Assembly: GCA_900450595.1 (NCBI GenBank)
Contig: UGGS01000001.1
Span: 620,001-684,000 of the forward strand
DNA from: [Flavobacterium] thermophilum
Lineage (GTDB): Bacteria; Bacillota; Bacilli; Bacillales; Anoxybacillaceae
Length of the DNA stretch: 64,000 bases
Direction of reading: 5' to 3'
In this document: in pieces, positions 1 through 64,000 of the stretch
Numbering within the stretch: position 1 is the first letter of the stretch
Layout: each line of letters starts with the position of its first letter
The notes under the pieces: model-generated
What the model was told of the DNA's origin: nothing
The model's input: the letters and a program-made list of their open reading frames with translations, nothing else
The model's database searches: none
Translations under genes and position numbers: made by a program

Positions 1-213
1 ATTTGCCACGCCTCGCTCATTTTTGAAACAATGCCGGATTTGCTGAAAGGACGGAGTTTGACAGCGTATATTGCCTGCAAACCCGGTGTCGAAGCGCTCG
101 GAGCAACGTATGTGTCTGACAATACGGTCCATGTTGACGGCAACCTTGTCTCCGCCCATGCGTGGCCGGATTTGCCGGCGTTTATGCGTGAGTTCCTTCG
201 ATTGCTCCAATAG
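1..213 (+). CDS. DJ-1/PfpI family protein, C-terminal part (5' end outside window)
   Basis: The reading frame is open from base 1, so the gene starts upstream of the window. It begins at ICHA, which fits the nucleophile-elbow cysteine of DJ-1/PfpI proteins (family usually AICHG). It then shows GRSLTAY, an ACKPGVEALGA helix and HVDGNLVSAHAWPDLPAF, the C-terminal PfpI pattern in which a strand with VxDGNL(V/I)S is followed by the DLPAFxREFxxLL helix. Members act as glyoxalases/deglycases or stress-linked cysteine hydrolases; which of these applies cannot be decided from this piece. Family assignment is firm, function open. Confidence 0.8.
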   Translation: MCHASLIFETMPDLLKGRSLTAYIACKPGVEALGATYVSDNTVHVDGNLVSAHAWPDLPAFMREFLRLLQ

Positions 214-215
214 CC

Positions 216-250
216 AAAAAGCGGTCTCCCTTTGGGTGAGGGGAGACCGC
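216..250 (-). terminator. Rho-independent terminator reading leftward
   Basis: A perfect 10-bp stem (221-230 with 241-250) is followed on the minus strand by TTTTTGG. The orientation suits termination of the minus-strand DMT transporter gene, although that gene ends about 120 bases earlier. Confidence 0.65.
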
Positions 251-310
251 TTGTGCATGCAACAGGGTTTTGGGTGCGGCGGGCGGCGCTGTTTTTCATG
301 GCTAAAGGTT

Positions 311-338
311 CCCGCTTGTGATGGCGGGTTTTATTTTT
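311..338 (+). terminator. Short hairpin with T-rich tail, rightward
   Basis: CCCGC pairs with GCGGG around an 8-base loop (311-328) and is followed by TTTTATTTTT. It would stop transcription of the DJ-1/PfpI gene before the convergent transporter gene. Confidence 0.55.
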
Positions 339-368
339 GATGATGCTGTCCGCCAAACGGCCCGGCCG

Positions 369-1262
369 TCATCCTGCGATATCCACTTGTTCCGTCTTCA
401 CTTTCGGCGCTTTTGTCGCCAAATAGACGCCGAACAAGACGATTGCGCCGCCGGCCAGCTGCAGGACGGATAGAGCACCGCCAAGCAAAAACGTGATCAC
501 AGCGGTAAATACGGCAATTAAGTTTAAATATACACCGGCATGGCTCGGACCGACTTTTTGCACTGAGATGTTCCAAAATAAGAAGGAAAGAATGGACGGA
601 AACAAGCAAATATAGACCAATCCGGCGAGCCCAGCTGCACTTATGTGATCAGCTGGAAACGGATAAAAGAATGCGAACGGCCACAGCAGCAGCAAGCTAA
701 AAAAAACGGAGCACGTTGTCGCTGTAATCGGTGGGACGGGTAGTTTTTTGCCGATGATCGAATACAGCGCCCAGACGACGCCGGCGGCGAGCATCATCAA
801 ATCGCCGCGGTTGTAGTCCGTTCGGAAGACGTGCGCTATATGCCCATCCGTTAAAATAAACAATACGCCGGCCAGCGACAACAAAAAGCCGGCAATATTG
901 GTTTTCGACAGCCGCTCCCGCAGCAGCGCATACGACAACACGACGATAATCGCCGGATTGAGCGAGTTGACAATCGCCGCGTTCATCGGCGATGTATAGG
1001 CGAGCGCGCCGTATAAAAGCAAGTTATAGCCGATGACGCCAAGCCCCCCGGCCGCAGCGAGCGGAAGCCAATATTGTTTGATGATGTCTTGGTAGCGCGG
1101 CCGCTCAAGCCAGTACGATACGGGCGCCAACACGATAAAAGCGGCGCACCAGCGGATCAATGTCAGCCAAAATGGGCCTGTTTCGGCGATGACTGACTTG
1201 CCGATAACATAATTGCCGGCCCAAAACAAGTTGGCCAGCACGAGAAACAGCTTTTCTCTCAT
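369..1262 (-). CDS. DMT superfamily (EamA) transporter
   Basis: This 297-residue protein has the family's usual size and about ten hydrophobic segments in two EamA repeats: the first near residues 5-135 (NLFWAGNYVIGKSV opening), the second near 150-285. EamA proteins export or exchange small metabolites such as amino acids across the cytoplasmic membrane; the substrate is not readable here. The ATG at 1262 follows AGGAGCG-like sequence. It is transcribed away from the malic enzyme gene. The C-terminal tail is short, lysine-rich and cytoplasmic. Confidence 0.85.
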   Translation of the reverse strand: MREKLFLVLANLFWAGNYVIGKSVIAETGPFWLTLIRWCAAFIVLAPVSYWLERPRYQDIIKQYWLPLAAAGGLGVIGYNLLLYGALAYTSPMNAAIVNSLNPAIIVVLSYALLRERLSKTNIAGFLLSLAGVLFILTDGHIAHVFRTDYNRGDLMMLAAGVVWALYSIIGKKLPVPPITATTCSVFFSLLLLWPFAFFYPFPADHISAAGLAGLVYICLFPSILSFLFWNISVQKVGPSHAGVYLNLIAVFTAVITFLLGGALSVLQLAGGAIVLFGVYLATKAPKVKTEQVDIAG

Positions 1263-1574
1263 CCTTCTTCGCTCCTGTCTAGTTTTTCCTTTCTTTTACG
1301 TTTACTTCATTGCTGCTCTGATTTCCTTCTTGCATGTTGTTTTTCTGCCGTCAGCCACCCCTGTTGCTGTTTTGCCAACAGCGGAACATGAACGGCGGGA
1401 AGAATGATGCGGCCGCTCAGCATGCCGCTTCGCGTTCGGCGGAAAGGTGCGTGCGTCTGCAGAAAGGGGCGTGTACAATAAGGGTTGTCTTTTTCCGGTT
1501 CATAAGATAACATTTGTACCGTAAGATGATTTACTGATTTAAACAAAAATAGAGAAAAGGAAGGACGATTGGTT
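1263..1574. other. Divergent intergenic region between DMT transporter and malic enzyme
   Basis: These 312 bases separate two divergent genes and must hold both promoters. AGAAAAGGAAGGA near 1553-1565 is the malic enzyme ribosome site. No convincing operator, riboswitch or small gene was seen; the open frames here lack ribosome sites and family resemblance. Confidence 0.5.
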
Positions 1575-3011
1575 ATGGCATTACCAGGCGGGGCAGCGAT
1601 GAACATTACGATTCGTCTCCAGTTCGAAAAAGATATCGTCTCGTTCAGCGATATCGCCGCAGCCATTGGCAAAGCGGGCGGAGACATCGTCGGCATTGAC
1701 GTCATCTCATCAAGCAAAGTTCATACGGTGCGCGACATCACCGTCAGCGCCCTTGATACGAAGCAGTGCGACTTGATCATTGAGGCACTGAAAAAAATTC
1801 GCGGCGTCAAAATTGTGAACGTTTCCGACCGCACGTTTTTGATGCACATCGGGGGGAAAATTGAAACAAATTCAAAAATCCCAGTGAAAACGCGCGACGA
1901 CTTGTCGCGGGTGTACACGCCGGGCGTGGCGCGCGTCTGCACGGCCATCGCTGAAGATCCGCGCAAGGCGTATTCGTTGACAATTAAACGCAATACGGTC
2001 GCAGTTGTCTCGGACGGCACGGCCGTGCTCGGGCTGGGCGACATCGGCCCGTACGCGGCGATGCCGGTCATGGAAGGGAAAGCGATGCTGTTTAAGGAAT
2101 TTGCCGGAGTGGACGCGTTCCCGATTTGTTTGGATACGAAAGACACGGAAGAAATCATTCAAATTGTGAAAGCGATTGCCCCGGCGTTTGGCGGCATTAA
2201 TCTCGAAGACATTTCCGCTCCGCGCTGCTTTGAGATTGAAAAGCGGTTGAAGGAAGAGCTCGACATCCCGGTGTTCCATGATGATCAACACGGCACGGCG
2301 GTCGTGCTCTTGGCCGGGTTGCTCAACGCGTTGAAAATCGTCGACAAAAAGCTCGAGGACATTAAAGTGGTTCTCACCGGCATTGGCGCCGCTGGCATTG
2401 CCTGCACGAAAATTTTGCTCGCTGCCGGCGTGCGCAACATTATTGGGGTGGACCGCTATGGCGCCATCCATCGCGATGAAACGTACGAAAATCCGTATTG
2501 GCAAGAGTATGCGCAAATCACCAATCCCGATAATCTCAAAGGAAGCTTGTCGGATGTGATCGCCGGCGCAGATGTATTTATCGGTGTTTCCGCCCCGGGC
2601 ATTTTGAAAGTGGATGACGTGAAAAAGATGGCGCGCGACCCAATCGTGTTTGCGATGGCCAACCCGATTCCGGAAATTGATCCGGAGCTGGCCGAACCGT
2701 ACGTGCGCGTCATGGCGACCGGGCGTTCCGACTATCCAAACCAAATTAACAACGTCCTTTGCTTCCCGGGCATTTTCCGCGGCGCGCTGGACTGCCGGGC
2801 GCGAGAAATTAATGAGGAAATGAAACTCGCTGCCGCGAAGGCGATCGCCTCGGTCGTCACGGAAGACGAATTGAGCGAATCGTACATCATCCCAAGCGTG
2901 TTTAACAGCAAAGTCGTCGAACGCGTCAGACAAGCGGTCGTCGAAGCGGCTTACCGCACCGGCGTTGCCCGGAAAGACAACATTCCAGTTGGCGGGTATA
3001 CGGGACAGTAA
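1575..3011 (+). CDS. NAD(P)-dependent malic enzyme with N-terminal ACT domain
   Basis: Oxidatively decarboxylates malate to pyruvate, linking the TCA cycle to pyruvate in the cytoplasm. Residues about 10-85 form an ACT-type regulatory domain ([17 protein letters not shown] opening). The malic enzyme part follows, with the [12 protein letters not shown] motif, a catalytic lysine in [21 protein letters not shown], the metal-binding [11 protein letters not shown], a Rossmann GIGAAGIAC and [14 protein letters not shown] at 1569 is also in frame, but the ATG at 1575 sits at the better distance from AAGGAAGG. The ACT domain suggests allosteric control by a small ligand. Cofactor preference is not resolved. 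Confidence 0.9.
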
Positions 3012-3040
3012 AAGAACCAAAATACCACGAACGAATGGAC

Positions 3041-3069
3041 GGCTTCCTTTGCAGGGGAAGCCTTTTTTT
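3041..3069 (+). terminator. Rho-independent terminator of malic enzyme gene
   Basis: GGCTTCC (3041-3047) pairs with GGAAGCC (3056-3062), followed by seven T. Confidence 0.8.
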
Positions 3070-3520
3070 GGCTGCAGGAGCATCTGTTGCGAGAAATAAG
3101 AAGCTGTCCATCTGTTTTGTAACAATACTGTAACAATTGTTAAATGAAACAGCGTGTTCGAGGGGTTGTCAACTCCCTTTTTGCAAGAAAAATATAGAAT
3201 GATCGGCTGATAGAAGAAAAAAAGGAATGGAAGTGTGTGAAAGGATGACATCGCCAGCCGTTGCAGCCGGCGGCTTAGGCGTTTATTTGGCAATGAAAAC
3301 AAGCCTGTTTTTTGCTCATTTTTTCCAACAGTCCTTTTTCCCAAATTTAAACCAAAAATATTACAAAAAACCCGTGTTATAATGGGGGCGCAGGCAAGAG
3401 AACAGCTGGAACTGTTCCTAAACAGAACTTAAGTGGATGGCGTGACGATGAATAGAGAAAGTCTTTGAAACTTTGAAAATAGAAACTAATTTTGAAAATA
3501 GAAAACAAGGAGGAATTCCG
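3070..3520 (+). other. Long upstream region of the CAP protein gene with extended -10 promoter
   Basis: 450 bases without a convincing gene. A TATAAT hexamer at 3378-3383 with a TG two bases upstream makes an extended -10 promoter, leaving a leader of about 130 bases before the CAP gene. The leader contains a small dyad GAACAG/CTGTTC near 3400. A second weak -10-like hexamer lies near 3190. Confidence 0.5.
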
Positions 3521-4261
3521 ATGAAGAAAAAAATGTTAGCCACGATCGCCGCTTCGGTTGCGCTCATCGGCGCTTCGTTTGCGGCAACAACAAAAACGGA
3601 AGCGGCAGGGACGACATGCCCGACGGCGAACGGGTATCAAGTAAAATATACAAGCACTAACATTCAAGATTTCGAGAAATGGTTGAAACAATACTTCCCG
3701 TTTGTGTCGTTCCAACCGGCGAAACCGGCCGTGCAGCAACCGGCAGTGAAACAGCCGGCCGCAGCGAAACCGCAAGCTCCGGCAGCGGTCAAACAGCCAG
3801 CGGCAAAGCCGCAAGCCAATACGCAAGCGCCAGCGAAAAAACCGGCAACAGCGCCAACAACAACGACACAAAAAACAACCGGCTTGAACGCTTATGAGCA
3901 ACAAGTCGTAGAACTGACGAACAAAGAACGGGCAAAATACGGTTTGCCGCCGCTTCAAGTCGACTTAGCTCTCAGCAAAGTCGCCCGCGAAAAATCGCGC
4001 GATATGGCGGTCCACAACTACTTCTCGCACAACAGCCCGACGTACGGCTCCCCGTTTGAGATGATGAAAAAATTCGGCATTTCGTACACAGCCGCCGGGG
4101 AAAACATCGCCAAAGGCCAACGCACCCCGCAAGAAGTCGTCAATGCGTGGATGAACAGTGAAGGCCACCGGGCGAACATTTTGAACAAAAACTTTACGCA
4201 TATCGGCGTTGGTTTTGAAGAAAACGGCTATATTTGGACGCAACAATTTATCCGCAAGTAA
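3521..4261 (+). CDS. Secreted CAP/SCP-domain protein (YkwD-like)
   Basis: A Sec signal peptide (MKKKMLATIAASVALIGASFA, cleavage probably after AAT or TEA near residue 25-28) is followed by a short domain with one cysteine. Next comes a low-complexity linker rich in A, K, P and Q (about residues 68-115) and then a CAP domain from about residue 125 to the end (NAYEQQVVELTNKERAKYGL, HNYFSHNSPTYGSPFEMM, AAGENIAKGQ, VNAWMNSEGHRANILN). Family histidines and glutamates (HN, SH, GEN, GHR) are present. The start at 3521 follows AAGGAGGAATTCCG; an in-frame start at 3473 lacks a site. Such proteins occur in bacilli and spores; the molecular role is unknown. Confidence 0.9.
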   Translation: MKKKMLATIAASVALIGASFAATTKTEAAGTTCPTANGYQVKYTSTNIQDFEKWLKQYFPFVSFQPAKPAVQQPAVKQPAAAKPQAPAAVKQPAAKPQANTQAPAKKPATAPTTTTQKTTGLNAYEQQVVELTNKERAKYGLPPLQVDLALSKVAREKSRDMAVHNYFSHNSPTYGSPFEMMKKFGISYTAAGENIAKGQRTPQEVVNAWMNSEGHRANILNKNFTHIGVGFEENGYIWTQQFIRK

Positions 4262-4281
4262 GGCGGATGGTTGACGGTGAT

Positions 4282-4314
4282 CCTGCCCATCATGCAGATG
4301 GGCAGGGTTTTTTT
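4282..4314 (+). terminator. Rho-independent terminator of CAP gene
   Basis: CCTGCCCAT (4282-4290) pairs with ATGGGCAGG (4298-4306), followed by a T7 run. Confidence 0.9.
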
Positions 4315-4403
4315 GTACAAAAATATTTCGCTAACAACTTGGGAAACTATGCTATAATGGTCAACAGGCTGTAAAAAATGAGAAGATCGCGGGGGAGACA
4401 CCA

Positions 4404-5669
4404 ATGCGAATACGCGATTGGGATCACAACTTAAAAGTCCGCCTGTATGGCGAGGCGCTGATGAATACGACTTTTTGGATGTTTTTTCCGTTTATGGCCA
4501 TCTATTTTGCAGACTCGTTTGGCAAAGAAACAGCCAGTATGTTATTGATTGTGTCGCAATTGTTTTCCGTGGTCGCCAATTTGATGGGTGGCTATTGCGC
4601 CGATGTGTTCGGGCGCAAGCGAATGATGGTGTTATCCGCTTACGGGCAGGGGGCGGCGTTTTTCGTCTTTGCCTTGGCCAGTTCCCCATGGTGGTCGTCG
4701 CCACTTGTCGGTTTTCTTTGTTTTACGTTTGCCGGCATTTGCGTCGCCTTTTATTGGCCGGCGAGCCAGGCGATGGTTGCTGACATCGTGCCAGAAAAAG
4801 ACCGGAGCTACGTGTTCGCGGTGTTTTATACGTCGGTGAATATTTCGGTCGTGATTGGCCCGACGGTCGGCGGGCTGTTTTATGCTGATCACCTGTTTTG
4901 GCTGCTGCTTTTGGCGGCGTGCTCCTGTTTAACGATGGCGGCTGTGTTGGCCAGACGGCTGCGCGAAACAGCCCTGCATTCGGCGGGAGGGCGGCGAACC
5001 GTGCCGTGGCTGCGGTTTTGGCGGGAACAAATAGGGCAGTATGCCGTCATTGTCCGCGACCGCACCTTTTTCTTGTTTATTATAGCCGGGGTGCTTGTCG
5101 CACAGACGTTTATGCAGCTTGATTTGTTGCTTCCGGTCTATATGAAAGAGACGCTTCATAAAGAAACGTTATGGGCTGGCTGGACGGTGGACGGCGCCAA
5201 TGCTTTTGGCCTGCTCATTGCGGAAAACGGGCTGCTTGTGGCGCTGTGCACGGTCATGGTGACGCGGCAGATGGCGCGTTTTTCGGAGCGGTGGGCGTTT
5301 ATCGGCTCGGCTGTTTTATATGGCATCACAATGTGGCTGTTTAGCCAAACATCGTCGTTTTTCGGATTTGCGGCGGTCATGGTGCTGTTCACCTTGGCCG
5401 AGCTGATGACGGCCGGTCTGCAGCAGTCATTTGTATCCAGGCTGGCACCTGAAGACATGCGCGGCCAATATTTTGCCGCCGCTAGCCTCCGCTTTACGAT
5501 CGGGCGGATGGTGGCGCCGCTGTCGCTCGCCGCGGCGGAATGGATCGGCTATGCATGGACGTTTGTTGTCCTTGGGATGCTGGCGCTAGGAAGCGCGGCG
5601 CTCTATGCATGGATGTTTCACCAGGCCAGGCAGCAAACAGAGCGGCCGGACATTTCCCTTTCCCAATGA
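4404..5669 (+). CDS. MFS transporter (multidrug-type)
   Basis: The 421-residue product has about twelve transmembrane segments. The MFS signature GGYCADVFGRKRMM lies between helices 2 and 3 (near residue 62), and ADIVPEKDRSYVFAVFYTSVNI is typical of the drug-efflux branch. It probably exports a hydrophobic compound by proton antiport. The substrate is unknown. GGGGGAGACACCA precedes the ATG, and TGCTATAAT at 4350-4358 is an extended -10 promoter directly upstream, so this is a single-gene unit. Confidence 0.85.
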   Translation: MRIRDWDHNLKVRLYGEALMNTTFWMFFPFMAIYFADSFGKETASMLLIVSQLFSVVANLMGGYCADVFGRKRMMVLSAYGQGAAFFVFALASSPWWSSPLVGFLCFTFAGICVAFYWPASQAMVADIVPEKDRSYVFAVFYTSVNISVVIGPTVGGLFYADHLFWLLLLAACSCLTMAAVLARRLRETALHSAGGRRTVPWLRFWREQIGQYAVIVRDRTFFLFIIAGVLVAQTFMQLDLLLPVYMKETLHKETLWAGWTVDGANAFGLLIAENGLLVALCTVMVTRQMARFSERWAFIGSAVLYGITMWLFSQTSSFFGFAAVMVLFTLAELMTAGLQQSFVSRLAPEDMRGQYFAAASLRFTIGRMVAPLSLAAAEWIGYAWTFVVLGMLALGSAALYAWMFHQARQQTERPDISLSQ

Positions 5670-5806
5670 CGGGGGCTATGCAAATGGCTACCCGTTTTTT
5701 TGTGTTCCCCAGTATAATAAAAAGCGCACCGTTGTTCGTGTAACATATATTCCCTGTCTCTGACATAAAGTGGAACTAGACAGAGAGAAGGAGAGGGGAA
5801 GCCATC

Positions 5807-6553
5807 ATGAAACTGCAACGGTGGGAAACGAACATAAACGGGGGGGAAGCGGACAACCGCGGCGGACAAGACGGCGCGGCGGTGTTGGCGCGTTATGAGA
5901 AACGGCAGCAAAAGCGCCTATTGTCCCGGGAAAAGAGAAAAAAACAATACCGTTTCATCGGCTGGCTTCTTTTGGCGGTCGCTGTCGCATGGGGGGCGGG
6001 CACGCTCGTTTGGAGCGGGTACGGAACATTAAAGACGGCAGCGAGCCGAGAGTTGGCCATCACGCGGTTGAAAGAAGCGATCGAAGACCGCGATGCGGCT
6101 GCCTTGCAAACGATGCTGAGAACGATCGATGAAACGGTGCCCATTAATGAGAAAACGCTCGCGCCGTTATTCGCCTATTTTGAACAGCATTCTGAGGCGT
6201 ACGAAGCGCTCGATCAGGAGTTCGACCGCCAGCGTGAGGGGGGGCACGTGTATATTAAAGGATTGACGTCCCGCCCGCCGGTGTTTACGATTCATGTGTT
6301 TGAGGATCGGTATGTGTTTGAGCCAGCCCTCTATTTTCTCCATGTCCGCGTCGATGATCCGGAGGCGTCGCTTGTCGTCAATGGGGTGAAAGCGGAAGAG
6401 GAGGCGACGAAAGACCCATTTGTCAAAAAAATCGGCCCGTATTTGCCGGGCGCGTACACTGTAACCATTGTCCATTCGAATGGGAAAAAGAAAACCATCC
6501 GCGTTGAGCTGTTTGGCGGCGCCCGCGTCCATGAGGTCGATATCACGAAATGA
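5807..6553 (+). CDS. Membrane-anchored TcaA/YvbJ-like protein
   Basis: A basic cytoplasmic N-terminus (RQQKRLLSREKRKKQYR) precedes one transmembrane helix (about residues 46-70) and an extracytoplasmic region. Residues 80-145 resemble the alpha-helical domain of TcaA-like proteins (AITRLKEAIEDRDAAALQTML). The C-terminal part ends in a beta-rich segment (SLVVNGVKAEEE, LPGAYTVTIVHSNGKKK) like the last TcaA domain. TcaA proteins affect cell-envelope stress and glycopeptide response in staphylococci; the role here is inferred only. The start follows AGAAGGAGAGGGG. The 3' end overlaps the convergent SIMPL gene by 11 bases, with no terminator between. Confidence 0.65.
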   Translation: MKLQRWETNINGGEADNRGGQDGAAVLARYEKRQQKRLLSREKRKKQYRFIGWLLLAVAVAWGAGTLVWSGYGTLKTAASRELAITRLKEAIEDRDAAALQTMLRTIDETVPINEKTLAPLFAYFEQHSEAYEALDQEFDRQREGGHVYIKGLTSRPPVFTIHVFEDRYVFEPALYFLHVRVDDPEASLVVNGVKAEEEATKDPFVKKIGPYLPGAYTVTIVHSNGKKKTIRVELFGGARVHEVDITK

Positions 6554-7205
6554 ACGAATAAGCAAATACCGCTTCCACGACGGCGGTAATGACAACATCT
6601 TGCGTCTGTACAGGCGGCGCTGATGAGGAAATGCTGAGAACAGCCGGATTGTATGGCGCCGGCCGAGGCGATGACTGTTCTTTCAGTTCAATCGGCGTGT
6701 CATAAAGAGGCAAGCTGAGAGCGCGGGCGATGGCCAGCGCTTTTTCTTTGGCGTGTTTCACGGCCAATGCCAACGCTTGCTGGTAATAGGCTTGTTCGTT
6801 TGCTAGACGGAATTCCAAGCCGCGGGCGAGGTTTGCTCCACGGGCAACGGCCGCCTCGTAAATGGCGCCGGCTTTTTTAGGATCGCGGACGGTGATTTCC
6901 AGCCAATGTTCGACTTCATAGCCAGATAAAGCGGTTGTTCCGTTATGATGTTCGTATGTTGGCCGGATGGAAAACGATGTCGTTTCAATGTCTTCTATTG
7001 GAATGTCAAGCGCCTTTAATGCTTCGATGACGGCATTGGTGCGTTTGGCATTGTCAGTCAGGGCTTCTTGGATGTTGTGATGTTCTGTATGAACGCCGAT
7101 TGCGATGAGGACGGTATCCGGTTTGGCGATGACGGTTCCTTGGCCAGTGATGGTCAGTGTGGGGCGAGAAGCGGCAGGGGGAGCGGGACGATGCCATGAC
7201 TGCAT
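6543..7205 (-). CDS. SIMPL (DUF541) domain protein
   Basis: 220 residues, almost all one SIMPL domain: LTITGQGTVIAKPDTVLIAIGVHTEH near residue 15, AIKALDIPIEDIETTSFSIRPTY-like middle, and AVKHAKEKALAIARALSLPL near residue 150. No signal peptide is visible, so the protein may be cytoplasmic, unlike periplasmic family members. The ATG at 7205 is chosen because GGAGG lies seven bases upstream; the longer open frame to 7463 overlaps another small gene and lacks a site. Family function is poorly defined. Confidence 0.8.
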   Translation of the reverse strand: MQSWHRPAPPAASRPTLTITGQGTVIAKPDTVLIAIGVHTEHHNIQEALTDNAKRTNAVIEALKALDIPIEDIETTSFSIRPTYEHHNGTTALSGYEVEHWLEITVRDPKKAGAIYEAAVARGANLARGLEFRLANEQAYYQQALALAVKHAKEKALAIARALSLPLYDTPIELKEQSSPRPAPYNPAVLSISSSAPPVQTQDVVITAVVEAVFAYSFIS

Positions 7206-7225
7206 TTCATTCCCTCCTTCCACCA

Positions 7226-7354
7226 TTAGGCAGCTTTTTGATCCTCGTCCGCCGCTTGCCAATAGTAGACGCGCGGCAGGCCAACATAGCACCAATATTC
7301 CTTCAACAGCGAGATCACGACAAAGGAGGCAAATTGCCAGTCGATCGAATTCAT
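7226..7354 (-). CDS. Small conserved-looking protein, 42 residues
   Basis: A short open frame with an excellent AAAGGAG eight bases before ATG at 7354, ending 20 bases before the SIMPL start, so probably its operon partner. The product (MNSIDWQFASFVVISLLKEYW..., rich in W, Y and F, then an acidic DEDQKAA tail) looks like a small amphipathic or membrane-associated protein. I do not recognise a family. Confidence 0.55.
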   Translation of the reverse strand: MNSIDWQFASFVVISLLKEYWCYVGLPRVYYWQAADEDQKAA

Positions 7355-7511
7355 CCCCATTTCTCCTTTCGATGGTTTCACTATAGCTTATTCGAAGCGG
7401 CCATTGTCCTATGCGCGCCGTCCAGTTGGTGATGAAACTTCTTTGGGCGCTTGTACGTATCATGGCGTGGACATGTTATAATGGAAGAAAAGATGAAGAA
7501 AGGGATGGACA

Positions 7512-8159
7512 ATGAAGCAACTGCTTCGCACGATATGGCGCTGGTTCGTTTCATGGAACGTTGGGATCATCGTTGCAGTTATGGTATTTATTGCCGCCGA
7601 TTTTCACGTCTTGCCCTCGCTTTTATCAGGAATGGGAGCGATGTGGGGGGTGTCCGCTGTGATGAAAAGGCGGCATCGCCGTTTGGCAGCTGACGTACCG
7701 ACCGAGGAGCAGGCATACGTTCGCAGCCAGCTTGGCGAGGCGCGCGCGTTATGGAAGCGGCTGCGCCGGGCCCGCTATCGGCTTCGTTCGGTGGCGATGT
7801 GGCAAACCGTTTCCCGATTGAGTGCCATCGTCGATCGGATCATTCGCGCGGTCGAGCAGCAGCCGCACCAGCTTCGCCTCGCCCAGCCGTTTTTCTTAAA
7901 TGAGTGGCCGACGGCGGTGGAAATGGTGGAAAAATACGTATACTTGTCGCAGCAGCCGGAGCAAAATGCGGAAATGGCCGCGGCGCTGCAACAAACGGAG
8001 CGGTTGCTTGGCGAGCTGACCGAAGCGGCGGAGCGGCAGCTGCTCGAAGTGTTATCAAACGACGTTTGGTCGCTGCAAACCGAAGCAAAAATGCTTGAGC
8101 AGTCGTTGCATCAATCATCGGCCCGGCTTCATTTGCCGTTGTCAAAGAAAGGAGAATGA
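7512..8159 (+). CDS. xpaC: XpaC-like protein (5-bromo-4-chloroindolyl phosphate hydrolysis family)
   Basis: 215 residues: two hydrophobic helices at about residues 15-50 with a basic KRRHRR stop, then a mostly helical cytoplasmic region rich in R, E and Q. Size, layout and the directly following yaaN homologue match the Bacillus xpaC-yaaN pair. The original X-phos hydrolysis phenotype is probably indirect, as no phosphatase motif is visible. An extended -10 (TG then TATAAT at 7477-7482) lies upstream and AGAAAGGGATGGACA precedes the ATG. The stop overlaps the region of the yaaN start, implying translational coupling. Confidence 0.75.
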   Translation: MKQLLRTIWRWFVSWNVGIIVAVMVFIAADFHVLPSLLSGMGAMWGVSAVMKRRHRRLAADVPTEEQAYVRSQLGEARALWKRLRRARYRLRSVAMWQTVSRLSAIVDRIIRAVEQQPHQLRLAQPFFLNEWPTAVEMVEKYVYLSQQPEQNAEMAAALQQTERLLGELTEAAERQLLEVLSNDVWSLQTEAKMLEQSLHQSSARLHLPLSKKGE

Positions 8160-8161
8160 CG

Positions 8162-9352
8162 GTGGACGAACGGAATCATGAGATGGAGTCACTCGAACAG
8201 CTTCATGAACGGAAACGGACAAGCATGCTTGACGATCTGCTGGCCCAGCCGTTTTCCCCGCCGGCCGCCCCCCAGCTTGAAGAGGGGGAAACGACGGCTA
8301 ACGCGCTCGATGCGCTCAAACCGGAGCATCGGGAAAAAGCATTGGCGCTGGCCCGACAAATCGATCCGGCCAACCACCAGGCCATTTTGCAATACGGTGT
8401 GGCGGCACAAGCGGAACTGTCGAAGTTTTCCCATACGATTTTGCATCATGTGCAGACGAAAGACGCCGGCCCGGTCGGTGAAGTGATCAGCGAGCTTATG
8501 GCGAAAATTAAGGAAGTCAATCCCGATGATTTAATGCCGGCGAAAAAAGGGTTTTTGTCCCGCTTGTTTGGCACAGTGGCCAAGCCGCTGCAAGGGATGG
8601 TGGCGAAATATCAAAAAATCGGCGTTGAAATCGACAAAATCGCCGACCAGCTGGAAAAACACCGGCATTTGTTGTTTCGCGACATCATGATGCTCGAGAC
8701 GCTTTACGAGAAAAATAAAGAGTATTTTGAGGCGCTCAATATTTATATTGCGGCCGCGGAATACAAGCTGGAGGAGCTGCGGACGAAAACGATCCCGGAA
8801 AAGCAAGCGGCCGCCGAGCGCTCCGGCGACCAAATGGCTTGGCAAGAGGTGCAAGATTTGCGCCAGTTTGCCGACCGGCTGGAAAAGCGGGTGCACGACT
8901 TAAAGCTCAGCCGGCAAGTGACGATCCAGACCGCGCCGCAAATCCGCATGATTCAGCATATGAACGAGACGCTCGTCGAGCGCATCCAGTCATCGATTTT
9001 AAACGCGATTCCGCTTTGGAAAAACCAAGTCGTCATCGCGTTGACGCTGTTTCGACAACAAAAAGCGGCGGAGGCGCAAAAACAAGTTGCTGAAACGACG
9101 AATGAGCTGCTGTTGCGCAACTCCGAGCTGTTAAAAACGAACAGCATCGCAATCGCCAAGGAAAATGAGCGCGGCTTGGTCGACATCGAAACGCTGAAGC
9201 GGACGCAAGAAAACTTGATCGCCACACTTGAGGAGACGTTGAAAATTCAAGCGGAAGGCCGTTTGAAACGGCAGCAGGCCGAACGCGAACTGGCGGCCAT
9301 GGAAGCGGAACTGAAACAGACGCTTCTGTCTTTGAAGCGGCCGGAGCGTTAG
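8162..9352 (+). CDS. yaaN: TelA/YaaN family toxic-anion-resistance protein
   Basis: 396 residues, mostly long helices and coiled coil, with family features LPAKKGFLSRLFGTVAKPLQ-like stretch near residue 125, VEIDKIADQLEKH, and NEYFEALNIYIAAAEYKLEEL. TelA proteins were linked to tellurite and other anion resistance and to envelope stress; mechanism is unclear. I prefer the GTG at 8162 (AAAGGAG seven bases upstream) over the ATG at 8156, which is too close to that site. Second gene of the xpaC operon. Confidence 0.85.
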   Translation: MDERNHEMESLEQLHERKRTSMLDDLLAQPFSPPAAPQLEEGETTANALDALKPEHREKALALARQIDPANHQAILQYGVAAQAELSKFSHTILHHVQTKDAGPVGEVISELMAKIKEVNPDDLMPAKKGFLSRLFGTVAKPLQGMVAKYQKIGVEIDKIADQLEKHRHLLFRDIMMLETLYEKNKEYFEALNIYIAAAEYKLEELRTKTIPEKQAAAERSGDQMAWQEVQDLRQFADRLEKRVHDLKLSRQVTIQTAPQIRMIQHMNETLVERIQSSILNAIPLWKNQVVIALTLFRQQKAAEAQKQVAETTNELLLRNSELLKTNSIAIAKENERGLVDIETLKRTQENLIATLEETLKIQAEGRLKRQQAERELAAMEAELKQTLLSLKRPER

Positions 9353-9386
9353 GGGATCGCTTGCCCGCGGCTCGGCGCATAGAAAA

Positions 9387-9416
9387 GGGTGCCTGCCACG
9401 AGATGGGCACCCTTTT
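9387..9416 (+). terminator. Rho-independent terminator of xpaC-yaaN
   Basis: GGGTGCC (9387-9393) pairs with GGCACCC (9406-9412), followed by TTTT. Confidence 0.75.
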
Positions 9417-9510
9417 CGTCGTTTTGCGCGGCCGTCTTGTTTCGGCCGCAGGCGGTTGTGCAGCCAAGAGCCGCCGTTCGATGGCGTTTTGCGCTAGGCG
9501 GCCTCCTCGC

Positions 9511-10020
9511 CTACAAAATCGGGGGGTTGGGCGGTTCTTGCTTCGGCCGGTCTTCGTCGTCCACCCGTTCGTCTTCGCGGCCATCGGGGCGGGCGGTGCG
9601 GATGTCAAACTCTTCCGCCGCTTCCGTCTGCCACTGGCGGCCGATCAGCGGCACCCCTTCCTCGCCATGTTGGCCGATGACAAAACGCAACACATAGCCA
9701 TGGAACAACAGCTCCCCTAATGCGGCAAGCAAGGCCGAGAAAAAGGCCGCATTGATCATAGCACCCCCTGCACCGTCATAAAACGCGCCAACGCCGATCC
9801 AAGTAGCGACAAACACTAGGCCGAAATCGGCGATCGTCGCCGAGACGTTGCCGAGGCGCGGCAAGACATACAAATCGCCGAGCGCGTAGGCGACTAGCGT
9901 CAGCCAAAGGCTGAACCATAATAGTTCCGCGGACGATATGCGCAAAAACAACGGCAAAATGGCGAACATCACGGTAGCCGTCAGCAAATACTTCAGCGCC
10001 AATGCGAGCAAATGTCTCAT
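9511..10020 (-). CDS. yndM: YndM family (DUF2512) membrane protein
   Basis: 169 residues: four hydrophobic segments in the first 115 residues (KYLLTATVMFAILPLFL, LLWFSLWLTLVAYALGDLYVLPRLGN, DFGLVFVATWIGVGAF, AAFFSALLAALGELLFHGYVL), matching DUF2512. The tail is longer and charged (EDERVDDEDRPKQEPPNPP). Function is unknown; in Bacillus the family is associated with sporulating species. The ribosome site before ATG 10020 is weak (GAGG about 14 bases away). Confidence 0.8.
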   Translation of the reverse strand: MRHLLALALKYLLTATVMFAILPLFLRISSAELLWFSLWLTLVAYALGDLYVLPRLGNVSATIADFGLVFVATWIGVGAFYDGAGGAMINAAFFSALLAALGELLFHGYVLRFVIGQHGEEGVPLIGRQWQTEAAEEFDIRTARPDGREDERVDDEDRPKQEPPNPPIL

Positions 10021-10036
10021 CTTTGCGCCGCCGTCC

Positions 10037-10165
10037 TCACTCTGCAGGGGAGTTCGGGCCCTCTAATTTTTTATCTCCGTACCCCGGTTGCTTTTCCATA
10101 TTTTTTGCCGGCTGTTGTTTTTTTCGTTGCTGCTCCAAGCTGTCGTTTTGTTGTGGCTGTCTCAT
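10037..10165 (-). CDS. Small hydrophilic protein, 42 residues
   Basis: The frame starts at ATG 10165 with GAGAGG about ten bases upstream and ends 17 bases before yndM, suggesting co-transcription. The product is Q/K-rich (MRQPQQNDSLEQQRKKQQPA) and ends KKLEGPNSPAE, a GPN-P tail that resembles several small Bacillus spore or stress proteins. I cannot name it. An overlapping 34-codon frame starting at 10173 is the alternative. Confidence 0.5.
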   Translation of the reverse strand: MRQPQQNDSLEQQRKKQQPAKNMEKQPGYGDKKLEGPNSPAE

Positions 10166-10269
10166 TGGCCATCATCCTCTCTTTTGGTTGTTTACCGTTA
10201 GTTTGCCGCATTTGTCTTGATGTATACATGTATTATCCATAAACTTCCTCTTTTTATTTTTCATGGCTC

Positions 10270-10414
10270 TTCACCACAAAGTGTACTTGACAAAGAAAGA
10301 CGATTATGATAGAGAAAATCAAAACAGCATTTTTCCTTTTTATACCACACGTCTCTTTGAGCAACATTGCTATCATGTTTGTCTTTAAAAGTCAAGTACA
10401 TCTTTTGGTGATGA
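10270..10414. repeat. Short inverted-repeat element (MITE-like)
   Basis: Two arms face each other: 10270-10301 and 10381-10414. The core TGTACTTGAC at 10282-10291 returns as GTCAAGTACA at 10391-10400, and similarity extends on both sides (AAAGAC inside, TCACCA outside). The roughly 80 bases between are AT-rich and noncoding. The whole is about 145 bp, the size of a non-autonomous IS derivative. No target duplication could be fixed. Confidence 0.5.
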
Positions 10415-10474
10415 ACCTTTTTCATCCCTGTTTCACATTAATATAATGAACGATGTGAACAGGGAGGAAAGCGA

Positions 10475-10669
10475 ATGGCAGAGAACAAACAATCGCTTGA
10501 GGTGGCCGGGCGCCAGTATGATCCGTCTGATTACAAGTCAGCCGCGGCTCTCGGCGCCGGGTTGGCCGAGACGCATGAACAAGTAAGCGACGTCTACGCG
10601 GAAGGGACGATCGAGGCGGCGGTCGAGCAAGAAAACGCGCCAGACATTCCCCTGTCCCCGCCGGAGTAA
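10475..10669 (+). CDS. yozQ: YozQ family (DUF4025) small protein
   Basis: 64 residues, acidic and hydrophilic; QYDPSDYKSAAALGAGLAETHEQVSDVY matches the DUF4025/YozQ pattern. Function is unknown. The site AGGGAGG lies eight bases before ATG. TATAAT at 10442-10447 is very close upstream, and an imperfect dyad (CCTGTTTCACAT with ATGTGAACAGG) spans from before the -10 to the ribosome site, so the gene may be controlled there. An IS1182 copy begins six bases after its stop codon. Confidence 0.75.
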   Translation: MAENKQSLEVAGRQYDPSDYKSAAALGAGLAETHEQVSDVYAEGTIEAAVEQENAPDIPLSPPE

Positions 10670-10783
10670 AAGCCGGGGCTGACCCAAAAGTCCGCCAAAA
10701 AGCGGACTTTTGGAGTCAGCCCTCTCTGGTTTTTGTATATTTTACCAAACGGAACAAAATTCCGACTCTGTTCTCCCCCTCAT

Positions 10784-12334
10784 TTACGCCACCAAGGACA
10801 ATTGCTTGTCCCTAGCGGCTTTTTTGAGAAGATTGTGGGCAGCACAAACCAGCCCCCATTCGATGGAAACTTTTTGGAGGCCTCGCAGGACAAAGCGACG
10901 AAACCCGCGATTTTGTTTGATTTGCCCAAATACACTCTCAATGTCGGTTTGGCGTTGGCGGTATCGGGCTTGCCCTTCTTCACTCTCCAACCGTTCGCGG
11001 GCTTTCTGTTTTTGTTCATGATAGACGGGGTTCCATTGCGTGGTTCGTCCATACTTGGAAGTCGTGCAGGCCGAACGGAACGGACATCCTTCGCATTCAT
11101 GGCATTGGTAGTGTCGGGTGACCGAGGTGTATCCTGATTCCGTGGTCTGTTTCGAAGTTCCGGTGCGAACCAGCTTTTTCCCATTGGCGCAAATCCAAAC
11201 GTCTTCTTCTTCCACATAGGTCCAATTCTGCTGATGATGCGGATTTTTCTTGACCTTGCGCGTGTTCTCCTTCTCATACGTATGGTACTTGATCAAGGCC
11301 GATATGTGCTTCTCTTCCAGCTTCACGTAGTTCTCTTCCGAGCCATAAGCCGCGTCAGCGATCAAACGTTCGGGTTCCACGCCGTACTTCTCTCGAACGG
11401 TCTCCAAATGCGGGAGAAGACAACGAGTGTCGCCCGGCCTCTGATGAAGGGAATACCCCAAAATAAATTGGCCGGAAGAACCCACCTGTACGTTATAGGC
11501 CGGCTTGAGCTGGCCGTTTCGCATGTGATCCTCCTTCAACCGCATGAAGGTGGCATCCACATCGGTCTTGGAATAGCTGTTGCGATCCCCGCATACATGG
11601 AGTTGGTGTTCATACTTTTCACTGCGGGGCAAGTAGTCCTCCTTCATCTTCTTGATGGCCTTCTTCAACGGTTGGTTGTCCGGCTCGGCCTCCAACCGTT
11701 TTTCCCACTCCTCGGTTTTCTTTCGGATTTCTTCTGACGTAAAGGCCGGCGAAGGGTCGATGTCTTCCGCCTTTTCTTCTTCCACGATCGCCTCGATCTG
11801 GGCAATCAGCCGATCGACATTGGCTTGGAGTTTCTCCTGGTACTTCTCAGCCGATTTGCGCCAAACGAAGGTGTACCGGTTGGCATTCGCTTCAATTTTC
11901 GTTCCATCCACAAAATAATCTTCCATCTTGACATAGCCGTCGGCCACGAGCAGCGTGATCATTTCCCGGAACAGGTCGTCAATCAGGTCTTTCATCCGCT
12001 CCGAACGAAACCGATTGATGGAGCGGAAGTCCGGCTTTTGAAATCCACTTAGCCACATGAGGGGAAGGTGGACTTCGAGCTGCCGTGCAATCTCACGGCC
12101 ATGATACATTTTTTGGGTGTAAGCGTAAAGGAGAATTTTGGTCATCATTTTCGGATGATAGGCGGAGGCGCCCCCTCCTTTGTAGTAAGCAAGAAACGTC
12201 TCCATCGGGATGCGTTCAACCATCTCATGAACCACGTGGGCCATGTTATCCCGTGGAATGAGATCGGCGATGTTGCTTGGCAAAGAGAGGTTGTCCATGG
12301 TATACTCTTTAAAGGAAATATGATCATGTTTCAT
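10784..12334 (-). CDS. IS1182 family transposase (copy 1)
   Basis: 516 residues: an N-terminal DUF772-type region (LPSNIADLIPRDNMAHVVHEMVERIP, SGFQKPDFRSINRFRS), the DDE core (YFVDGTKIEANANRYTFVW for the first Asp, LIADAAYGSEENY for the second, RQTDIESVFGQIKQNRGFRRF for the Glu) and a CxxCxxxxxC zinc-like cluster (CHECEGCPFRSAC). All acidic residues are present, so it is probably active. The start at ATG 12334 has AAGGG ten bases upstream inside a stem-loop. Its product is identical to that of copy 2 as translated. Confidence 0.95.
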   Translation of the reverse strand: MKHDHISFKEYTMDNLSLPSNIADLIPRDNMAHVVHEMVERIPMETFLAYYKGGGASAYHPKMMTKILLYAYTQKMYHGREIARQLEVHLPLMWLSGFQKPDFRSINRFRSERMKDLIDDLFREMITLLVADGYVKMEDYFVDGTKIEANANRYTFVWRKSAEKYQEKLQANVDRLIAQIEAIVEEEKAEDIDPSPAFTSEEIRKKTEEWEKRLEAEPDNQPLKKAIKKMKEDYLPRSEKYEHQLHVCGDRNSYSKTDVDATFMRLKEDHMRNGQLKPAYNVQVGSSGQFILGYSLHQRPGDTRCLLPHLETVREKYGVEPERLIADAAYGSEENYVKLEEKHISALIKYHTYEKENTRKVKKNPHHQQNWTYVEEEDVWICANGKKLVRTGTSKQTTESGYTSVTRHYQCHECEGCPFRSACTTSKYGRTTQWNPVYHEQKQKARERLESEEGQARYRQRQTDIESVFGQIKQNRGFRRFVLRGLQKVSIEWGLVCAAHNLLKKAARDKQLSLVA

Positions 12335-12336
12335 AA

Positions 12337-12405
12337 AAGAATCGCCCTTCTTTCGGTGGTAGTGGTTTTGGTGACTCTATTCTACCAGAAAAAAGGGCGA
12401 TTCTT
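12337..12405 (-). promoter_or_regulatory. Leader stem-loop masking the IS1182 transposase ribosome site
   Basis: A perfect 13-bp inverted repeat (12337-12349 with 12393-12405) lies in the transposase leader. The arm next to the start codon contains the AAGGG ribosome site. A transcript including both arms would hide the site, so transcription entering from outside would not give transposase. The same leader is present in copy 2. Confidence 0.55.
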
Positions 12406-12602
12406 CTATATTTGAGGCAAAAAAGTGGGGGCTGATCCCAAAACGCATTCGCGTTTTGGGTCAGCCCCCGCTGATGGCTAAGGCTGTCCATCGGTGAGAA
12501 ATGAAAGGGCAAAAGGAAAGAAAAACAGTTCGTACTTTCCCCCATCGTCGTCTATACTAGTAGTGCGCACGGCGATTCACCGATATAAGGGGGATGATCA
12601 TC

Positions 12603-13010
12603 GTGAGATGGCAGCGGGCTTTATTGGCGTTGCTCAAAGAGCGGAAAGACCATTCCATCGCGTTGGCGATCGACACATCAAACCGTCCGGCGCGGCCAAT
12701 GCTCATTCAAAACATTGTCAAGCTGTTTGAAAAGCTGCGCCCGGACACGCTGCTCGTCCAAGCGGATTTTAAAATTCGCGATGTCTCTCCGGTTGGCGTG
12801 GCGACGATTAAATATTTCAAGCACGGGAAATCGTCGTACACCGAAGTGCTGGAATGGGCCGCTGCGCAAAAAATCGATACGTTGTTTTACATCACCGATG
12901 TAACCGGCTATTTTTATGAAGAACTCGAAGTCGACTATGAAGTGTTTTGGCTTGTGCCGGACGATTACATGCCGCGCGTGCCGTTTGGCAAGCCCATTCG
13001 TGTGGCGTAA
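12603..13010 (+). CDS. VWA-like (DUF2201 C-terminal type) standalone protein
   Basis: 135 residues resembling the VWA-like half of DUF2201/putative metallopeptidase proteins: a strand with SIALAIDTSNR in the MIDAS position, VQADFKIRDV, KHGKSSYTEVLEWAA, IDTLFYITDVTGYF, and VFWLVPDDYMPRVPFGKPIRV at the end. The metal-site motif is DTSNR rather than DxSxS, so metal binding is uncertain. The family's N-terminal metallopeptidase half is missing. GTG at 12603 is chosen because AAGGGGG lies nine bases upstream; ATG at 12594 is too close. It follows IS1182 copy 1, but a -10-like TATACT at 12553 gives it its own promoter. Confidence 0.6.
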   Translation: MRWQRALLALLKERKDHSIALAIDTSNRPARPMLIQNIVKLFEKLRPDTLLVQADFKIRDVSPVGVATIKYFKHGKSSYTEVLEWAAAQKIDTLFYITDVTGYFYEELEVDYEVFWLVPDDYMPRVPFGKPIRVA

Positions 13011-13017
13011 CACTGTG

Positions 13018-13052
13018 AGGAATGCCCCTCGTGATGAGGGGCATTCTTTTTT
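13018..13052 (+). terminator. Rho-independent terminator of VWA-like gene
   Basis: GAATGCCCCTC (13020-13030) pairs with GAGGGGCATTC (13036-13046), followed by TTTTTT. Confidence 0.9.
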
Positions 13053-13081
13053 GTTAAGAAATTTAACAAACTTTTTGTGTT

Positions 13082-13095
13082 TGAAACCGATTTCA
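13082..13095. promoter_or_regulatory. CcpA cre site upstream of ammonium transporter
   Basis: TGAAACCGATTTCA fits the Bacillus cre consensus TGWAANCGNTNWCA at every fixed position. Its centre lies about 56 bases before the transcription start expected from the promoter at 13110-13138, a spacing at which CcpA activates rather than represses in known Bacillus cases such as ackA. Confidence 0.65.
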
Positions 13096-13109
13096 ACCAA
13101 AAACACGTG

Positions 13110-13138
13110 TTGCTTTTGGTTGGTTTATGTTATATATT
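13110..13138 (+). promoter_or_regulatory. Candidate sigma-A promoter of ammonium transporter operon
   Basis: TTGCTT (13110-13115) and TATATT (13133-13138) are 17 bases apart. The -10 lies inside the GlnR/TnrA-type dyad. Confidence 0.5.
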
Positions 13139-13144
13139 ATGACA
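13128..13144. promoter_or_regulatory. GlnR/TnrA box
   Basis: TGTTATATATTATGACA fits the nitrogen-control consensus TGTNA-N7-TNACA at every fixed position. It overlaps the candidate -10, a position expected for repression (GlnR-like, in nitrogen excess). The downstream gene is an ammonium transporter, a classical target of this regulon. Confidence 0.75.
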
Positions 13145-13184
13145 TATAAAAGGGATGATAAATGACAAAAGGGGGATGCGTAAA

Positions 13185-14486
13185 ATGGATGAAAAAACGT
13201 TGACGCTTGGGCTGGATGCCCTCTGGGTCATGCTTTCGGCGGTGCTCGTCATCGGCATGCAGGCAGGGTTTGCTTTGCTTGAGGCCGGATCAACGCGCAT
13301 GAAAAACTCCGGACATGTGGCTGGCAAACAAATTTTAAGCTTTGCCATCGCCTCATTGGCGTTTTGGGCGTTCGGCTTTGCGATTACGTTTGGGGCTGGG
13401 AATAGCTTCATCGGGACGGAAGGATGGTTTTTAAAAGAAGGAAAAGGAACGTTTGACTCGTTGTCGTGGGCGAATGTGCCGCTCGAGCTGAAATTTTTAT
13501 TCCAGCTCGGCTTTGCCGGCGTGTCGCTGGCCATCGCTTGGGGCGGCTTCGCTGAGCGGGCGAAGTTGTCTGTTTATTTTCTTTTTGGCACGATTTTTAC
13601 GATCGCCATTTACCCGGTGATCGGCCATTGGGTGTGGGGCGGCGGCTGGCTCGGGCAACTCGGGATGCAAGATTTCGCTGGTTCAACCGTTGTCCACTTG
13701 CAAGGCGCGATTGCGGCGCTCATCGCCACGGTCTTGCTTGGCCCGCGCATCGGCAAGTTCAATAAAGACAAGACGCCAAACGTCATTCCGGGGCATAACC
13801 AAGTGTATACAGTCATTGGCGGATTGATTTTATGGATCGGCTGGTTTGGATTTAACGCGGGCAGCACGATGGCGGTTGGCGACGGATTTTTCGGCTATGT
13901 GGCCTTGACGACGAACTTGGCTGCTGCGGCGGGGGCGGTTGCTGCGATCTTGACGGCGAAAATTTTGGTCGGCAAAGCGGACATTCCGGCGATGGTCAAC
14001 GGTGTGTTGGCGGCATTGGTTGCCATTACAGCGGCGTGCGCGTTCGTTGAACCGTGGGCGGCGGTCATCATCGGGGCAGTGGCGGGATCGTTCACGTTCT
14101 GGACGTCCATCTACTTCGAACGCAAAGGGATTGATGATCCAATTTACGCCTTTTCCGTCCACGGCATTGCCGGCATTATCGGCACGATTTCAACTGGGTT
14201 TTTCGCTTCGCCGCGTTTAGTCGAGATCACGGGCATCGGGAAGGCCGGACTGTTTTACGGCGGCGGATTTGATCAGCTGATTGTGCAAACGGTCGGGGTG
14301 CTCGGCGCTGCGGTGTATGTCGCTGCCGTTTCGTTTATCATCTTATATGCCATGAAGAAAACGATCGGACTGCGTGTGACGGCGGAACAAGAAATTTCAG
14401 GTCTTGATATTAGCGAGCACGGCTCTTATGGCTATCCGGAACAGCTCGATCCCGCGTATCAGCCGAAGACAGCTGCCCAGCAATAG
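13185..14486 (+). CDS. amtB: Ammonium transporter AmtB/NrgA
   Basis: 433 residues with eleven predicted membrane spans and the family hallmarks: FALLEAGSTRMKNSGHVAGKQI near the start, FQLGFAGVSLAIAWGGFAERAKLS, YPVIGHWVWGGGWL, the first pore histidine region DFAGSTVVHLQGAIAAL, and the second in DDPIYAFSVHGIAGIIGTI. Imports ammonium across the cytoplasmic membrane. ATG 13185 is chosen with AAAGGGGG nine bases upstream; ATG 13176 is too close. No glnK/PII gene follows; a nucleotidyltransferase gene and an exonuclease gene do. Confidence 0.95.
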   Translation: MDEKTLTLGLDALWVMLSAVLVIGMQAGFALLEAGSTRMKNSGHVAGKQILSFAIASLAFWAFGFAITFGAGNSFIGTEGWFLKEGKGTFDSLSWANVPLELKFLFQLGFAGVSLAIAWGGFAERAKLSVYFLFGTIFTIAIYPVIGHWVWGGGWLGQLGMQDFAGSTVVHLQGAIAALIATVLLGPRIGKFNKDKTPNVIPGHNQVYTVIGGLILWIGWFGFNAGSTMAVGDGFFGYVALTTNLAAAAGAVAAILTAKILVGKADIPAMVNGVLAALVAITAACAFVEPWAAVIIGAVAGSFTFWTSIYFERKGIDDPIYAFSVHGIAGIIGTISTGFFASPRLVEITGIGKAGLFYGGGFDQLIVQTVGVLGAAVYVAAVSFIILYAMKKTIGLRVTAEQEISGLDISEHGSYGYPEQLDPAYQPKTAAQQ

Positions 14487-14512
14487 CCAAGGGGGAAAAG
14501 GAGGTGGAATCG

Positions 14513-15556
14513 TTGGCGGAAAAGGTGGCCGAACGGCTAAGTGCAGCCGAGTCGGCCGCCGAACTTCGTTTTTGTCATGATGAACTGGCGCGTGAACTGC
14601 GGCGCTGTTTGACGCTTGAACAAATGGAGCAGCTTGCAAGCGACATCGTTTGTGTGCATGAAGCCATCCTTCGCCGCGCGTTTTTCCTTGCGGAGCGGGA
14701 GACGATGAAACAGTCGGTCGGCATTCGTCCCCCGGCGTGGTGCTGGTATGTGATGGGAAGCATCGGCCGGCGTGAGCCGACGATCTGGACGGATCAGGAT
14801 CACGGCGTTTTATTCGACTGTCCCGAGGAAGTGGAGGCGGATTGTTATGAATTCATCCGCCATATGGCGGCGATTGGGGTGGACATGTTGCATGAGGCTG
14901 GGTATCCGTACTGCTCCGGTTACGTGATGGCGACGAACAAGCGGTGGGCGCAGTCGGTCCGCGGTTGGGAGCAACAACTTTCTTCCTATTTCGAAAGCGG
15001 GTGGCCGAACGACATTCGTTTTTTGTTGATCGCGATGGATATGCGGCCGCTTTATGGAGACGCCGAACTGGCCGAGGCGGGGAGGCGGACGCTGTTTGCC
15101 GAGATCGCTGACCGGCCGCCGCTGTTGGCGCGTATGGGGGAGCACGTTCAATTCCCTCCGGTTCCGCTCGGTTGGCTGGGCAACGTGCAAACGGAGCGAT
15201 GGGGGCCGCACAGTGGGGCCGTTCATATGAAACAAAGCGGCTACGTGCAACTCGCCAACGCCTTAAAATGGTTAGCCTGTTTTGCGCGAGTCCCAGCGGC
15301 GGACACGGCAGAGCGGCGGCGGGCGCTTGAGGCGGCGGGCGTATTGACGGCACCGCTTTCCACCGCCGTTGGCGAGGCGCTGTCTGTTTACTATTCGATT
15401 CGTCTCAAGTACAGCACCGAGGCGAGGGATGGTCGTGAATATGTGTTATGGCGGACGCTTGAGCGGACAGAGCAAAAGCAGCTGAAGCAAGCGATGCGCA
15501 CCGCAAAACGGTTGCAGCGCTTTGTCGCCCGGCAGGTGGCTCGCATTCATGCATGA
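14513..15556 (+). CDS. GlnD-like DUF294 nucleotidyltransferase
   Basis: 347 residues: an N-terminal helical region, then a nucleotidyltransferase fold with MGSIGRREPTIWTDQDHGVLF (about residues 80-100), where GS and the TDQDHG acidic pair match the polymerase-beta-type catalytic motif of DUF294/GlnD enzymes. A C-terminal helical domain follows (about 215-340). The CBS or cNMP-binding domain often fused to DUF294 is absent. It starts 26 bases after amtB; TTG at 14513 is preferred because AAAAGGAGG is eight bases upstream, while GTG 14504 lies inside that site. GlnD modifies PII proteins in proteobacteria; here the substrate is unknown. Confidence 0.75.
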   Translation: MAEKVAERLSAAESAAELRFCHDELARELRRCLTLEQMEQLASDIVCVHEAILRRAFFLAERETMKQSVGIRPPAWCWYVMGSIGRREPTIWTDQDHGVLFDCPEEVEADCYEFIRHMAAIGVDMLHEAGYPYCSGYVMATNKRWAQSVRGWEQQLSSYFESGWPNDIRFLLIAMDMRPLYGDAELAEAGRRTLFAEIADRPPLLARMGEHVQFPPVPLGWLGNVQTERWGPHSGAVHMKQSGYVQLANALKWLACFARVPAADTAERRRALEAAGVLTAPLSTAVGEALSVYYSIRLKYSTEARDGREYVLWRTLERTEQKQLKQAMRTAKRLQRFVARQVARIHA

Positions 15557-16277
15557 GCGGCACCGTTTTTGGCAGCGGGCGCTCCGCTTGTTGTCGCTTG
15601 GCATCCCTCGTGAAGCATCATCCGCCCTATTCGGCAACGATCATTCGCTGCAGCAGGAAATGTGGCTGCGCTCGCTGCAAAAGGAAAAACAGCACATCAT
15701 CAATTGGCATGACCGTTTGACTGACATCCCGTTTGTCATCATCGATATGGAAACGACCGGCTTTTCCCCGGAGCAAGGCGATGAAATTTTGGCCATGGCG
15801 GCAGCGAAAACGGTCGGAGGAGCCGTGACCGATATGTACATGACGCTCGTCAAGCCGGAAAAGCCGATCCCGCAACACATCTCCGCCTTGACCGGCATTG
15901 AGGCGAAGGATGTGGTGTTCGCTCCGCCGCTTGCCGAGGCGCTGCGCACGTTTGTGCCGTTTATTGCCACAGGCGTTTTAGTCGGCTATCATATCGGCCA
16001 TGATTTGGCGTTTTTGCGCCATGCCCTTTGGCGCCATTATCGGCAAAAATGGAGCGGACGATTTCTTGACTTGCAGCCGATGATGACGCTGATCGGCCAT
16101 TCGTGCCCGACGTTTGACGATGCGTTAGCTTGTTACGGCATCCGTTGCCCGCGCCGCCATACGGCGGATGGCGATGTAGAAGCCATGGTGAAGCTATGGG
16201 CGATCTTGCTCGGCGAACTGCATGAGCTCGGCATCGAAACATTGCACGACTTGTATGCCGCGCTCAGCCGTCATTGA
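15549..16277 (+). CDS. DEDDh 3'-5' exonuclease (DnaQ/PolC-type)
   Basis: Exonuclease motifs are complete: ExoI IDMETTGFSPEQGDEIL, ExoII GYHIGHDLAFLRHAL, and ExoIII HTADGDVEAM with the histidine of the DEDDh class. About 70 residues precede the exonuclease core. ATG 15549 overlaps the nucleotidyltransferase stop; an in-frame ATG at 15522 would give 251 residues, and neither has a good site, so translation is probably coupled. DnaQ-like domains degrade DNA or RNA ends. The pairing with a DUF294 gene is seen in other bacteria and suggests a joint role in nucleotide signalling or turnover. Confidence 0.8.
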   Translation: MHERHRFWQRALRLLSLGIPREASSALFGNDHSLQQEMWLRSLQKEKQHIINWHDRLTDIPFVIIDMETTGFSPEQGDEILAMAAAKTVGGAVTDMYMTLVKPEKPIPQHISALTGIEAKDVVFAPPLAEALRTFVPFIATGVLVGYHIGHDLAFLRHALWRHYRQKWSGRFLDLQPMMTLIGHSCPTFDDALACYGIRCPRRHTADGDVEAMVKLWAILLGELHELGIETLHDLYAALSRH

Positions 16278-16325
16278 GCTTCCAAGCGGGGAGGTTTCCG
16301 AGCGGGAAACGGCCGGTCTGAATAG

Positions 16326-16352
16326 AAAAAGCGCCGAAGTCGGCGCTTTTTT
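16326..16352. terminator. Bidirectional Rho-independent terminator
   Basis: AAAAA-GCGCCG-AAGT-CGGCGC-TTTTTT (16326-16352) serves both the exonuclease operon and the convergent PCYCGC lipoprotein gene. Confidence 0.85.
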
Positions 16353-16359
16353 GTCGATA

Positions 16360-16848
16360 TTAGAGTGGTTTCGTCGGTGTCGGTTCGGCGTAACCTTCTT
16401 TATATTTTTCATCGATCATGCGACGGATGTCTTTCACCGATTTCCCGTCTTCATAAGCGGCAATCGACTCAGCGGCGATCTCCAAGCAGACGCCGCATTT
16501 GGTCGCATGATCATCCCAGACGACCGAGCCGTCTTGTTTATTTTCATAGACGAAGCAGTCGTAATTGTTCTTATGGCCAGCTGATTGCCCGCAGCCGCAA
16601 TAGCAAGGGATATTCTCAAGCAGCTCGCGGTGTTCGGCCGCCTGCTGGTACAAGACCGCCATCTCTTCTTCAAACGCGCTCAAAAAGTTTGGCAAATGCT
16701 CGATCGATTTTGTTGTTTCGCGAATATCGCCAGTAGCTGTTTTCGTTATATGCGAATGGCTTTGTTCTTGGCTGTTGCCATCTGCGCAGCCTGACAGAAG
16801 AACGCTAAACGACAACATACATGCCGCCATCCATACTGGACGTCTCAA
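16360..16848 (-). CDS. PCYCGC-motif lipoprotein
   Basis: A lipoprotein signal peptide (MAACMLSFSVLLSGC, lipobox LSGC near residue 21) precedes a domain with PCYCGCGQSAGHKNNYDCF and CGVCLEIA, the defining cysteine pattern of the PCYCGC family. Six cysteines could bind metal or form disulfides outside the membrane. Function is unknown. The likely start is TTG 16848 with AAAGGAAG upstream. Confidence 0.85.
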   Translation of the reverse strand: MRRPVWMAACMLSFSVLLSGCADGNSQEQSHSHITKTATGDIRETTKSIEHLPNFLSAFEEEMAVLYQQAAEHRELLENIPCYCGCGQSAGHKNNYDCFVYENKQDGSVVWDDHATKCGVCLEIAAESIAAYEDGKSVKDIRRMIDEKYKEGYAEPTPTKPL

Positions 16849-17010
16849 ATTTCTTCTTCCTTTCTTTTTGGTCGTTTCCTGGCTCGGTTATTGACAGTTT
16901 TAATGTATCATACTTTGTCTTGGGCGGCAACCATCTTGTAGCTAGGCGCGCTGCGCTCACCATTCCAGCATAAAAATGGCTGATCAAGGCAGTGCGTTTT
17001 CAATAAGAAA

Positions 17011-17051
17011 AAAGAAGACGATGCAAAGGAAGAAGAGGCTTTGCATCGTCT
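17011..17051 (-). terminator. Rho-independent terminator of siderophore-binding gene
   Basis: A perfect 13-bp stem (17016-17028 with 17039-17051) is followed on the minus strand by TCTTTTTTC. Confidence 0.85.
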
Positions 17052-17060
17052 TTCACTGCA

Positions 17061-18032
17061 TTACTGGCCTTGCAGAAAATATTTTTCAATATCATCCAAC
17101 ATCAAGTGGGCCGCAAGTACTCCGCCAGCCGTGTTCCAAATCGTGTCGCTCACTTTGTACACTTTGCCTTGTTTCGCGACATTTAAGTTTTGAAAGAGCG
17201 GGTCGTTGATCCATTCTTTTTCGATTTCGCTTGCTTTGCCGTCGCCGGTTTCATATGTAAAGTAGAACAAGATATCGCCATCCATGGCTGGGATGCGTTC
17301 TTTCGTCACGCCGGTTTCCGCAAAGTCGTTTACGTTTTGCGATTCCGGGCGGGCGAAGCCGAGTTGGTCTAAAATGACGCCGGAGAACGAGTCTTTATGG
17401 TAAATGCGCACGTCGCCGGCCATAAAGCGGACGATCGATACTTTCATCTTCAGTTTATCGCCAAGTTTCGCTTTTAAGTCTTCGATGCGCTTGTCGTATT
17501 CAGCGATGACTTGCTTTCCTTTCTCTTCTTTGTTCACGGCTTTCGCATAGAGCATGAAGTTGTCTTTCCAGTTGCCGCGCAGCGTTTCCGCAAACACAGT
17601 CGGAGCGATTTGTTTCAGTTGCTCGTAAATTTTTTCATGGCGCATTTTGTTTCCGATGATTAAGTCTGGTTTTAACGCGGCGATCGCTTCCACGTTTGGC
17701 TCCGATTCGAGACCGAGCTCTTTGACGCCATCCATTTGGTCTTTAATGTGGTCGTACCACGGATCGCCCGTCCACGATTTGACCGCGCCGACCGGCTTCA
17801 CGCCTAGCGCGAGCAGCGCTTCCGTTCCTTCGTTCGTTAAAATGACGACCCGTTTTGGCGTCCCTTTGATTTCTGTTGTTTCCATGGCGTGTTCGACCGT
17901 ATAGCTTCCTTCAGATTTCGGTTCCTTGTTTTCCGCCGGCTCGGCCGTTTCTTCCTGTTTTCCGCCGCAGCCGGCAAGAAGAAGGAGAGAAAGGATGAAG
18001 GCGGAAAGAAGGGTGAGATGTCGTGATTTCAC
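17061..18032 (-). CDS. Iron-siderophore ABC transporter substrate-binding lipoprotein
   Basis: 323 residues with a lipobox (LLLAGC near residue 22), an acidic linker, then a class III (FhuD/YfiY-like) binding fold: KRVVILTNEGTEALLALGVKPVG, EPNVEAIAALKPDLIIGNKMRHEKIYEQL, APTVFAETLRG and QGKVYKVSDTIWNTAGG. Captures a ferric siderophore outside the membrane and hands it to an ABC permease. It is divergent from a permease/ATPase remnant. Fur-box-like sites lie in its promoter region. The partner permease in this locus is destroyed, so it must rely on another permease or be idle. Confidence 0.85.
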   Translation of the reverse strand: MKSRHLTLLSAFILSLLLLAGCGGKQEETAEPAENKEPKSEGSYTVEHAMETTEIKGTPKRVVILTNEGTEALLALGVKPVGAVKSWTGDPWYDHIKDQMDGVKELGLESEPNVEAIAALKPDLIIGNKMRHEKIYEQLKQIAPTVFAETLRGNWKDNFMLYAKAVNKEEKGKQVIAEYDKRIEDLKAKLGDKLKMKVSIVRFMAGDVRIYHKDSFSGVILDQLGFARPESQNVNDFAETGVTKERIPAMDGDILFYFTYETGDGKASEIEKEWINDPLFQNLNVAKQGKVYKVSDTIWNTAGGVLAAHLMLDDIEKYFLQGQ

Positions 18033-18054
18033 TAGCCAATCCCCCCTTTGTATT

Positions 18055-18069
18055 TGATAATGAATTTCA
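18055..18069. promoter_or_regulatory. Fur-box-like site 1
   Basis: TGATAATGAATTTCA matches the 7-1-7 Fur consensus TGATAATNATTATCA with two mismatches. It lies just upstream of the binding-protein gene start. Confidence 0.55.
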
Positions 18070-18093
18070 TTTACATTGATAAATAAATAAGAT

Positions 18094-18108
18094 TGAGAAT
18101 CATTGTCA
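18094..18108. promoter_or_regulatory. Fur-box-like site 2
   Basis: TGAGAATCATTGTCA matches the 7-1-7 Fur consensus with two mismatches, in the middle of the divergent region. Confidence 0.65.
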
Positions 18109-18153
18109 ACTATAAATAAAAAATCATAAGAAAATGCGAAAAAACATTGACGA

Positions 18154-18168
18154 TGAGAGTCATTATCA
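18154..18168. promoter_or_regulatory. Fur-box-like site 3
   Basis: TGAGAGTCATTATCA matches the 7-1-7 Fur consensus with two mismatches. It faces the rightward permease/ATPase/reductase unit. Confidence 0.65.
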
Positions 18169-18219
18169 AATAGACTTGACGATAGAGATATAGAGAATGA
18201 AGCAAGGGAGATCTCAGAG

Positions 18220-18340
18220 ATGCTGGTGACAAACCGTCAAAAAATGGTTGGCCTTATCGGTTTGCTGATTGTGCTGCTTGCCGCCATGTGGATGAGCATC
18301 GTTTGTGGATATACCGACACGAGTTGGCGGCAGGCGGCGC
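18220..18340 (+). pseudogene. Siderophore ABC permease (FecCD type), N-terminal remnant
   Basis: The start follows AAGGGAGAT and encodes [24 protein letters not shown], a first membrane helix typical of FecCD permeases, then TDTSWRQA. After about 40 codons the sequence passes without a break into the ABC ATPase coding sequence in a different frame. The rest of the permease (about 290 codons) is gone. Confidence 0.75.
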
Positions 18341-18977
18341 TGTCTTGCTTGATGGAAAAGAGATTGCCAAGCAGCCGACCAAGGAAATCGCCCGCCGTTT
18401 GGCCATTTTGCCGCAGTCGCCTGTGGCTCCGGAAGGATTGACGGTCCTTCAGCTCGTCAAGCAAGGGCGTTACCCATATCAAACGTGGCTCAAGCAATGG
18501 AGCGACGAAGATGAGCGCGCCGTTGCGCGCGCTTTGTCAGCAACAGGACTGACAGAGCTTGCCGAGCGGCCGGTTGATTCGCTGTCCGGCGGCCAGCGCC
18601 AGCGCGCATGGATTGCCATGACGCTGGCGCAAGAAACGGACATCATCTTGCTTGACGAGCCGACCACTTACTTAGATTTGGCGCATCAAATTGATATTTT
18701 GGATTTATTGTTCGAACTCAATGCAACAGAACAGCGGACGATCGTCATGGTGCTTCACGATTTAAATTTGGCGTGCCGCTATGCGCATCATCTCGTCGCC
18801 ATTCGCAACAAAACGGTGTACGCCGAAGGGAAGCCGGAGGATGTCATTTCCCGCCAGCTCGTGAAAGATGTGTTCCAAATGGACTGTCAAATTACGTACG
18901 ATCCGCTCTTTGGCACTCCGCTTTGCATTCCGTACGGCAAAGGGCGGCGCATCCTACAGAAAGAAGGCGTATCGTGA
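18335..18977 (+). pseudogene. Siderophore ABC transporter ATPase (FecE type) lacking Walker A
   Basis: The coding frame resumes at [28 protein letters not shown], which corresponds to about residue 50 of FecE/YusV-type ATPases. Q-loop, signature ([10 protein letters not shown]), Walker B ([13 protein letters not shown]) and switch histidine (VLHDLNL) are present, but the Walker A lysine region is missing, so the product cannot bind ATP normally. The junction with the permease remnant lies in GC-rich repeats (GGCGGCAGGCGGCG at 18330-18343). An ATG at 18288 opens this frame but no ribosome site precedes it. Confidence 0.8.
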
Positions 18978-19714
18978 TGAGGTTAAGTGAAGAAGAAGTG
19001 AAAGCGTTGGAAACGTACCGTTTTTCGAGCGAAGCTGCTGATGTCTCGTCATCGATGTTGTTGGCCCGGCTGCTGAATGATGACGGGCAGCTCGCGAAGT
19101 ATGTGGCGCACGTCCGCGCCGAGATGGGGGCGGCAAACGACGCGGTTGCCGCTTCGATGCTCGTTAAGCGCCTAAGCTTTTTGGCGCCGATGGCCTTATA
19201 CGCCATGTCGGTGTGGAACAAGCGGCTTGTGCTCGATCCTGAGCGAATTTGGCTTGATACGGACGGCGAAGGGGAAATGTGGATGCCGCGCTTTCGCCTT
19301 GCGCCGCCGGAAGCGGAGATGTGCGGCATTGAGCGCAGCGGTTGGCGCGAGCAGGCCGTTCGCGACGTGTTCGCCGGCTTGTTCGCTCCGCTCATCGTCC
19401 GGTTGCGGCGCCTGACGCGTGTATCGCCGCTCATCTTATGGGAAAATGTCGCGATTTATGTGTACTGGGTATATGAACGTTGGCTTGAGGATGAGTCGCT
19501 TGCCCCGGTCGCCGACCGGCTGCGCGATGATTTTTATTTCCTTGTTTATGACGCAGACGGCCGCCTGTTTGGCCAAAAAGACAATCCGCTCCGTCGCTTT
19601 TGGAAAGGCGCGAGCGGCATGCAGCGGACAACGTGCTGCCTATACGTGCAAACCAACGGGGGGACATGCTGCCAAACGTGCCCACTCAAAGCCCGCCAGC
19701 GGCAAACCGGATGA
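18977..19714 (+). CDS. FhuF-like siderophore-iron reductase, [2Fe-2S] protein
   Basis: 245 residues. The C-terminus carries TTCCLYVQTNGGTCCQTCP (about residues 217-235), matching the CC-x10-C-x2-C cluster of FhuF-type ferric reductases, which release iron from siderophores in the cytoplasm. The ATG overlaps the ATPase stop codon, so the original unit was permease-ATPase-reductase. The longer open frame upstream is a shadow of the ATPase. The gene is intact but depends on a damaged upstream unit for transcription and coupling. Confidence 0.75.
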   Translation: MRLSEEEVKALETYRFSSEAADVSSSMLLARLLNDDGQLAKYVAHVRAEMGAANDAVAASMLVKRLSFLAPMALYAMSVWNKRLVLDPERIWLDTDGEGEMWMPRFRLAPPEAEMCGIERSGWREQAVRDVFAGLFAPLIVRLRRLTRVSPLILWENVAIYVYWVYERWLEDESLAPVADRLRDDFYFLVYDADGRLFGQKDNPLRRFWKGASGMQRTTCCLYVQTNGGTCCQTCPLKARQRQTG

Positions 19715-19848
19715 CTGGGAGGCCGCCGGTGGGCAGTTTCATGTTTTTGACAAAATGTTTGCGAAATTTGTTGATTTTTGCCGGTATTTTCGTGAAAATG
19801 GAAGTGTGGACATCGCTTATTTTGGTGAAACGGCGAGGTAGCAATTGC

Positions 19849-21828
19849 ATGGACAAATATACGGCCTTTTTCCATCACTTCACAGAAGCAGTGGTCATCT
19901 TGAATTTGCAAGGCGTGATCATTTACAACAATCCGGCTTTTGCCGGCTTGGCGCTGAGTGAAGAAGAACAGAGGACGCTGTCCGTCGAAGGACGGGCGTT
20001 GGTTGAACGGGTGAAACAGCGCCCGGCTGCCTTTCGCTGGGAGTTGCTTGGCGGCTTATTGGTTGCGGGGGTGTCGCCGATCATCGGTGAAAACGGACAG
20101 ACGGCCGCCGTCTTATGCGTTCTTCGCCGCCAAGCGGAGGAGAGCGGCCTGCAAGCGCGGCTTGCCGAAGCGGAACGGCGTCTGCAGCTGATTGTTGAGC
20201 ATTCGAACGATTACGTGTTGATTTTTTCTCCCAATCGTGAGTTGTCATACATTCCGCCGTCATGGAAGCGAAAAACAAACAAGCGTCTTCCAGTGTCATA
20301 CGAAGAGGTGCTGACATTTGTCCACCCTGATGACGCCCCGGTCGTGGCACAAAAATTGGCTGAGCTGTACGATACATACGAGACGCAATCCGCCGAATTT
20401 CGCAAGCAAGGCGAGAAAGGCGAATGGGTTTGGATGGAGGCGCAAGGGAAGGCGATCATCGATGAAGCGGGGACGCTCGATTGCGTCATTGTAACCGTGA
20501 AAAACATCAGCGAGCGGAAACGGTATGAAGAGAAGCTCCGTCAGCTTGCCTACTTCGATTCGCTTACCGGCATCGCCAACCGCAGCTATTTCGAGCGGCA
20601 TATTCATGAGCTGGTCGCGAGTCAGACGCCGTTTGCCCTTTGCTATTTGGATTTTGACAAATTCAAATGGATCAACGATCATTTTTCCCATCAAGCCGGC
20701 GATTACTTTTTGCGCGAGGCGGTCAAGCGCGTCGAGCGGGCGTTGCGTCCCGGCGACTTTTTTGCCCGCATCGGCGGTGATGAGTTTGTTCTCTTGTTGC
20801 CAAACATCACGAAAACGGAGATGACCGCCTTGGCCGAACGGCTTGTCAGCTCGTTTCACGAGCCGTTTTATTACGAAAAACAGCTGATTCAATCAACATT
20901 GTCGATCGGCATCGCTTTTTTCCCGAAAGACAGCGATCGGATCGAGCAAGTGATGAAATACGCCGATCAAGCGTTGTACGAAGTGAAAGAGCGGGGGCGG
21001 AACGGCTATGCCTTTTACCGGCCGACCGAGCATCGGCAGGCGGTGATTGAGCAAGATTTGCCGTTTGCTATTATGCGCGGGCAGTTGTATTTATGCTATC
21101 AGCCGAAAGTGCAACTTGCTAAAGGAAAGGCGATGGGGGTTGAGGCGCTTTTGCGCTGGCGTCATCCGTCGCTCGGTGAAATTCCGCCGCTCGATTTCAT
21201 TCCGTTGGCGGAGGAAAGCGGGTTTATTTTTGAAATTACATTATGGGTGTTGGAACAGGCGTCCCGTCAAGTGAAAGAGTGGGAAAGAAAATCTCCGGGC
21301 CTCAAGCTTGCCGTCAACTTGTCGCCGTTTTTGCTCAATCGTCCGGAGCTCATCGAGCATGTGAAGCGCATTTTGCGGGAGACGGGGCTTTCGCCCGATC
21401 GTCTCATTTTGGAAGTGACCGAAAGCGGACTGATGGAAAACATCGAAACAGGGCAGCACATTTTAACCGAATTGCAACGTCTCGGTGTGCAGGCGGCGAT
21501 CGATGACTTTGGAACCGGTTTTTCATCGTTGGCTTACATCCGCAATTTGCCGGTGTCGCTGTTGAAAATCGACCGCAGTTTTATTCAAGGCATTGCGGAA
21601 AATTCGAAAGATGCAACGATCGTTGATACGATCATTCATTTAGCAAAAAGCCTGGATATTGAAGTATTGGCCGAAGGAGTGGAGACCGAATCGCAGGTGG
21701 CGCTTCTTTCGCAAATGCATTGCGACTACGCGCAAGGATTTTATTTCAGCCGCTCGCTCGAAGCGGAAAAGTTGCAGCAATGGCTAGAAGAACACAACCG
21801 CAACGCTTGCGGCGAACCGCCGGCGTAG
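19849..21828 (+). CDS. PAS-PAS-GGDEF-EAL protein (cyclic di-GMP enzyme)
   Basis: 659 residues. Two PAS regions (about 5-105 and 115-230, the second ending VIVTVKNISERKRYEEKL) are followed by a GGDEF domain with intact GGDEF and an RPGD inhibitory site five residues before it. The EAL domain carries GVEALLRW, NLSP, EVTES, IDDFGTGFSSL and EGVET, so both synthesis and breakdown of c-di-GMP look possible. No membrane helix was seen, so it is a cytoplasmic sensor. ATG 19849 follows GCGAGG; the longer open frame is a shadow of the FhuF-like gene. Confidence 0.9.
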   Translation: MDKYTAFFHHFTEAVVILNLQGVIIYNNPAFAGLALSEEEQRTLSVEGRALVERVKQRPAAFRWELLGGLLVAGVSPIIGENGQTAAVLCVLRRQAEESGLQARLAEAERRLQLIVEHSNDYVLIFSPNRELSYIPPSWKRKTNKRLPVSYEEVLTFVHPDDAPVVAQKLAELYDTYETQSAEFRKQGEKGEWVWMEAQGKAIIDEAGTLDCVIVTVKNISERKRYEEKLRQLAYFDSLTGIANRSYFERHIHELVASQTPFALCYLDFDKFKWINDHFSHQAGDYFLREAVKRVERALRPGDFFARIGGDEFVLLLPNITKTEMTALAERLVSSFHEPFYYEKQLIQSTLSIGIAFFPKDSDRIEQVMKYADQALYEVKERGRNGYAFYRPTEHRQAVIEQDLPFAIMRGQLYLCYQPKVQLAKGKAMGVEALLRWRHPSLGEIPPLDFIPLAEESGFIFEITLWVLEQASRQVKEWERKSPGLKLAVNLSPFLLNRPELIEHVKRILRETGLSPDRLILEVTESGLMENIETGQHILTELQRLGVQAAIDDFGTGFSSLAYIRNLPVSLLKIDRSFIQGIAENSKDATIVDTIIHLAKSLDIEVLAEGVETESQVALLSQMHCDYAQGFYFSRSLEAEKLQQWLEEHNRNACGEPPA

Positions 21829-21904
21829 CCGATCATTTCCGTTCATTCTTTTCCTCGGCTTGCCGCAAACTACACTTGATGACTAGGCAAGAGGAGGAAA
21901 AACC

Positions 21905-22204
21905 ATGGAATTTGCGCCAAGAAGCGTCGTGATCGACGAGTTTATCGACACGCTTGAGCCGATGATGGAAGCGTATGGCCTCGACCAAGTCGGCATTTTT
22001 GAAGAGCATGGTGAAGGCAATCGCTATTATATCGGTTATACGATCAACAAAGACGACGAGATGATCACCATTCACATGCCGTTTGTCAAAAACGAACGCG
22101 GTGAACTGGCGCTTGAGAAGCAGGAATGGACCGTTCGAAAAGACGGTCGGGAGAAAAAAGGCTTTCATTCGCTGCAAGAGGCGATGAAAGAAATCATCCA
22201 TTAA
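21905..22204 (+). CDS. DUF5634-type small protein
   Basis: 99 residues, acidic, with [54 protein letters not shown], a mixed alpha/beta domain I associate with DUF5634. Function unknown. AAGAGGAGGAAAAACC is an excellent ribosome site. Confidence 0.65.
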
Positions 22205-22210
22205 CAAGCA

Positions 22211-22234
22211 GGCGGCCCAGCTCGGCCGCTTTTT
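22211..22234 (+). terminator. Rho-independent terminator
   Basis: GCGGCC (22212-22217) pairs with GGCCGC (22224-22229), followed by TTTTT. Confidence 0.7.
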
Positions 22235-22256
22235 CGCCATCGAAAGGGAGAGGATC

Positions 22257-22424
22257 ATGATTGCGGAACTTCAGATCGCGGATGAGAAAACGGCCGCTAT
22301 GGTGCTGCGCCTGCAGCGGCGCGCGTATACGATCGAGGCGCAGATCATCGGCAGCACGGCGCTCCCGCCGCTTCACGATACGATCGCTTCTCTGCAACGA
22401 TGCGGCGAGCGCTTTTTTGGCTAG
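22257..22424 (+). pseudogene. GNAT acetyltransferase, N-terminal fragment
   Basis: AAAGGGAGAGGATC precedes ATG. The 55 codons encode MIAELQIADEKTAAMVLRLQ and end LQRCGERFFG at a stop, like the first third of GNAT acyltransferases (the next residues in such proteins form the beta strand after FFG). Nothing after the stop continues the fold, and phoE starts 60 bases later, so the acetyl-CoA site is deleted. Confidence 0.65.
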
Positions 22425-22485
22425 CTTGCCTGAGCAGGCGATTGAATGATCGATAGATGAATAGAGAGGAGAAGCAAAGGAACAC

Positions 22486-23112
22486 ATGGGGACAACCTTG
22501 TATTTGACCAGACATGGGGAAACGAAGTGGAACGTCGAAAAGCGGATGCAAGGATGGCAAGACTCGCCGCTCACGGAAAAAGGGCGGCAAGACGCCATGC
22601 GGCTTGGAAAGCGGCTTGAAGCGGTGGAATTGGCCGCGATTTACACAAGCACAAGCGGCCGGGCGCTGGAAACGGCCGAGCTCGTCCGCGGCGGGCGGCT
22701 CATTCCGATCTATCAAGACGAGCGGCTGCGCGAGATTCGTCTTGGCGATTGGGAAGGCAAGACGCATGACGAGATCCGGGAAATGGATCCGATCGCGTTC
22801 GACCATTTTTGGAACGCCCCCCATCTGTACGCTCCACAGCGTGGCGAGCGGTTTTGCGACGTGCAACAGCGGGCGCTTGAAGCGGTGCGGCGCATCATCG
22901 AGCGGCACGAGGGAGAAACGGTGTTAATCGTCACCCACGGCGTCGTGCTGAAAACACTTATGGCGGCGTTCAAGGGCGCGCCGCTTGACCAGCTGTGGGC
23001 GCCGCCGTATATGTACGGCACGAGCGTGACGATTGTGGAGGTGAATGCGGACGTGTTTCACCTGGTTGTGGAAGGCGATGTTTCCCATCTAGAAGAAGTC
23101 AAGGAAGTATAG
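22486..23112 (+). CDS. phoE: Broad-specificity histidine phosphatase PhoE
   Basis: 208 residues with the phosphoglycerate-mutase-like RHGETKWN motif (catalytic His near residue 10), TSTSGRALETAELV, ERLREIRLGDWEG and VTHGVVLKTL (second catalytic His). The sequence reads like the structurally studied G. stearothermophilus PhoE/YhfR. Hydrolyses phosphate monoesters in the cytoplasm; the natural substrate is uncertain. GAGGAGAAGCAAAGGAACAC precedes ATG. Confidence 0.92.
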   Translation: MGTTLYLTRHGETKWNVEKRMQGWQDSPLTEKGRQDAMRLGKRLEAVELAAIYTSTSGRALETAELVRGGRLIPIYQDERLREIRLGDWEGKTHDEIREMDPIAFDHFWNAPHLYAPQRGERFCDVQQRALEAVRRIIERHEGETVLIVTHGVVLKTLMAAFKGAPLDQLWAPPYMYGTSVTIVEVNADVFHLVVEGDVSHLEEVKEV

Positions 23113-23313
23113 ATAGGGAAGAAGGATGGAGAATTGGAGGCGGCGCTGTTTCTTCGGTTCATCGCCATAATATGCGCTTGGCCAATCGGATCGGTTTCTT
23201 GCGCCATCATGCAACCTCATTCATGATTCAAGAAATGGATGAAAGCTATGAGTGGGCGCCTTCCAGTACAACGTTTGGTGAAGAACTGCTTTTTCTTATC
23301 AAGTCTAGTTGTC
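23113..23313. other. Intergenic, possible decayed coding remnant
   Basis: About 200 bases between phoE and the feo terminator. A plus-strand frame reads MRLANRIGFLRHHATSFMIQEMDESYEW, which looks protein-like, but has no ribosome site and no family I recognise. Confidence 0.25.
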
Positions 23314-23355
23314 CAAAAAAACAGCCCCGTTTTCCTCGATCGGGAAGCGGGGCTG
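23314..23355 (-). terminator. Rho-independent terminator of feoAB
   Basis: CAGCCCCG (23322-23329) pairs with CGGGGCTG (23348-23355); on the minus strand the stem is followed by TTTTTTTGG. Confidence 0.85.
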
Positions 23356-23361
23356 CGCCGT

Positions 23362-24756
23362 TTATACGAGCCCGAGCCATCTCGCCAGCTGTGCGGTCGT
23401 AAAGGTGACCGCAATGGCAATCGCTGTCGGCAAGGCAAAGGCGACGAACGTCCATTTTGCGCTTTTCGTTTCTTTGTAAATGTTGACGAGCGTCGTGCCG
23501 CATGGGTAGTGAAGCAAGGAAAACAGCATCATATTAAGGGCGGTGAGCCACGTCCAGCCGTGGTCGAGCAAAAGTTGTTTAAGAGAATGCAGACCATCGG
23601 CTTCGATGAGCGCCCCCGCGGATAAATAGCCCATCAGCAAAATCGGCACGACAATTTCATTGGCTGGCAAGCCTAAAATGAACGCCATCAAAATGTAGCC
23701 ATCCAATCCCAATGATTGGGCAAATGGGTCAAGCCAGTGGGCGAAAGCGGCCAGCGCGGTTGTGTCGCCGATATGAAGATTGGCGAGAATCCATGTGATT
23801 ACGCCGGCTGGCGCCGCAACCGTTACCGCCCGTTTCAGCACATAGAGTGATTTGTCGAGGGTGGTCCGGATGATCGTCTCCATGATTTTCGGGCGTCGGT
23901 ACGGCGGCAGCTCCAGCGTGTAATGGGTCGGAATGCCGCGCAAGGCCGTCTTGGATAAGACCCATGAAACGGTCAACGTGACGACGATGCCAAACAACAC
24001 CATGGCGACGACCACACCTGCTGTCACGAACGTGTTCCATCCACCTGTATAGCCGGCTGCCATAAATAAGGAAGAAAGCAAAATCAGCGTTGGCCAACGT
24101 CCATTGCAGGGGACGAAGTTGTTGGTCAAAATGGCCAGCATTCGTTCGCGCGGTGATTCGATAATGCGCGTCGACATGATGGCCGCCGCGTTGCAGCCGA
24201 AGCCCATGGCCATCGTCAGTGATTGTTTGCCATGCGCTCCCGCTTTTTGAAACAAGCGATCCATGTTAAAGGCGACACGCGGCAAGTAGCCATAATTTTC
24301 GAGCAAAGCGAATACGGGAAAGAAAATCGCCATCGGCGGCAGCATCACGCTGACGACCCAAGCCGTGCCGCGGTATAGGCCAAGTACAATGAGGCCGTGC
24401 AACCAGTCGGGGGCGTGAATCGCTTGAAAGGCCATGGTGAGATACGTTTCGATCGTTCCGAACAAGCGGGCGAGCGAATCGGAAAATACGTTGGCGCCGG
24501 CGATCGTCATGTAAAGGACAGCGGCGAGAAGCGCCAGCATAATGGGAAATCCCCACCGCTTCGACGTGACGATCCGGTCAATTTGTTCCGTTCGATCGCG
24601 TTTTGCGGCCGCTGTATGCGTGACACATTCTTGAGAAAGCGCAGCGGACGTTTGGAAAATGGCAGACACGATCTGTTCACGCGTGTCAGCCGGTGCTAAT
24701 GACTTGGCTTCGTTCATGAGCTGGTCAAACTGATTTGACAGATCCGCAGCAGGCAT
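23362..24756 (-). CDS. FeoB membrane (nucleoside-recognition/Gate) half
   Basis: 464 residues: a short cytoplasmic part (residues 1-70, TREQIVSAIFQTSAAL) and about nine membrane spans with FeoB Gate motifs (LYRGTAWVVSVMLPPMAIFFPVFALLENYGYLPRVAF, MGFGCNAAAIMSTRII, NNFVPCNGRWPTLI, GLPANEIVVPILLMGYL). Transports ferrous iron with the separate GTPase. The ATG at 24756 has AAGGAGG eight bases upstream and lies inside the last codons of the GTPase gene (32-base overlap), which argues for a real gene pair rather than a random frameshift. Confidence 0.85.
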   Translation of the reverse strand: MPAADLSNQFDQLMNEAKSLAPADTREQIVSAIFQTSAALSQECVTHTAAAKRDRTEQIDRIVTSKRWGFPIMLALLAAVLYMTIAGANVFSDSLARLFGTIETYLTMAFQAIHAPDWLHGLIVLGLYRGTAWVVSVMLPPMAIFFPVFALLENYGYLPRVAFNMDRLFQKAGAHGKQSLTMAMGFGCNAAAIMSTRIIESPRERMLAILTNNFVPCNGRWPTLILLSSLFMAAGYTGGWNTFVTAGVVVAMVLFGIVVTLTVSWVLSKTALRGIPTHYTLELPPYRRPKIMETIIRTTLDKSLYVLKRAVTVAAPAGVITWILANLHIGDTTALAAFAHWLDPFAQSLGLDGYILMAFILGLPANEIVVPILLMGYLSAGALIEADGLHSLKQLLLDHGWTWLTALNMMLFSLLHYPCGTTLVNIYKETKSAKWTFVAFALPTAIAIAVTFTTAQLARWLGLV

Positions 24757-25459
24757 ACGCGTTCCCCTCCTTGATCAATCGTTGCGGCGGTTGTTTCAGC
24801 GCTTGAAGCAGCGATGCATCACCGTCAAGGAGACGAAGAGCGATCCAGCGAGCAGGATGCGTGTCACCCATCAGTTCCTTGACAAGGGGCAAGAGCTTGG
24901 CAATGCCTCGTTCGATTTCCGGACTGTACCGGATGGAAAGCGGGGTGGTGTGAATGCGGCCATGCGCCATGGCATCCACCGCATCAAGCAGTGCATCGAT
25001 TCCTTCCCGGTTGCGGGCCGAAATCGGCACGACCGGCACACCGAGTTTGGCAGCCAATTTTTTTGTGTTGATGTGAAAGCCTTTCTTTTTCGCTTCATCC
25101 ATCAAATTGATAGCGATAATGACGCGGTCGGTCATTTCCAATACTTGAAGCGCTAGATTCAAGTTGCGTTCTAATGCCGTCGCATCGACGACAACGACCG
25201 TGACGTCAGGACGTTGAAACAGAAGAAAATCGCGCGTCACCTCTTCATCGGCTGAATTGGAATAGAGCGAATACGTTCCCGGCAAGTCGACGATCCGGTA
25301 CAATGCGCCGCGGTGGCGGCATTCTCCTTCCGCATGAGTGACCGTTTTCCCGGGCCAGTTGCCGGTATGTTGGCGCAGGCCCGTTAAGACATTGAACAAC
25401 GTGCTTTTGCCGGTGTTCGGATTTCCCATTAAGGCAACGGTATATGTTTTATCCATCAT
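24725..25459 (-). CDS. feoB: FeoB GTPase half
   Basis: About 244 residues with G1 GNPNTGKST, G3 DLPGTYSL, G4 NLMDE and G5 SARNREGI, the FeoB G-domain, then a helical GDI-like region (residues about 175-235). It ends QRLIKEGNAYACCGSVKSV instead of entering the membrane domain. The ATG at 25459 overlaps the feoA end; TTG 25465 and ATG 25456 are alternatives. The protein must work together with the separately made membrane half. Confidence 0.85.
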   Translation of the reverse strand: MMDKTYTVALMGNPNTGKSTLFNVLTGLRQHTGNWPGKTVTHAEGECRHRGALYRIVDLPGTYSLYSNSADEEVTRDFLLFQRPDVTVVVVDATALERNLNLALQVLEMTDRVIIAINLMDEAKKKGFHINTKKLAAKLGVPVVPISARNREGIDALLDAVDAMAHGRIHTTPLSIRYSPEIERGIAKLLPLVKELMGDTHPARWIALRLLDGDASLLQALKQPPQRLIKEGNAYACCGSVKSV

Positions 25460-25706
25460 GATCAATCGTCTCCCCGTAAATATAGTCGCTTTCTTCTTTC
25501 CTTAATGCGATCGTCGTGCCACAAACGCGATAGGCGGTCGGGTCGCCAAGCGGGCTTCTTTGTCCCACCTTCACTTCCCCGCCGGGTACAAATCCCAAAT
25601 CAAGCAATCGTCGTTTTAACACAGGATCAGGAACATCAACCTTTTCGATGCGAAATCGATCGCCCGGTTTCATATCGGAGAGGCGGCAACGTTTTCCTTG
25701 TGCCAT
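25449..25706 (-). CDS. feoA: FeoA ferrous iron transport protein
   Basis: 85 residues with an SH3-like FeoA fold (LSDMKPGDRFRIEKV, RRLLDLGFVPGGEVKVGQRSPLGDPTAYRVCGTTIALRKEES). Small cytoplasmic partner of FeoB. ATG 25706 has CGGAGGG upstream; an in-frame extension to 25745 lacks a site. No Fur box was recognised in the 220 bases upstream. Confidence 0.9.
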   Translation of the reverse strand: MAQGKRCRLSDMKPGDRFRIEKVDVPDPVLKRRLLDLGFVPGGEVKVGQRSPLGDPTAYRVCGTTIALRKEESDYIYGETIDHDG

Positions 25707-25928
25707 AAAAGTTTCCCTCCGGTTAATATTTTTTACTAAAGACATTTTTTTTGCTTAGACCAACTTTTGAATTTATCATATTCCAGTTGCCTCGCTGTTG
25801 TCAACCCATTTGCTTCTTCTTTTTCTGACAGAGTTGTCGAACCAACAACTATTCAAAACAGTAGGAAATCATGTTATCATATGAATAGTCTGAACAAATT
25901 ATCGGCAGAAAGGCGGTGACGGCGTCCA

Positions 25929-27932
25929 TTGACGCACGATGAAATGAAAGCGATTACGGAAGGGACGATTCTTTGGCAGCCGACGGAGGAACAAATCAAA
26001 AACTCCAACCTTTATCGATATATGGAGTGGTTGAGAGAACAGAAAGGGCTCTCCTTCTCTTCGTACCGCGAGCTATGGACATGGTCAGTTGAGCATCTTG
26101 AAGAATTTTGGGAAACGGTTTGGGAATATTGTGGTGTTCAGGCGGCAACGCCATATGAGTGCGTGCTGCGGGAGCGGAAGATGCCGGGGACGGAATGGTT
26201 TCCAGGCGCTGCGCTCAACTATGCGAAACATATTTTCCGGCATGCGCGCGCCGACCGCCCGGCCATCATTTTCCGTTCAGAGCGCGTGCCGTACCGGGAA
26301 GTGTCCTGGCAGGAGCTCGGTGAAAAAACGGCGGCGATCGCCAAAGCATTGCGAGCGATGGGAGTGAAGCGCGGCGATCGCGTCGTCGCGTATATGCCGA
26401 ATATCCCCGAGACAGTGATGGCGTTTTTGGCGTGCGCCTCGATCGGCGCCATTTGGTCCAGTTGCTCGCCGGATTTTGGCGCCGGCAGCGTCATTGACCG
26501 GTTCGCGCAAATCGAGCCGACCGTGTTGTTTGCGGTCGACGGCTGCCAATACAACGGCAAAGAATTTGACAAAATGCCGGTCGTATCCGAATTGCGCGCC
26601 AAGTTGCCGTCATTGAAAAAGACCGTGCTGCTTCCGTATTGGCGCGGGCAGATGGAGGCTCCGGATGAGGGCGTTGTGCTGTGGGATGATGTCGTGGCGG
26701 ACAAGGCGGAGCTCGTCTATGACGACGTTCCGTTTCGTCATCCGCTTTGGATTTTGTATTCCTCGGGAACGACCGGCTTGCCGAAGCCGATTGTCCAAGG
26801 GCATGGCGGCATTTTGCTTGAACATTTGAAAGCATTGACGATTTCCGAAAACTTGACGAAAGACAGCACGTTTTTCTGGTTTACGACGACTGGATGGATG
26901 ATGTGGAACTTTTTGATCGGCGGGTTGCTGGCCGGGTCGACCATCGTGCTTTATGACGGCAGTCCGACGTACCCAGACGGCAATGTCTTATGGGATCTTG
27001 CCGAGAAAGCAGGCATCACCCATTTCGGCACGAGCGCGGCGTTTATCAACATCTGCATGAAGCTCGGCTTGAAGCCGAAAGAGCAATATGACTTATCGAA
27101 GCTCAAAGCCGTGCTCTCGACCGGCTCGCCGCTGACGGTCGAAGGGTTCGCCTGGGTGTATGAAAACGTCAAGGATGACATTTGCCTGGCATCATGCAGC
27201 GGCGGAACGGATGTGTGCACCGCGTTTGTCGTCGGTTCGCCGATTTTGCCGGTGCGCGCCGGCATCCTCTCGTGCCGCGCGTTGGGCGCGGATGTGCAGG
27301 CGTTTGACGAAAACGGCCGGCCGCTTGTCAATGAAGTCGGTGAACTTGTCATCACGAAGCCGATGCCGTCGATGCCGCTCTTTTTCTGGAACGATCCAGA
27401 CGGCGAACGGTATCGGAACAGCTATTTTGACACGTACCCGGGCGTCTGGAAGCACGGCGACTGGATTAAAATTGACGAACAAGGGGGATGCGTCATTTAC
27501 GGACGCTCCGACTCGACGATCAACCGTGCCGGCGTCCGCATGGGCACGAGCGAAATTTACCGTGCGGTCGAAGCGGTCGACGGGGTGTTCGAAAGCCTCA
27601 TTGTCGATTTGGAAATGATGGGCAAGCAGTCGTTTATGCCGCTGTTTGTCGTCCTCAAGCCGGGCGCGGTGCTCGATGACGAGCTGAAAGAGCGCATCCG
27701 CCAATCGATTCGGCAGCACGTCTCGCCGCGCTTTGTTCCAGATGAAATTTGCGAGGTGAAGCAAATTCCGAAAACGCTAAACGGCAAGAAAATGGAGATT
27801 CCGATCCGCAAGCTGCTCCTTGGCTTCCCGCTCGAAAAGGCGGTCAACCCAGGCTCGATGGCCAATCCGGAGGCGCTCGACTTTTTCCGCGAGCTGGCGA
27901 AGACGCTGGCGGCAAAGACGCAAATAAGCTGA
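25929..27932 (+). CDS. Acetoacetate--CoA ligase (acetoacetyl-CoA synthetase)
   Basis: 667 residues of the acetyl-CoA-synthetase-like branch: an N-terminal ACS extension (MEWLREQKGLSFSSYRELWTWSVEHLEEFWETVWEY), AMP-binding P-loop YSSGTTGLPKPIVQGHGG, TTTGWMMWN, GTDVCTAF, and the A8/A10 region SDSTINRAGVRMGTSEIYR and KTLNGKKMEIPIRKLL. This domain order and length fit AacS, which activates acetoacetate for use as carbon source or polymer precursor. TTG 25929 is the best start with AAAGGCGG eleven bases upstream. Confidence 0.85.
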   Translation: MTHDEMKAITEGTILWQPTEEQIKNSNLYRYMEWLREQKGLSFSSYRELWTWSVEHLEEFWETVWEYCGVQAATPYECVLRERKMPGTEWFPGAALNYAKHIFRHARADRPAIIFRSERVPYREVSWQELGEKTAAIAKALRAMGVKRGDRVVAYMPNIPETVMAFLACASIGAIWSSCSPDFGAGSVIDRFAQIEPTVLFAVDGCQYNGKEFDKMPVVSELRAKLPSLKKTVLLPYWRGQMEAPDEGVVLWDDVVADKAELVYDDVPFRHPLWILYSSGTTGLPKPIVQGHGGILLEHLKALTISENLTKDSTFFWFTTTGWMMWNFLIGGLLAGSTIVLYDGSPTYPDGNVLWDLAEKAGITHFGTSAAFINICMKLGLKPKEQYDLSKLKAVLSTGSPLTVEGFAWVYENVKDDICLASCSGGTDVCTAFVVGSPILPVRAGILSCRALGADVQAFDENGRPLVNEVGELVITKPMPSMPLFFWNDPDGERYRNSYFDTYPGVWKHGDWIKIDEQGGCVIYGRSDSTINRAGVRMGTSEIYRAVEAVDGVFESLIVDLEMMGKQSFMPLFVVLKPGAVLDDELKERIRQSIRQHVSPRFVPDEICEVKQIPKTLNGKKMEIPIRKLLLGFPLEKAVNPGSMANPEALDFFRELAKTLAAKTQIS

Positions 27933-27954
27933 AGTCCCTTTTTGGAAGCGTGCG

Positions 27955-27994
27955 AAAGGTTGTTATTAAGTGGAGATGCTTAATAACAACCTTT
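27955..27994. other. Perfect 16-bp hairpin behind acetoacetyl-CoA synthetase
   Basis: The arms 27955-27970 and 27979-27994 are perfectly complementary with an 8-base loop. No proper T tract follows (CTATGTATT), so it may be a weak terminator or an mRNA-end stabiliser. Confidence 0.55.
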
Positions 27995-28324
27995 CTATGT
28001 ATTAGTGAATTATAAATAGAGGAGTCGGGGGCATGGAAGAAAGCAAGCGGACTAGGCTAGTTTGGAAATCCATCGGTGATTGAGGAGCGGACGACGGTGA
28101 AAGAGATGTTGGGGCGATGAGACGAGACGGTGTCCGTTTTTATGATGAGAAAGTCCGGAAGATCTGTTTAGGAGAACCTTCCGGGCTTCATTTGCGGCGA
28201 CGATGATTCGGAGTTTTAGTATGACGTAAGCAGGGGGATGTTGTTTGATGATGGCTATGTTCACACAGGATATGGAACAAGCGTTAAACGTCGAAGAGAT
28301 CAACGAAATGGAGCGGACTGACGT
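27995..28324. other. Noncoding stretch with possible gene debris
   Basis: 330 bases hold only very short frames, such as 26 codons from 28248 (MMAMFTQDMEQALNVEEIN). A small stem GTCCGGAAGAT...ACCTTCCGGGC lies near 28153-28189. I see no gene I can support. Confidence 0.35.
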
Positions 28325-28711
28325 CTAGTACATATTGAGCGCCGTCTTGACCCGCTTGATCTCCTTTTTGTTTTCGAACAGCTCTTCAACTAAAATGTTT
28401 TGGCCGTTGGCGACATCGGTGATCCGTTTGTCCATGTCGGCCACTTGCTGGCTTAATTGGTTGAGTTGTTCATTCGTTTGCTGCACTTGTTTGGCGAGCT
28501 GGTCGACTTGCTCATGAGTTTGCTGTACTTGGTGGTTCAGCTGCTGCACTTGGCTGTTAAGGTGTTGGACTTGTTGGCCCAGTTGCTGCACTTGCTCGTT
28601 TGTTTGTTGCACCTGTTGGCCCAGTTGCTGCACTTGTCCGTTCGTTTGTTGCAGCTGGTCGGCGAGTTCTTTAATGGCTTGCCAAATCATTTCATTTGAG
28701 ATCGCTCCCAT
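28325..28711 (-). CDS. Heptad-repeat coiled-coil protein
   Basis: 128 residues. After a short N-terminal segment (MGAISNEMIWQAIKELADQL) residues about 20-95 are consecutive seven-residue units built on VQQLGQQ and VQQTNEQ (for example VQQLGQQ VQQTNEQ VQQLGQQ VQHLNSQ VQQLNHQ), with V or L at the first position and T, L or M at the fourth. This predicts one long parallel coiled coil. A more ordinary charged tail follows (VEELFENKKEIKRVKTALNMY). The start has AAAGGAG upstream. Function unknown; a scaffold or tether is possible. Confidence 0.75.
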   Translation of the reverse strand: MGAISNEMIWQAIKELADQLQQTNGQVQQLGQQVQQTNEQVQQLGQQVQHLNSQVQQLNHQVQQTHEQVDQLAKQVQQTNEQLNQLSQQVADMDKRITDVANGQNILVEELFENKKEIKRVKTALNMY

Positions 28712-28868
28712 TCGACAATCTCCTTTCCGGTTCGATTCTCCTTCTATTATACATGGCGAAAGCAAGAGATGATAGAAGAAAGATGACGAAACGTTTTTCT
28801 TTGCGGCGCGCCCCCTCGGTGTGATATACAAAAGAGTGTCAACAGTACACTATTGGAGGATGGGCACT

Positions 28869-29840
28869 GTGATCCGTGTCAGCCATTTGCATAAATCGTT
28901 CCGCGTTCATCGCCGCGATGCGGGATGGCTTGAGGTGGTTCGCCATTTGTGGCGGCGCGACTACCGGGTCATCGAGGCGGTGAAGGACGTTTCGTTTACG
29001 ATTGAAAAAGGAGAAATCGTCGGCTTTTTAGGGCCAAACGGGGCGGGGAAAACGACGACGATGAAAATGCTTGCTGGCCTCTTGCATCCGACATCAGGAG
29101 AGATCACGGTCGGCGGGTTTGTGCCGTTTGAGCAAAAGCCGGAGTTTAAAAAAATGATGAGCTTGGTGATGGGGCAAAAAAGCCAGCTCATTTGGGACAT
29201 CCCGCCGATGGAGACGTTTTTGGTCAATAAAGCCATTTATGACATCGACGATCGGGCTTTCCGCCAGACGCTCGAGGAATTGACGGAGCTGCTCGACTTG
29301 GCGCCGCTTCTTGACAAGCCGACGCGCAGTCTGTCGCTCGGGCAGCGGATGCGCTGCGAGCTGGCGGCCGCGCTGTTGCATCGGCCGCACGTGTTGTTTT
29401 TGGATGAGCCGACGATCGGGCTGGACGTCCATACGCAGGAAAACGTGCGCCGTTTTATCGTCGATTACAATCGGGAGCACGAGACGACGATTTTGTTGAC
29501 ATCGCATTACATGGGTGATGTTGCAGCGCTTTGCGACCGGGTGATGATCATTAACTACGGGCGATTGATTTACGACGGGGAACTGTCGGTGCTGACGGAG
29601 AAGCTGGCGCCGTACAAGCGATTGGAAGTCCGGTTTTCACGAGTTCCGGACATGGATTGGGGAGAGTATGGCGAAGTGGCGGAAATCGAAGAAGGAACAG
29701 TCGTATTGCGGGTGGCGCGCGAGAAGGCGGCGGGGACAGCAGCGCGGTTATTGGAACGGTTTGATGTCCGCGACATCAATATTGAAGACCCGCCGCTTGA
29801 GGAAGTGATTACGCGCGCGTTTCAGGAGGAGCGTGTATGA
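28869..29840 (+). CDS. ABC-2 type transporter ATP-binding protein
   Basis: 323 residues with Walker A GPNGAGKTT (near residue 55), Q-loop, signature SLSLGQRMR, Walker B VLFLDEPTIGLD and switch His TSHYMGD, plus a C-terminal domain of about 90 residues (LEVRFSRVPDMDW). It powers the two permeases that follow, probably for export. GTG 28869 is preferred because GGAGG lies nine bases upstream; ATG 28860 touches it. The 3' end overlaps the next gene by four bases. Confidence 0.88.
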   Translation: MIRVSHLHKSFRVHRRDAGWLEVVRHLWRRDYRVIEAVKDVSFTIEKGEIVGFLGPNGAGKTTTMKMLAGLLHPTSGEITVGGFVPFEQKPEFKKMMSLVMGQKSQLIWDIPPMETFLVNKAIYDIDDRAFRQTLEELTELLDLAPLLDKPTRSLSLGQRMRCELAAALLHRPHVLFLDEPTIGLDVHTQENVRRFIVDYNREHETTILLTSHYMGDVAALCDRVMIINYGRLIYDGELSVLTEKLAPYKRLEVRFSRVPDMDWGEYGEVAEIEEGTVVLRVAREKAAGTAARLLERFDVRDINIEDPPLEEVITRAFQEERV

Positions 29841-30610
29841 TTCGCAAATATATCGCCCTATTGCGGATGAAATACATCGAAATGCTCGCGTATCGGCTTG
29901 CGACGTTCGTCTGGATGACGGGCGCCATCACGCAGCCGCTCATTACGATGTTTGTCTGGATGAACATTCATCCGGAAGAGAGCGATTCGTTTGTCTTTTA
30001 TTTTATGGCCGTCATTTTTGTCGAACGAATGACGAGCGCGTGGGATGTATGGGAGCTGGACCGTGAAATTCGCGAAGGGACGTTTTCGAATTTGCTGCTT
30101 AGGCCGCTTCACCCGATCCATTGGGCGATCGCGGAAAACATCATTTATAAATGGCTGTTTGCCGTCATTTTAGTGCCTGTCTGGGTAGTGGCAGCGACAT
30201 TTTGGCCGGCGCTTCGTCCTCACATGACGGCAAGTCAAATCATGTTGTTTTTGATGGCGGTCGTATTGGGTGCGGCGCTTCGTTTTTTGCTTAGTTACTC
30301 GTGCGGGCTGCTCGCGTTTTGGGTCACAAAGGTGGCGGCGGTGTACGGGGTGATCGATGTGATGTCGCTGTTTTTGTCAGGGCGAATCGCGCCGCTTGAG
30401 TTTTTGCCGCCGACGCTTCGCGAATGGAGCGAGTGGCTGCCGTTTCGCTATATGATCAGTTTCCCGATTGAAATCGCCACCGGGGCGGCAGGCGGCGGAG
30501 AAATAATGCGCGGTTTTGCGATTGCGGCGGGGTGGATGGCCGTGTTTGTCGCGGGGTTGCAGTGGCTTTGGAAAGCAGGAATGCGAAAAAACCAGGCGGT
30601 AGGTGGGTGA
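29837..30610 (+). CDS. ABC-2 family permease (ABC2_membrane_6 type), subunit 1
   Basis: 257 residues, six membrane spans. The opening MIRKYIALLRMKYIEMLAYRLATFVWMTG and the coupling segment REIREGTFSNLLLRPLHPIHW are characteristic of this permease family, which forms heterodimers with a paralogous partner encoded next to it. ATGA overlap with the ATPase gene shows tight coupling. Export substrate unknown. Confidence 0.82.
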   Translation: MIRKYIALLRMKYIEMLAYRLATFVWMTGAITQPLITMFVWMNIHPEESDSFVFYFMAVIFVERMTSAWDVWELDREIREGTFSNLLLRPLHPIHWAIAENIIYKWLFAVILVPVWVVAATFWPALRPHMTASQIMLFLMAVVLGAALRFLLSYSCGLLAFWVTKVAAVYGVIDVMSLFLSGRIAPLEFLPPTLREWSEWLPFRYMISFPIEIATGAAGGGEIMRGFAIAAGWMAVFVAGLQWLWKAGMRKNQAVGG

Positions 30611-30612
30611 AT

Positions 30613-31401
30613 ATGCGGCGGTATGGGCGGGTGTTCCGCGAGTTTTTCCGTGCTTGTTTGGTTGAGGAATTGGAATATCGAAGTGAATTTTTCGGCAATT
30701 TCATCGCCAGCTTTTTTGGTGTCGGCATCGCCCTGCTTACGGTCCATATCTTTTTTTACCAGACGGATCGCTTAGGCGGCTGGACGTATGGGGAAGTGCT
30801 GGTGTTGCTCGGCGTTTTTAATACGCTGCGCGGATGGATCGATTTCGCGCTTCGGCCGAACATGCCGCGTTTGCTTGAGCATGTCCGGCGCGGCACGCTC
30901 GATTATATTTTGACGAAACCGGTCGACAGCATGTTTTACGTCAGCTTCCGCCATCTTGTCTTTTGGCGGCTGATCGATGTAGCGCTTGGCCTCGGCGTCA
31001 TCGGCTACGGCTTGTATGTCGAACGCTACGTGCCGTCGGCGGCGGACGTGCTGATGTTTTTGATCGTGATGGTTGCTTCGCTTTTGCTTATTTATTCGTT
31101 ATGGATGATGCTTATGACGACGTCGTTTTGGGTGGTGCGCATTGATGATTTGTCGTTTATTTTCGATTCGTTTTTTGACACGGCCCGCTTCCCCGGCAGC
31201 ATGTACCGGGGCGCAGTGCGATGGGTGATTACATACATCTTGCCGGCGGTGTTGATCACCAATACGCCGGCTTTGGCGCTGCTTGGAAAATGGCGCATCC
31301 CGACAGCGCTGGCGGCTTTGGCTGCGGCCATTCTCTTTTTATGGCTGGCCCGTCGCTTTTGGCGGTTTGCCTTGCGCTTTTACACCGGGGCGGGCGGGTG
31401 A
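30613..31401 (+). CDS. ABC-2 family permease (ABC2_membrane_6 type), subunit 2
   Basis: 262 residues, about six membrane spans, with the paralogous motif LEHVRRGTLDYILTKPVDSMFYVSF matching subunit 1. It completes a three-gene exporter. It starts two bases after the subunit 1 stop. Confidence 0.82.
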   Translation: MRRYGRVFREFFRACLVEELEYRSEFFGNFIASFFGVGIALLTVHIFFYQTDRLGGWTYGEVLVLLGVFNTLRGWIDFALRPNMPRLLEHVRRGTLDYILTKPVDSMFYVSFRHLVFWRLIDVALGLGVIGYGLYVERYVPSAADVLMFLIVMVASLLLIYSLWMMLMTTSFWVVRIDDLSFIFDSFFDTARFPGSMYRGAVRWVITYILPAVLITNTPALALLGKWRIPTALAALAAAILFLWLARRFWRFALRFYTGAGG

Positions 31402-31408
31402 GGAAACG

Positions 31409-31435
31409 GCTCCTTAGACAGGGGCTTTTTTCTTT
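31409..31435 (+). terminator. Weak Rho-independent terminator of ABC operon
   Basis: GCTCCT pairs with AGGGGC (one G-T pair) and is followed by TTTTTTC. Confidence 0.5.
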
Positions 31436-31700
31436 TGTCATGGTGATTTCGCCAGGGAATCAGCGGCGCGTATATCGACCCATGCCGTCCGATTCGCTTC
31501 TGGCCGCCATGAATAATGGAAAAGCGTTTCAGTGCTGATGACCTGTGCGTTCGGTCGACTGTCTCTTTCTTTGCATTGGCTTAGGATGTCTCCTTTCGCC
31601 GACGGCTCCCAGATCCATTTTTTCCATATTGATGGTTGGATGGCGGAGAGAATGGACACGGAGAAGGGGGAGGATGACTGTTTCTTTGCTTTCATATTCG
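31436..31700. other. Intergenic region before the MerR operon
   Basis: About 265 bases. A minus-strand open frame (31438-31695) exists but lacks a ribosome site and known domains. I see no gene here. Confidence 0.35.
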
Positions 31701-31722
31701 TTGACTTTTACGTAAACGTCAA
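31701..31722. promoter_or_regulatory. Palindromic operator of the MerR/acyl-CoA operon
   Basis: A 22-bp near-perfect palindrome, TTGAC at one end and GTCAA at the other around TTTACGTAAA, with one mismatch per arm. It lies about 45 bases before the MerR gene. It resembles sites described for LiuR-type MerR regulators of branched-chain and fatty acid breakdown, so it is probably the autoregulatory operator. Confidence 0.6.
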
Positions 31723-31765
31723 TTAAAATAAAATTCAGAATATTGATTCTAGAAAAGGGATGGCC

Positions 31766-32155
31766 ATGCACTATTTCACCATTTCCGATTTGGCGCAAGA
31801 GTTTGATGTGAGCACACGGACGATCCGCTATTATGAAGAACGCGGATTGCTCTCCCCAATCCGGACCGAGTCAGGGCAGCGGCTGTATACGAAAAAGGAG
31901 CGGGCGAAACTCAAGCTCATTTTGCGCGGCAAACGGTTCGGCTTTTCGCTTGACGAAATTCATGAGATGATTGCGCTGTTTGATGAGGATCGCACGGGGA
32001 AGAAACAGCTTGAAAAAACGGTCGAATACGGGCGGCGGAAATTGAAGGAGGTGAGCGAGCGGATCGAGGATTTGCTTCAGCTGAAGGCGGAGATGGAAGC
32101 GCTGCTTTCCGATTTTGAACAGCGATTGCGAGAATGGGAGGAATCGGATGGATGA
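31766..32155 (+). CDS. MerR family regulator (LiuR-like) of acyl-CoA metabolism
   Basis: 129 residues. The MerR helix-turn-helix is clear (YFTISDLAQEFDVSTRTIRYYEERGLLSPIRTESGQRLYTKKERAKLKLI), followed by a dimerisation coiled coil (LEKTVEYGRRKLKEVSERIEDLLQLKAEMEALL). There are no cysteines for metal binding, so an acyl-CoA or similar ligand is more likely. ATG 31766 is favoured (AAAAGGG seven bases upstream). It overlaps the acyl-CoA ligase gene by ATGA, so regulator and enzymes form one operon. Confidence 0.85.
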   Translation: MHYFTISDLAQEFDVSTRTIRYYEERGLLSPIRTESGQRLYTKKERAKLKLILRGKRFGFSLDEIHEMIALFDEDRTGKKQLEKTVEYGRRKLKEVSERIEDLLQLKAEMEALLSDFEQRLREWEESDG

Positions 32156-33687
32156 ACATTTCAGAGCTGCTCGCCCGGAATGCGAGGAAATTTCCAGAGA
32201 AAACGGCGGTCATCGAAGGAGAATCATCGCTGTCGTATGCCGAGGTCAACTGCATGGTCAATCGCTTGGCCTCATCATTGGCTCGGCTTGGTGTCGGACG
32301 CGGCGATAAAGTCGCGCTGTATATGCCCAATACCAAAGAGTTTGCCGTTTCGTACTTTGCCGTTTTGCGCCTTGGCGCGGTTGTTGTGCCGATTAACGCG
32401 CGCTTGACGGCGGCTGAGGTGCAGTATATTCTCGGCTATAGCGAGGCAAAGGCGCTCATCGCCCACGATTGGGTGCATCAAGTGCTCGCCCCGCTTGTCG
32501 GTGGAAGCGATGGAATCTGGGTGAAGACCGGGAAGGAGGAAGGCGGTTGGCTGTCGCTCGAGGAGTTGATCGATTCGGGTGATCCAGAAGAGATCGTCTG
32601 CCCAGCCAAAGAGGATGATGAGGCGACGATTTTGTATACATCGGGGACAACGGGGCGGCCAAAAGGGGTGTTGTTCACGCATCGCAATGTGATCACGGTT
32701 GCGGACATGATCGTGATCGAAACGAAAATCGACCGTCAAAGCCGCCTGCTGCATCTCATGCCGCTCAGCCACTCAGCGCCGCTTCATTTGTTTTTCATAG
32801 GCGGCACGTACGTCGGTGCGACCCATGTCCTAGCGCCTGCGTTTTCCCCGGATGCGTTGCTCGAACTGGTCGAGCGTCACAAGATCACCCACTTTTTCGG
32901 CGCGCCAGTGGCGTATTTGTTGACGGCGAAGCATCCGCGGTTTGACGAATACGACCTTTCTTCGGTCCGTTGCTGGATGTACGGCGGGGCTCCGCTGTCG
33001 CGCGAGGAAGTGAAGTTTGTCGCCAGCCGCTTTGGCGCCGGGCGGATGATGTGTTTATACGGTTTGACCGAAGCCGGCCCGAACGGGACGTACTTGTCTC
33101 CTGAGGAGCATGGCGAAAAAGCGGGGAGCGTCGGACGAGATGCCGCTCTTCATTGCGAGGTGGCCCTCGTCGATGAGAACGGACAGGAAGTTGCGCCCGG
33201 CGAGGTCGGGGAGATCGTGCTGCGCGGGGAGAGCATCATGAAAGGATACTACAAGGACGAAGAAAAAACGAACGAGGTGATCAAAGACGGCTGGCTGTAC
33301 ACCGGCGATTTGGCGCGCCGCGATGAAGACGGCTACATTTGGATCGTCGACCGGAAAAAAGATGTCATCATTTCCGGCGGTGTCAACATTTATCCAAAGG
33401 AAGTCGAAGATGTGCTGCGAACGCATCCGGCGATCGCCGATGTTGCCGTGATCGGCGTGCCGCATCCGGAGTGGGGCGAAACAGCAAAAGCGTTTGTTGT
33501 ATTGAGCCAACCTCTCGAACCGCTTGCGGAAGAGTGCAAGCGTTTCCTATCTGACAAGCTGGCTGACTATAAAATTCCGCGTCTGTATGAGGCGATCGCT
33601 GAACTGCCGCGCAATGCGACGGGAAAAGTGTTGAAACAAGTGCTGCGGATGTGGGAGACGACGGCGCAGGGAGCACAGGGACGATAA
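32152..33687 (+). CDS. Acyl-CoA synthetase (AMP-dependent ligase)
   Basis: 511 residues with P-loop ILYTSGTTGRPKGVLFTHRNV, YGLTEAGPNGTYL, GWLYTGDLARRDEDGYIWIVDRKKDVIISGGVNIYPKEVE and a C-terminal ATGKVLKQVLR lysine (A10), all expected of acyl-activating enzymes. Probably activates a fatty or branched-chain acid to its CoA ester, feeding the acyl-CoA dehydrogenase next to it. GGAGG lies ten bases before the ATG. Confidence 0.85.
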   Translation: MNISELLARNARKFPEKTAVIEGESSLSYAEVNCMVNRLASSLARLGVGRGDKVALYMPNTKEFAVSYFAVLRLGAVVVPINARLTAAEVQYILGYSEAKALIAHDWVHQVLAPLVGGSDGIWVKTGKEEGGWLSLEELIDSGDPEEIVCPAKEDDEATILYTSGTTGRPKGVLFTHRNVITVADMIVIETKIDRQSRLLHLMPLSHSAPLHLFFIGGTYVGATHVLAPAFSPDALLELVERHKITHFFGAPVAYLLTAKHPRFDEYDLSSVRCWMYGGAPLSREEVKFVASRFGAGRMMCLYGLTEAGPNGTYLSPEEHGEKAGSVGRDAALHCEVALVDENGQEVAPGEVGEIVLRGESIMKGYYKDEEKTNEVIKDGWLYTGDLARRDEDGYIWIVDRKKDVIISGGVNIYPKEVEDVLRTHPAIADVAVIGVPHPEWGETAKAFVVLSQPLEPLAEECKRFLSDKLADYKIPRLYEAIAELPRNATGKVLKQVLRMWETTAQGAQGR

Positions 33688-33710
33688 GAAGAGGGGAAAG
33701 GGGAGAGACG

Positions 33711-35393
33711 ATGAAACCGCTTTATGAAGTCGATCCGAATTTGCTGGCGAATTTGAAACGGCATTTGGATGACGAATTGTATCGGTATGCGGAAGAAAAG
33801 CTCGCGTCGTTTTACGAATTTTGCTTGACGGACGTCGACCGCCGCGCCGTGCACACCGACCGCGAAGGGCAGCCGCGCCTCATCAAGTACGACCGGTTTG
33901 GGAACGACATTTCCGAAGTATGGGTAAACGAAGGATACGTGCAGACGGCAAAACAGACGTACGAAACGGGCATTGTCGGTTATGTGCACAAACCGATTCC
34001 CGAGCTTGGAAGAAAAGGAAACTACATGTATTCGTACGCCCAAGGGTACATTTTATCCCAAGCTGAGCCCGGGTTTTATTGTCCGGTGACGCTGACGATG
34101 GCAACCGCCTATGTGCTTGAACATTTCGCCGACGACGAGTTAAAAGCACGGTACTTGCCCCATGTCACTTCCACCGGTGAGGTCGAACTGTATGAAGGGG
34201 CGACGTTTTTAACCGAGCGCCAAGGCGGGTCGGACGTTGGCGCCAACGCGGTGCGTGCTGTGCCGTGCGGCGACCATTATAAACTATATGGGGAAAAATA
34301 TTTTGCCAGCAATGCCGGCCGCTGCGGCGTGGCGCTCGTATTGGCGCGCATCGACGGGAGCGGGCCGGGGACGAAAGGGCTGAGCTTGTTCCTTGTCCCG
34401 TGGCGCAAAGAAGATGGGACGTTAAACGGCATCTCGATTCGCCGCCTGAAAGATAAGTTAGGAGTGCGCGCCGTGCCGTCGGCCGAAGTCGTGTTTGACG
34501 GGGTCGAGGCGTATGTGGTCGGCGATCCGCGGAAAGGCTTCTACTATATGATGGAAGCGCTTAATCTCTCGCGCGTCTGCAATGCGGTTGCTTCCGTCGG
34601 CATCATGAAGCGGGCTCTTGAAGAGGCGAAACAATACGCCGAGCGGCGCACGGCCTTTGGCCATGTGTTGACGAATTACCCGATGGTGCGCGGGACGCTC
34701 GCCAATTTGACAGCGAGACAGGAAGTGGAAACGAGCGCCTGCTTTGACATGATCGCCTTGTTTGACCGCGTCATGGCTGCGCCGCATGAAGCGAGCGAGG
34801 CGGAGAAAGCATGGCTCAGGCTTTTGATCGCACTTCTTAAAATGCGCACCGCCGAAGAGGCGATTGCCTTTAGCCATGAGGCGATTGAACTGCACGGCGG
34901 CAACGGATATATCGAAGATTTTGTCACCCCGCGCCTGCTTCGTGACGCCCAAGTGCTGACCGTTTGGGAGGGAACGGCGAATATTTTGGCGCTCGAGGTG
35001 CTGCGTTTGATGCGCAAATATCGCATCCACGAACGGTTTGCCGCCGAGATGCAGGAGCGTCTTGAGCGGTTGACGGCCGAGGTTAAGCCGCTTGCCCGCC
35101 CGGTTGAAGAAGGGTTGAAGGAGTTGGTGGCCGCGCTCGCCCGTCTTGGCGGCCAAGCGGATGAGGTGCAGACGTTCCACGCGAAAGCGATTGCCAATCG
35201 GATGTGTGATCTGTATTTGAGCATCATCGCCCTTGAACGCGGGCAAGAAGACGAACGGAACAGGTTGATCGCTGAGCTGTTTTTGCGCCATGTTTGGGAG
35301 CGCGGGCTCGTCGATGAACGCATGACGTCGGTGCGCGAGTTTGACTTGATCGTCAGATGTAAAGGAGCGTCTGCGCCGCTCGCGCATTCGTAA
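33711..35393 (+). CDS. Acyl-CoA dehydrogenase (AidB-like branch)
   Basis: 560 residues, longer than medium-chain dehydrogenases, with FLTERQGGSDVGAN in the flavin site, LGVRAVPSAEVVFD, ALNLSRVCNAVASVGIMKRALEEAKQYAERRTAFG, HGGNGYIEDF and LTVWEGTANILALE (E of the catalytic region). An extra C-terminal helical domain of about 120 residues places it near AidB/long-chain types. An FAD enzyme that introduces the alpha-beta double bond in acyl-CoA. GGGGAGAGACG precedes ATG. Confidence 0.85.
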   Translation: MKPLYEVDPNLLANLKRHLDDELYRYAEEKLASFYEFCLTDVDRRAVHTDREGQPRLIKYDRFGNDISEVWVNEGYVQTAKQTYETGIVGYVHKPIPELGRKGNYMYSYAQGYILSQAEPGFYCPVTLTMATAYVLEHFADDELKARYLPHVTSTGEVELYEGATFLTERQGGSDVGANAVRAVPCGDHYKLYGEKYFASNAGRCGVALVLARIDGSGPGTKGLSLFLVPWRKEDGTLNGISIRRLKDKLGVRAVPSAEVVFDGVEAYVVGDPRKGFYYMMEALNLSRVCNAVASVGIMKRALEEAKQYAERRTAFGHVLTNYPMVRGTLANLTARQEVETSACFDMIALFDRVMAAPHEASEAEKAWLRLLIALLKMRTAEEAIAFSHEAIELHGGNGYIEDFVTPRLLRDAQVLTVWEGTANILALEVLRLMRKYRIHERFAAEMQERLERLTAEVKPLARPVEEGLKELVAALARLGGQADEVQTFHAKAIANRMCDLYLSIIALERGQEDERNRLIAELFLRHVWERGLVDERMTSVREFDLIVRCKGASAPLAHS

Positions 35394-35515
35394 GTTGGCG
35401 GCATGAAGCGGGCCATGGGCGAAAGGGATGTTCGTTTTTGGCGGACATCTCTTTTTTTGACTGCCAAATGAGCAATTCAACAAGTAGGATGAAAGAAAGG
35501 AAGGGGAAAACGGAC

Positions 35516-36451
35516 ATGGAAGTGGTGCGCACGCCGCGCCGGACAAAACGGCGCGTTTGGATTTCTGCGGCCATTGGCGTTGTCATTTTGGGGTTGCTCG
35601 CCTGCGTCGGTTTGTCCGTTTATGTCGGCTGGCAGCTGACGCATAAACCGCGCGAGCCGGTTACCATGACGCCGAAAGACTATGGCATGGCGTATGAAAG
35701 TGCGACATTTACAAGCAAAGATGGGAAAACGGCGCTCGAAGGCTGGATCATTCCGCCTAAAGGAGCGGCGAAGATGACGGTCATTTTTGCCCATGGATAC
35801 GGCAACAACCGCGTCCAAGAAAATGTGCCGTTTTTGCCGCTCGCCAAGCGGCTTGTTGACGACGGATACCGCGTCATCTTGTTCGACTTTCGCGCGAGCG
35901 GCGAGTCGGAAGGCGATATGATTACGATCGGCGTCAAAGAGAAAGACGATCTGCTTGGCGTCATTGATTACGCGAAAAAGCACTTCGATGAGCCCATTGC
36001 CCTGTATGGTGTTTCAATGGGGGCGGCGACATCGATTTTGGCGGCGGCAGAGGACCAGGATGTGCGCGGGGTGATTGCCGACAGCCCGTTCAGCGACCTC
36101 GAATCATATTTGCGCGCCAATATGCCGGTGTGGACGCATTTGCCGAACGTGCCGTTTACGTATTTGATTTTGGCGATCATTCCGGCGCTGGCTGATTTGG
36201 ATTTGGGCGTGTCTTCGCCCATCCATGCGGTCGATCGTGTCGCGCCGAGGCCGATTTTGTTCATCCACAGCAAAAACGACCGTTCGATTCCGTATGAAGA
36301 AAGCGTAAAACTGTACAAAACCCATCCGGATGTGTTTCAGCTATGGCTGACGGACAAAGCGGATCATGTGAAAAGTTTTTCTCTCTACAGCGATGAGTAT
36401 GTAGAAAGAGTGTCGGCGTTTTTGCGCTCATTGGTAAAAACTTCTTCGTAA
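35516..36451 (+). CDS. Membrane-anchored alpha/beta hydrolase
   Basis: 311 residues: one N-terminal membrane helix (about 17-40), then an alpha/beta hydrolase with HGYGNNR oxyanion region, GVSMGAATS nucleophile elbow, an acid in IHSKNDRSIP and histidine in KADHVKSF. Resembles YqkD/YfhM-type bacterial serine hydrolases facing the outside. Substrate unknown. GGAAGGGG lies eight bases before ATG 35516. Confidence 0.8.
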   Translation: MEVVRTPRRTKRRVWISAAIGVVILGLLACVGLSVYVGWQLTHKPREPVTMTPKDYGMAYESATFTSKDGKTALEGWIIPPKGAAKMTVIFAHGYGNNRVQENVPFLPLAKRLVDDGYRVILFDFRASGESEGDMITIGVKEKDDLLGVIDYAKKHFDEPIALYGVSMGAATSILAAAEDQDVRGVIADSPFSDLESYLRANMPVWTHLPNVPFTYLILAIIPALADLDLGVSSPIHAVDRVAPRPILFIHSKNDRSIPYEESVKLYKTHPDVFQLWLTDKADHVKSFSLYSDEYVERVSAFLRSLVKTSS

Positions 36452-36546
36452 GGCGGCTGCGATTCGTGTTCGGCCGCTTTTTGTATTATAATGGAAGAAA
36501 TAGAGAATGAAGATGGCATTGATCAACGAATCGAGGAGTGAATGCC

Positions 36547-37215
36547 ATGTGCGGTCGGTTTACGTTGACAGTTGATTTGGAAACATTGCGGGCGTTGTTT
36601 CGTTTCCGTTATCAAGGTTCGCTTGCGCCCCGGTTCAACATCGCCCCGGGTCAAGATGTGTTGGCCATCGTCGCCGAGGAGGGTGAAAGAGTCGGGAAAA
36701 TGATGCGCTGGGGGCTTGTGCCGTTTTGGGCGAAAGATGCCCGCATCGGCGCCAAGATGATCAACGCTCGGGCGGAAACGGTCGATGAAAAGGCGAGTTT
36801 TCACCATGCGTTCAAACGGCGGCGCTGTTTGATTTTAGCCGATGGATTTTTCGAATGGAAAAAGGAAGGAGCGAAAAAAGTACCGTACCGGTTTACCCTC
36901 AAAACGGGCGAGCCATTTGCCTTTGCCGGACTGTGGGAGCGCTGGAAAGGGCCGAGCGGGCCGCTTGAGACGTGCACGATCATGACGACGAGGGCGAACG
37001 AGCTCATCGCCCCTATTCACGACCGGATGCCGGTCATATTGCCTCCTGAGCGGCATGATGACTGGCTTGATGCAAGTTTTGATGACAGCGAGTATTTGAA
37101 ATCGTTGTTGTTGCCGTATCCGAGCGAACTAATGCGAATGTACGAAGTGTCGCCGCTTGTCAACTCGCCGAAACATGATGTGAGCGCTTGCATCGAGCCG
37201 GTTCACAGCCGATGA
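36547..37215 (+). CDS. SOS response-associated peptidase (YedK/HMCES family)
   Basis: 222 residues starting MCGRF, in which Cys2 is the residue that crosslinks to abasic sites in single-stranded DNA. Further hallmarks: RFNIAPGQ, MRWGLVPFWAKD, NARAETV, RCLILADGFFEW, TTRANELIAPIHDRMPVIL. The start at 36547 (Met before Cys) has GAGGAG nine bases upstream; an upstream GTG would block Cys2 exposure and is rejected. Protects abasic sites during replication. A TATAAT lies about 70 bases upstream. Confidence 0.95.
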   Translation: MCGRFTLTVDLETLRALFRFRYQGSLAPRFNIAPGQDVLAIVAEEGERVGKMMRWGLVPFWAKDARIGAKMINARAETVDEKASFHHAFKRRRCLILADGFFEWKKEGAKKVPYRFTLKTGEPFAFAGLWERWKGPSGPLETCTIMTTRANELIAPIHDRMPVILPPERHDDWLDASFDDSEYLKSLLLPYPSELMRMYEVSPLVNSPKHDVSACIEPVHSR

Positions 37216-37228
37216 ATGGGGGAATCGA

Positions 37229-37633
37229 ATGCACCCGATCATTTTGTTTGACGGCGACTGTTTGTTTTGCCATGCGAGTGTATATTGGATCGCCGCCCGC
37301 GACCGAAAGGCGGTGTTTCGCTTTGCCGCACAACAGAGCGCTGTCGGGCGGACATTGTTGGAAACGATGGGTGCGCCGGGAGGGGACACGGTCGTCCTCA
37401 TCGAAGACGGCTGCTATTATGTCAAGTCGGATGCCGTGTTGCGCATCGGACGACATCTGGCCTGGCCGTGGAATTGGCTGGCAGCGTCTGGATTTCTCAT
37501 CCCTCGGCTGTTGCGCGATCATATGTATGATCAGATTGCGAAACGTCGGCATCGTCTCGCACCGAAGCACGATCATTGCCAGCTGCCGCCTCCTGAACTG
37601 CGGGCTCGTTTTCTTGATGAATTGCCGCGGTAA
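37229..37633 (+). CDS. DCC family thiol-disulfide oxidoreductase-like protein (DUF393)
   Basis: 134 residues beginning ILFDGDCLFCHASVYWI, the DxDCxxC motif of the DCC family (like Bacillus YuxK). Predicted thioredoxin-like fold; the two cysteines could cycle as a disulfide. Biological role is not settled. It follows the YedK gene by 13 bases. Confidence 0.85.
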   Translation: MHPIILFDGDCLFCHASVYWIAARDRKAVFRFAAQQSAVGRTLLETMGAPGGDTVVLIEDGCYYVKSDAVLRIGRHLAWPWNWLAASGFLIPRLLRDHMYDQIAKRRHRLAPKHDHCQLPPPELRARFLDELPR

Positions 37634-37695
37634 AGAAGGAAAATATGTTTGTTTGTCGTATTGAAAAGAGAAAGAAATAAGGGAGGGGAGATGGC

Positions 37696-38091
37696 ATGGC
37701 GAACGAAACAAAACGGTGGCTCGAACAATGCACGGCTGCGGCGCTTGAGCAGTTCGCCGATGATTTGGCAGTCGAAGCAGAACAAAGCGAGGAAGAAGCC
37801 CGCCGTCGATTTTACGAAGGCATGGCAGTAGCAGCCAAGCTCGTGGCATTGCGGTGGGAGGGAAAATGCGCGTACATCGACGACGATTTGGTCGACAATG
37901 TGTATGAAGCGATTGCCGTCTTTTCTCTTGAAAAGCTGGAGGAAGAGTTGACGGGTGAAACGCAAACCGATTCCAACGAGCGCTGCTCGTTTTGTCTCAA
38001 AGAAAAGCCAAGGCTGGCCAAAGGTCCGCTGGCGGCCATTTGCGACGATTGCCTGCAGTTTGGGCTGCAAGTGATCGCCAAGCAATCATGA
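37696..38091 (+). CDS. Standalone ClpX-type C4 zinc finger protein
   Basis: 131 residues: an acidic helical N-terminal region of about 90 residues and a C-terminal CSFCLKEKPRLAKGPLAAICDDC, the zinc-binding domain that in ClpX recognises substrates and adaptors. There is no AAA+ domain. It may act as an adaptor or competitor for ClpXP, an inference only. GGGAGGGGAGATGGC precedes the ATG. Confidence 0.75.
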   Translation: MANETKRWLEQCTAAALEQFADDLAVEAEQSEEEARRRFYEGMAVAAKLVALRWEGKCAYIDDDLVDNVYEAIAVFSLEKLEEELTGETQTDSNERCSFCLKEKPRLAKGPLAAICDDCLQFGLQVIAKQS

Positions 38092-38103
38092 CGGAGGCGG
38101 CGG

Positions 38104-38259
38104 TCATCGCGAAGGCGATGGCCATCGTTTTTCTGCATAGCGGATAAGCGGGTAGGACAAGGCGAGCAACACGGCGATAAAGGGATGACGCCGCTCCAAT
38201 GAAAATGCGCCTAGACGCAGCCGCCGGCTGTTCCGGCAAGGCTTCCCTAAATCATACAT
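38104..38259 (-). CDS. Possible small membrane protein, 51 residues
   Basis: The frame encodes a basic N-terminus (RNSRRLRLGAFSLERRHPF) and one hydrophobic stretch (IAVLLALSYPLIRYAEKR), a sensible small membrane protein. There is no good ribosome site before ATG 38259 and no named family, so this is tentative. Confidence 0.3.
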   Translation of the reverse strand: MYDLGKPCRNSRRLRLGAFSLERRHPFIAVLLALSYPLIRYAEKRWPSPSR

Positions 38260-38431
38260 TGATGATGGGAAGGCGCGGCAGGGAATGCCAAACGTTTCAT
38301 GAACGCTCCATGAAGACCGTTCCATCGGACATCGTGGTTCGTTCTCAAAGCCTGATTCTCCCATGGCCAACATGTGCAAAAGATGGAGCGCCAAAGGGGA
38401 CGAAGGCCAAAAGAAGAGAGGAGGAAGGAGA

Positions 38432-39952
38432 ATGATTCCGGTCGTAACATCTGATGAAATGTACGCCATCGACCGAGAAGTGACGGAGCGGATCGGCATC
38501 AGCGCTGATTCGTTGATGGAAAACGCAGGGCAGGCGCTGTTTTGGGCGCTGAAGAAGCGGATTCCGCCCGCTGCCAAGGTGGCGGTGCTCGCGGGCACGG
38601 GCAACAACGGCGGCGATGGGTTCGTCATCGCGCGCATGTTGAAAAGTTATGGCTATGAAACCGATGTCTGGCTCGTTCCGCCAAAGGAAAAGGTGAAAGG
38701 GGCGGCGCGCACGGCGCTTGAGGTGTACGAGCGGTCCGGTTATGCATGGATCGCTTATGAAGGAAAAGAGCGGGAGTTGGCGGCGCTCTTGCCGCATTAT
38801 GACATCATCATTGACGCCTTGCTTGGCATCGGCGTCAAAGGGGACGTACGTCCGCCATATAAGGAAATCATCGAGCAAGTGAACCGTTCGCCGGCGGTCG
38901 TTTATGCGATTGACGTGCCGAGCGGGGTGCCGGCGGACGGTGGGGAAGCCGGCATGGCGGTCCGCGCTGATGCGACACTGACGGTGCAATGCCCGAAACT
39001 TGGGGCGTACACGTTCCCGGCGGCCGATTATTACGGAGAGCTCACCGTCGTGGATATCGGCATTCCGCCGGCGGCGGTGCAGGCGAAGGCGGCTGCTCGG
39101 TTTTTGTGGGAAAAGAGCGATGTGGTGCGGACGATGCCGAAGCGAACACGGTCATCGCATAAAGGAACGTACGGCAAGCTGCTCATTGTCGGCGGGTCCA
39201 AGGCGATGGCCGGCGCGGTGACACTCGCCGCGAAGGCGGCGCTTCGCAGCGGGGCGGGGCTGGTGACGATCGCCGTTCCGGAAGCGATGTATGAGGCGGT
39301 CGCCAACCGCGTGCCGGAGGCGATGTGTCGATTATGGCCGGCCGAGGGCGGCGCGTTTGCCGGCGCGGCCGATTGGGACGGGCTTGAGATCGATGCGATC
39401 GCGGTCGGCCCAGGGATGGGCCGGACGGAAGGGGTTCGCCGCTTGGTCAATGAGCTTGTGCGCCAGCCGGTGCCGCTTGTCATCGACGCCGATGCCTTGT
39501 TTTTTTGGGGCGACTACGCCGAGCTGGTGCGCGAACGGAGCGCGCCGACGGTGATCACGCCGCATCCGGGGGAAATGGCGCGCCTCCTTCGCCGCCCGGT
39601 CAGCGAGGTGGAACGCGACCGGTTTGGCGTGTCGAAGCGGCTGGCGATGGAATATGGCGTCTATGTCGTGTTGAAAGGGCCGTATACGATTGTGACAGCG
39701 CCGGACGGGGCGCAATATGTAAACGCGACCGGCAATCCGGCCTTGGCGAAAGGCGGGAGCGGCGACGTGTTGACGGGCATCGTGGCGGCGTTTTTGCTGC
39801 AGCACGAGGCGGTGCAGCCGGCGGTGAGCAATGCAGTGTTCGTGCATGGAAAGGCTGCTGATTGGCTTGTTCAACACGGTCATTCGCCTTGGGATGTATT
39901 GGCGTCGGACGTTGTGGAGGCCTTGCCGGCTGTGCTCGCTTCGCTGGCGTGA
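38432..39952 (+). CDS. nnr: Bifunctional NAD(P)H-hydrate epimerase/dehydratase Nnr
   Basis: 506 residues. The epimerase half (residues 1-215) shows LAGTGNNGGDGFVIAR and DALLGIGVKGDVR; the dehydratase half (about 225-500) shows SSHKGTYGKLLIVGGS, AVGPGMGR, VIDADAL, TPHPGEMARLL and GNPALAKGGSGDVLTGI. Repairs hydrated NADH and NADPH, which form fast at high temperature and therefore suit a thermophile. AGGAGGAAGGAGA precedes ATG 38432. Confidence 0.95.
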   Translation: MIPVVTSDEMYAIDREVTERIGISADSLMENAGQALFWALKKRIPPAAKVAVLAGTGNNGGDGFVIARMLKSYGYETDVWLVPPKEKVKGAARTALEVYERSGYAWIAYEGKERELAALLPHYDIIIDALLGIGVKGDVRPPYKEIIEQVNRSPAVVYAIDVPSGVPADGGEAGMAVRADATLTVQCPKLGAYTFPAADYYGELTVVDIGIPPAAVQAKAAARFLWEKSDVVRTMPKRTRSSHKGTYGKLLIVGGSKAMAGAVTLAAKAALRSGAGLVTIAVPEAMYEAVANRVPEAMCRLWPAEGGAFAGAADWDGLEIDAIAVGPGMGRTEGVRRLVNELVRQPVPLVIDADALFFWGDYAELVRERSAPTVITPHPGEMARLLRRPVSEVERDRFGVSKRLAMEYGVYVVLKGPYTIVTAPDGAQYVNATGNPALAKGGSGDVLTGIVAAFLLQHEAVQPAVSNAVFVHGKAADWLVQHGHSPWDVLASDVVEALPAVLASLA

Positions 39953-40026
39953 TCAACCGGTCCATTGAAAGGGACAATGGGGGATGAACACGATTCCTGC
40001 CGGTTTGCGATGACCGGCTGGCGTAT

Positions 40027-40432
40027 GGGCTGTGTCAACTACCCCCACTTAGCTAACGCTTGAAGTGGGGGCTTGCAACTCTCCAGAAGTACAAGCGGAC
40101 TTCGTCCTCCTTCCTTGACTTGGGGTTGCATCAGGGCAGGTTGACAACTACCCAACGACGCAGGTCATGCCTGCATCGTTACCGATTCTCTCGGTGTGTC
40201 TGTTGGCAGTACTTGGCTTCCACACACAACAGACGGATCTACGCTCGATGTTTTACGGTTACAACGTTTCCTGTAACCAACTCCATACATCGAGTAGCAG
40301 TTATTGGAGTGCCTTTATTAAACGGTTTTCTCCACGCCTTTATTCTATCATACACAAAAGAAAAGGGGAACGCGCATTCCTCTCCCACTTACTCCCTTTG
40401 GTCGTTGAAGTGGGAGTCTCCTGCGCGAAATA
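40027..40432. repeat. Non-autonomous IS200/IS605-type remnant with hairpin ends
   Basis: About 400 bp with no coding capacity. At one end CCCCCACTT...GAAGTGGGGG (40039-40069) forms an imperfect hairpin, at the other TCCCACTT...GAAGTGGGA (40381-40416). Paired hairpins of similar sequence at both ends and no inverted-repeat termini are the mark of IS200/IS605 elements and their shortened derivatives. It abuts the right end of element A. Confidence 0.55.
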
Positions 40433-40516
40433 GGATGAAATAGCCCCTTACACCGCCGGCATTCGCGAATTCTCGATCCCATTTTCAACGCTGAAGCCGT
40501 ATTTGCGCCTGCGGCT

Positions 40517-40677
40517 CTGAACCTCCCGATGGCTAAAGCCACGGGGTTCTTGTGTACTATAGAGCTTCTTCCATACCTTCGCATGGATACTGACTCTACT
40601 TCCACAAGACTTTCATGGGCAAACACCTTACTGGTGCTTATCGCCCTGTGCGCCCGATTCAAGACGCTTTTTATCAT
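40517..40677 (-). ncRNA. Candidate reRNA/omega-RNA at the 3' end of TnpB gene A
   Basis: The 160 bases after the TnpB-like gene run to the right-end hairpin (CCGTGGCTTTAGCCATCGGG on the minus strand) followed by GAGGTTCAGA. In TnpB systems this region, with the gene's 3' end, makes the guide RNA scaffold and flanking host sequence becomes the guide. Inferred from position and hairpin only. Confidence 0.4.
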
Positions 40678-41958
40678 TTAAATTCCCATACTACTTACGA
40701 CATATGGCTGAAGACGAAGTCGTTTGATTTCTTCATCATGCAGTCGAATAAATTGATCCCATCTCTCTAAACATTTGTTCCTATCTATTTCTTTTCGATT
40801 GTTTTTCACGTTCATGATTAAAAATGCGCTGTATAAATCTCGTTGTACTTTGTGTCCGTCTACTTCATGCCATCGTTGAGAAAGTGTTTTCTTGTTGTAC
40901 TCATCGTTTTGATGGTCGTATTGACTTGCCTTGACGCTAAATGTGTCGATGTATTGAAGGGAATAGCCTTCATATTGCAGTTTTTGATTTAGTATGTTCA
41001 AAAACAAACTTGGCGCACGATTCGCAATGCTTTTCCCAAATCGTTTTTTCTTTTTGTATTTTCCGTTGGCATCGACTTTTGTTTCTTTTGCCTTTGCTTG
41101 AAGTGCTCTGAAATTCATTTTTTCTACTTGGATATGATGGCCTAATGTGATGATCCAATTAGCAAGCCGTTGATGATCTTGTTTACGTTTTTCAGCCATC
41201 TTTCTTTGCAACTCGGCTAGTTGTTGACGAGTTTTTAGATAATTTTTACTCCAAACCCATTTTTCCTTGTTGTCTTTTTTTATTGTTCCATCTTCATTGT
41301 ATTTGTGTGGATTATTCGCCCGTCTTTGACGATCCAATTTTCGTTGAAGAACTCGCTTTTGCTTTTCTATGTTTTCGATGCTCGGCGCAAGAACGAACAA
41401 CTTGACATTATTCATTGAACAAATAGCGATGGTTTGTGTTCCTATGTCGATGCCAACATCGCCTTGCCCTATTGGATGTTTTACTTCTCCTGTTTGACGG
41501 TTTATTTTCTTTGGCGGCACACCTTCAAGGGTGAGTTGGAGAAAATACTTGATTTTCCCCCTAATCCGTCTACGAACGATGCGACAATATTTTATACGGT
41601 CTTGTAGAGCCGTATGTGCATATATATCGTTTGAGCGAATTATAACAGGAATAGATAAACCATTCCAAAGCAAATGTTTGTTTTTGAAACGGATGCCTGT
41701 GCTATTTGTTTTTCCTTCTAATGAATCCATATCGTTGTATTTTTTAAAAGACACTTTTTTGGCATTGCCAAAGATTAGTTTTTCCATTGCCATACATGCT
41801 CTCGTAGCGATTTTTTGTGCGGTGTGTGAGTCGATGTGTTTCTTGAAATGGTGTTGCATTGGCTTAACAAAATCGTGCATAGCGTATTCATTGATTCCGT
41901 ACTGCCGATATAACTCATTTAGCAAGTTGTTTCTTTCTTTTGATTTTGGTTGTTGGAT
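40678..41958 (-). pseudogene. tnpB: TnpB-like RuvC nuclease, element A, main part (interrupted by IS630)
   Basis: 426 codons with the RuvC triad: GDVGIDIGTQTIAI (Asp), HIQVEKMNFRALQ (Glu) and KVQRDLYSAFLIM (Asp). Between the last two motifs the usual CxxC...CxxC zinc ribbon is absent; this region reads SVKASQYDHQNDEYNKKTLSQRW. The N-terminal 61 codons lie beyond an IS630 insertion. Joining the pieces at the TA target restores the frame as ...YRHL-IQQPKSKERNN... (about 487 residues). Interrupted, so presumably inactive here. Confidence 0.75.
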
Positions 41959-41960
41959 TA

Positions 41961-43157
41961 TATACATGCAACATGAAGAGTTAACTTCTCAGTCATCCTG
42001 CACACCCTAAGCGCTGCAGCACTTCCTCCGGACGTTCGTGGATGTAGTTGACAAACCGAGTAATGGCTTGAATGATATCGTTGCGATCCTTGTGAAATAC
42101 ATTGGCAATCACCGTATCTTTCAGCCATTTCCATAAGCGTTCGATCGGGTTCAGCTGTGGCGAATAGGGAGGAAGGTAAATAAAGTGAAAACACTGCCCT
42201 TCTTCCCGCAAAAACTCCTTGACCATCTTGGCATGGTGAATGCGGGCGTTATCCAACACCAAGACCATGAGACGGTCTGGATAGCGCTCTTTGAGCATTC
42301 TCAAGAAATCCAAGAACGTCGCAGCATTGGCGGCAGTTGTTTGATGAAGCACCGTTTCACCATCATGGACGTTGACCGCGCCAAACAGCGATACGTGGGC
42401 ATGATGGCCAAACGTCGGCACTTGTTTTTGGCGGCCGACTTCCGACCATGTGGACCGCAAGACATGGTAAGAGCGGATATGGGTTTCATCGATGTACAGA
42501 AGAACAGCATCTTCTGTCTCCTTGGTGATCAAGTTTTTTTTTATCAGATCCATTTGTTTTTCAAATTGCTTTTGCTCATCCGGATTTCCTTTCGCCAGTG
42601 TGTACGTCGGTCGTGTCCACGACAGCCCTTTGCGGTGCAGGAGTTTTCGCAACGCTTCGCGGGAAATGGAAACACCGAATTGCTTTGCGACATAGGATTG
42701 CAGGAGTTTGGTGTTCCACGCCGAAGCGACGTCCCAGCCCAGTTCCGCGGGAGTGGTGGTCAATACAAGCTGTTTGATCTTTTCTTGCTGTTCTTCCGTG
42801 AGAAACGGCTCCCGCCCAGGGGCGAAATCCCGATGAAGCAAGAGCTCCAGACCGCCTTCGTTGAACAGCGACACATAATGGGAAACGGTTTGTCGGCACA
42901 CGTTGACCATGGAGGCCACCTCTTTGCCCAAATAGCCTTCCATGACCAGGCGGACGGCCATCACACGTTGGCGAAGAAGGGTGTTTTTGATTTTCCGTTC
43001 CTGTTTGCGAAGTGTCCGAGGTGTCCATCCGTGATCGTTGGTGATTTTGAGACGTTTCATGCAGAATTCCGCTCCTTTTCCATGTTTTTCATTAGGAGCA
43101 GTATAACCAGAGTGGGCACCGCTTATGCGAAGGTTAACTTTTCAATGAGCATGTATA
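41961..43157 (-). mobile_element. IS630 family insertion sequence 1
   Basis: About 1197 bp. Both ends read TATACATGC inward, followed a few bases later by similar GAAGAGTTAAC and GAAAAGTTAAC. TA dinucleotides flank it (41959-41960 and 43158-43159), the standard IS630 target. Removing the element and one TA restores the TnpB-like frame, which supports these borders. Confidence 0.8.
41993..43060 (-). CDS. IS630 family transposase 1
   Basis: 355 residues: helix-turn-helix region (RQRVMAVRLVMEGYLGKEVASMVNVCRQTVSHYV), a winged-helix segment, and the DDE core with YIDETHIR (Asp), VLVLDNARIHHAK (Asp) and YSPQLNPIERLWKWLK (Glu). Complete and probably active. The gene lies on the minus strand, the same as its host gene. 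Confidence 0.92.
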   Translation of the reverse strand: MKRLKITNDHGWTPRTLRKQERKIKNTLLRQRVMAVRLVMEGYLGKEVASMVNVCRQTVSHYVSLFNEGGLELLLHRDFAPGREPFLTEEQQEKIKQLVLTTTPAELGWDVASAWNTKLLQSYVAKQFGVSISREALRKLLHRKGLSWTRPTYTLAKGNPDEQKQFEKQMDLIKKNLITKETEDAVLLYIDETHIRSYHVLRSTWSEVGRQKQVPTFGHHAHVSLFGAVNVHDGETVLHQTTAANAATFLDFLRMLKERYPDRLMVLVLDNARIHHAKMVKEFLREEGQCFHFIYLPPYSPQLNPIERLWKWLKDTVIANVFHKDRNDIIQAITRFVNYIHERPEEVLQRLGCAG

Positions 43158-43340
43158 TAGATGACGATACTGCTTATCGTGTTGTAGTTTTTTATACCGT
43201 TTCAGCAATTCGCCCAAACAAGCGTTGTATATTTTTCTGCCAATTTCAAAACGTTTCTCTAATATGTGCGCTTGCCATAATTCTGTTTTGAGTTTCAACG
43301 TCAGCACGTAGCTTTTGGTTTTTGTTTTCGCCAATGACAC
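43158..43340 (-). pseudogene. tnpB: TnpB-like nuclease A, N-terminal part
   Basis: 61 codons (AKTKTKSYVLTLKLKTELWQ, FEIGRKIYNACLGELLKRYK) match the first strand-helix unit of TnpB proteins. Start is GTG 43340 or TTG 43334 behind AAGGAAG. It follows tnpA A by about 18 bases and ends at the IS630 insertion. Confidence 0.75.
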
Positions 43341-43358
43341 CACTTCCTTTATATTCCT

Positions 43359-43577
43359 TTATACGTTCTTTTGGTTTTCGATGTACTGTTTAACCGCTTC
43401 TTCTGAAATATGACCAATTGTGCAACAAAAATAACTTCGTGTCCATAGCGACGGTAGTCTGCTTTTTAACGAAGGATATTTTTCTCTTAGTATTCGACTA
43501 CTTTTTCCTTTAAATGCTTGTATTAATTTATGGATATGCTGTCGTGGATCAAAAGAAATAAACATATGAACATGATC
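43359..43577 (-). pseudogene. tnpA: Y1 transposase TnpA of element A, C-terminal part
   Basis: 72 codons from DHVHMFISFDP, containing the HUH metal-binding motif, to SLWTRSYFCCTIGHISEEAVKQYIENQ with the catalytic tyrosine. The N-terminal 61 codons are at 47484-47666. The two pieces rejoin as ...EIMP-DHVHMF..., the canonical sequence of IS200/IS605 TnpA (133 residues). Confidence 0.85.
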
Positions 43578-43579
43578 TG

Positions 43580-44720
43580 TATAAATTGAAATAAAGGTTT
43601 TCTCCCGTTCCACGGCGAATAAATAAAAGAGAAAATAGGGGAACGGAGAGAAAATATGATGCCAAATCACAAAGACGAGATCGAAAAGTTGTCCACTGCC
43701 ATGAAAGAAGCAAAAAGTAAACGAGCATATGAACGCTACCAAGCGATTTATCTTCATTTGCAGGGATATACCAAAGGAGAAATCGCAACGATTATTGGTC
43801 GATCCAAGAAAACTATTTATAACTATATTCATGCCTACGCCCAGCGCGGTCTTGATGGACTGGAGATGAAATACTCACCTGGCGCCCCACGTCGATTGAC
43901 CCCTGAGCAGGAAAAAGAGCTGGCTTTGATCATTGAACATCAGCTCCCCGTAGATGTGGGATTCGAAGCAAAATATAATTGGACGCTTGCGATAATCGCT
44001 GAACTCATTCAACAAAAGTGGGGGCCAACATACACGCTTCGCGGAACAAGTGACATTCTGCATCGGTTAGGGCTAAGCTATACGAAACCGACCTATACAC
44101 TAGCCAATGCCGATGAAGAGAAACAAAAAGAATTCGTCGAAATCACCTTCCCTGAAGTAAAAACAAACTGGTAGATGGGAACATCGCCCATGTCCTCTTT
44201 CAAGATGAGTCGATGATTCGTGATTACCAAGCGATTCAAAAAACATGGTTTGTCAAAGGAAAACAACGAATCATTCCGACGTTTGGAAAACATCAAGGGT
44301 TGAAGCTGATTGGCACGTTGAACTACGAAACAGGGGAAGTGTTTTGCATCGAAGAAGAACGCTATGACGCGGAAACATTTCTTCGATTTCTTCAACTTGT
44401 GTTAGAACGCTATCCCACAGGCAAAATAGTGATGATTTTAGATAACGCTCGAATTCACCATGCCAAACTCATTCAGCCATTTTTAAAAGAACACGAAGAT
44501 CGGTTAGAGCTCGTCTTTTTGCTACCATACAGTCCGCAATTGAACTTGATTGAAGGGCTATGGAAATGGCTGAAATCAGACGTGATTTACAACGTGTTCT
44601 ATTCGAGTGTGCAAGAAATTAGAAAGAATGTCCAAGCCTTTATTCAGCGAATCAACCAGAAACCAGAACAAACGATCGATCGTTTGTGTGTTCAGTTGTA
44701 AATCTTTAATTCAACTTATA
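43580..44720 (+). mobile_element. IS630 family insertion sequence 2
   Basis: About 1141 bp with ends TATAAATTGAAATAAAG and, inverted, TATAAGTTGAATTAAAG. It differs from IS630 element 1. Left neighbour is tnpA A, right neighbour is tnpA B, so its two flanks come from two different genes. Exact borders are ambiguous by two to four bases in TA repeats. Confidence 0.8.
43656..44701 (+). pseudogene. IS630 family transposase 2, in two reading frames
   Basis: The first frame (43656-44174) gives the helix-turn-helix part (GYTKGEIATIIGRSKKTIYNYIHAYAQRGLDGLEMKY) and ends EVKTNW. The second frame, -1 relative, carries the catalytic part FQDESMIRDYQ, MILDNARIHHAK and YSPQLNLIEGLWKWLK (from about 44165; its first ATG is 44213). 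The switch lies at GTAAAAACAAAC (44157-44168). A -1 ribosomal slip on the A run is possible, since some IS elements use that, but a simple frameshift mutation is equally likely. Confidence 0.7.
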
Positions 44721-45071
44721 TATCATTTTGTTTTCTGTCCACGGTATCGAAGAAAGGTGTTAGTGGGCAGAGTGGAAGAGCGATTCAAGCAGTTAGTAGA
44801 AGAAATTTGCCAGGAGAATGATTGGATCATCCTTGCTATGGAAGTGATGCCTGATCATTGTCATTTGTTCTTGAATTGCCTCCCTTCTGATTCTCCATCA
44901 GATATGATGGCAAAAGTGAAAGGAGCGACTTCCAGACGATTAAGACAAGAATTTCAACACTTGTCTCGTCTGCCGAGTCTTTGGACACGCTCTTTCTTCG
45001 TTAGTACAGCAGGGAATGTATCAAGTGAGACAATAAAACGTTATGTGGAATCTCAAAAGAAAAGGGGGTGA
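44721..45071 (+). pseudogene. tnpA: Y1 transposase TnpA of element B, all but the first 8 codons
   Basis: 116 codons starting YHFVFCPRYRRKVLVG, with HUH variant MPDHCHLF and catalytic tyrosine in ETIKRYVESQ. It has no start; its missing N-terminus (MAHNFQFL with ribosome site) lies at 47098-47121, next to an IS630 fragment. Rejoined it gives a normal 124-residue TnpA. Confidence 0.85.
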
Positions 45072-45075
45072 ATCC

Positions 45076-46131
45076 ATGCCGACGATCACCCTAAGGCTGG
45101 AGCTGCACAAGCCAACGAAAGCCAAACAAGATATGTATGAACGGATGACAGCAGTGAATACCGCGTTTGCGAATTGGCTGTTGAATCATCCCGAACTGAA
45201 TCAAGCGACGAGCAAAATGTTTAAAACGTTTTCGTCGCAGCGGTTTCCTTCCGCCGTCGTCAATCAGACGATTCGAGAAGTGAAGTCCCAAAAGAAAAAA
45301 CAAAAGGCAAAGAAGTTCCGAACATTCTGGTGTTGCTTTAACAATCAAAACGTGAAGGTGGAAAAGAAAGGAGCGTTCTACACGGTTTCCTTCCCCACAC
45401 TGGAGAAGCGAATTGGCGTGCCAGTGGTCACGCGTTCCTATCAAGAAGCGTGGCTGAATCGGCTGCTCGATGGAACCGCCAAACAAGGGGCCGCCAAGCT
45501 CTATAAAAAGAGAACGAAATGGTACTTGGCTGTTGCGGTCACCTTTGACGTGAAGCTGCGGCACGAAACAAAGGTGATGAGGGTTGACCTTGGGCTTCGC
45601 TATATCGCCGTGGCCAGCGTAGGAACGAAATCACTGTTTTTCAAAGGGAACCAATGCGCCTTTGTACGTCGACGATATGCGGCTTTGCGGCGAAGGCTGG
45701 GCCAAGCCAAGAAGCTTCATATGATTCGCAAAATCGGCCGTAAAGAGTCCCGCTGGATGAAGGATCAAAATCACAAAATCAGCTGTCAAATCGTGAATGT
45801 TGCCCTCGCCAACGGTGTTGGCGTGATTCGGATGGAAGCGTTGACAGGGATTCGGAAACGGGCAAAATCGGCCAAAGAAGCGGGGCGAAGCCTTCATGCT
45901 TGGGCGTTCCATCAATTGCAAACGATGATCGCCTATAAAGCGGAAATGGCGGGCATTCGCGTGGAGTGGGTGAATCCAACCTACACGAGCCAAACGTGTA
46001 AATGTGGTCATCGAGAGAAAGCGAACCGAAACGGCATCTGCTTCCGATGCCAAAGGTGCGGATACACTCTCCACGCCGACTTGAATGGCGCGATCAACAT
46101 CGCCAAAGCCATTTCGGGCTTCGCCTCCTAA
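45076..46131 (+). CDS. tnpB: TnpB RNA-guided nuclease of element B
   Basis: 351 residues, intact. RuvC motifs: MRVDLGLRYIAV (Asp), GVIRMEALTGIR (Glu) and HADLNGAINIAKAI (Asp). A zinc ribbon is present (CKCGHREKANRNGICFRCQRCG). Start ATG 45076 has AAGGGGGTG seven bases upstream, five bases after tnpA B. In IS200/IS605 elements TnpB cuts DNA matching an RNA guide made from the element's right end. Both its tnpA partner and left end are now detached. Confidence 0.9.
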   Translation: MPTITLRLELHKPTKAKQDMYERMTAVNTAFANWLLNHPELNQATSKMFKTFSSQRFPSAVVNQTIREVKSQKKKQKAKKFRTFWCCFNNQNVKVEKKGAFYTVSFPTLEKRIGVPVVTRSYQEAWLNRLLDGTAKQGAAKLYKKRTKWYLAVAVTFDVKLRHETKVMRVDLGLRYIAVASVGTKSLFFKGNQCAFVRRRYAALRRRLGQAKKLHMIRKIGRKESRWMKDQNHKISCQIVNVALANGVGVIRMEALTGIRKRAKSAKEAGRSLHAWAFHQLQTMIAYKAEMAGIRVEWVNPTYTSQTCKCGHREKANRNGICFRCQRCGYTLHADLNGAINIAKAISGFAS

Positions 46132-46292
46132 CCTAGCGCACTGGTCACAGGTGCGCCGCCCATGGGGGTACATCCTAACCCGATGGGACGGGGTGATGAC
46201 ACACCCCTAAACTTGGGCGTTGTCCAAACCAGAAATGGATGAGGACGCGAACGACCCAAGAATCCCACGGATTTAGGCGTGCGGAGTGTCAA
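46132..46292 (+). ncRNA. Candidate reRNA/omega-RNA and right end of element B
   Basis: The 160 bases behind tnpB B end in GAATCCCACGGATTTAGGCG then TGCGGAGTGTCAA, close to the usual IS605 right end (stem with TTTAG loop, then GGAGTGTCAA). Inner stems such as GGGGTGATGACACACCCC (46191-46208) are visible. If expressed, the guide would be read from about 46293 onward, into the neighbouring kinase locus. Function is inferred from position. Confidence 0.5.
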
Positions 46293-46293
46293 A

Positions 46294-46355
46294 AAGAAGT
46301 CGATCGTTCTATAAAAAATTTGGTTGAAAGATTAGGTAAAAAGGGATGCATATGA
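46294..46355 (+). pseudogene. C-terminal remnant of an unknown gene before the kinase
   Basis: The frame reads KEVDRSIKNLVERLGKKGCI and stops at 46353-46355, overlapping the kinase start in an ATGA arrangement. It looks like the tail of a gene cut off by element B, formerly translated together with the kinase. Confidence 0.4.
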
Positions 46356-46891
46356 AAAATCATCAAACAAGAACAGTCTATGTCATATCAGGCCCCGCTG
46401 GGGTTGGCAAATCAACAATTTCAACAGCATTGGCGAACAAGTTGGAGCGTAGTGCGTATATTTCCGGCGATGACATCAGCCATATGCATATCAATGGACG
46501 GAAAAAACCGTGGGAAAGTAAAGAAGAGCTTTCATTAATTTGGGATAATATTCTAAGTCTTGCAAGAAATTTTGTAAAATACGGCAATGATGTGGTAGTG
46601 GATTATATTGCCTTTCCCCAAGAAGCGATATGGTTGTATGAAAATGTAAAGGATTTAAACGTAACGGTTATGTATGTTGTTTTGTGGGCAGATGGGAAAA
46701 CGTTAAGGCAAAGGGATGAGATGAGGGCCCCCGAGCAACAAATGGGGGAACGCTGCCTCATTTTGCTGAATGAGTTCCATGCATCAGGATTCGATCGAAA
46801 GCATCTTTTGGATACTAGCGGGAAACGTAAGGATGACATAGATGAGATGATTGATGAAATCATGAGCAATCAAAGATTTCGAATTGGTTAA
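46352..46891 (+). CDS. Small P-loop kinase (chloramphenicol-phosphotransferase/zeta-like AAA family)
   Basis: 179 residues with Walker A ISGPAGVGKSTIS, YISGDDISHMH (an acidic pair after strand 2, typical of nucleoside/antibiotic kinases), a lid segment LRQRDEMRAPEQQMGERC with arginines, and VVVDYIAFPQEA. Phosphorylates an unknown small molecule; self-standing kinases of this kind include antibiotic phosphotransferases. ATG 46352 has AAAAGGG six bases upstream. It is more AT-rich than the core genes and sits inside the mobile island, so was likely acquired. Confidence 0.65.
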   Translation: MKNHQTRTVYVISGPAGVGKSTISTALANKLERSAYISGDDISHMHINGRKKPWESKEELSLIWDNILSLARNFVKYGNDVVVDYIAFPQEAIWLYENVKDLNVTVMYVVLWADGKTLRQRDEMRAPEQQMGERCLILLNEFHASGFDRKHLLDTSGKRKDDIDEMIDEIMSNQRFRIG

Positions 46892-47013
46892 AAGATGTTT
46901 CATTGGCGCTGCTCTTTCCTTGCCATCGCGAGTTGATTCTCACATCAGCAATGACACTGAGGACAGCAACCGCCCTTGTTCGCTTTTTTATGGTCCTGTC
47001 TGGGAACACAAAC

Positions 47014-47038
47014 AGCCCGTTTTCAGCGGGCTTTTTTT
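47014..47038 (+). terminator. Rho-independent terminator of kinase gene
   Basis: AGCCCG (47014-47019) pairs with CGGGCT (47027-47032), followed by TTTTTTTC. It could also belong to the left end of element B. Confidence 0.7.
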
Positions 47039-47097
47039 CATGATATGATAATGGAAAAAGAAGAAAGTTGCAAAAGAGACAAAGATGAGGGATGGAC

Positions 47098-47121
47098 ATG
47101 GCGCATAACTTTCAATTTCTA
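47098..47121 (+). pseudogene. tnpA: First 8 codons of TnpA of element B
   Basis: ATGAGGGATGGAC then ATG encodes MAHNFQFL before the IS630 fragment begins. Followed by the sequence at 44721 it reads MAHNFQFL-YHFVFCPRYRRKV, a canonical TnpA N-terminus. Confidence 0.75.
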
Positions 47122-47370
47122 TATAAATTGAAATAAAGGTTTTCTCCCGTTCCACGGCGAATAAATAAAAGAGAAAATAGGGGAACGGAGAGAAAATATG
47201 ATGCCAAATCACAAAGACGAGATCGAAAAGTTGTCCACTGCCATGAAAGAAGCAAAAAGTAAACGAGCATATGAACGCTACCAAGCGATTTATCTTCATT
47301 TGCAGGGATATACCAAAGGAGAAATCGCAACGATTATTGGTCGATCCAAGAAAACTATTTATAACTATAT
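47122..47370 (+). mobile_element. IS630 element 2, left-end fragment (second copy)
   Basis: The first about 249 bases of IS630 element 2 are repeated here without a mismatch that I can see: terminal repeat, ribosome site and the first 55 codons to KTIYNYI. It ends abruptly at ACTATAT, where a different short element begins. Confidence 0.85.
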
Positions 47371-47483
47371 AAGTTGCAATAAAGATTTTTCGATTGTTCG
47401 ATTCTGTTTTCCCTTCATACAAGTCGACTTTGATAGAATGCGGCGGGCGCTCTGCCGGATGTAAAACAAAGTTTCAACTTATA
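47368..47483. repeat. MITE-like element related to IS630
   Basis: About 116 bp with ends TATAAGTTGCAATAAAG and, inverted, TATAAGTTGAAACTTTG, close to the ends of IS630 element 2. The interior is noncoding. It separates the IS630 fragment from the 5' part of tnpA A. Confidence 0.6.
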
Positions 47484-47666
47484 TGGCATAATTTCTAACG
47501 CTTTAATTTCAACATCATTTTCTTTCGCTACTTCATACAAAATCTCTTTTAAATCTTTTTCAATATCTCCAACTAATACTTTACGTCTATATTTTGGACA
47601 AAATATAACATGATATTGATTTAAATAAACAATTCCATTTTTATGAGTATACTTATCATTAGACAT
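47484..47666 (-). pseudogene. tnpA: Y1 transposase TnpA of element A, N-terminal part
   Basis: 61 codons, MSNDKYTHKNGIVYLNQYHVIFCPKYRRKVLVG to KALEIMP, then interrupted. Ribosome site AGGAGG precedes the ATG at 47666. The continuation DHVHMF lies at 43577. Confidence 0.85.
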
Positions 47667-47677
47667 TAGATAAACAC

Positions 47678-47717
47678 CTCCTATCTAATATTTATTATAC
47701 AAAATATTAGATAGGAG
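47678..47717 (-). promoter_or_regulatory. Stem-loop covering the tnpA A ribosome site
   Basis: A perfect 16-bp stem (47678-47693 with 47702-47717, 8-base loop). The arm nearer the gene includes GGAG of the ribosome site. Hairpins hiding the tnpA ribosome site are known in IS200 and keep transposition low. Confidence 0.6.
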
Positions 47718-47750
47718 TCAATTATCTAATATTTTTTGTTTCGTTTCATC

Positions 47751-47770
47751 CCAACGACTAAAGTCGTGGG
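47751..47770 (-). repeat. Left-end hairpin of element A
   Basis: ACGACT (47754-47759) pairs with AGTCGT (47762-47767) within CCACGACTTTAGTCGTTGGG read on the minus strand; such subterminal hairpins are bound by TnpA at IS605 ends. Confidence 0.5.
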
Positions 47771-47970
47771 CTTTCACGAAACGCATCCTGTAATTATTGG
47801 TTTATCAGCCGACATTCAGCTTCCGCTGATCGCTGGGCTGCGACCTTTACGCGTTTGAAGCGAGAGTCTTCTTTCGAAACGATGATCAACGTTGCGGAAA
47901 GGAGGCAGTTCCATTTTTAGATAAATATTGATATCATGAATGTAGAAATAGAAGAAGGGAGATAGGAATC

Positions 47971-48405
47971 GTGCCGCGATTCGTTTGGCTTGAAACGGAG
48001 GAAGAAGTGAGAAGCGCCTTTCCGGTGATGCGTGAGCTGCGCACCCATTTGGATGAGGAAACCTACACGGCGCTCGTGCGAGAAGCGCAAGAACAAGAAG
48101 GGTATCAGCTTGTGGCGTTATATGATCAGGACAAAATGGTTGCGGTTGTCGGATTCATGCCGATGATCACGCTCTATAACGGCCGCTTTATTTGGGTGTG
48201 CGATTTGGTTACCGCTTCGAGCGAACGTTCGAAAGGATATGGAAAGGCGTTGTTGTCCTATGTGCACGAGTGGGCGAGGGAGCACGGCTACGGGATTGTT
48301 TCGCTGTCGTCCGGCCTGCAACGGATAGACGCCCATCGCTTTTATGAGGAAAAAATGGAATATGCAAAAGTCAGTTATGTGTTTTCAAAACGCTTATCGA
48401 GTTGA
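47971..48405 (+). CDS. GNAT family N-acetyltransferase
   Basis: 144 residues with a GNAT fold: LVALYDQDKMVAVVGFMPM, then FIWVCDLVTASSERSKGYGKALLSYVHEWAREHGYG containing the acetyl-CoA loop (R-x-x-G-x-G/A type, ERSKGYGKAL), and HRFYEEKMEYAKVSYVFSKRL at the end. Substrate unknown. GTG 47971 has GGGAGATAGGAA upstream. IS1182 copy 2 starts nine bases after the stop. Confidence 0.85.
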   Translation: MPRFVWLETEEEVRSAFPVMRELRTHLDEETYTALVREAQEQEGYQLVALYDQDKMVAVVGFMPMITLYNGRFIWVCDLVTASSERSKGYGKALLSYVHEWAREHGYGIVSLSSGLQRIDAHRFYEEKMEYAKVSYVFSKRLSS

Positions 48406-48413
48406 ATCCAACG

Positions 48414-50207
48414 GGGGCTGACCCAAAAGTCCGCCAAAAAGCGGACTTTTGGAGTCAGCCCTCTCTGGTTTTTGTATATTTTACCAAACGGAACAAAATT
48501 CCGACTCTGTTCTCCCCCTCATTTACGCCACCAAGGACAATTGCTTGTCCCTAGCGGCTTTTTTGAGAAGATTGTGGGCAGCACAAACCAGCCCCCATTC
48601 GATGGAAACTTTTTGGAGGCCTCGCAGGACAAAGCGACGAAACCCGCGATTTTGTTTGATTTGCCCAAATACACTCTCAATGTCGGTTTGGCGTTGGCGG
48701 TATCGGGCTTGCCCTTCTTCACTCTCCAACCGTTCGCGGGCTTTCTGTTTTTGTTCATGATAGACGGGGTTCCATTGCGTGGTTCGTCCATACTTGGAAG
48801 TCGTGCAGGCCGAACGGAACGGACATCCTTCGCATTCATGGCATTGGTAGTGTCGGGTGACCGAGGTGTATCCTGATTCCGTGGTCTGTTTCGAAGTTCC
48901 GGTGCGAACCAGCTTTTTCCCATTGGCGCAAATCCAAACGTCTTCTTCTTCCACATAGGTCCAATTCTGCTGATGATGCGGATTTTTCTTGACCTTGCGC
49001 GTGTTCTCCTTCTCATACGTATGGTACTTGATCAAGGCCGATATGTGCTTCTCTTCCAGCTTCACGTAGTTCTCTTCCGAGCCATAAGCCGCGTCAGCGA
49101 TCAAACGTTCGGGTTCCACGCCGTACTTCTCTCGAACGGTCTCCAAATGCGGGAGAAGACAACGAGTGTCGCCCGGCCTCTGATGAAGGGAATACCCCAA
49201 AATAAATTGGCCGGAAGAACCCACCTGTACGTTATAGGCCGGCTTGAGCTGGCCGTTTCGCATGTGATCCTCCTTCAACCGCATGAAGGTGGCATCCACA
49301 TCGGTCTTGGAATAGCTGTTGCGATCCCCGCATACATGGAGTTGGTGTTCATACTTTTCACTGCGGGGCAAGTAGTCCTCCTTCATCTTCTTGATGGCCT
49401 TCTTCAACGGTTGGTTGTCCGGCTCGGCCTCCAACCGTTTTTCCCACTCCTCGGTTTTCTTTCGGATTTCTTCTGACGTAAAGGCCGGCGAAGGGTCGAT
49501 GTCTTCCGCCTTTTCTTCTTCCACGATCGCCTCGATCTGGGCAATCAGCCGATCGACATTGGCTTGGAGTTTCTCCTGGTACTTCTCAGCCGATTTGCGC
49601 CAAACGAAGGTGTACCGGTTGGCATTCGCTTCAATTTTCGTTCCATCCACAAAATAATCTTCCATCTTGACATAGCCGTCGGCCACGAGCAGCGTGATCA
49701 TTTCCCGGAACAGGTCGTCAATCAGGTCTTTCATCCGCTCCGAACGAAACCGATTGATGGAGCGGAAGTCCGGCTTTTGAAATCCACTTAGCCACATGAG
49801 GGGAAGGTGGACTTCGAGCTGCCGTGCAATCTCACGGCCATGATACATTTTTTGGGTGTAAGCGTAAAGGAGAATTTTGGTCATCATTTTCGGATGATAG
49901 GCGGAGGCGCCCCCTCCTTTGTAGTAAGCAAGAAACGTCTCCATCGGGATGCGTTCAACCATCTCATGAACCACGTGGGCCATGTTATCCCGTGGAATGA
50001 GATCGGCGATGTTGCTTGGCAAAGAGAGGTTGTCCATGGTATACTCTTTAAAGGAAATATGATCATGTTTCATAAAAGAATCGCCCTTCTTTCGGTGGTA
50101 GTGGTTTTGGTGACTCTATTCTACCAGAAAAAAGGGCGATTCTTCTATATTTGAGGCAAAAAAGTGGGGGCTGATCCCAAAACGCATTCGCGTTTTGGGT
50201 CAGCCCC
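48414..50207 (-). mobile_element. IS1182 family insertion sequence, copy 2
   Basis: 1794 bp with the same ends, hairpins and gene as copy 1. The right-end hairpin is followed by TTTT of the host, making a working-looking terminator. No clear target duplication. Confidence 0.92.
48523..50073 (-). CDS. IS1182 family transposase (copy 2)
   Basis: 516 residues, identical in translation to copy 1 (see 10784-12334 for motifs), so the two copies are recent or kept alike by conversion. It has the same leader stem-loop. Confidence 0.95.
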   Translation of the reverse strand: MKHDHISFKEYTMDNLSLPSNIADLIPRDNMAHVVHEMVERIPMETFLAYYKGGGASAYHPKMMTKILLYAYTQKMYHGREIARQLEVHLPLMWLSGFQKPDFRSINRFRSERMKDLIDDLFREMITLLVADGYVKMEDYFVDGTKIEANANRYTFVWRKSAEKYQEKLQANVDRLIAQIEAIVEEEKAEDIDPSPAFTSEEIRKKTEEWEKRLEAEPDNQPLKKAIKKMKEDYLPRSEKYEHQLHVCGDRNSYSKTDVDATFMRLKEDHMRNGQLKPAYNVQVGSSGQFILGYSLHQRPGDTRCLLPHLETVREKYGVEPERLIADAAYGSEENYVKLEEKHISALIKYHTYEKENTRKVKKNPHHQQNWTYVEEEDVWICANGKKLVRTGTSKQTTESGYTSVTRHYQCHECEGCPFRSACTTSKYGRTTQWNPVYHEQKQKARERLESEEGQARYRQRQTDIESVFGQIKQNRGFRRFVLRGLQKVSIEWGLVCAAHNLLKKAARDKQLSLVA

Positions 50208-50311
50208 TTTTCATTTTGGGGGTGGAAAATTGTCCTACTTTTCATTATAATAAGAATATATAGTCCGTATTTTGGAATTAATATTCTGATATTCGGAATT
50301 GAGGGGCAATG

Positions 50312-51067
50312 ATGAACAAAACGGTGTTAAAAACAAAAGAACTGCTTGATTTGTTTCTCGACTGCGAACGGTTGACTTTGCCAGAGATGGTCGAACGGCT
50401 TCAGATGCCGAAAACATCGGTATATCGGATGGCGCAGTCGCTTGTCGCGCTTGGCTTTTTGCAAAAGCGGGGCGATCACTATGAACTCGGTTTGGCATTG
50501 TTGACGTTTGGGTCGCTCGTTGCCGAGCGGCTCGATATTCGTCGGGTGGCGCTGCCGGTGATGGAGCGGCTGAAAGAAGCGACGAACGAAGCGGTGAATC
50601 TTGTCATCCGCGACGGTGATGAGGCGCTCTATATTGAAAAAGTCGAGACGTCCGAGCCGGTGCGCGTCTATACGAAAGTCGGCCGGCGCGCGCCGCTGTA
50701 CGCCGGCGCGTGCCCGCGCGCTTTGCTGGCCTTTATGGACGAAAAAGAGCAAGCACGCTATTTGGAACGAACAAAACTTGTCAAAATCGCCAAAAATACC
50801 GTAACGGACAAGCAGGCGTTGCGTCGGCAGTTGGAAGAAGATCGGAAACGGGGCTATACGGTCAGCTATTCTGAGCTAGAAAACTATTCGGCGGCTGTGG
50901 CTGTGCCGATTTTTAACCATGAAGGCGCGGCCATCGCCGGGCTGAGTGTCGCCGGCCCGGAACAGCGTTTTTTGCCGGATGATGTGGCGCGCATCGTTCC
51001 GTTGCTTCGGCAGGCGGCGATGGAGATTTCACGTGAACTTGGTTTTCAAGGAAAGGGATGGAAATGA
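50312..51067 (+). CDS. IclR family regulator of the 5-oxoproline operon (KipR-like)
   Basis: About 251 residues: winged helix (KTKELLDLFLDCERLTLPEMVERLQMPKTSVYRMAQSLVALGFLQKRG) and an IclR effector domain (NEAVNLVIRDGDEALYIEKVE, KVGRRAPLYAGACPRALLAF, YTVSYSELENYSAAVAVPIF). In B. subtilis the equivalent kipR lies beside kipI-kipA-ycsF-ycsG. AT-rich dyads GAATTAATATTC and ATTCGGAAT at 50276-50299 could be its own operator. Its end overlaps pxpB by ATGA. Confidence 0.85.
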   Translation: MNKTVLKTKELLDLFLDCERLTLPEMVERLQMPKTSVYRMAQSLVALGFLQKRGDHYELGLALLTFGSLVAERLDIRRVALPVMERLKEATNEAVNLVIRDGDEALYIEKVETSEPVRVYTKVGRRAPLYAGACPRALLAFMDEKEQARYLERTKLVKIAKNTVTDKQALRRQLEEDRKRGYTVSYSELENYSAAVAVPIFNHEGAAIAGLSVAGPEQRFLPDDVARIVPLLRQAAMEISRELGFQGKGWK

Positions 51068-51750
51068 ACTATACGCTGTTTCCGTTATGTGAATATGCAG
51101 TGACCGTCCGGTTTGCCGATTATATCGATGAGACCGTAAATGATATCGTTCATGAGACAGCGGTTCGCCTAAAGAGAGAACGAAAAGAAGGGGTCAACGA
51201 AATTGTGCCGGCGTTTTCATCGCTTACCGTGTATTACGACCCGCTGGCGATTGGTTATGCGGACGTATGTCGGTGGCTGCGCGAAAAGGTCGAGTCGTCT
51301 GGACAGACGGAACGGCCTTTGGCGCGAACGGTTGTTATTCCTGTCTGCTATGGCGGTGAATTTGGGCCGGACTTACCAGAGGTCGCCCGCTTTCACGGGA
51401 TATCGGAAGATGAGGTGGTTACGCTTCATTCGGCCGGCCGCTACCGTGTCTATATGATCGGGTTTTCGCCCGGGTTTGCGTATTTGGGGGGCTTGTCGCC
51501 GCGTTTGTCCACACCGAGGCGGGCGGTGCCGCGCACAAAAGTGCCCGCCGGTTCGGTCGGCATCGCCGGCGGGCAGACGGGCGTCTATCCGCTGGCGACG
51601 CCGGGCGGCTGGCAGCTGATCGGCCGGACGCCGCTCCGCGTATTTGACCCGCACCGGAAGGAGCCGAGCTTGCTTTCCGCCGGTGACATTGTTGAATTTC
51701 GGCCGATTGGCGCCGATGAATTTGCACGTTGGAGAGATGAACATGATTGA
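51064..51750 (+). CDS. pxpB: 5-oxoprolinase subunit PxpB (KipI)
   Basis: 228 residues with the carboxyltransferase-1 fold: VIPVCYGGEFGPDLPEVARFHG, VYMIGFSPGFAYLGGL, PRTKVPAGSVGIAGGQTGVYPLATPGGWQLIGRTPLRVFDP. With PxpA and PxpC it hydrolyses 5-oxoproline to glutamate using ATP. 5-oxoproline forms spontaneously from glutamine, faster at high temperature. ATG 51064 with AAAGGG seven bases upstream. Confidence 0.93.
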   Translation: MNYTLFPLCEYAVTVRFADYIDETVNDIVHETAVRLKRERKEGVNEIVPAFSSLTVYYDPLAIGYADVCRWLREKVESSGQTERPLARTVVIPVCYGGEFGPDLPEVARFHGISEDEVVTLHSAGRYRVYMIGFSPGFAYLGGLSPRLSTPRRAVPRTKVPAGSVGIAGGQTGVYPLATPGGWQLIGRTPLRVFDPHRKEPSLLSAGDIVEFRPIGADEFARWRDEHD

Positions 51751-52714
51751 AGTCATGGAGGGCGGATTTTTTACGACCGTTCAAGACAGCGGGCGTTTCG
51801 GCTACCGGCATGCCGGGGTGCCGGTGGGCGGGGCGATGGACGCGTGGGCGTATCGCCTTGCCAATGCGCTTGTCGGCAACCATGGCGATGAGGCGGTGCT
51901 CGAGGCGACGATGGCCGGGCCGACGATTCGGTTTCACGCCGAAACGGTGATCGCCATATGCGGCGGCGAGTTCTCATGCGCGCTGAACGGGCAGCCGTTG
52001 GCGCTTTGGAAGCCGGCGGCCGTCAAGCCGGGTGATGTGTTGGAAATCGGGGCATGTCGAGTGGGATGGAGAGCGTATATGGCCGTAGCAGGTGGCATTG
52101 ATGTTTCGCCTGTGATGGGCAGCCGTTCAACGTACGTCCCGGCGCAGCTTGGCGGTGTATCGGGCCGGCCGTTGCGGCGCGGGGATGTGTTGAAGATTGG
52201 GACGGCCGCTCTCATTTTCCCTTCAAAGCCGCTGCATTGGGGGCTCTCCCGGTTGGCCAGCCGCTATATCGGCGGAAAAACGAAAACGGTGCGCGCTGTC
52301 CCTGGTCCGGAATATGACGAGTTTACGCCGGACAGCCGCACTCAGTTGTTTGCCGCCTTCTATGAGGTGACGCCCCAATCCGATCGGATCGGCTATCGGC
52401 TTTCCGGCCCAACGTTGGCGCTTGTGCGCGAGCGGGAAATGGTCTCGGAAGCGGTCGTCTTCGGCACTGTGCAAGTGCCATCGTCCGGCCAACCGATCGT
52501 GTTGATGGCCGACAGCCAGACGACGGGCGGCTACCCGCGCATCGCCCAAGTGGCAGCGGTCGATTTGCCTTTGTTGGCGCAGGCGCGTCCCGGCGACCGT
52601 ATCCAGTTTCGACCGATCGCGCCTGAGGAAGCGGTGCAGCTTTATATCGAACAACAGCGGCGGCTGGATCGGTGGATTGCCGCCATTCGCCGCCAATGGG
52701 GGGAAGAATCATGA
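51743..52714 (+). CDS. pxpC: 5-oxoprolinase subunit PxpC (KipA)
   Basis: 323 residues, carboxyltransferase-2 fold: [31 protein letters not shown] at the start, [42 protein letters not shown] and [12 protein letters not shown]. Overlaps pxpB by eight bases. Partner of PxpB. Confidence 0.93.
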
Positions 52715-53466
52715 CGGTCATTGATCTCAATTGCGATTTTGGCGAAAGTTTTGGTGCATACGAGCTTGGGCAGAAAGAAATATTGTTATACGTTACGTCT
52801 GTCAACATCGCCTGCGGGTTTCACGCCGGCGATCCGCTCGTCATGCGGCGGACGGTGCAGCTCGCCATCCAGCATGGCGTTGCCATCGGCGCCCACCCCG
52901 GTCTTCCTGATTTGCTCGGATTTGGGCGGCGGGCGATGGCGGTTTCGCCCGAAGAAGTGTATGCGTACGTTGTTTACCAGATCGGCGCACTTGCAGCCTT
53001 TGTCAAGGCGGAAGGCGGCGTGATGACGCATGTGAAGCCGCACGGCGCCTTGTACAATATGGCGGCGAAAGACGCGGCGTTGGCTGAAGCGATCGCCAAA
53101 GCGGTGCGCGATGTCGACCCGTCGCTTGTCTTGTGTGGTTTGTCGGGGAGCGAGCTCATCCGCGCGGGCCGCGCTTATGGCTTGCGAACCGCGAGCGAAG
53201 TGTTCGCCGACCGGACGTATCAGGCGGATGGTTCGCTCACTCCAAGAAGTGATGCACGTGCCATCATTGTGGATGAAAATGAGGCGATCCGCCAAGTGCT
53301 TCGCATGGTTGGCGAACAGCGCGTCCGCTCATTGCAAGGGACGGACGTGACGATTGAAGCCGACACCGTCTGCCTGCATGGCGACAATGAGCAGGCGGTG
53401 CGATTTGCCAAGCGGTTGTATGAAGCGTTGCAGCAAGAAGGCATTGCCATTCAGGCGCTGCGATAA
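52711..53466 (+). CDS. pxpA: 5-oxoprolinase subunit PxpA (LamB/YcsF)
   Basis: 251 residues: [59 protein letters not shown] and [17 protein letters not shown], all LamB/YcsF hallmarks with the conserved Asp and His residues. ATGA overlap with pxpC. Confidence 0.93.
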
Positions 53467-53477
53467 GAAGAGAGACA

Positions 53478-53916
53478 ATGCATAAGAATGAAAGCCGATT
53501 AAGCGTGTTGATCGGGGCCGTTTTTTTGATGGCGACATCGGCCATCGCTCTCGGGTTTTTGACGCAGACGACGGTGTTTACAGCCCAACTGGCGGCGAGC
53601 TTCCGGGTTCGTTATATTGCTTTTCATTTTGTTTGACATCGGCGCCCAGGCGAACATTTGGCGCATTATTGCGGTGTCTGAGCGGAGGGCGCAAGACATT
53701 GCCAACGCGGTGCTTCCCGGCCTTGGCTATATCTTCGCGATTATCCTGCTTCTTGGCGGGCTGCCGTTTAACATCGGCAACACCGCTGACGTAAAGCGTC
53801 CGAAGCAGCAAAAGCTGTTTAGGGCGCTGTTTTCATTTGAGGCGGTTTGCTGCGTTCTCGGCAAAGTGGACAGCCATTTTCCAAGCAAGCGGATCATCCC
53901 CTCGCTTGCGTCCTGA
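53478..53916 (+). pseudogene. ycsG: NRAMP-like transporter ycsG, frameshifted and truncated
   Basis: It starts MHKNESRLSVLIGAVFLMATSAIALGFLTQTTVFTAQ with AAGAGAGAC upstream. At TTCCGGG (53601-53607) one extra C shifts the frame; after it the second frame continues FVILLFILFDIGAQANIWRIIAVSERRAQDIANAVLPGLGYIFAIILLLGGLPFNIGNT. From about 53785 the family sequence stops and unrelated residues follow, so some three quarters of the transporter is deleted. Its place after pxpA matches the B. subtilis order ycsF-ycsG. Confidence 0.8.
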
Positions 53917-54015
53917 AGCCATTGGAACGGTTTCCATCATTTGCACTTTTCTTCTCTCATCTTGTAAGATAAAGAAGGCGCAAAACAGGGCGCCGGGCAG
54001 GAAAGGAGAGCGAAC

Positions 54016-54852
54016 ATGAACGGAGCAGACATCAAAGCGATCGTCTTTGATTTAGATGGAACGCTGTACGAGGAAACAGAGCATTTTGACTATTACGCCG
54101 AACAGGTGGCTAAGCGGCTGAAGACAGCGGACCGGCCGCGGTTTTGGGACGACTACCGGGCGGTGCTGGCCGGGCGCCATCCGCTTCGCATCGGCACGGT
54201 GTACGATACAAAGGAAGATTTGATTTTGCAGCTTGAAGAAGGAGATGTTCGCGAAGTGCGCCGTTGGAGCGGCGAGCTGTTGCCGGCAGCCGACGTCAAA
54301 GCGGCCTACCCTGGGCCGGTGGCGATCGATTTGGATCGGTTTTTCAGCATCGGCGACCTTTGGTGGGTGCCGAGCTCGATTGGCCGCCATTACGGATTGA
54401 CGAACGAGGATACATATGCCGCATTTTTAGAAACGCGCGAATGGATGATGGGTCCGGAGTTTACTATGAAGGGGGCTCCGGGGTTTGCCGAGACGCTCGC
54501 CGAGCTGCGCGAGAAAACGGCGCTTGTGTTGATGACAAACAGCCCGGAGCCGGACAGCGAAGCGATTTTGCGGAAACTCGGCCTTGCTGGTTTGTTCGAC
54601 GAGAAAATTTTTCAGGCGGCCAAGCCAATCAAAACAGCCGCCCATTTAGCGGCGATCCGGGCGCGTTTTGGCGTCGACTATCAGCAAATGCTCTGCGTCG
54701 GCGACAACATCGGCAATGACATCGCGCCGGCCCGCCGGCTCGGCTGCCGAACGATGTTGATTGACGCGTACGGTTTGGCGAAGCCGGGTGATGCCGACGT
54801 CATCGTCGCCTCCACGTCAGCGTGTGTGCCGGTGCTGCGCCGCCTGCTGTAG
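54016..54852 (+). CDS. HAD family hydrolase
   Basis: 278 residues with motif I IVFDLDGTLYEE, motif II LMTNSPEPDS, motif III lysine in AAKPIKTAA and motif IV CVGDNIGNDI. A long cap insertion (residues about 20-150) would set substrate specificity. Cytoplasmic phosphatase-like enzyme of unknown substrate. AAAGGAGAGCGAAC precedes ATG. Confidence 0.88.
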   Translation: MNGADIKAIVFDLDGTLYEETEHFDYYAEQVAKRLKTADRPRFWDDYRAVLAGRHPLRIGTVYDTKEDLILQLEEGDVREVRRWSGELLPAADVKAAYPGPVAIDLDRFFSIGDLWWVPSSIGRHYGLTNEDTYAAFLETREWMMGPEFTMKGAPGFAETLAELREKTALVLMTNSPEPDSEAILRKLGLAGLFDEKIFQAAKPIKTAAHLAAIRARFGVDYQQMLCVGDNIGNDIAPARRLGCRTMLIDAYGLAKPGDADVIVASTSACVPVLRRLL

Positions 54853-54891
54853 GCGGCGCATACCATTTTGTCTAAACTATTCAGAATATTA

Positions 54892-54920
54892 TTGACATAA
54901 AAGGTGGAAGCATGTACAAT
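54892..54920 (+). promoter_or_regulatory. Sigma-A promoter of ligase/lactonase operon
   Basis: TTGACA (54892-54897) and TACAAT (54915-54920) are 17 bases apart, a near-consensus promoter. Confidence 0.8.
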
Positions 54921-54936
54921 GAAAAGTGTACATGCT
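54909..54936. promoter_or_regulatory. Operator dyad over the -10 of the ligase/lactonase operon
   Basis: AGCATGTAC-N10-GTACATGCT, a perfect 9-bp inverted repeat that covers the -10 hexamer and start site; repression by a dimeric regulator is the natural reading. The regulator is not in the window. Confidence 0.7.
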
Positions 54937-55056
54937 AGCCAGACAATCAACGGTATGAATTGAAAGGCTTGGGCATATGGATGTTATTGCAACCGCTTTC
55001 TTTTGGGCGGTGGCTGCCGATTTGCAAAGCAGACAAAAAGAGGGGGGAACGGTTGG

Positions 55057-56739
55057 ATGAATACGAGACATTACCCGTATTGGCCGAAACGGCTTTCGAA
55101 AACGTTGACCGTGCCGGAGACGACGCTTGTCGACCATTTGGAAACGACAGCGAAGCGCTATCCGAACAAAACAGCGATTTACTATTACGGCGCAGCATAT
55201 TCGTACAAGCAGCTGCTTGATGACGTCAACGCGCTCGCCGGCTATCTCCAGCGAAAGCTGTCCGTCCAACCGGGCGACCGTGTGTTGTTGTACATGCAAA
55301 ACTCTCCGCAGTTTGTCATCTCCTACTATGCCATTTTGCGCGCTGAAGCCATTGTCGTGCCGATCAACCCGATGAACACCTCAGATGAGCTTTCCTTTTA
55401 TGTGAACGATTGTGAGACGAAAGTCGGCCTCGTTGGCCAAGAGCTGCTGGACAAAGCGACGCCGCTTCTCGGCCGGACACCGCTTGAACATCTTATCGTC
55501 GCCGCGTATTCCGATTATGCGTCCGATGATTCCCCGGTGTCGTTGCCGGCTGAAGTGGCGGCGCCGCGGCGGGCCATTGGGGATGAGCGCATTCTTTTAT
55601 GGGCGGACTGCCTCGGCGCCCAATTGCCGCCGCTTCCATACAACGGCCATGTTGATGACATCGCCGTCTTGCCATACACATCCGGGACGACCGGGGTGCC
55701 AAAAGGCTGCATCCACCCGCACCGGACGGTGAACGCCAACATCGTCGGCGCCTATTATTGGGGCAACGTGACGAGCGATTCCGTCGCCTTGGCGACATTG
55801 CCGTTTTTCCATGTCACCGGGATGGTGCACAGCATGCACGTGCCGATTTTCGCCGGCTCAGCGATCGTGCTCATGACGCGCTGGGATCGGGACGCGGCCG
55901 CCCGGCTGATCGAATTGCACCGCTGCACCCATTGGGTGAACATCAGCACGATGCTGATTGACTTTTTGGCCAACCCGGCGCTCGGTCGATACGATATTTC
56001 ATCGCTTGCGAGCATTTCCGGCGGCGGGGCGGCGCTGCCGGAGGCGGTCGGGGAAAAATTGTTTCAGCTTACCGGCGTCCGCTACTTTGAAGGCTACGGG
56101 TTGTCCGAGACGATTTCGCAAACGCACTTCAACCCGCCGGACCGGCCGAAATTGCAATGTCTCGGCGTTCCGTCGTTTGACGTCGACGCGCGCATCATTG
56201 ACCCGGCGACGGGGCGGGAGCTTGGCGTCGGCGAAGTCGGGGAGATCATCGTTTGTGGCCCGCAAGTGTTCCGCGGCTATTACCGGCGTGAAAAAGAAAC
56301 GGAAGAAGCGTTCATCGAGCTCGACGGCAAACGGTTTTTCCGCACCGGCGACATCGGGCGGATGGATGAGGAAGGCTACTTTTTCATCGTCGACCGCGTC
56401 AAACGGATGATCAACGCTTCCGGCTATAAAGTATGGCCGACTGAAGTCGAGTCGCTTTTGTACAAACATCCGGCTGTTCAGCAGGCGTGCGTCGTCGGCG
56501 TGCCGGATCCGCGCCGCGGCGAAACGGTGAAGGCGTTTATCGTTCTTCATGACGAGTATGTCGGCAAAGTAACGGAAGAAGAGATCATTGAATGGTCCAA
56601 GACGCAAATGGCGGCGTACAAATATCCGCGCCTCGTTGAATTCCGCTCATCGCTGCCGATGACGTCAAGCGGCAAGCTGCTTTGGCGGAAATTGCAGGAA
56701 GAGGAGTATGAAAAAGCGGGGAAAGGGGTGAACAACTGA
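55057..56739 (+). CDS. Class I adenylate-forming acyl/aryl-CoA ligase
   Basis: 560 residues: P-loop LPYTSGTTGVPKGCIHPHRTVN, FHVTGMVHSMH, GYGLSETISQTHFNPP, RFFRTGDIGRMDEEGYFFIVDRVKRMINASGYKVWPTEVE and C-terminal lysine in SSGKLLWRKLQ. Substrate likely a fatty or hydroxy acid. The leader from the start site to ATG is about 125 bases. ATG 55057 follows AGAGGGGGG. It overlaps the lactonase gene by one base, so the two work together. Confidence 0.85.
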   Translation: MNTRHYPYWPKRLSKTLTVPETTLVDHLETTAKRYPNKTAIYYYGAAYSYKQLLDDVNALAGYLQRKLSVQPGDRVLLYMQNSPQFVISYYAILRAEAIVVPINPMNTSDELSFYVNDCETKVGLVGQELLDKATPLLGRTPLEHLIVAAYSDYASDDSPVSLPAEVAAPRRAIGDERILLWADCLGAQLPPLPYNGHVDDIAVLPYTSGTTGVPKGCIHPHRTVNANIVGAYYWGNVTSDSVALATLPFFHVTGMVHSMHVPIFAGSAIVLMTRWDRDAAARLIELHRCTHWVNISTMLIDFLANPALGRYDISSLASISGGGAALPEAVGEKLFQLTGVRYFEGYGLSETISQTHFNPPDRPKLQCLGVPSFDVDARIIDPATGRELGVGEVGEIIVCGPQVFRGYYRREKETEEAFIELDGKRFFRTGDIGRMDEEGYFFIVDRVKRMINASGYKVWPTEVESLLYKHPAVQQACVVGVPDPRRGETVKAFIVLHDEYVGKVTEEEIIEWSKTQMAAYKYPRLVEFRSSLPMTSSGKLLWRKLQEEEYEKAGKGVNN

Positions 56740-57719
56740 TGGCGGAGATGGTAGAAACGGTATGCGGGCCGGTGCCGGTGGAACAACTTGGAAAAACGCT
56801 CATCCACGAACATTTCCTCTTCGGCTACCCGGGATTTCAAGGCGATGTGACGCATGGCCCATTTCATGAAGATGAAGCGCTTCGCGTTGCCGTTGAAGCG
56901 GCGGAAAAGATGAAGCGGCACGGCATTCAAACGGTTGTCGATCCGACGCCGAACGACTGCGGGCGCAACCCGGCGTTTTTGCGGCGCGTTGCCGAAGAAA
57001 CAGGGCTGAACATCATTTGTGCGACCGGCTACTATTATGAAGGAGAAGGAGCGCCGCCGTACTTCCAATTCCGCCGGTTGCTCGGGACGGCGGAAGATGA
57101 TATTTACGACATGTTTATGACCGAGCTGACCGAAGGCATTGCCGACACCGGAATCAAAGCCGGCGTTATCAAGCTCGCCTCAAGCAAAGGCCGCATCACC
57201 GAGTACGAAAAGATGTTCTTCCGCGCCGCCGCCCGCGCGCAAAAAGAGACGAGCGCGGTCATCATCACCCATACGCAAGAAGGGACGATGGGGCCGGAAC
57301 AAGCCGCCTATTTGCTTGAGCACGGCGCCGACCCGGACAAAATCGTCATCGGCCATATGTGCGGCAACACCGACCCGGACTACCATCGCCGGACGCTTGA
57401 GTACGGTGTTTACATCGCCTTTGACCGCTTCGGCATTCAAGGGATGGTCGGCGCTCCAACGGATGAGGAACGGATTCGCACGCTTCTTGCCCTGCTTCGC
57501 GACGGATACGCAGACCGGATTATGCTTTCGCATGATACGGTCAACCTTTGGCTCGGCCGCCCGTTTGAACTGCCTGAGCCGTTTGCGGAAATGATGAAAA
57601 ATTGGCATGTCGAGCACTTGTTTGTCAATGTGATTCCGGCGCTGAGAAAGGAAGGGATCGGCGACGAGGTGTTTGCGCAGCTGTTTGTGCGCAATCCAGC
57701 CGCCTTATTTTCCGCCTGA
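56739..57719 (+). CDS. Phosphotriesterase-like lactonase
   Basis: 326 residues, reading like the characterised G. kaustophilus lactonase. Metal ligands are visible: HEH near residue 23-25, bridging lysine in GVIKLASS (about 145), ITHTQEG His (178), IGHMCGN His (206) and LSHDTV Asp (266). It hydrolyses lactones, including acyl-homoserine and delta/gamma lactones, with side activity on organophosphates. Together with the upstream CoA ligase it suggests lactone opening followed by activation of the hydroxy acid. Confidence 0.93.
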   Translation: MAEMVETVCGPVPVEQLGKTLIHEHFLFGYPGFQGDVTHGPFHEDEALRVAVEAAEKMKRHGIQTVVDPTPNDCGRNPAFLRRVAEETGLNIICATGYYYEGEGAPPYFQFRRLLGTAEDDIYDMFMTELTEGIADTGIKAGVIKLASSKGRITEYEKMFFRAAARAQKETSAVIITHTQEGTMGPEQAAYLLEHGADPDKIVIGHMCGNTDPDYHRRTLEYGVYIAFDRFGIQGMVGAPTDEERIRTLLALLRDGYADRIMLSHDTVNLWLGRPFELPEPFAEMMKNWHVEHLFVNVIPALRKEGIGDEVFAQLFVRNPAALFSA

Positions 57720-57743
57720 CAGGGCCGTGAAGCGCCGAATTCA

Positions 57744-57786
57744 AAACCGCTGCCAGCCGGCTTTGCCCGGCCGACAGCGGTTTTTC
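57744..57786 (+). terminator. Rho-independent terminator of ligase/lactonase operon
   Basis: AAACCGCTG (57744-57752) pairs with CAGCGGTTT (57775-57783), with further GCCGG/CCGGC pairing inside, followed by T. Confidence 0.8.
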
Positions 57787-57886
57787 GTTTGCCGTCCGTT
57801 TTTTGTCATCATTATGAATAATTTTCCTCATTTGTTGAACAATAAGGAAAGACATCAGCCGGGCGAAAGGAGGGAGAGAGGCGCTG

Positions 57887-59560
57887 GTGACAGAAAAACG
57901 ACTTCTGTTCTTCTCACTGCTGGCCATCGCCTTATATGTGTCGCCGTACTTTGTGCTTGGCGAGGATGCGCATATGCGCGTCCATGACAATTTGGATTCC
58001 AACATTGCCTGGTATAAAGTGCTCACCCGAAGCGGCGAACTGTTTGGCCCGGTTGACGGCATCATCCCGCAAATCATTAACGGATTGCCGCGCAACGCGT
58101 TCGGGACGGAGTTCAGCGGCATCGTCTGGCTTCACGCTTTGTTTCCGTCCATTTACGCCTATGGGCTCAGCCAAGCCATCACCCGCGTGTTCGCGTTTGT
58201 CGGCATGTATCTTTTGCTGAAAAAGCATGTGCTGCCGGGCGAGCGCTGGGGATGGATTCGCATCGGCGCTTCGTTGACGTTTGCCTTGACGCCGTTTTGG
58301 CCGTCGGGGATGTTGAGCACGCTCGGCATGCCGCTTGCGCTTTGGGCGTTTTTAAACATTCGGGGCGGGGAGCGTTCATGGGTGAATTGGGCGGTGTTGA
58401 CGCTCTTGCCGCTTTACTCGAGCTTTGTGCTTGGCTTTTTCTTTTTCCTAAGCGCGCTTGGGATTTGGTGGCTCATTGATGTCATCCGCGGCAAGGGTTG
58501 GAATTGGCGGTTTTTGGCGGCCATCGTCTATATGACGGTGCTCTATTTGGCGGTCGACTACCGGCTTGTCCATTCGCTCTTGTTTTCCGATGAACCGACA
58601 AGCCGAGACGAATATTTCCACGCCCGCCTGCCGCTTTGGCGGGTGATCCGTCTGACGTTCAAAAACTATGTGCTCGGCCATACTCATGTGATGACGGTGC
58701 ACGGGTTCGTCATTTTGCCGGTGACGCTCATCGCCTTGTACTTCGTGTGGAAGCGGAAGCGCTGGCGGCAGGAAATGCCGTTTCTTGTGCTGCACGTATT
58801 GAACTTCGCGTTGTCGACATGGTATGCATTTTGGTTTTACAAAGGATGGCAGCCGCTCACGGAACGGTTTGATTTGCTCGATAAGTTCAATTTCGCCCGC
58901 TATCATTTTTTGCGGCCGATGGTCATTTACGTTTTGTTTGCGATGGCGCTGAAAATTATTTGGCAGGAAGGACGGCGGTGGCGGGCGGTCAGCGCGGCGG
59001 CGATCGCTTTGCAGCTGTTGGTGCTTGTCTTGCACAATGAGGAAATCGTCTACCGCAACAAGCCGTCGTTTCGCGAATTTTACGCCGAGAAGCAATTTGC
59101 CGCCATCCGCGAGTATATCGGCCGTCCCGTCCATACATACCGCGTCGCCAGCATCGGCATCCACCCGGCGATCGCCCAGTACAACGGTTTTTACACGCTT
59201 GATACGTACAACAACTTTTACCCGTTGGAATACAAACACCGGTTCCGTCGCATTATCGCCAAGGAGCTGGAAAAAAACAAAAAGCTGCGCGAGTATTTTG
59301 ACGAATGGGGCGGGCGCTGCTACCTTTTTGTCGACGAACTCGGCAAACATTATATGTTCAAGAAAACGTCGAAGCGGACGATCCGCCATCTTGAATTGAA
59401 CACAAAAGCGTTTTACGCCATGGGCGGGCGTTATATTTTCTCGGCGTTGCCGATTGAAAACGCAAGCGACAACGCGTTGCATCTTGAGCGTGTGTTTCGC
59501 TCGGACGAATCTGCTTGGACGATTTACTTATACAAGGTCGCATGGAAAGGGGGAACGTGA
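57887..59560 (+). CDS. ykoS: DUF6044 family membrane protein (YkoS-like)
   Basis: 557 residues, about twelve hydrophobic segments in the first 380 residues, then an outside C-terminal domain of about 170 residues (IREYIGRPVHTYRVASIGIHPAIAQYNGFYTLDTYNNFYPLEYKHRF). Layout is like polytopic glycosyltransferases of the GT-C type, with DAHMRVHDNLDSN near the first loop as a possible acidic active site. It pairs with a dolichyl-phosphate-mannose-synthase-like enzyme, as ykoS-ykoT in B. subtilis. GTG 57887 is the start, with AAAGGAGGG some 13 bases upstream. Confidence 0.8.
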   Translation: MTEKRLLFFSLLAIALYVSPYFVLGEDAHMRVHDNLDSNIAWYKVLTRSGELFGPVDGIIPQIINGLPRNAFGTEFSGIVWLHALFPSIYAYGLSQAITRVFAFVGMYLLLKKHVLPGERWGWIRIGASLTFALTPFWPSGMLSTLGMPLALWAFLNIRGGERSWVNWAVLTLLPLYSSFVLGFFFFLSALGIWWLIDVIRGKGWNWRFLAAIVYMTVLYLAVDYRLVHSLLFSDEPTSRDEYFHARLPLWRVIRLTFKNYVLGHTHVMTVHGFVILPVTLIALYFVWKRKRWRQEMPFLVLHVLNFALSTWYAFWFYKGWQPLTERFDLLDKFNFARYHFLRPMVIYVLFAMALKIIWQEGRRWRAVSAAAIALQLLVLVLHNEEIVYRNKPSFREFYAEKQFAAIREYIGRPVHTYRVASIGIHPAIAQYNGFYTLDTYNNFYPLEYKHRFRRIIAKELEKNKKLREYFDEWGGRCYLFVDELGKHYMFKKTSKRTIRHLELNTKAFYAMGGRYIFSALPIENASDNALHLERVFRSDESAWTIYLYKVAWKGGT

Positions 59561-59561
59561 G

Positions 59562-60584
59562 ATGTCCGAACCGGTAGTAGCCATCGTCGTGCCGTGTTAC
59601 AACGAAGAAGAGGTGCTCCCAGAGACGATCCGCCGCTTGCAGGCGCTGCGCGGCGAACTTGTTGAGGAAAAAATGATTTCGCCCAAAAGTGCGCTCTTGT
59701 TCGTGGATGACGGAAGCCATGACGATACATGGAAAATCATTTACAAGGCGAGCTTGCGTCATCCGGAAGTGAAAGGGCTGAAACTAGCGCGCAACGCTGG
59801 GCATCAAAACGCGTTGCTGGCCGGTCTGTTTGCGGCAAAAACACACGCCGACTGCTTGATTTCGATCGATGCCGATTTGCAAGATGATTTGTCGGCCATT
59901 CGCGAATTTGTGCAAAAGTTTCGCGAAGGGTATGACATCGTTTACGGCGTGCGCCGGCGTCGCGATACGGATACGTGGTTTAAACGCCATACCGCCCAAG
60001 GATTTTATCGGTTAATGAAGATGTTTGGCGTTGATCTCGTGTATAACCATGCCGACTACCGTCTGATGAGCCGGCGCGCGGTCGAGGCGCTCGAACAGTT
60101 CGGGGAAGTGAACTTGTTTTTGCGCGGCATCGTTCCGCTTCTAGGTTTTCGCTCGGCGGCCGTCTATTACGACCGGAAAGAACGGCTGGCCGGAAAAACA
60201 AAATACCCGTTAAAAAAAATGATCGCTTTTGCGCTCGACGGGGTCACATCGTTTAGCGTCACCCCGATTCGCTTTATTTCGCTCATCGGCTTTCTCTCGT
60301 TTGTCGTCAGCCTCATCTTCGGCGCCTATTTTCTCTTTTTAAAGTGGGCTGGGCATACCGAGACGGGATGGACGTCGCTCATTACCTCGATTTGGCTGCT
60401 AGGGGGGCTGCAGCTCATCGCCCTTGGGCTGATCGGGGAATACGTTGGAAAAATTTATAAGGAAACGAAACGGCGGCCGCGCTACATCGTCGATTTGGAT
60501 TTATGGAACTGGCCACTGCCGCAGCGGCTGTCACGATCGGCTTCGTCCGAGGAGGCGGAAGCGGCGAAGCGGCTGCGGCCATAA
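59562..60584 (+). CDS. ykoT: Family 2 glycosyltransferase, DPM1/GtrB type (YkoT-like)
   Basis: 340 residues: GT-A domain with IVVPCYNEEEVLPETI, LLFVDDGSHDDTW and SIDADLQDDL (metal-binding DxD), then two membrane helices (about residues 235-260 and 275-300). Such enzymes charge undecaprenyl phosphate with a sugar on the inner face; the YkoS-like protein could transfer it outside. It begins two bases after ykoS. Confidence 0.88.
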   Translation: MSEPVVAIVVPCYNEEEVLPETIRRLQALRGELVEEKMISPKSALLFVDDGSHDDTWKIIYKASLRHPEVKGLKLARNAGHQNALLAGLFAAKTHADCLISIDADLQDDLSAIREFVQKFREGYDIVYGVRRRRDTDTWFKRHTAQGFYRLMKMFGVDLVYNHADYRLMSRRAVEALEQFGEVNLFLRGIVPLLGFRSAAVYYDRKERLAGKTKYPLKKMIAFALDGVTSFSVTPIRFISLIGFLSFVVSLIFGAYFLFLKWAGHTETGWTSLITSIWLLGGLQLIALGLIGEYVGKIYKETKRRPRYIVDLDLWNWPLPQRLSRSASSEEAEAAKRLRP

Positions 60585-60586
60585 GG

Positions 60587-60621
60587 AAACGGCAGGCGTG
60601 CACAAGCGCGCCGTTTTTCTT
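60587..60621 (+). terminator. Rho-independent terminator of ykoST
   Basis: AAACGGC pairs with GCCGTTT (60587-60593 with 60610-60616), with GGCGTGC/GCGCGCC pairing as an alternative inside, then TTCTTTG. Confidence 0.65.
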
Positions 60622-60753
60622 TGTCTTGCAATTCTAAAAAAGAAAGAGTAGACTGATGGATGGGAATGATATGGCGGATTTTCGGGGGATGCAGAGAAGG
60701 CGGTCTTTCGCCGGCTGGCAAAGGCTGTTTGTCGAGAAAGGGGAGGATAAGCG

Positions 60754-61563
60754 ATGGCCGATTGGCGTGAATGGGCGGAACTGCGCGAGCGGGTGAGAGA
60801 GGCCAATCCGCTCGTCCACAATATGACGAATGTCGTCGTGACGAATTTTACGGCGAACGGATTGCTGGCGCTTGGCGCTTCGCCGGTGATGGCGTATGCG
60901 AAAGAGGAAGTGGCAGAGATGGCGAAGCTTGCCGGCGCGCTCGTATTGAACATCGGGACGCTGAACGCTGAGGAAGTAGAGGCGATGTTGATCGCCGGCC
61001 GGGCGGCGAACGAAGCCGGTGTGCCGGTGGTGTTCGACCCGGTCGGAGCCGGGGCCACGCGCTATCGAACGGAGACGGCGCGCCGCATCGCCGAACAGGT
61101 GAAGCTTGCAGCGGTCCGCGGCAATGCGGCGGAAATCGCCAATATGATCGGCGAGACGTGGGCGATTAAAGGCGTCGACGCCGGGGAAGGAAGCGGCGAT
61201 GCCGCGGCTTTGGCGAAGCGGGCGGCGGCCAAGCTTGGCACCGTTGTGATCATCACCGGAAAGGACGATGTCGTCACGGACGGAAATACGACGTATTTGG
61301 TTCACAACGGCCACCCGCTGTTGACGAAAGTGACCGGGACGGGCTGTTTGTTGACGTCGGTGATTGGGGCGTTTGCCGCTGTTGAGCGTGATATGGTGAA
61401 GGCAGCGGTGGCGGCGCTCGCCTATTATGGCGTCGCGGCGGAGCGGGCGGCTGCAGAAGCTGGGGAGCGCAGTCCGGGCCGTTTTCAGTCGTTGTTTCTA
61501 GACGCGTTGGCGCACACAAGCGCCGATGATGTGAAGCGTGACGGACAGGTCGAACAACGGTAA
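60754..61563 (+). CDS. thiM: Hydroxyethylthiazole kinase ThiM
   Basis: 269 residues: [68 protein letters not shown] and the anion-hole [15 protein letters not shown]. Salvages the thiazole half of thiamine. GGGGAGGATAAGCG precedes ATG. First of three thiamine genes. Confidence 0.95.
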
Positions 61564-61580
61564 AAGGAGAGGGGAGCCAC

Positions 61581-62381
61581 ATGGTATTCAAAGCGTTGAC
61601 GATTGCTGGTTCGGACAGCGGCGGCGGCGCCGGCATTCAAGCGGATCTCAAAACGTTTCAAGAGCTTGGTGTGTTTGGCATGTCAGCGATCACAGCGGTG
61701 ACGGCGCAAAATACGCTTGGCGTGCAAGGCGTCTTTCCGCTGTCGGCGGAGGCGGTCGCCGCCCAGATCGAATCGGTGGCCGCTGATTTAGGCGCCGATG
61801 CGGTGAAAACCGGCATGCTTTTTAGCGCCGATATCATCCGCACGGTGGCTGAACAGGTGAAAAAACACGGCTGGGAGCGGCTTGTCGTCGATCCGGTGAT
61901 GATCGCGAAAGGCGGCGCCCCGTTGCTGCAAGAAGAGGCGGTGGCGGCGCTGAAAGAAGAACTGTTGCCGCTGGCGCTTGTCATTACGCCGAACATTCCG
62001 GAAGCGGAAGCGCTGACCGGCACGGCCATCCGCACGATGGATGACCGCCGCGAAGCGGCGCGCCGTCTGCACCGGATGGGCGCCCGCTACGTCGTGATTA
62101 AAGGCGGCCATGATGACGACGGCGAGGAAACGGTCGATTTGCTGTATAATGGAGACGGATTTTCGTATTTTAAAAGCAAGCGGATCGACACGCGCCATAC
62201 GCACGGGACCGGTTGTACGTTCGCGGCGGCGATTGCAGCTGAACTGGCGAAAGGGCGCCACCCCGCTGATGCTGTGGCAACGGCGAAGGCGTTTGTACAA
62301 TCGGCGATTGCCCATCCGCTCGGCATCGGCCAAGGCCACGGGCCGACGAACCATTGGGCGTATCGGCAATATGGGGAGTGA
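61581..62381 (+). CDS. thiD: Hydroxymethylpyrimidine (phosphate) kinase ThiD
   Basis: 266 residues: [72 protein letters not shown] and [17 protein letters not shown]. Makes HMP-pyrophosphate for thiamine synthesis. It starts 17 bases after thiM. Confidence 0.95.
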
Positions 62382-62386
62382 GACGG

Positions 62387-63055
62387 GTGGCGCGCATCAC
62401 AAGCGAAGAAATGAAAGAGCGGTTGGCGGTGTACTTTATTATGGGAACCCCAAACAGTGAGAAGCCGGCGGAGCAGGTGCTCGAGGAAGCGCTTGACGGC
62501 GGCGTGACGCTGTTTCAATTTCGCGAAAAAGGACCGGGCGCTTTCAAAGGAGAAGACAAAGCGGCGCTCGCCCAAAGATTGCAGCGTCTTTGCCGCACTT
62601 ATGGCGTGCCGTTTATCGTCAACGATGACGTCGAGCTGGCTATGGCCATCGATGCCGACGGTGTCCACGTCGGCCAAGATGATGAAGACGCGCGGCGCGT
62701 GCGGGAGAAAATCGGTGATAAAATTTTAGGCGTTTCCGCCCACAACGTCGAAGAAGCGATGGCGGCGATGGCGGCAGGGGCTGATTACATCGGCGTCGGC
62801 CCGATTTATCCAACCCGCTCAAAGGATGATGCGAACGAAGCGCAAGGCCCCGATATTCTTCGCCGCCTCCGCGAAGCGGGGATTACGATTCCGATTGTCG
62901 CCATCGGCGGCATTACGGCTGACAATGCAAGAGAGGTGATGGAGGCCGGAGCGGACGGGGTGTCGGTCATCAGCGCCATCGCGTCATCTCCGTCGCCTAA
63001 AGCCGCCGCTTCTCGTTTATTGGAGGCGGTGCGGGCTGCCCGTGTGAAACGGTGA
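62387..63055 (+). CDS. thiE: Thiamine-phosphate synthase ThiE
   Basis: 222 residues: [65 protein letters not shown] and [12 protein letters not shown]. Joins the two halves made by ThiM and ThiD. GTG 62387 has GGGGAG eight bases upstream; longer frames lack a site. IS1182 copy 3 starts 22 bases after its stop. Confidence 0.95.
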
Positions 63056-63077
63056 CCATCAAACAGACAAGACAAAA

Positions 63078-64000
63078 GGGGCTGACCCAAAAGTCCGCCA
63101 AAAAGCGGACTTTTGGAGTCAGCCCTCTCTGGTTTTTGTATATTTTACCAAACGGAACAAAATTCCGACTCTGTTCTCCCCCTCATTTACGCCACCAAGG
63201 ACAATTGCTTGTCCCTAGCGGCTTTTTTGAGAAGATTGTGGGCAGCACAAACCAGCCCCCATTCGATGGAAACTTTTTGGAGGCCTCGCAGGACAAAGCG
63301 ACGAAACCCGCGATTTTGTTTGATTTGCCCAAATACACTCTCAATGTCGGTTTGGCGTTGGCGGTATCGGGCTTGCCCTTCTTCACTCTCCAACCGTTCG
63401 CGGGCTTTCTGTTTTTGTTCATGATAGACGGGGTTCCATTGCGTGGTTCGTCCATACTTGGAAGTCGTGCAGGCCGAACGGAACGGACATCCTTCGCATT
63501 CATGGCATTGGTAGTGTCGGGTGACCGAGGTGTATCCTGATTCCGTGGTCTGTTTCGAAGTTCCGGTGCGAACCAGCTTTTTCCCATTGGCGCAAATCCA
63601 AACGTCTTCTTCTTCCACATAGGTCCAATTCTGCTGATGATGCGGATTTTTCTTGACCTTGCGCGTGTTCTCCTTCTCATACGTATGGTACTTGATCAAG
63701 GCCGATATGTGCTTCTCTTCCAGCTTCACGTAGTTCTCTTCCGAGCCATAAGCCGCGTCAGCGATCAAACGTTCGGGTTCCACGCCGTACTTCTCTCGAA
63801 CGGTCTCCAAATGCGGGAGAAGACAACGAGTGTCGCCCGGCCTCTGATGAAGGGAATACCCCAAAATAAATTGGCCGGAAGAACCCACCTGTACGTTATA
63901 GGCCGGCTTGAGCTGGCCGTTTCGCATGTGATCCTCCTTCAACCGCATGAAGGTGGCATCCACATCGGTCTTGGAATAGCTGTTGCGATCCCCGCATACA
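63078..64000 (-). mobile_element. IS1182 family insertion sequence, copy 3 (right part outside window)
   Basis: The left terminal repeat and hairpin of copies 1 and 2 begin at 63078, and the sequence matches them to the window end. Confidence 0.92.
63187..64000 (-). CDS. IS1182 family transposase (copy 3, N-terminal part outside window)
   Basis: The C-terminal part of the same transposase, from before the second catalytic Asp (LIADAAYGSEE) to the end KQLSLVA, identical in translation to the other copies where they can be compared. The start lies outside the window. Confidence 0.93.
   Translation of the reverse strand, partial: VCGDRNSYSKTDVDATFMRLKEDHMRNGQLKPAYNVQVGSSGQFILGYSLHQRPGDTRCLLPHLETVREKYGVEPERLIADAAYGSEENYVKLEEKHISALIKYHTYEKENTRKVKKNPHHQQNWTYVEEEDVWICANGKKLVRTGTSKQTTESGYTSVTRHYQCHECEGCPFRSACTTSKYGRTTQWNPVYHEQKQKARERLESEEGQARYRQRQTDIESVFGQIKQNRGFRRFVLRGLQKVSIEWGLVCAAHNLLKKAARDKQLSLVA

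Follow-up and report, generated by a model that had tools for sequence, protein, structure and literature searches.

The segment analysed here lies in a genome of 3.73 Mb deposited as [Flavobacterium] thermophilum, within a 64,000-nucleotide stretch of contig C1 (620001-684000) that we refer to as the window. Window positions 43359-47666 hold, from left to right, the C-terminal half of a minus-strand transposase gene (tnpA A), a TG dinucleotide, a full IS630-family element, a second transposase gene that lacks its 5' end (tnpA B), tnpB, a kinase gene, ten hsdR codons, a left-hand piece of a second IS630 copy, a MITE, another TG and the N-terminal half of tnpA A (Table 1). We refer to tnpA B and tnpB together as element B.

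Table 1. Features of the tnpA A insertion, in window coordinates
Feature	Position	Strand
tnpA A, C-terminal half, starts DHVHMF...	43359..43577	-
Left copy of the 2-bp target duplication, TG	43578..43579	+
Whole putative composite transposon, 3904 bp, outer ends TATAAATTG... and ...CAACTTATA	43580..47483	+
Full IS630-family copy of 1141 bp, ISBs2-like; two transposase frames at 43656-44174 and 44213-44701	43580..44720	+
tnpA B, first 16 codons missing; IS630 insertion at CTAT	44721..45071	+
tnpB of element B, Cas12f1-like TNB domain	45076..46131	+
Small P-loop protein, probable kinase (AAA_33), 181 aa, intact open reading frame	46346..46891	+
hsdR (type I restriction subunit), first ten codons, cut by IS630 at CTAG	47092..47121	+
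Second IS630 copy, left part, same orientation as and identical to the full copy; match extends to 47370 through shared bases	47122..47367	+
IS630-type MITE, 116 bp, at a TA within the second IS630 copy; its right end is the unit's right boundary	47368..47483	+
Right copy of the 2-bp target duplication, TG; also belongs to the tnpA A N-terminal half	47484..47485	+
tnpA A, N-terminal half (IS200/IS605 Y1 transposase), 61 aa, ends ...EIMP	47484..47666	-

The full IS630 copy matches HTH families in 43656-44171 and DDE_3 (PF13358) in 44213-44698. We take the name ISBs2 from plasmid annotations: a plasmid copy is 99.6% identical to the window's full copy, leaving the element itself without notable difference, and the annotated plasmid coding sequence has a length not divisible by three, which fits a transposase in two frames. 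Our literature search found no paper joining ISBs2 with Geobacillus. Stretches 43576-43828 and 47118-47370 are directly repeated and include IS630 positions 1-249, which are identical in the two copies, in agreement with the original prediction, which had placed the gene breaks at IS630 or related ends with a full copy on one side and a 249-bp fragment on the other. The second copy comprises 246 of 1141 bp, being cut by the MITE after base 246 with the remainder absent. The MITE itself did not figure in that earlier account. The same TA within IS630 bears another MITE in a copy elsewhere in the host (C1:1694996-1695878).

Comparison with homologues confirms that the two outermost pieces, 43359-43577 and 47484-47666, are halves of one IS200/IS605 TnpA gene, cleanly split. 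Translated from 47666 to 47484, the N-terminal half reads MSNDKY...EIMP, and the C-terminal half (43577-43359) reads DHVHMF...NQKNV; both fit end to end on the intact protein of genome G022 (...ALEIMPDHVHMFISF...). We compared 13 of the 15 matches outside the window, the other two (L047 and L048) being contig-end fragments. BLAST of both halves places them side by side at the DNA level in 12 of these 13 loci, the sole exception being L040, in which the N-terminal half aligned from base 26 onward only. The proposal that the minus-strand halves rejoin as EIMP-DHVHMF is thus borne out. The insertion site in G022 reads ...CATGATC/TGGCATAATTTC... (slash, point of insertion), against CATGATC-TG-unit-TG-GCATAATTTC in the window. 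Across the 13 loci the two bases at this site are a single TG in six (including G022), AG in four, GG in two and AA in L040, and the host's own tnpA A paralogue at C1:2221551 carries AG. Since homologues with AG or GG exist, we infer the TG of the lost original site from the flanks.

The kinase region is present in three other genomes of the genus among the 13 searched: G. jurassicus (G006), G. proteiniphilus (G009) and G. zalihae (G010). Positions 44721-47121 form a single colinear match in G. proteiniphilus and in G. jurassicus (94.7% each), while in G. zalihae 46334-47121 alone matches (99.7%), so that element B was not found at the kinase locus of this species. IS630 has no match in the kinase-locus stretches fetched from any of the three. 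At the left edge of the cargo, tnpA B in G. proteiniphilus and G. jurassicus begins ATGGAACAAGAATATCG... (MEQEYR...), leading directly into YHFVFCPRYRRKV (translated for G. proteiniphilus), and the protein join in both is MEQEYRRTKTIVSLIN-YHFVF. At its right edge, MDMAHNFQFL in G. zalihae and G. proteiniphilus runs on as EGKWDVLARVGE... into a 1082-aa protein of which MAHNFQFL forms codons 3-10, and the DNA of G. jurassicus at this start is the same (TTTCTAGAAGGAAAATGGG). Two more genes follow the 1082-aa gene in G. zalihae and G. proteiniphilus, and a domain scan of the three genes in G. proteiniphilus (HSDR_N/ResIII/EcoEI_R_C, N6_Mtase/HsdM_N and Methylase_S) identifies them as HsdR, HsdM and HsdS.

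These comparisons overturn one part of the original prediction, in which MAHNFQFL-YHFVFCPRYRRKV had been read as the rejoined halves of tnpA B. We reject this as a single gene: MAHNFQFL comes from the first codons of hsdR, and the tnpA B genes of G. proteiniphilus and G. jurassicus open with another sequence. That MAHNFQFL can be read in frame with YHFVF is probably a coincidence. The prediction had itself named the same gene order without IS630 in related genomes as the observation that would count against it, and 44721-47121 lies colinear and free of IS630 in these two species. The segment is therefore unpermuted.

The same relatives supply the uncut IS630 targets: AACTATCAT in tnpA B of G. 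proteiniphilus and G. jurassicus, where insertion took place at AAC-TA-TCAT, and TTTCTAGAAGG in hsdR of all three species, where it took place at TTTC-TA-GAAGG. Judged against these targets, both inner IS630 junctions (CTAT in tnpA B, CTAG in hsdR) are ordinary TA insertions. The outer ends of the unit, formed by the IS630 left end (43580) and the MITE right end (47483), are both flanked by TG. To place these flanks in context, we counted 11 end-to-end IS630 copies (ten near-full-length matches and one plasmid copy). TA stands on both sides in nine and L130 has no left end, which leaves the window copy as the only one flanked by TG (left) and TA (right); the TA target duplication is thus seen in nine of nine other end-to-end copies. 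Partial copies were looked at separately from this count: the five distinct ones with base 1 (L005, L007, L111, L112 and L120) all have TA on the left, and the three with base 1141 have TA on the right in L007 and L118 and CA in the diverged L119 (77%). For the MITE we counted 20 of 25 loci, leaving out L061-L065 and using only the right flanks of L058 and L060, which aligned from bases 9 and 12. The window MITE has TA on the left and TG on the right, and TA stands on the right in 17 of the 19 others; the remaining two, L056 and L070 (seemingly one locus), have CG and CT. An odd MITE flank is therefore not decisive when taken alone.

We propose, as the probable history of the locus, that a 3,904-bp IS630-family composite transposon inserted as a single unit into tnpA A. 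The segment carries two IS copies, the second of them partial, around cargo that is known elsewhere without them. A single duplication, only 2 bp long, surrounds the unit, and neither IS has a matching one of its own, with TG outside and inner flank pairs of TG/TA and TA/TG. Because each inner element's own flanks mismatch while the two outer ends agree, neither resembles a simple insertion, and the pattern points to one insertion of the whole unit. A TG/TG match would arise by chance in about 1 in 16 cases, assuming even bases. The target, CTGG, is one base off IS630's CTAG. TG is an unusual IS630 target, and a non-TA target together with a MITE as right boundary makes the case mildly unusual. 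Non-TA targets do have precedent in the family, since 39 in vitro products of ISY100, as given in a passage of PMC2170065, included 34 normal TA insertions and two with duplicated AA/TT.

From the junctions we infer the following order of events and the enzyme involved. In a donor with the order tnpA B - tnpB - kinase - hsdR, one ISBs2-like IS630 would have entered a TA in tnpA B, another would have entered CTAG at hsdR codon 10 in the same orientation, and an IS630-type MITE would then have entered a TA within the second copy. IS630 transposase may have brought together the first copy's outer left end and the MITE's right end, and everything between these ends would have moved into tnpA A at CTGG, duplicating TG. 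Alternatively, the true right end of the second IS630 could have been used and the intervening stretch later deleted across TTCAACTTATA, 11 bases that are common to the MITE and IS630 right ends; both routes give the same resulting sequence. That the transposase joined an IS630 left end to the right end of a nested MITE, yielding a hybrid-ended composite transposon at a non-TA (TG) site, is a reading we hold tentatively, as somewhat short of probable. Since two IS630 insertions in the donor and an en bloc transposition explain every junction, a circle is unnecessary. The claim that a circular segment with element B, the kinase and one IS630 entered tnpA A therefore stands in part: an IS630-bounded segment bearing the kinase and part of element B, edged by IS630-type ends, did apparently enter the gene, and, as the IS630-free order in G. 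proteiniphilus and G. jurassicus shows, element B was neither opened nor permuted. Mobile DNA of this sort is ordinary, and the observations require no exchange of gene halves.

A circle could nonetheless have delivered an identical end product by another route, which we consider unlikely. A small element whose left end is of IS630 and whose right end is of the MITE (or a full IS630 bearing the MITE and later shortened) would first have entered tnpA A. A translocatable-unit circle carrying one IS630, tnpA B, tnpB, the kinase and the hsdR start, arising in the donor when two direct IS630 copies recombined, would then have integrated through homologous recombination within the IS630 sequence common to both. 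This route needs direct IS630 repeats, which the two direct copies with their 249 identical bases provide, and such a circle has been proposed for MITESen1 in a passage of PMC13367494. Against it, more steps and an extra precursor are needed, and the 14 genomes of the genus contain no solitary IS630-left element with this kind of MITE, which is a weak argument at one genome per species. A search of the same genomes for the IS630/MITE junction pattern (up to two mismatches) gave two occurrences, both in the host: the one described here and L007/L092, which has a different MITE and more of IS630. Several transposase genes lie in the area, and unrelated insertions and deletions might have put the pieces side by side by chance; the halves of tnpA A meet exactly with a 2-bp duplication, however, and agreement between the outer flanks contrasts with disagreement between the inner ones, so that this history is highly improbable given the matching TG. 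The idea of an intact element B on a circle, opened in tnpA B at an IS630 end so that its halves landed on opposite sides, draws on the in-frame look of MAHNFQFL-YHFVF and is refuted, beyond any serious doubt, by the hsdR identity of MAHNFQFL and by the tnpA B start and gene order of G. proteiniphilus and G. jurassicus.

Against the en bloc transposition that we favor stands the lack of a donor: the host genome offers no second copy of the cargo, only short pieces of it; the longest (166 bp at 96%, C1:1002471-1002636) corresponds to the right end of element B (window 46128-46293). A search of the host genome for the 5' end that tnpA B has in G. proteiniphilus and G. jurassicus found nothing, and the host's hsdR is distant (72-76% identical). 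Two host loci were considered as donors and rejected. Across 4.8 kb covering hsdR and most of hsdM, the type I restriction locus at C2:14000-30000 is 75.6% identical to that of G. proteiniphilus, and the kinase has no match there. C2:466500-496000 shares with G. proteiniphilus flanking sequence lying on the far side of tnpA B, together with 378 bases at 74.6%, and none of the cargo. Near C2:484070 the host has kept sequence that flanks the locus in G. proteiniphilus, with the cargo absent. A plasmid search with window positions 43000-48500 as query returned five records, in none of which the best places covered more than 25% of it. No intermediate is seen, as IS630 is absent at the kinase region of the three relatives. 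The unit either came from another strain or its donor was lost; the kinase part shares 99.7% identity with G. zalihae and element B about 95% with G. proteiniphilus and G. jurassicus, so that the donor was probably a strain outside the genomes compared.

The original prediction knew of no precedent in the IS630 family. An IS630-associated composite transposon was in fact published in 1991, with a preference for CTAG according to its title (Tenzen and Ohtsubo, J Bacteriol 173:6207; cited in PMC2170065), and a passage of PMC9977792 describes IS630 elements as usual parts of composite transposons. As far as its title tells, the 1991 composite resembles ours in moving as a unit to an IS630-type target (TA within CTAG in 1991, TG within CTGG in the present case). 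Compared with it, the present unit is a natural Geobacillus case built on an ISBs2-like element, with a MITE end as its right boundary and TG as its target. TIME-COMPs, as described in part of PMC13367494, are similar in that the end of a miniature element bounds the mobilised segment; there two Tn3-type miniature elements form the bounds, whereas here an IS630-family IS and an IS630-type MITE do so. We found no paper that joins IS630, a composite transposon and Geobacillus. The locus thus offers a natural case, with each junction readable, in which an IS630-family element appears to have carried host genes along, and it illustrates that two pieces which read in frame across an insertion may be mistaken for a split gene. 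Should the hybrid-end reading hold, the limits of a mobile segment can be set by a MITE lying within an IS copy.

The IS630 transposase in the window is split over two frames (43656-44701), and a plasmid copy of this element is annotated as a single CDS of 1045 nt, which is not a multiple of three and agrees with what frameshifting would require. The transposase gene of element A, the IS200/IS605 element that the probable IS630 composite transposon interrupts, is accompanied by two further coding pieces which, by eye, look like one tnpB of this element. Between them lies a second HTH/DDE_3 transposase, different from the one at 43656-44701.

Coding pieces of the possible tnpB of element A, and the transposase gene between them
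Feature	Position in window	Pfam
OrfB_IS605-like frame, 429 aa	40678-41967	below cut-off
HTH/DDE_3 transposase	41993-43060	
69-aa piece	43134-43343	no match

Just upstream of the element A transposase gene, at 47665-47730, is a 29-nt inverted repeat with 86% complementarity and an 8-nt loop, of a kind that may occur at an IS200/IS605 left end.

Some IS630 copies themselves carry nested MITEs. The same internal TA is occupied by two different MITEs in two copies, one in the window (47366-47370) and one elsewhere in the host genome (C1:1695248, locus L007), and a MITE-like match in another genus genome (G007) lies within another IS630 copy, at a position differing from this shared TA. In G. jurassicus (C2:47256, L056) and G. 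proteiniphilus (C9:14235, L070), MITE copies are flanked by TA on the left and by CG or CT on the right, and seem to lie at one shared locus.

Element B, part of the cargo of the probable composite transposon, has a solitary 166-bp match to its right end (window 46128-46293) at C1:1002471-1002636 of the host genome (L012), which is 96% identical and does not include the tnpB gene. Immediately 5' of the element B transposase gene in G. proteiniphilus and G. jurassicus, a 29-nt repeat occurs twice with a 35-nt gap (L028, 11208-11300); this pair looks like what remains of a CRISPR with two repeats, or like the end of an element.
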